The notes below the pieces were generated by a model that saw nothing but the letters and a program-made list of their open reading frames with translations, was not told the DNA's origin and did no database searches. Positions 1-6,892 of a stretch of 6,892 bases of DNA are shown here, in pieces. Each line of letters starts with the position of its first letter. The stretch's first letter is position 1. The position numbers were made by a program, and so were the translations under genes. The stretch spans positions 1 through 6,892 of the forward strand of contig JALSQH010000240.1 of NCBI GenBank assembly GCA_026985515.1, read 5' to 3'. This stretch comes from a bacterium (GTDB lineage: Bacteria; JALSQH01).

Positions 1-665
1 TTTTAGAGGATAAAATGGTTATGCCTCTGGGGGGAAGTACCCCTGTTCAGCTTGATGTGAGAATAATTGCCGCCACCAATCGCAATCTTGAAGAGATGGT
101 TGAGAAAGGGGAATTCAGGGAGGATCTCTACTACAGATTAAAGGTATTTTCCATAAAACTTCCACCCCTCAGAGAGAGACTTGACGATATTCCGCTTCTG
201 GTAGAGCATTTCTTGTGGAAATTCAAAAAAATACATGGAATTGAGGAAAAGGAATTTACAGAAGAGGCGATAAATCTGTTAAAGAGTTACTCCTGGCCTG
301 GTAATGTGAGAGAGCTGGAAAATACTCTTCTGAGAATTGTTCTTACCGTCCCGGGAAGGATAATTACGCCGGAGGATGTGGGAAGATTTATAAAAAGTGA
401 CATCGAAGTGCGGGAAAAGAGTTTTTCAGATGTGGTTTACGATTATCTTAAGGGAATTTTTGACTCACTTAATATTCCTGAAAATGGAAAAATGGATATA
501 TATCATGAGGTCATAAAAAGAGTTGAAGAACCCCTCATAAAACTTGCACTTGAAAAAACCAGATGGAATCAGGTCAGAGCAGCTGAACTTCTCGGGATTA
601 ACAGAAACACCCTCAGAAAAAAGATAAGAGAACTGGGAATAAATGGGGAAAAGAGAAATTCTTGA
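1..665 (+). CDS. NtrC-family sigma-54-dependent activator, 3' part only
   Basis: This is the C-terminal part of an enhancer-binding protein that uses ATP to remodel sigma-54 RNA polymerase at -24/-12 promoters. The reading frame is open from base 3, ahead of the first ATG at 15, and already encodes AAA+ sequence there, so the true start lies outside the window. Visible in order: VRIIAATNR (sensor I region, nt 57-83), FREDLYYRL (arginine-finger region, nt 114-140), PPLRER, the sensor II motif WPGNVREL (nt 294-317), a linker, and a Fis-type helix-turn-helix with AAELLGINRNTLRKKI (nt 579-626). Walker A, Walker B and the sigma-54-contacting GAFTGA loop would lie upstream, as would any receiver domain, so whether a histidine kinase controls it is unknown. 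The DNA-binding end resembles NtrC itself. The stop overlaps the thiE start by 23 bases, indicating cotranscription. Family assignment is sure; the target genes are not known. Confidence 0.95.
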   Translation, partial: LEDKMVMPLGGSTPVQLDVRIIAATNRNLEEMVEKGEFREDLYYRLKVFSIKLPPLRERLDDIPLLVEHFLWKFKKIHGIEEKEFTEEAINLLKSYSWPGNVRELENTLLRIVLTVPGRIITPEDVGRFIKSDIEVREKSFSDVVYDYLKGIFDSLNIPENGKMDIYHEVIKRVEEPLIKLALEKTRWNQVRAAELLGINRNTLRKKIRELGINGEKRNS

Positions 666-1293
666 AAATTACAGAGGACTCTACGGTATAGTTGATCTTG
701 CTTTCAAGGATCATCTTCCGCCAGTGGAATGGGCGAAGATTTTTGTCAGAAACAGTATAAAAGTGATTCAATTAAGGGGGAAAAAGGTTTCCGATGCAGA
801 ACTTTTTAAATGGGCAGAAAAGTTGAGGGAGGTTATTCCTGAAGAATTTATCTTTATCGTAAATGACAGACCCGATATTGCACTTCTAACCGGTGCAGAT
901 GGTGTTCATGTGGGGCAGGATGACATTCCACCTGACGCAGTAAAAGAGAAATTCTCCCACTTAATTGTTGGTTTTTCCACTCACAATTTTGCCCAGTTCC
1001 TTCAGGCTGAAAAAACTCAGGCCGATTATGCAGGCTTTGGGCCCATTTTTCCGACAACCAGTAAGGATAAACCTGACCCGGTGACCGGAATCAAGCCTCT
1101 CGAAGAAGTTGTGAGCAGGAAAACTCTGCCAGTTGTGGCAATCGGGGGAATAAACAGAGAAAGGCTGATTGAAATTCTCAATGTTGTTTGTCCTGAGATG
1201 TTTTCTGTTGTTTCTGCAATTGCTCTCTCCAGCGACCCGGAAGAGGAAGTTAGAATCCTGCAGGAGACCTATCTGACCAGGTGCAGGAAATAG
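643..1293 (+). CDS. thiE: Thiamine-phosphate synthase ThiE
   Basis: Predicted cytoplasmic TIM-barrel enzyme joining hydroxymethylpyrimidine diphosphate and thiazole phosphate to give thiamine phosphate and pyrophosphate. At 216 residues it has the usual family length. Visible motifs are IQLRGK (residues 42-47, phosphate/pyrimidine site), FIVNDRPDIAL (71-81), ADGVHVGQDD (85-94, with the Mg-binding type of Asp), GFSTHN (110-115), GFGPIFPTTSK (131-141) and VVAIGGI (164-170, thiazole-phosphate loop). The VHVGQDD and PTTSK motifs favour ThiE over its paralogue TenI, though that split is by eye. The ATG at 643 lies inside the preceding regulator gene. Only a weak purine run (GGGAA at 635-639) precedes it, so translation may be coupled to the regulator. 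No other thiamine gene and no recognisable TPP riboswitch is present, so it appears to be a stand-alone thiE expressed with its operon. Confidence 0.93.
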   Translation: MGKREILENYRGLYGIVDLAFKDHLPPVEWAKIFVRNSIKVIQLRGKKVSDAELFKWAEKLREVIPEEFIFIVNDRPDIALLTGADGVHVGQDDIPPDAVKEKFSHLIVGFSTHNFAQFLQAEKTQADYAGFGPIFPTTSKDKPDPVTGIKPLEEVVSRKTLPVVAIGGINRERLIEILNVVCPEMFSVVSAIALSSDPEEEVRILQETYLTRCRK

Positions 1294-1327
1294 TGTTTAG
1301 TGACGAAGGTAAAGGTGGAGGTTACTC

Positions 1328-1822
1328 ATGAGAGAGATTGTGGAAAATTTCAGTCTTGTCTCTTTTCTGAGAAAATTTGATGATTCACCTTTCTTTTTCC
1401 GACTGCTTGTTAATCTCTATCCACCTTTTATCTGTGCCGGTGTCAGAATTGTCTCTGTGTCAAAAGATTTCAGAAGGATTGAGGTAAAAATGGGTTTAAA
1501 GTGGTATAATAAAAACTATGTTGGAACACAGTTCGGTGGAAGTTTGTATGCCATGACAGATCCTTTTTTGATGATAATGCTGATGAAGAATCTGGGTCCA
1601 GATTATATTGTGTGGGACAAGGCTGCAGAAGTTGAGTTTGTGAAGCCAGGAAAGAGCGAGGTTAGAGCAGTATTTGAGATTGATGACAGAATTCTTGATG
1701 AGATAAAACGAAAGGTGGAGGAAAAGGATAAGTATCTTCCTGCCTTTGATGTGGATGTTAGAGATGTAAATGGAGAGGTTATTGCAAGGGTAAAGAAAAT
1801 AATATATGTGAGAAAGAAGTAA
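1328..1822 (+). CDS. DUF4442 hotdog-fold protein, possible acyl-CoA thioesterase
   Basis: A 164-residue cytoplasmic protein of the DUF4442 family, which belongs to the hotdog-fold thioesterase/dehydratase superfamily. The diagnostic stretch runs from [13 protein letters not shown] (residues 59-71) to SLYAMTDPF (72-80) and should be the central hotdog helix. By eye, GG-x6-D (G70, G71, D78) lines up with the HGG-x6-D pattern of PaaI-type thioesterases, keeping the aspartate but replacing the histidine with F69. A second conserved-looking segment is YIVWDKAA (93-100). The start is well set by GGAGG at 1317-1321, six bases ahead of the ATG. Only 11 bases separate it from the dehydratase subunit genes, which suggests, but does not prove, that it hydrolyses or binds an acyl-CoA made by that enzyme. 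Family recognition is firm; activity is inferred. Confidence 0.87.
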
Positions 1823-1833
1823 GAGGAGAAGAG

Positions 1834-2922
1834 ATGGATATTCTGGAAAAGATCCCTTCAAGAAGAGAAGTAATTGAAAGCTTTAAAAGTACCGGTGGTA
1901 AAATAGCCGCAGTGTATCCTTACCACTACCACAGAGCATTATTCAGGGCGTTTGATATTCTGCCTGTGGAAGTCTGGGGTCCCCCGGGGATTGATACAAC
2001 CTATGGTAGTTCATATCTTCAACCCTACGTTTGTTCTGTTGTTCACAGTGGTTTGTCCTTTTATCTCTCGGGTGGACTGGATGTTGTTGATTTCATAGTT
2101 GTTCCTCATGCCTGTGATTCTCTGCAGGGACTCGGAAGCGTTTACATAGATTTTGTTAAGCCGAAGCAGCCGGTTTTCACCATTTACATTCCCAGAGGAA
2201 GAAAGGATCTGGATGTAGAGTTTCTTTCAAAGGAGTTTGAAAGTATTTTCAACAGGTTAAAGGAATTAACGGGCAAAAGTGTCACTGAAGATAAATTGAT
2301 GGAGGAGATTCTGAAAGAAGAGGAAGCTCTGAAAAAAGTCAGGGAACTGTATAGCAAAAGGGAGCAGATCTCTCTCTCCGATTATCATTTTTACCGGGTT
2401 GTGAGGAGCAGAGAGTATCTTCCAGCGGAGAAATTTATGGAAATTGCTGATCATTTACTTGAGAATTTTTCAGATGGGACAGAGAGAGAGGGTGTGCCTG
2501 TGATTTTTTCCGGCCTTTTGCCTGAGCCCATGGAGATTCTGGAGAAACTTGAGGAGATAGATGGAAGAATTGTTGCTGACGATTTTGCCTGCTGTGGAAG
2601 ACGCCTTTACGGAGAGGGTAAAAGTAATAACCCCTTTGTGAGGATGGCAGAATCAATACTCAATTCTCCACCGGATAGTTCCCGCGGTGCCACGGTGGAT
2701 GAAAGGGTTGAACACCTTTCTTCACTTGTGAAAAAGTATGGTGCCAGGGGGGTTGTTTTTTACATTGTTAAGTTCTGTGAAATGGAACTGTTCTACATTC
2801 CACACATGATGCGTGGTTTAAAGGAGAGGGGGATACCCTCAGTTTACATAGAGGTGGACATAAATGATCCACTTCCTGACCAGACAATAACGAGACTTGA
2901 AGCCTTTGTGGAGGTTTTATGA
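1834..2922 (+). CDS. 2-hydroxyacyl-CoA dehydratase / benzoyl-CoA reductase-like small subunit (HgdB/BcrC type)
   Basis: Smaller of two iron-sulfur subunits of an enzyme in the 2-hydroxyacyl-CoA dehydratase family (HGD-D fold); 362 residues, close to HgdB- and BcrC-type subunits. Landmarks are the N-terminal [20 protein letters not shown] segment (residues 32-51), YLQPYVCS (61-68), [13 protein letters not shown] (89-101), DDFACCGRR (249-257), [14 protein letters not shown] (307-320) and a C-terminal IPSVYIEVD (334-342). C67, C94 and C315 occupy the positions expected of the three cysteine ligands of a [4Fe-4S] cluster. C253 and C254 are extra, in a loop where relatives place other residues. 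The ATG at 1834 follows GAGGAG (1823-1828). Its stop overlaps the next start as ATGA, so the two subunits are translationally coupled and probably made in equal amounts. Family is certain; the substrate is not predictable. Confidence 0.92.
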
Positions 2923-4247
2923 AGCTCATTGACACAATTAAATACAGATTGACAGTTGATGTGGCTGGTAGGGCTTTTTTGAGGTATGAAAGGTTTCTCA
3001 ATGCAAGAAGATTGAAGAATGCAAGGTTCAAAAGTGAAAATCTTGCTCCTCCACTCAGAATAAGTGCCTGGACAAAGGAACTGATCTCCCTTCACTACTT
3101 CAGGGGACGCTATGTGGAGGGTCATCAGCCAGTTGCATATGTCACTTCAGGTGGCCCCGTGGAGATTTTAAAGGCACTTGGTTACTATGTTATCTATCCT
3201 GAGAACCATGCAGCCCTTGCAGGTGCCAGACATGCTCAGATGGAACTGATTCAGTCTGCCGAGGAATTTGGATTTTCACAGGATATTTGCTCATATGTGA
3301 GAACTGACCTTGGCACAGCCCTCACAGGGAAAACACCGGTGGGTAAATTACCTAAACCTGATCTCCTTCTGGCATGTACCAACATCTGTCAGACGGTTCT
3401 TCACTGGTACAGGGTTCTCCAAAAAATTTTTAATGTTCCCCTTGTGGTTATAGACACGCCCTTTGTCTACACAGAGGCACCTCCCCATGCTGTTGAGTAT
3501 GTGAAGAAGCAACTGGAGAATGAGCTCATACCGGTGGCAGAGAGAGTTGCAGGAAGAACTTTGAAGGAGAAGAAGTTTAAAGAAGTTGTGAAGTACTCTA
3601 AGGATGCCACTGAATTGTGGCTTGAAATTCTTAATATGGGAAGGCACATTCCCACTCCCATTTCCATCTTTGATCAGTTCATCCACATGGCGCCAATAGT
3701 TGAGATGAGGGGGGATAAGGTAACAGTTGATTTTTACTATGCAATGTTGAAAGAGGTGAAGGAGAGGGTTAAAAAGGGGATCGGTTCAGTCAAAAATGAG
3801 AAAAAGAGGGTTCTCTGGGATAACCTGCCTGTGTGGTACAAACTAAGCAGGCTGGCAGCCGAGCTTGCAGATAGAGGGGTATCCATGCCCATTTCCACTT
3901 ATACCTATGCATGGGGCGAACTTGCTCCACTCATTGATATTGAGAGAGGCATGGAGTCAATGGCAAGGGTTTATCTCTACCCGATTCTCAACAGAGGAAC
4001 AGGTCATAAACTTGAGGTTATGAGGCAGATGGTGAAGGACTTCAAACTTGATGGTGTTATCCTTCATTCTGACAGATCCTGTAAGCCCTATTCCATTGGT
4101 CAGGTACCCCAGAGGAACAAGTTAATGGAGGAATTCGGGATTCCTGCTCTTCTTCTTGAAGCTGATCACAACGATGAGAGAGCCTTTTCGGAGGAACAGG
4201 TTGCTTCCAGAATTGCATCTTTTCTGGAAATGATGGAGGTGGCATGA
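2919..4247 (+). CDS. 2-hydroxyacyl-CoA dehydratase / benzoyl-CoA reductase-like large subunit (HgdA/BcrB type)
   Basis: Larger partner subunit, 442 residues, expected to carry the substrate-binding site and a second iron-sulfur cluster. Recognisable parts are the [16 protein letters not shown] segment (residues 74-89), the hallmark [10 protein letters not shown] (91-100), DICSY (122-126), [15 protein letters not shown] (150-164), [10 protein letters not shown] (173-182) and [18 protein letters not shown] (378-395), then LLLEADHND (411-419). C124, C153 and C388 are the likely cluster ligands; C157 is an additional cysteine close by. The PENHAAL motif and the length bring it close to BcrB/BzdO-type subunits. 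However, the operon has only one activator gene, as in 2-hydroxyglutaryl-CoA dehydratase, whereas class I benzoyl-CoA reductases have two. GGAGG at 2910-2914 supports the start, and ATGA overlaps join it to both neighbours. Whether it dehydrates a hydroxyacyl-CoA or reduces an aromatic or other acyl-CoA is open. Confidence 0.91.
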
Positions 4248-5044
4248 GCAGAGTGAAGGCAATAGGAATAGACGTGGGTTCCACCACAGCCAAAATAGTT
4301 GCTGTTGATGAAAATGGTGAAATGATTTGGCGTTACATAGAACCTACTGATCCCCGCATTGAGGATCAGGTTGACAGATTTCTTGAAAAATTGAAAGAGG
4401 AACTCTCAATTTCAGATGAAGAGTTGAAGAAAATTCCCATTGTTGCCACCGGTTACGGGAGGAAACTCGTTCATCAGGCAAAGAAGAAGTTGACGGAGAT
4501 CACCTGCCATGCAAAGGGAGTATATAAAAGCCTTGGTCATGGTGGAACACTTGTGGATATTGGGGGACAGGATAGCAAGGTGATTGTCATAAGCAATGAT
4601 GGAAAGGTCGTTGATTTCACCATGAATGATAAATGCGCTGCCGGTACAGGGAGGTTTCTTGAGAATACCGCCATGAGAATGAAGGTTCCACTTGACAAAA
4701 TGGGTGAACTTGCCCTATCTGCTCCCGAAGAGGTGAAGATTTCCAGTGTTTGCACCGTTTTTGCTGAATCGGAGATTATTTCCATGATAGCTCATGGTGT
4801 TGCTGTGGAACCTATCCTGAAGGGGTTGCACAGAGGACTCATTTCCAGGATAGTGGCAATGATAAGGAGTGTGGGTTTAACACCTCCACTCATGCTCTCT
4901 GGTGGAGTGGTAAAAAATCCCGCCGTAAGGAAAATGCTGGAAGAGGCAACAGGTCAGAAGGTTATTTTGCCCGAGTATCCCCAGTTCATGGGTGCCTATG
5001 GTGCTGCTCTGATTGCTCTTGAATCAACCAAAAGTGAAAATTAG
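4244..5044 (+). CDS. ATP-dependent activator (HgdC-like ASKHA ATPase) of the dehydratase/reductase
   Basis: A 266-residue activator of the HgdC/BcrAD family. In the family, a homodimer with one bridging [4Fe-4S] cluster hydrolyses ATP and passes one low-potential electron to the partner enzyme. Seen here are the N-terminal phosphate loop [11 protein letters not shown] (residues 7-17), VATGYGR (67-73), [10 protein letters not shown] (103-112), [13 protein letters not shown] (128-140), [13 protein letters not shown] (167-179), MLSGGVVKN (217-225) and the C-terminal MGAYGAAL (249-256). C131 and C170 are the two cluster ligands, two from each monomer, and sit in the expected contexts. Length matches HgdC (about 260) rather than the longer fused activators. 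The ATG is set by GGAGG at 4235-4239 and overlaps the preceding stop. No ferredoxin or flavodoxin gene lies nearby, so the electron donor must be encoded elsewhere. Confidence 0.95.
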
Positions 5045-5058
5045 GAGCGGAGGAAGAT

Positions 5059-6159
5059 ATGTCCCTCAAAATAGGAATTGTTGGATTACCAAATGTGGGG
5101 AAGTCTACCATTTTCAATGCCCTCACTTCTGCCAGATCTCAGGTGGCCAATTATCCCTTTGCCACCATCGATCCCCATGTGGGAATTGTGGATGTACCTG
5201 ATAAAAGGCTTGATAAACTGGCGGAGATTGTTAAACCGGAGATGGTGGTTCATGCAACCCTTGAAGTGGTGGACATAGCCGGACTTGTTAAAGGGGCAAA
5301 TAAAGGAGAGGGGCTCGGGAATCAGTTTCTCGATAATATCAGAAGGGTTGACGCAATTATCCATGTTGTGAGAGCCTTTCAGAATCCAGATATTGTGCAT
5401 GTCAGTGGCAAAGTTGATCCAAGAAGCGACATTGAAGTCATAAACACAGAACTTGTTCTTGCTGATCTTCAGGTCCTGGAGAGAAGAATAGAAAAGGTCT
5501 CCAGACTGGCAAAAAGCGGCGAGAAAAAGCTGAAGGAAGAACTGGAATTTTTGAAAAGGGTTGAGGCTTGGTTAAATGAGGGAAAAAAAATAATAAATAT
5601 GGAGTTATCTTCTGAAGAAAAAGAGTGGTTGAGGAATCTCCATCTTCTCACTACAAAAAAGATGCTCTATGTTATAAATGTTGATGAGGAGGGCTGGGAA
5701 AAGAAGGAATCTCACCCCCTTGTGAGAGAGGCAATTGCTTATATTAAAGAAGAGGGTAGCGACTATGTCATAATCTTTGGAAAGATGGAGGCTGAGATTA
5801 CGGAACTCGATCCAGGGGACAGAGCTGAGTTTTTGAAAGATGCAGGAATTGATGAACCGGGCCTCAACAGGGTTATCAGAAAAGGTTATCAGATGCTTGA
5901 TCTTATCACCTTTTTTACAGCCGGGAAGCCGGAGGTCAGGGCCTGGACTGTAAAAAGAGGAGCCACTGCACCTGAAGCCGCAGGGGTGATTCACTCAGAC
6001 TTTCAGAGAGGATTTATCAAAGCAGAGGTGATTCCTTTTGAAGAGTTTGTAAAGTATGGTTCAATGGCGGCGGCACGGGAAGCTGGTGCAGTCAGGATGG
6101 AAGGCAAAGATTATGTCATAAAGGATGGGGATGTTGTTTACTTCAGGTTCAATGTTTAA
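5059..6159 (+). CDS. ychF: YchF/OLA1-family ribosome-associated ATPase
   Basis: A 366-residue cytoplasmic P-loop ATPase of the Obg-related YchF family, which binds ribosomes and takes part in stress and translation control. Motifs are G1 GLPNVGKST (residues 9-17), the NYPFATIDP segment (31-39), G3 DIAGLVKGA (72-80), and NVDE (207-210) in place of the GTPase NKxD, the substitution linked to ATP preference. A coiled helical insertion follows G3 (about 130-200), and a C-terminal TGS domain begins at LITFFTAG (282-289) and ends at DGDVVYFRFNV. L76 after DIAG is the hydrophobic replacement of a catalytic glutamine typical of the family. The start follows AGGAGCGGAGG (5043-5053), 14 bases after the activator stop. 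The protein contains no cysteine at all, and A35 stands where E. coli YchF has Cys35. Its stop codon touches the CCA end of the opposing tRNA gene. Confidence 0.97.
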   Translation: MSLKIGIVGLPNVGKSTIFNALTSARSQVANYPFATIDPHVGIVDVPDKRLDKLAEIVKPEMVVHATLEVVDIAGLVKGANKGEGLGNQFLDNIRRVDAIIHVVRAFQNPDIVHVSGKVDPRSDIEVINTELVLADLQVLERRIEKVSRLAKSGEKKLKEELEFLKRVEAWLNEGKKIINMELSSEEKEWLRNLHLLTTKKMLYVINVDEEGWEKKESHPLVREAIAYIKEEGSDYVIIFGKMEAEITELDPGDRAEFLKDAGIDEPGLNRVIRKGYQMLDLITFFTAGKPEVRAWTVKRGATAPEAAGVIHSDFQRGFIKAEVIPFEEFVKYGSMAAAREAGAVRMEGKDYVIKDGDVVYFRFNV

Positions 6160-6235
6160 TGGTGGAGCCGAGGGGGATCGAACCCCCGACCTTGGCGTTG
6201 CGAACGCCACGCTCTCCCATCTGAGCTACGGCCCC
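6160..6235 (-). tRNA. tRNA-Ala (anticodon CGC), CCA encoded
   Basis: Read on the minus strand this is a complete 76-base cloverleaf. The 7-bp acceptor stem (GGGGCCG with CGGCTCC) contains a G3:U70 wobble, the main alanine identity element. The D arm is GCTC/GAGC. The anticodon stem TGGCG/CGCCA encloses the loop TTCGCAA, giving anticodon CGC for codon GCG. The variable loop is AGGTC, and the T arm GGGGG/CCCCT encloses TTCGATC. The discriminator is A, followed by an encoded CCA at 6162-6160. The last base of CCA abuts the ychF stop codon on the other strand. A CGC anticodon makes this the dedicated reader of GCG, which appears to be a minority alanine codon here although ychF has a tandem GCG pair at 6067-6072. 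Confidence 0.98.
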
Positions 6236-6247
6236 TTACATATTCCC

Positions 6248-6276
6248 ATTATATCAGGTGAGCTGTGTGTTTTCAA
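6248..6276 (-). promoter_or_regulatory. Sigma-70-type promoter of the tRNA-Ala gene
   Basis: On the minus strand a -35 box TTGAAA (6276-6271) is followed by a 17-base spacer and a perfect -10 box TATAAT (6253-6248). Transcription would begin near 6241, a few bases before the tRNA 5' end at 6235. That is the expected short leader for a tRNA trimmed by RNase P. The discriminator just after the -10 starts GGG, which could allow stringent control, but this is only suggestive. Confidence 0.87.
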
Positions 6277-6288
6277 TCGGGAAATGTG

Positions 6289-6317
6289 TTGCCTGATGCT
6301 TTCTTATCGGGTAAAAT
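6289..6317 (+). promoter_or_regulatory. Probable promoter for the membrane protein / lipoprotein pair
   Basis: TTGCCT (6289-6294, 4 of 6 to the -35 consensus), a 17-base spacer and TAAAAT (6312-6317, 5 of 6 to the -10 consensus) point rightward. A start near 6324 would leave a leader of about 18 bases carrying AAGGGG (6331-6336) before the ATG at 6342. Its -35 box lies 12 bases from the -35 of the divergent tRNA promoter. It is weaker than the tRNA promoter; because the ychF operon has no visible terminator, read-through could also supply these genes. Confidence 0.55.
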
Positions 6318-6341
6318 AAAAGGCGGAGAGAAGGGGAAAAA

Positions 6342-6647
6342 ATGTTCAGATTGATCAGGTGGCTTTTTTCCACTGTATTCACGATTATTGTTGTGGCTCT
6401 TGTGCTTTATTTTTTCAAATTTACCATAAGGGGAGATGCCCTCTGCATCTCTTTACGCCATTCTGAACATAAAAGGGCTTTGAAGCAGGTTGAGTATAAA
6501 GTGAAACGGGAAGTTGAGGAGGGAAAAAAGCACCTGACCCAGCATGTAAAAAGTATTCTCACAGAGGAAAATTCCAGAAAGGAAAGAGGTAAAAAGAGCA
6601 GTGATGAGGAGAAGCTACGGGAAATTATTAAGGATAACATGCGTTAG
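6342..6647 (+). CDS. Small single-pass membrane protein of unknown function
   Basis: A 101-residue protein that I do not recognise. Residues 7-25 (WLFSTVFTIIVVALVLYFF) form one clear membrane helix, preceded by R3 and R6 and followed by K26 and R30, so orientation is ambiguous. The only cysteine is C35. The remainder, from about 40 on, is very rich in Lys, Glu and Arg, with a helical, possibly coiled-coil stretch (about 42-72) and a disordered-looking basic tail (78-101). AAGGGG at 6331-6336 is a good ribosome binding site for the ATG at 6342. Codon use and composition match its neighbours, and its 3' end overlaps a lipoprotein gene by 44 bases, which supports it being real. A role in the cell envelope is suggested only by the membrane helix and the neighbour. 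Confidence 0.75.
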   Translation: MFRLIRWLFSTVFTIIVVALVLYFFKFTIRGDALCISLRHSEHKRALKQVEYKVKREVEEGKKHLTQHVKSILTEENSRKERGKKSSDEEKLREIIKDNMR

Positions 6648-6892
6648 CATAATGATACTCCTTTTCGTCGGGAGCTGTGCTTCTCTCCCGAAGAGAAATT
6701 ACTCCTCAGAAGAGGAGAAGTTGTACAGTGAAGCCATCTTTTATCTGGAGCATGGAAATGGTTTCAACGATTATTACCAGAGGGCATACAAACTTTTTGA
6801 AGAGTTACTGGAGAAGTATCCGGGAAGCAAGTATGAAGTTGCTGCAAAGATCGGGAAGGCTGATGCCCTCTTCAAGCAGGGTAAGTATTCTC
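6604..6892 (+). CDS. Lipoprotein with BamD-like tetratricopeptide repeats, 5' part only
   Basis: The first 96 codons of an outer-membrane-type lipoprotein; the gene continues past the window. The start chosen is ATG at 6604, because it gives a textbook lipoprotein signal: basic MRRSYGKLLR, hydrophobic ITCVSIMILLFV, and lipobox VGSC with the lipidated cysteine at residue 25. Starting at the later ATG (6652) would remove the basic region. GTG at 6601 is an equally placed alternative, and AAAGAGG (6583-6589) is a distant ribosome binding site. After the cysteine comes a short linker, then a helical repeat region with KLFEELLEKYPGSKYEVAAK and ADALFKQGKYS, the pattern of BamD/YfiO and related repeat lipoproteins. 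BamD helps insert beta-barrel proteins into the outer membrane. CpoB/YbgF-like or other repeat lipoproteins remain possible because the C-terminal part is absent. Confidence 0.83.
   Translation, partial: MRRSYGKLLRITCVSIMILLFVGSCASLPKRNYSSEEEKLYSEAIFYLEHGNGFNDYYQRAYKLFEELLEKYPGSKYEVAAKIGKADALFKQGKYS

Follow-up and report, generated by a model that had tools for sequence, protein, structure and literature searches.

Three coupled genes on a short bacterial contig encode what is, with a probability that we put at roughly three in four, an ATP-activated ketyl-radical 2-hydroxyacyl-CoA dehydratase. The earlier note on this DNA had recognised a radical acyl-CoA enzyme that is driven by ATP and belongs to the BCR/HAD family, an assignment that is supported by profile searches and by phylogeny, which place the system outside every characterised clade sampled. 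The note's view that the enzyme carries a hybrid of reductase and dehydratase features, by contrast, was rejected once reference sequences from both sides of the family had been compared. The window, the term used here for the whole stretch of DNA analysed, is the entire contig G000:C240 (6892 bases) and belongs to a 2.36 Mb genome that is distributed over 268 contigs and is 97.6% complete.

Gene organization and family placement

The open reading frames of the trio were confirmed where the earlier note had placed them (Table 1), and the three genes are coupled through ATGA overlaps at 2919-2922 and 4244-4247. In relatives, where the counts rest on mechanically called ORF starts, the same overlap (-4) joins the small- and large-subunit genes in 37/60 called pairs and the large-subunit and activase genes in 14 of the 45 called pairs. 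The trio is conserved over its full length at identities of up to 69%, in many phyla and with gene order kept, which takes it well past chance.

Table 1. Genes and other features of the window.
Feature	Position	Strand	Profile match
Sigma-54 activator, 3' end only	3-665	+	
ThiE/TenI-like protein	643-1293	+	
DUF4442 protein, 164 aa	1328-1822	+	PF14539, 86.6 bits
Small (beta, HadC-like) HGD-D subunit, 362 aa	1834-2922	+	Pfam HGD-D, 192.9 bits
Large (alpha, HadB/HgdA-like) catalytic subunit, 442 aa	2919-4247	+	Pfam HGD-D, 240.9 bits
ATP-dependent activase (HgdC/HadI-like), 266 aa	4244-5044	+	Pfam BcrAD_BadFG
YchF	5059-6159	+	
tRNA-Ala(CGC)	6160-6235	-	

No gene within the window assigns a substrate. 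The DUF4442 gene ends 11 bases 5' of the small-subunit gene and encodes what we take to be, possibly, a hot-dog acyl-CoA thioesterase. A homologue of this protein was found near none of the fetched relatives of the trio; a conserved partnership was therefore rejected, and any link to the dehydratase system is uncertain. The sigma-54 activator and ThiE/TenI-like genes, which overlap each other by 23 bases (window 3-1293), are probably unrelated to the trio.

Two homologous HGD-D subunits together with one BadF/HgdC-type activase place the system in the HAD family in its broad sense. Within the family, no protein of the window reached the cut-off of the equivalog models for HadB, HadC, BcrB, BcrC, BzdN, BzdO or the double-cubane protein: the HadBC models NF052455 and NF052456 gave 264.4 of the required 750 and 132.9 of 700 bits, and the BcrBC models TIGR02260 and TIGR02263 gave 153.6 of 486.55 and 93.1 of 421.15 bits. 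The activase did exceed the TIGR00241 cut-off (258.3 bits versus 125.4). Compared by sequence with solved structures, the small subunit matches HadC best, the large subunit HadB, and the activase the activator of 2-hydroxyisocaproyl-CoA dehydratase (4eht).

In a maximum-likelihood tree of 67 large subunits (LG+C20+F+G4), built without LcdAB and FldBC and with HgdA represented by one reference, the window's large subunit sits in its own clade of 30 rows with support of 100/97. BcrB+MbdO (100/100), BzdO and HadB+HgdA (100/100) are all separate from this clade. The window clade and HadB/HgdA share a group of 39 rows, whose support of 94/87 is just below the threshold for a firm branch. The clade itself is better established than the exact places of the PDB references, since only the aligned parts of these were used and BzdO is gapped. 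The earlier note had proposed that close clustering inside HgdAB or BcrBC would make this a known enzyme; the large subunit clusters inside neither HgdA nor BcrB.

The proposed hybrid signature had been built on the PENHAAL motif and the length of the large subunit, both held to be BcrB-like, combined with a single activator of the dehydratase kind. Nine loci above the TIGR02260 cut-off served as BcrB references; eight of them can be read at this position, with PEINA in seven and PEVNA in the other, and L138, the ninth, yielded no such motif. The equivalent motif is PEINS in MbdO, GEPYA in BzdO and PENQAA in HadB. PENHAA is thus absent from the BcrB references, MbdO and BzdO, and it is present in HgdA of a Fusobacterium operon (L121), a protein that also has exactly the length of the window's large subunit. 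The ORFs of that operon resembling GctAB, GcdA and HgdC were named by reading unannotated sequences. The part of the claim concerning the activator holds, as one activase gene lies beside the trio, the arrangement of the HgdABC operon. Motif, length and single activase, therefore, all point to 2-hydroxyacyl-CoA dehydratases (HAD).

Cluster ligands and active site

The small subunit retains the three cysteines of HadC as C67/C94/C315, the residues listed in the earlier note; they are present in 79/79 aligned clade rows and form the predicted site of the electron-storage cluster. The double cubane of BzdN is held by Cys36/73/100/263/293/327 (PMC11971306). In the alignment to BzdN, C67, C94 and C315 are the equivalents of Cys 73, 100 and 327, and the other three columns read P29, A252 and D281, giving a cluster site of three rather than six cysteines. 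These three residues, and V160 of the large subunit in place of His131, set the pair apart from BzdNO. C253 sits one column off BzdN C263, and the alignment is hence uncertain by one residue at this point. This cysteine is not a universal ligand, as it is Cys in just 45 of 55 close-clade rows and missing in 10; either C253 or C254 is Cys in 46/55. Column 281, which is Cys in HadC, is Asp in 50 of the 55 rows, and H92, R256 and R257 are invariant in all of them.

A six-ligand double cubane, at which C253/C254 might hint, was rejected, given that P29, A252 and D281 replace three of the ligands and C253 is missing in 10/55 rows. We attach only a low probability to the proposal that the clade is a distinct enzyme acting on a new substrate class, with a cluster unlike that of HadC in which C253 or C254 could be the fourth ligand. 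A double-cubane-type reductase of small molecules, resembling DCCP, is extremely improbable. Weak similarity to DCCP speaks for it; against it, NF040772, the model of the double-cubane cluster protein, gave 90.7 and 78.7 bits against a cut-off of 350, there are two different subunits here, not one, and three of the six columns that hold the cluster cysteines in BzdN are not Cys in the small subunit. An AlphaFold model of the small subunit (43 sequences, mean pLDDT 95.2) has HadC as its top structural match (3o3n_B, Z 46.6, rmsd 1.6 over 360 residues), followed by BzdN (Z 42.8), DCCP (41.5) and MbdN (39.4). The predicted fold by itself does not show function.

In the large subunit the predicted cluster ligands are, by alignment, C124/C157/C388, equivalent to C84/C117/C346 of HadB, for which residue numbers come from the alignment of the two proteins, and to C95/C128/C380 of BzdO. 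The earlier note was right about C124 and C388 but had chosen C153, whose column is C113 in HadB, Gln in BzdO and Ile in MbdO; the ligand by alignment is C157. The active-site serine (S77, HadB S37, BzdO S44) and glutamate (E95, HadB E55, BzdO E65) are kept, and this three-Cys catalytic cluster with its Ser and Glu is that of the HAD family. E95 is the predicted acid/base. Also kept are Y126 and Y328, equivalent to Y97 and Y298 of BzdO and the predicted thioester tyrosines; the roles of BzdO residues are taken from the study of BzdNO (PMC11971306). The PEN stretch, K389 and V160 agree with HadB, which by the same alignment also has Val where BzdO has H131. The column of HadB F39 and BzdO W46 is G79 in the window and Gly or Ala in nearly all close relatives, which suggests a roomier pocket; a substrate bulkier than that of HadBC, again a 2-hydroxy acid, would be our guess from the sequence.

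These residues bear on whether the trio is instead an acyl-CoA reductase, either a dearomatising or an enoyl-reducing one, that would work like class I benzoyl-CoA reductase and spend ATP on each electron. Such an enzyme would belong to the same superfamily, the catalytic Glu and Ser are common to BzdO and the window's large subunit, and in the reductase MbdNO the small subunit, MbdN, likewise has just three of the six cluster cysteines, so that small-subunit ligands alone cannot exclude a reductase. The large subunit, however, groups neither with BcrB+MbdO nor with BzdO, lacks the PEINA motif and has V160 where BzdO has H131, and no second activase is found beside the trio, whereas MbdP/MbdQ and BzdP/BzdQ are each two different subunits. 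A reductase is thus unlikely, if not negligibly so; the dehydratase is the clearly likelier of the two because the single activase and the residues in the active-site columns both match the dehydratases.

The cysteines that the earlier note had assigned to the activase cluster, C131 and C170, are invariant in 60/60 aligned rows. The activase is predicted to be a homodimer with one [4Fe-4S] cluster, to which each chain contributes C131 and C170.

Distribution and genomic context

Relatives of the trio, with identities of up to 69%, are spread over about ten phyla or more. They were retrieved with the peptide patterns [IFV]YPENH[AG]A or [LY]WDN[LI][PA][IV]W, which inflates the apparent constancy of the PENH and WDN stretches. 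The best 80 loci are 43-69% identical and carry labels that include Acidobacteria, WOR-3, Thermodesulfobacteriota, Melioribacteraceae, Calditrichaceae, Anaerolineae, Desulfurellales, Myxococcota, Actinomycetota, Schekmanbacteria and Parcubacteria; nearly all derive from MAGs, in which binning errors are possible. On one Parcubacteria-labelled contig (L074), both subunits are preceded by two activase genes, an unusual find in that group and possibly a misbinned one. Matches in a plasmid collection were all below 60% identity, and a search of open-access papers found nothing on this clade.

Exactly two HGD-D matches, the trio's own pair, were found in 10 of 14 genomes searched, and most relatives have no conserved neighbour gene. 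The neighbourhood comparison suggested in the earlier note did reveal genes that recur at some loci. A FadD-like acyl-CoA ligase gene lies directly 5' on the same strand in 11/49 testable loci from several phyla, a family III CoA-transferase gene is 5' of the trio in L096 and L097 (one scanned, the other a clustered homologue), genes for GlcD-like and CCG Fe-S proteins (a GlcD/GlcF-like pair) lie 3' of it in L043, with clustered homologues in L065, and an aminotransferase cluster is common to L112, L115 and L116. These recurrent neighbours are consistent with a 2-hydroxyacyl-CoA route, but do not prove it. The ligase was rejected as an obligatory partner, as it adjoins the trio in only 11/49 loci and its best match in the host is 35% identical.

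It could be argued that the trio is a functionally divergent member of the family whose acyl-CoA site serves some other low-potential reaction, such as a step in cofactor or lipid biosynthesis. Divergent function would explain a distribution that is single-copy and poor in neighbours, and the clade has conserved residues of its own (H92 in the small subunit; Q158, T159 and S384 in the large). The trio does, however, retain every residue that the family has for acyl-CoA and for the clusters, and the neighbours that do recur are genes for CoA ligases and CoA-transferases; we therefore consider this reading quite improbable.

The earlier note had remarked that no CoA-transferase or beta-oxidation gene was in view, which simply reflects the fact that the contig ends with the window. 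The host genome does contain a family III CoA-transferase, AMP-binding ligases and 17 matches to the acyl-CoA dehydrogenase N-domain. The CoA-transferase (contig C85) is 38% identical to that of L096, and contig C104 encodes a GlcD/GlcF-like pair whose GlcD is 47% identical to that of L043. Both are consistent with a 2-hydroxy acid route, without proving it.

Three further loci deserve mention. The host's GlcD/GlcF-like pair lies near an ORF that, by eye, resembles a polyhydroxyalkanoate synthase (L149:3085-7504, G000:C104). On another host contig, a single 606-aa ORF seems to combine an HGD-D domain, matched by Pfam, with a BadF/HgdC-type activase domain (L038:1505-3325, G000:C208), and the ORF next to it (3322-4305) looks to be of the thiouridylase type; the activase part and this neighbour were identified by reading the sequence, not by profile. 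Among the relatives, L035:8912-15536 encodes a small subunit in which all six BzdN columns (29, 67, 94, 252, 281 and 315) are Cys; it adjoins a tandem pair of HadB-like large subunits, an AMP-binding ligase and a protein that clusters with acyl-CoA dehydrogenases. From its sequence, this locus seems genuinely to combine subunits of the BzdN and HAD types.

Proposed mechanism and comparison with known systems

As a 2-hydroxyacyl-CoA dehydratase, the trio would follow the published HAD scheme (PMC11574389), read together with the BzdNO study (PMC11971306). In relatives the acid may be activated by the FadD-like ligase or the family III CoA-transferase. ATP hydrolysis by the homodimeric activase, with its one [4Fe-4S] cluster, would drive a single low-potential electron into the small-subunit cluster (C67/C94/C315), from which it would move on to the catalytic cluster C124/C157/C388 of the large subunit, where the fourth iron would be open. 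With Y126 and Y328 holding the thioester carbonyl, the catalytic cluster would then reduce this group to a ketyl radical. Loss of the 2-hydroxyl and removal of the beta proton, for which E95 is the candidate acid/base, would follow, and the electron would go back to the catalytic cluster, leaving a 2-enoyl-CoA as product. We infer this scheme, from the electron path and the reaction to electron recycling and redox neutrality, stereochemistry and substrate, by homology with HadBC/HadI.

The trio marks a well-supported, uncharacterised branch of the radical enzyme family in uncultured bacteria of many phyla, where it is often the sole such system of a genome. In annotation the branch can be confused with class I benzoyl-CoA reductases; the markers that separate them are PENHAA versus PEINA, three versus six small-subunit cysteines, and V160 versus His131. 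A purified member would reveal which 2-hydroxy acid the host bacteria dehydrate.

Compared with known systems, the trio is ordinary in kind, uncharacterised in detail, and representative of a distinct HAD-type clade. With HadBC and its activator (PDB 3o3m, 4eht) it shares a two-subunit component D plus one activase, the same cluster ligands by alignment, the active-site Ser and Glu and, in the predicted model, the small-subunit fold. It differs from HadBC in the clade of its large subunit, in scores far under the NF052455/NF052456 cut-offs, in the Gly/Ala that the window clade has for HadB Phe39 and, relative to HadC, in Asp281 for Cys and usually Cys253 for Gln. In HadC the fourth ligand of the cluster is an unidentified thiol or sulphide, for which C253/C254 would be the candidate replacement in the window clade. 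HgdABC of the Fusobacterium operon has the same motif, large-subunit length and single HgdC-type activase; its HgdB, however, lacks Cys at all three of the ligand positions, its HgdA groups with HadB (100/100), and its operon contains GctAB- and GcdA-like ORFs that are absent from the window. The class I benzoyl-CoA reductases BcrBC, MbdNO and BzdNO share the superfamily fold, the three-Cys catalytic cluster and the catalytic Glu, but have PEINA or GEPYA in place of PENHAA, two activase subunits rather than one, and separate clades; BzdN has six cluster cysteines, three of which are found in the window's small subunit. Finally, DCCP (6eno) belongs to the same domain family, but is a one-chain homodimer with a double cubane, whereas the window encodes a heterodimer.
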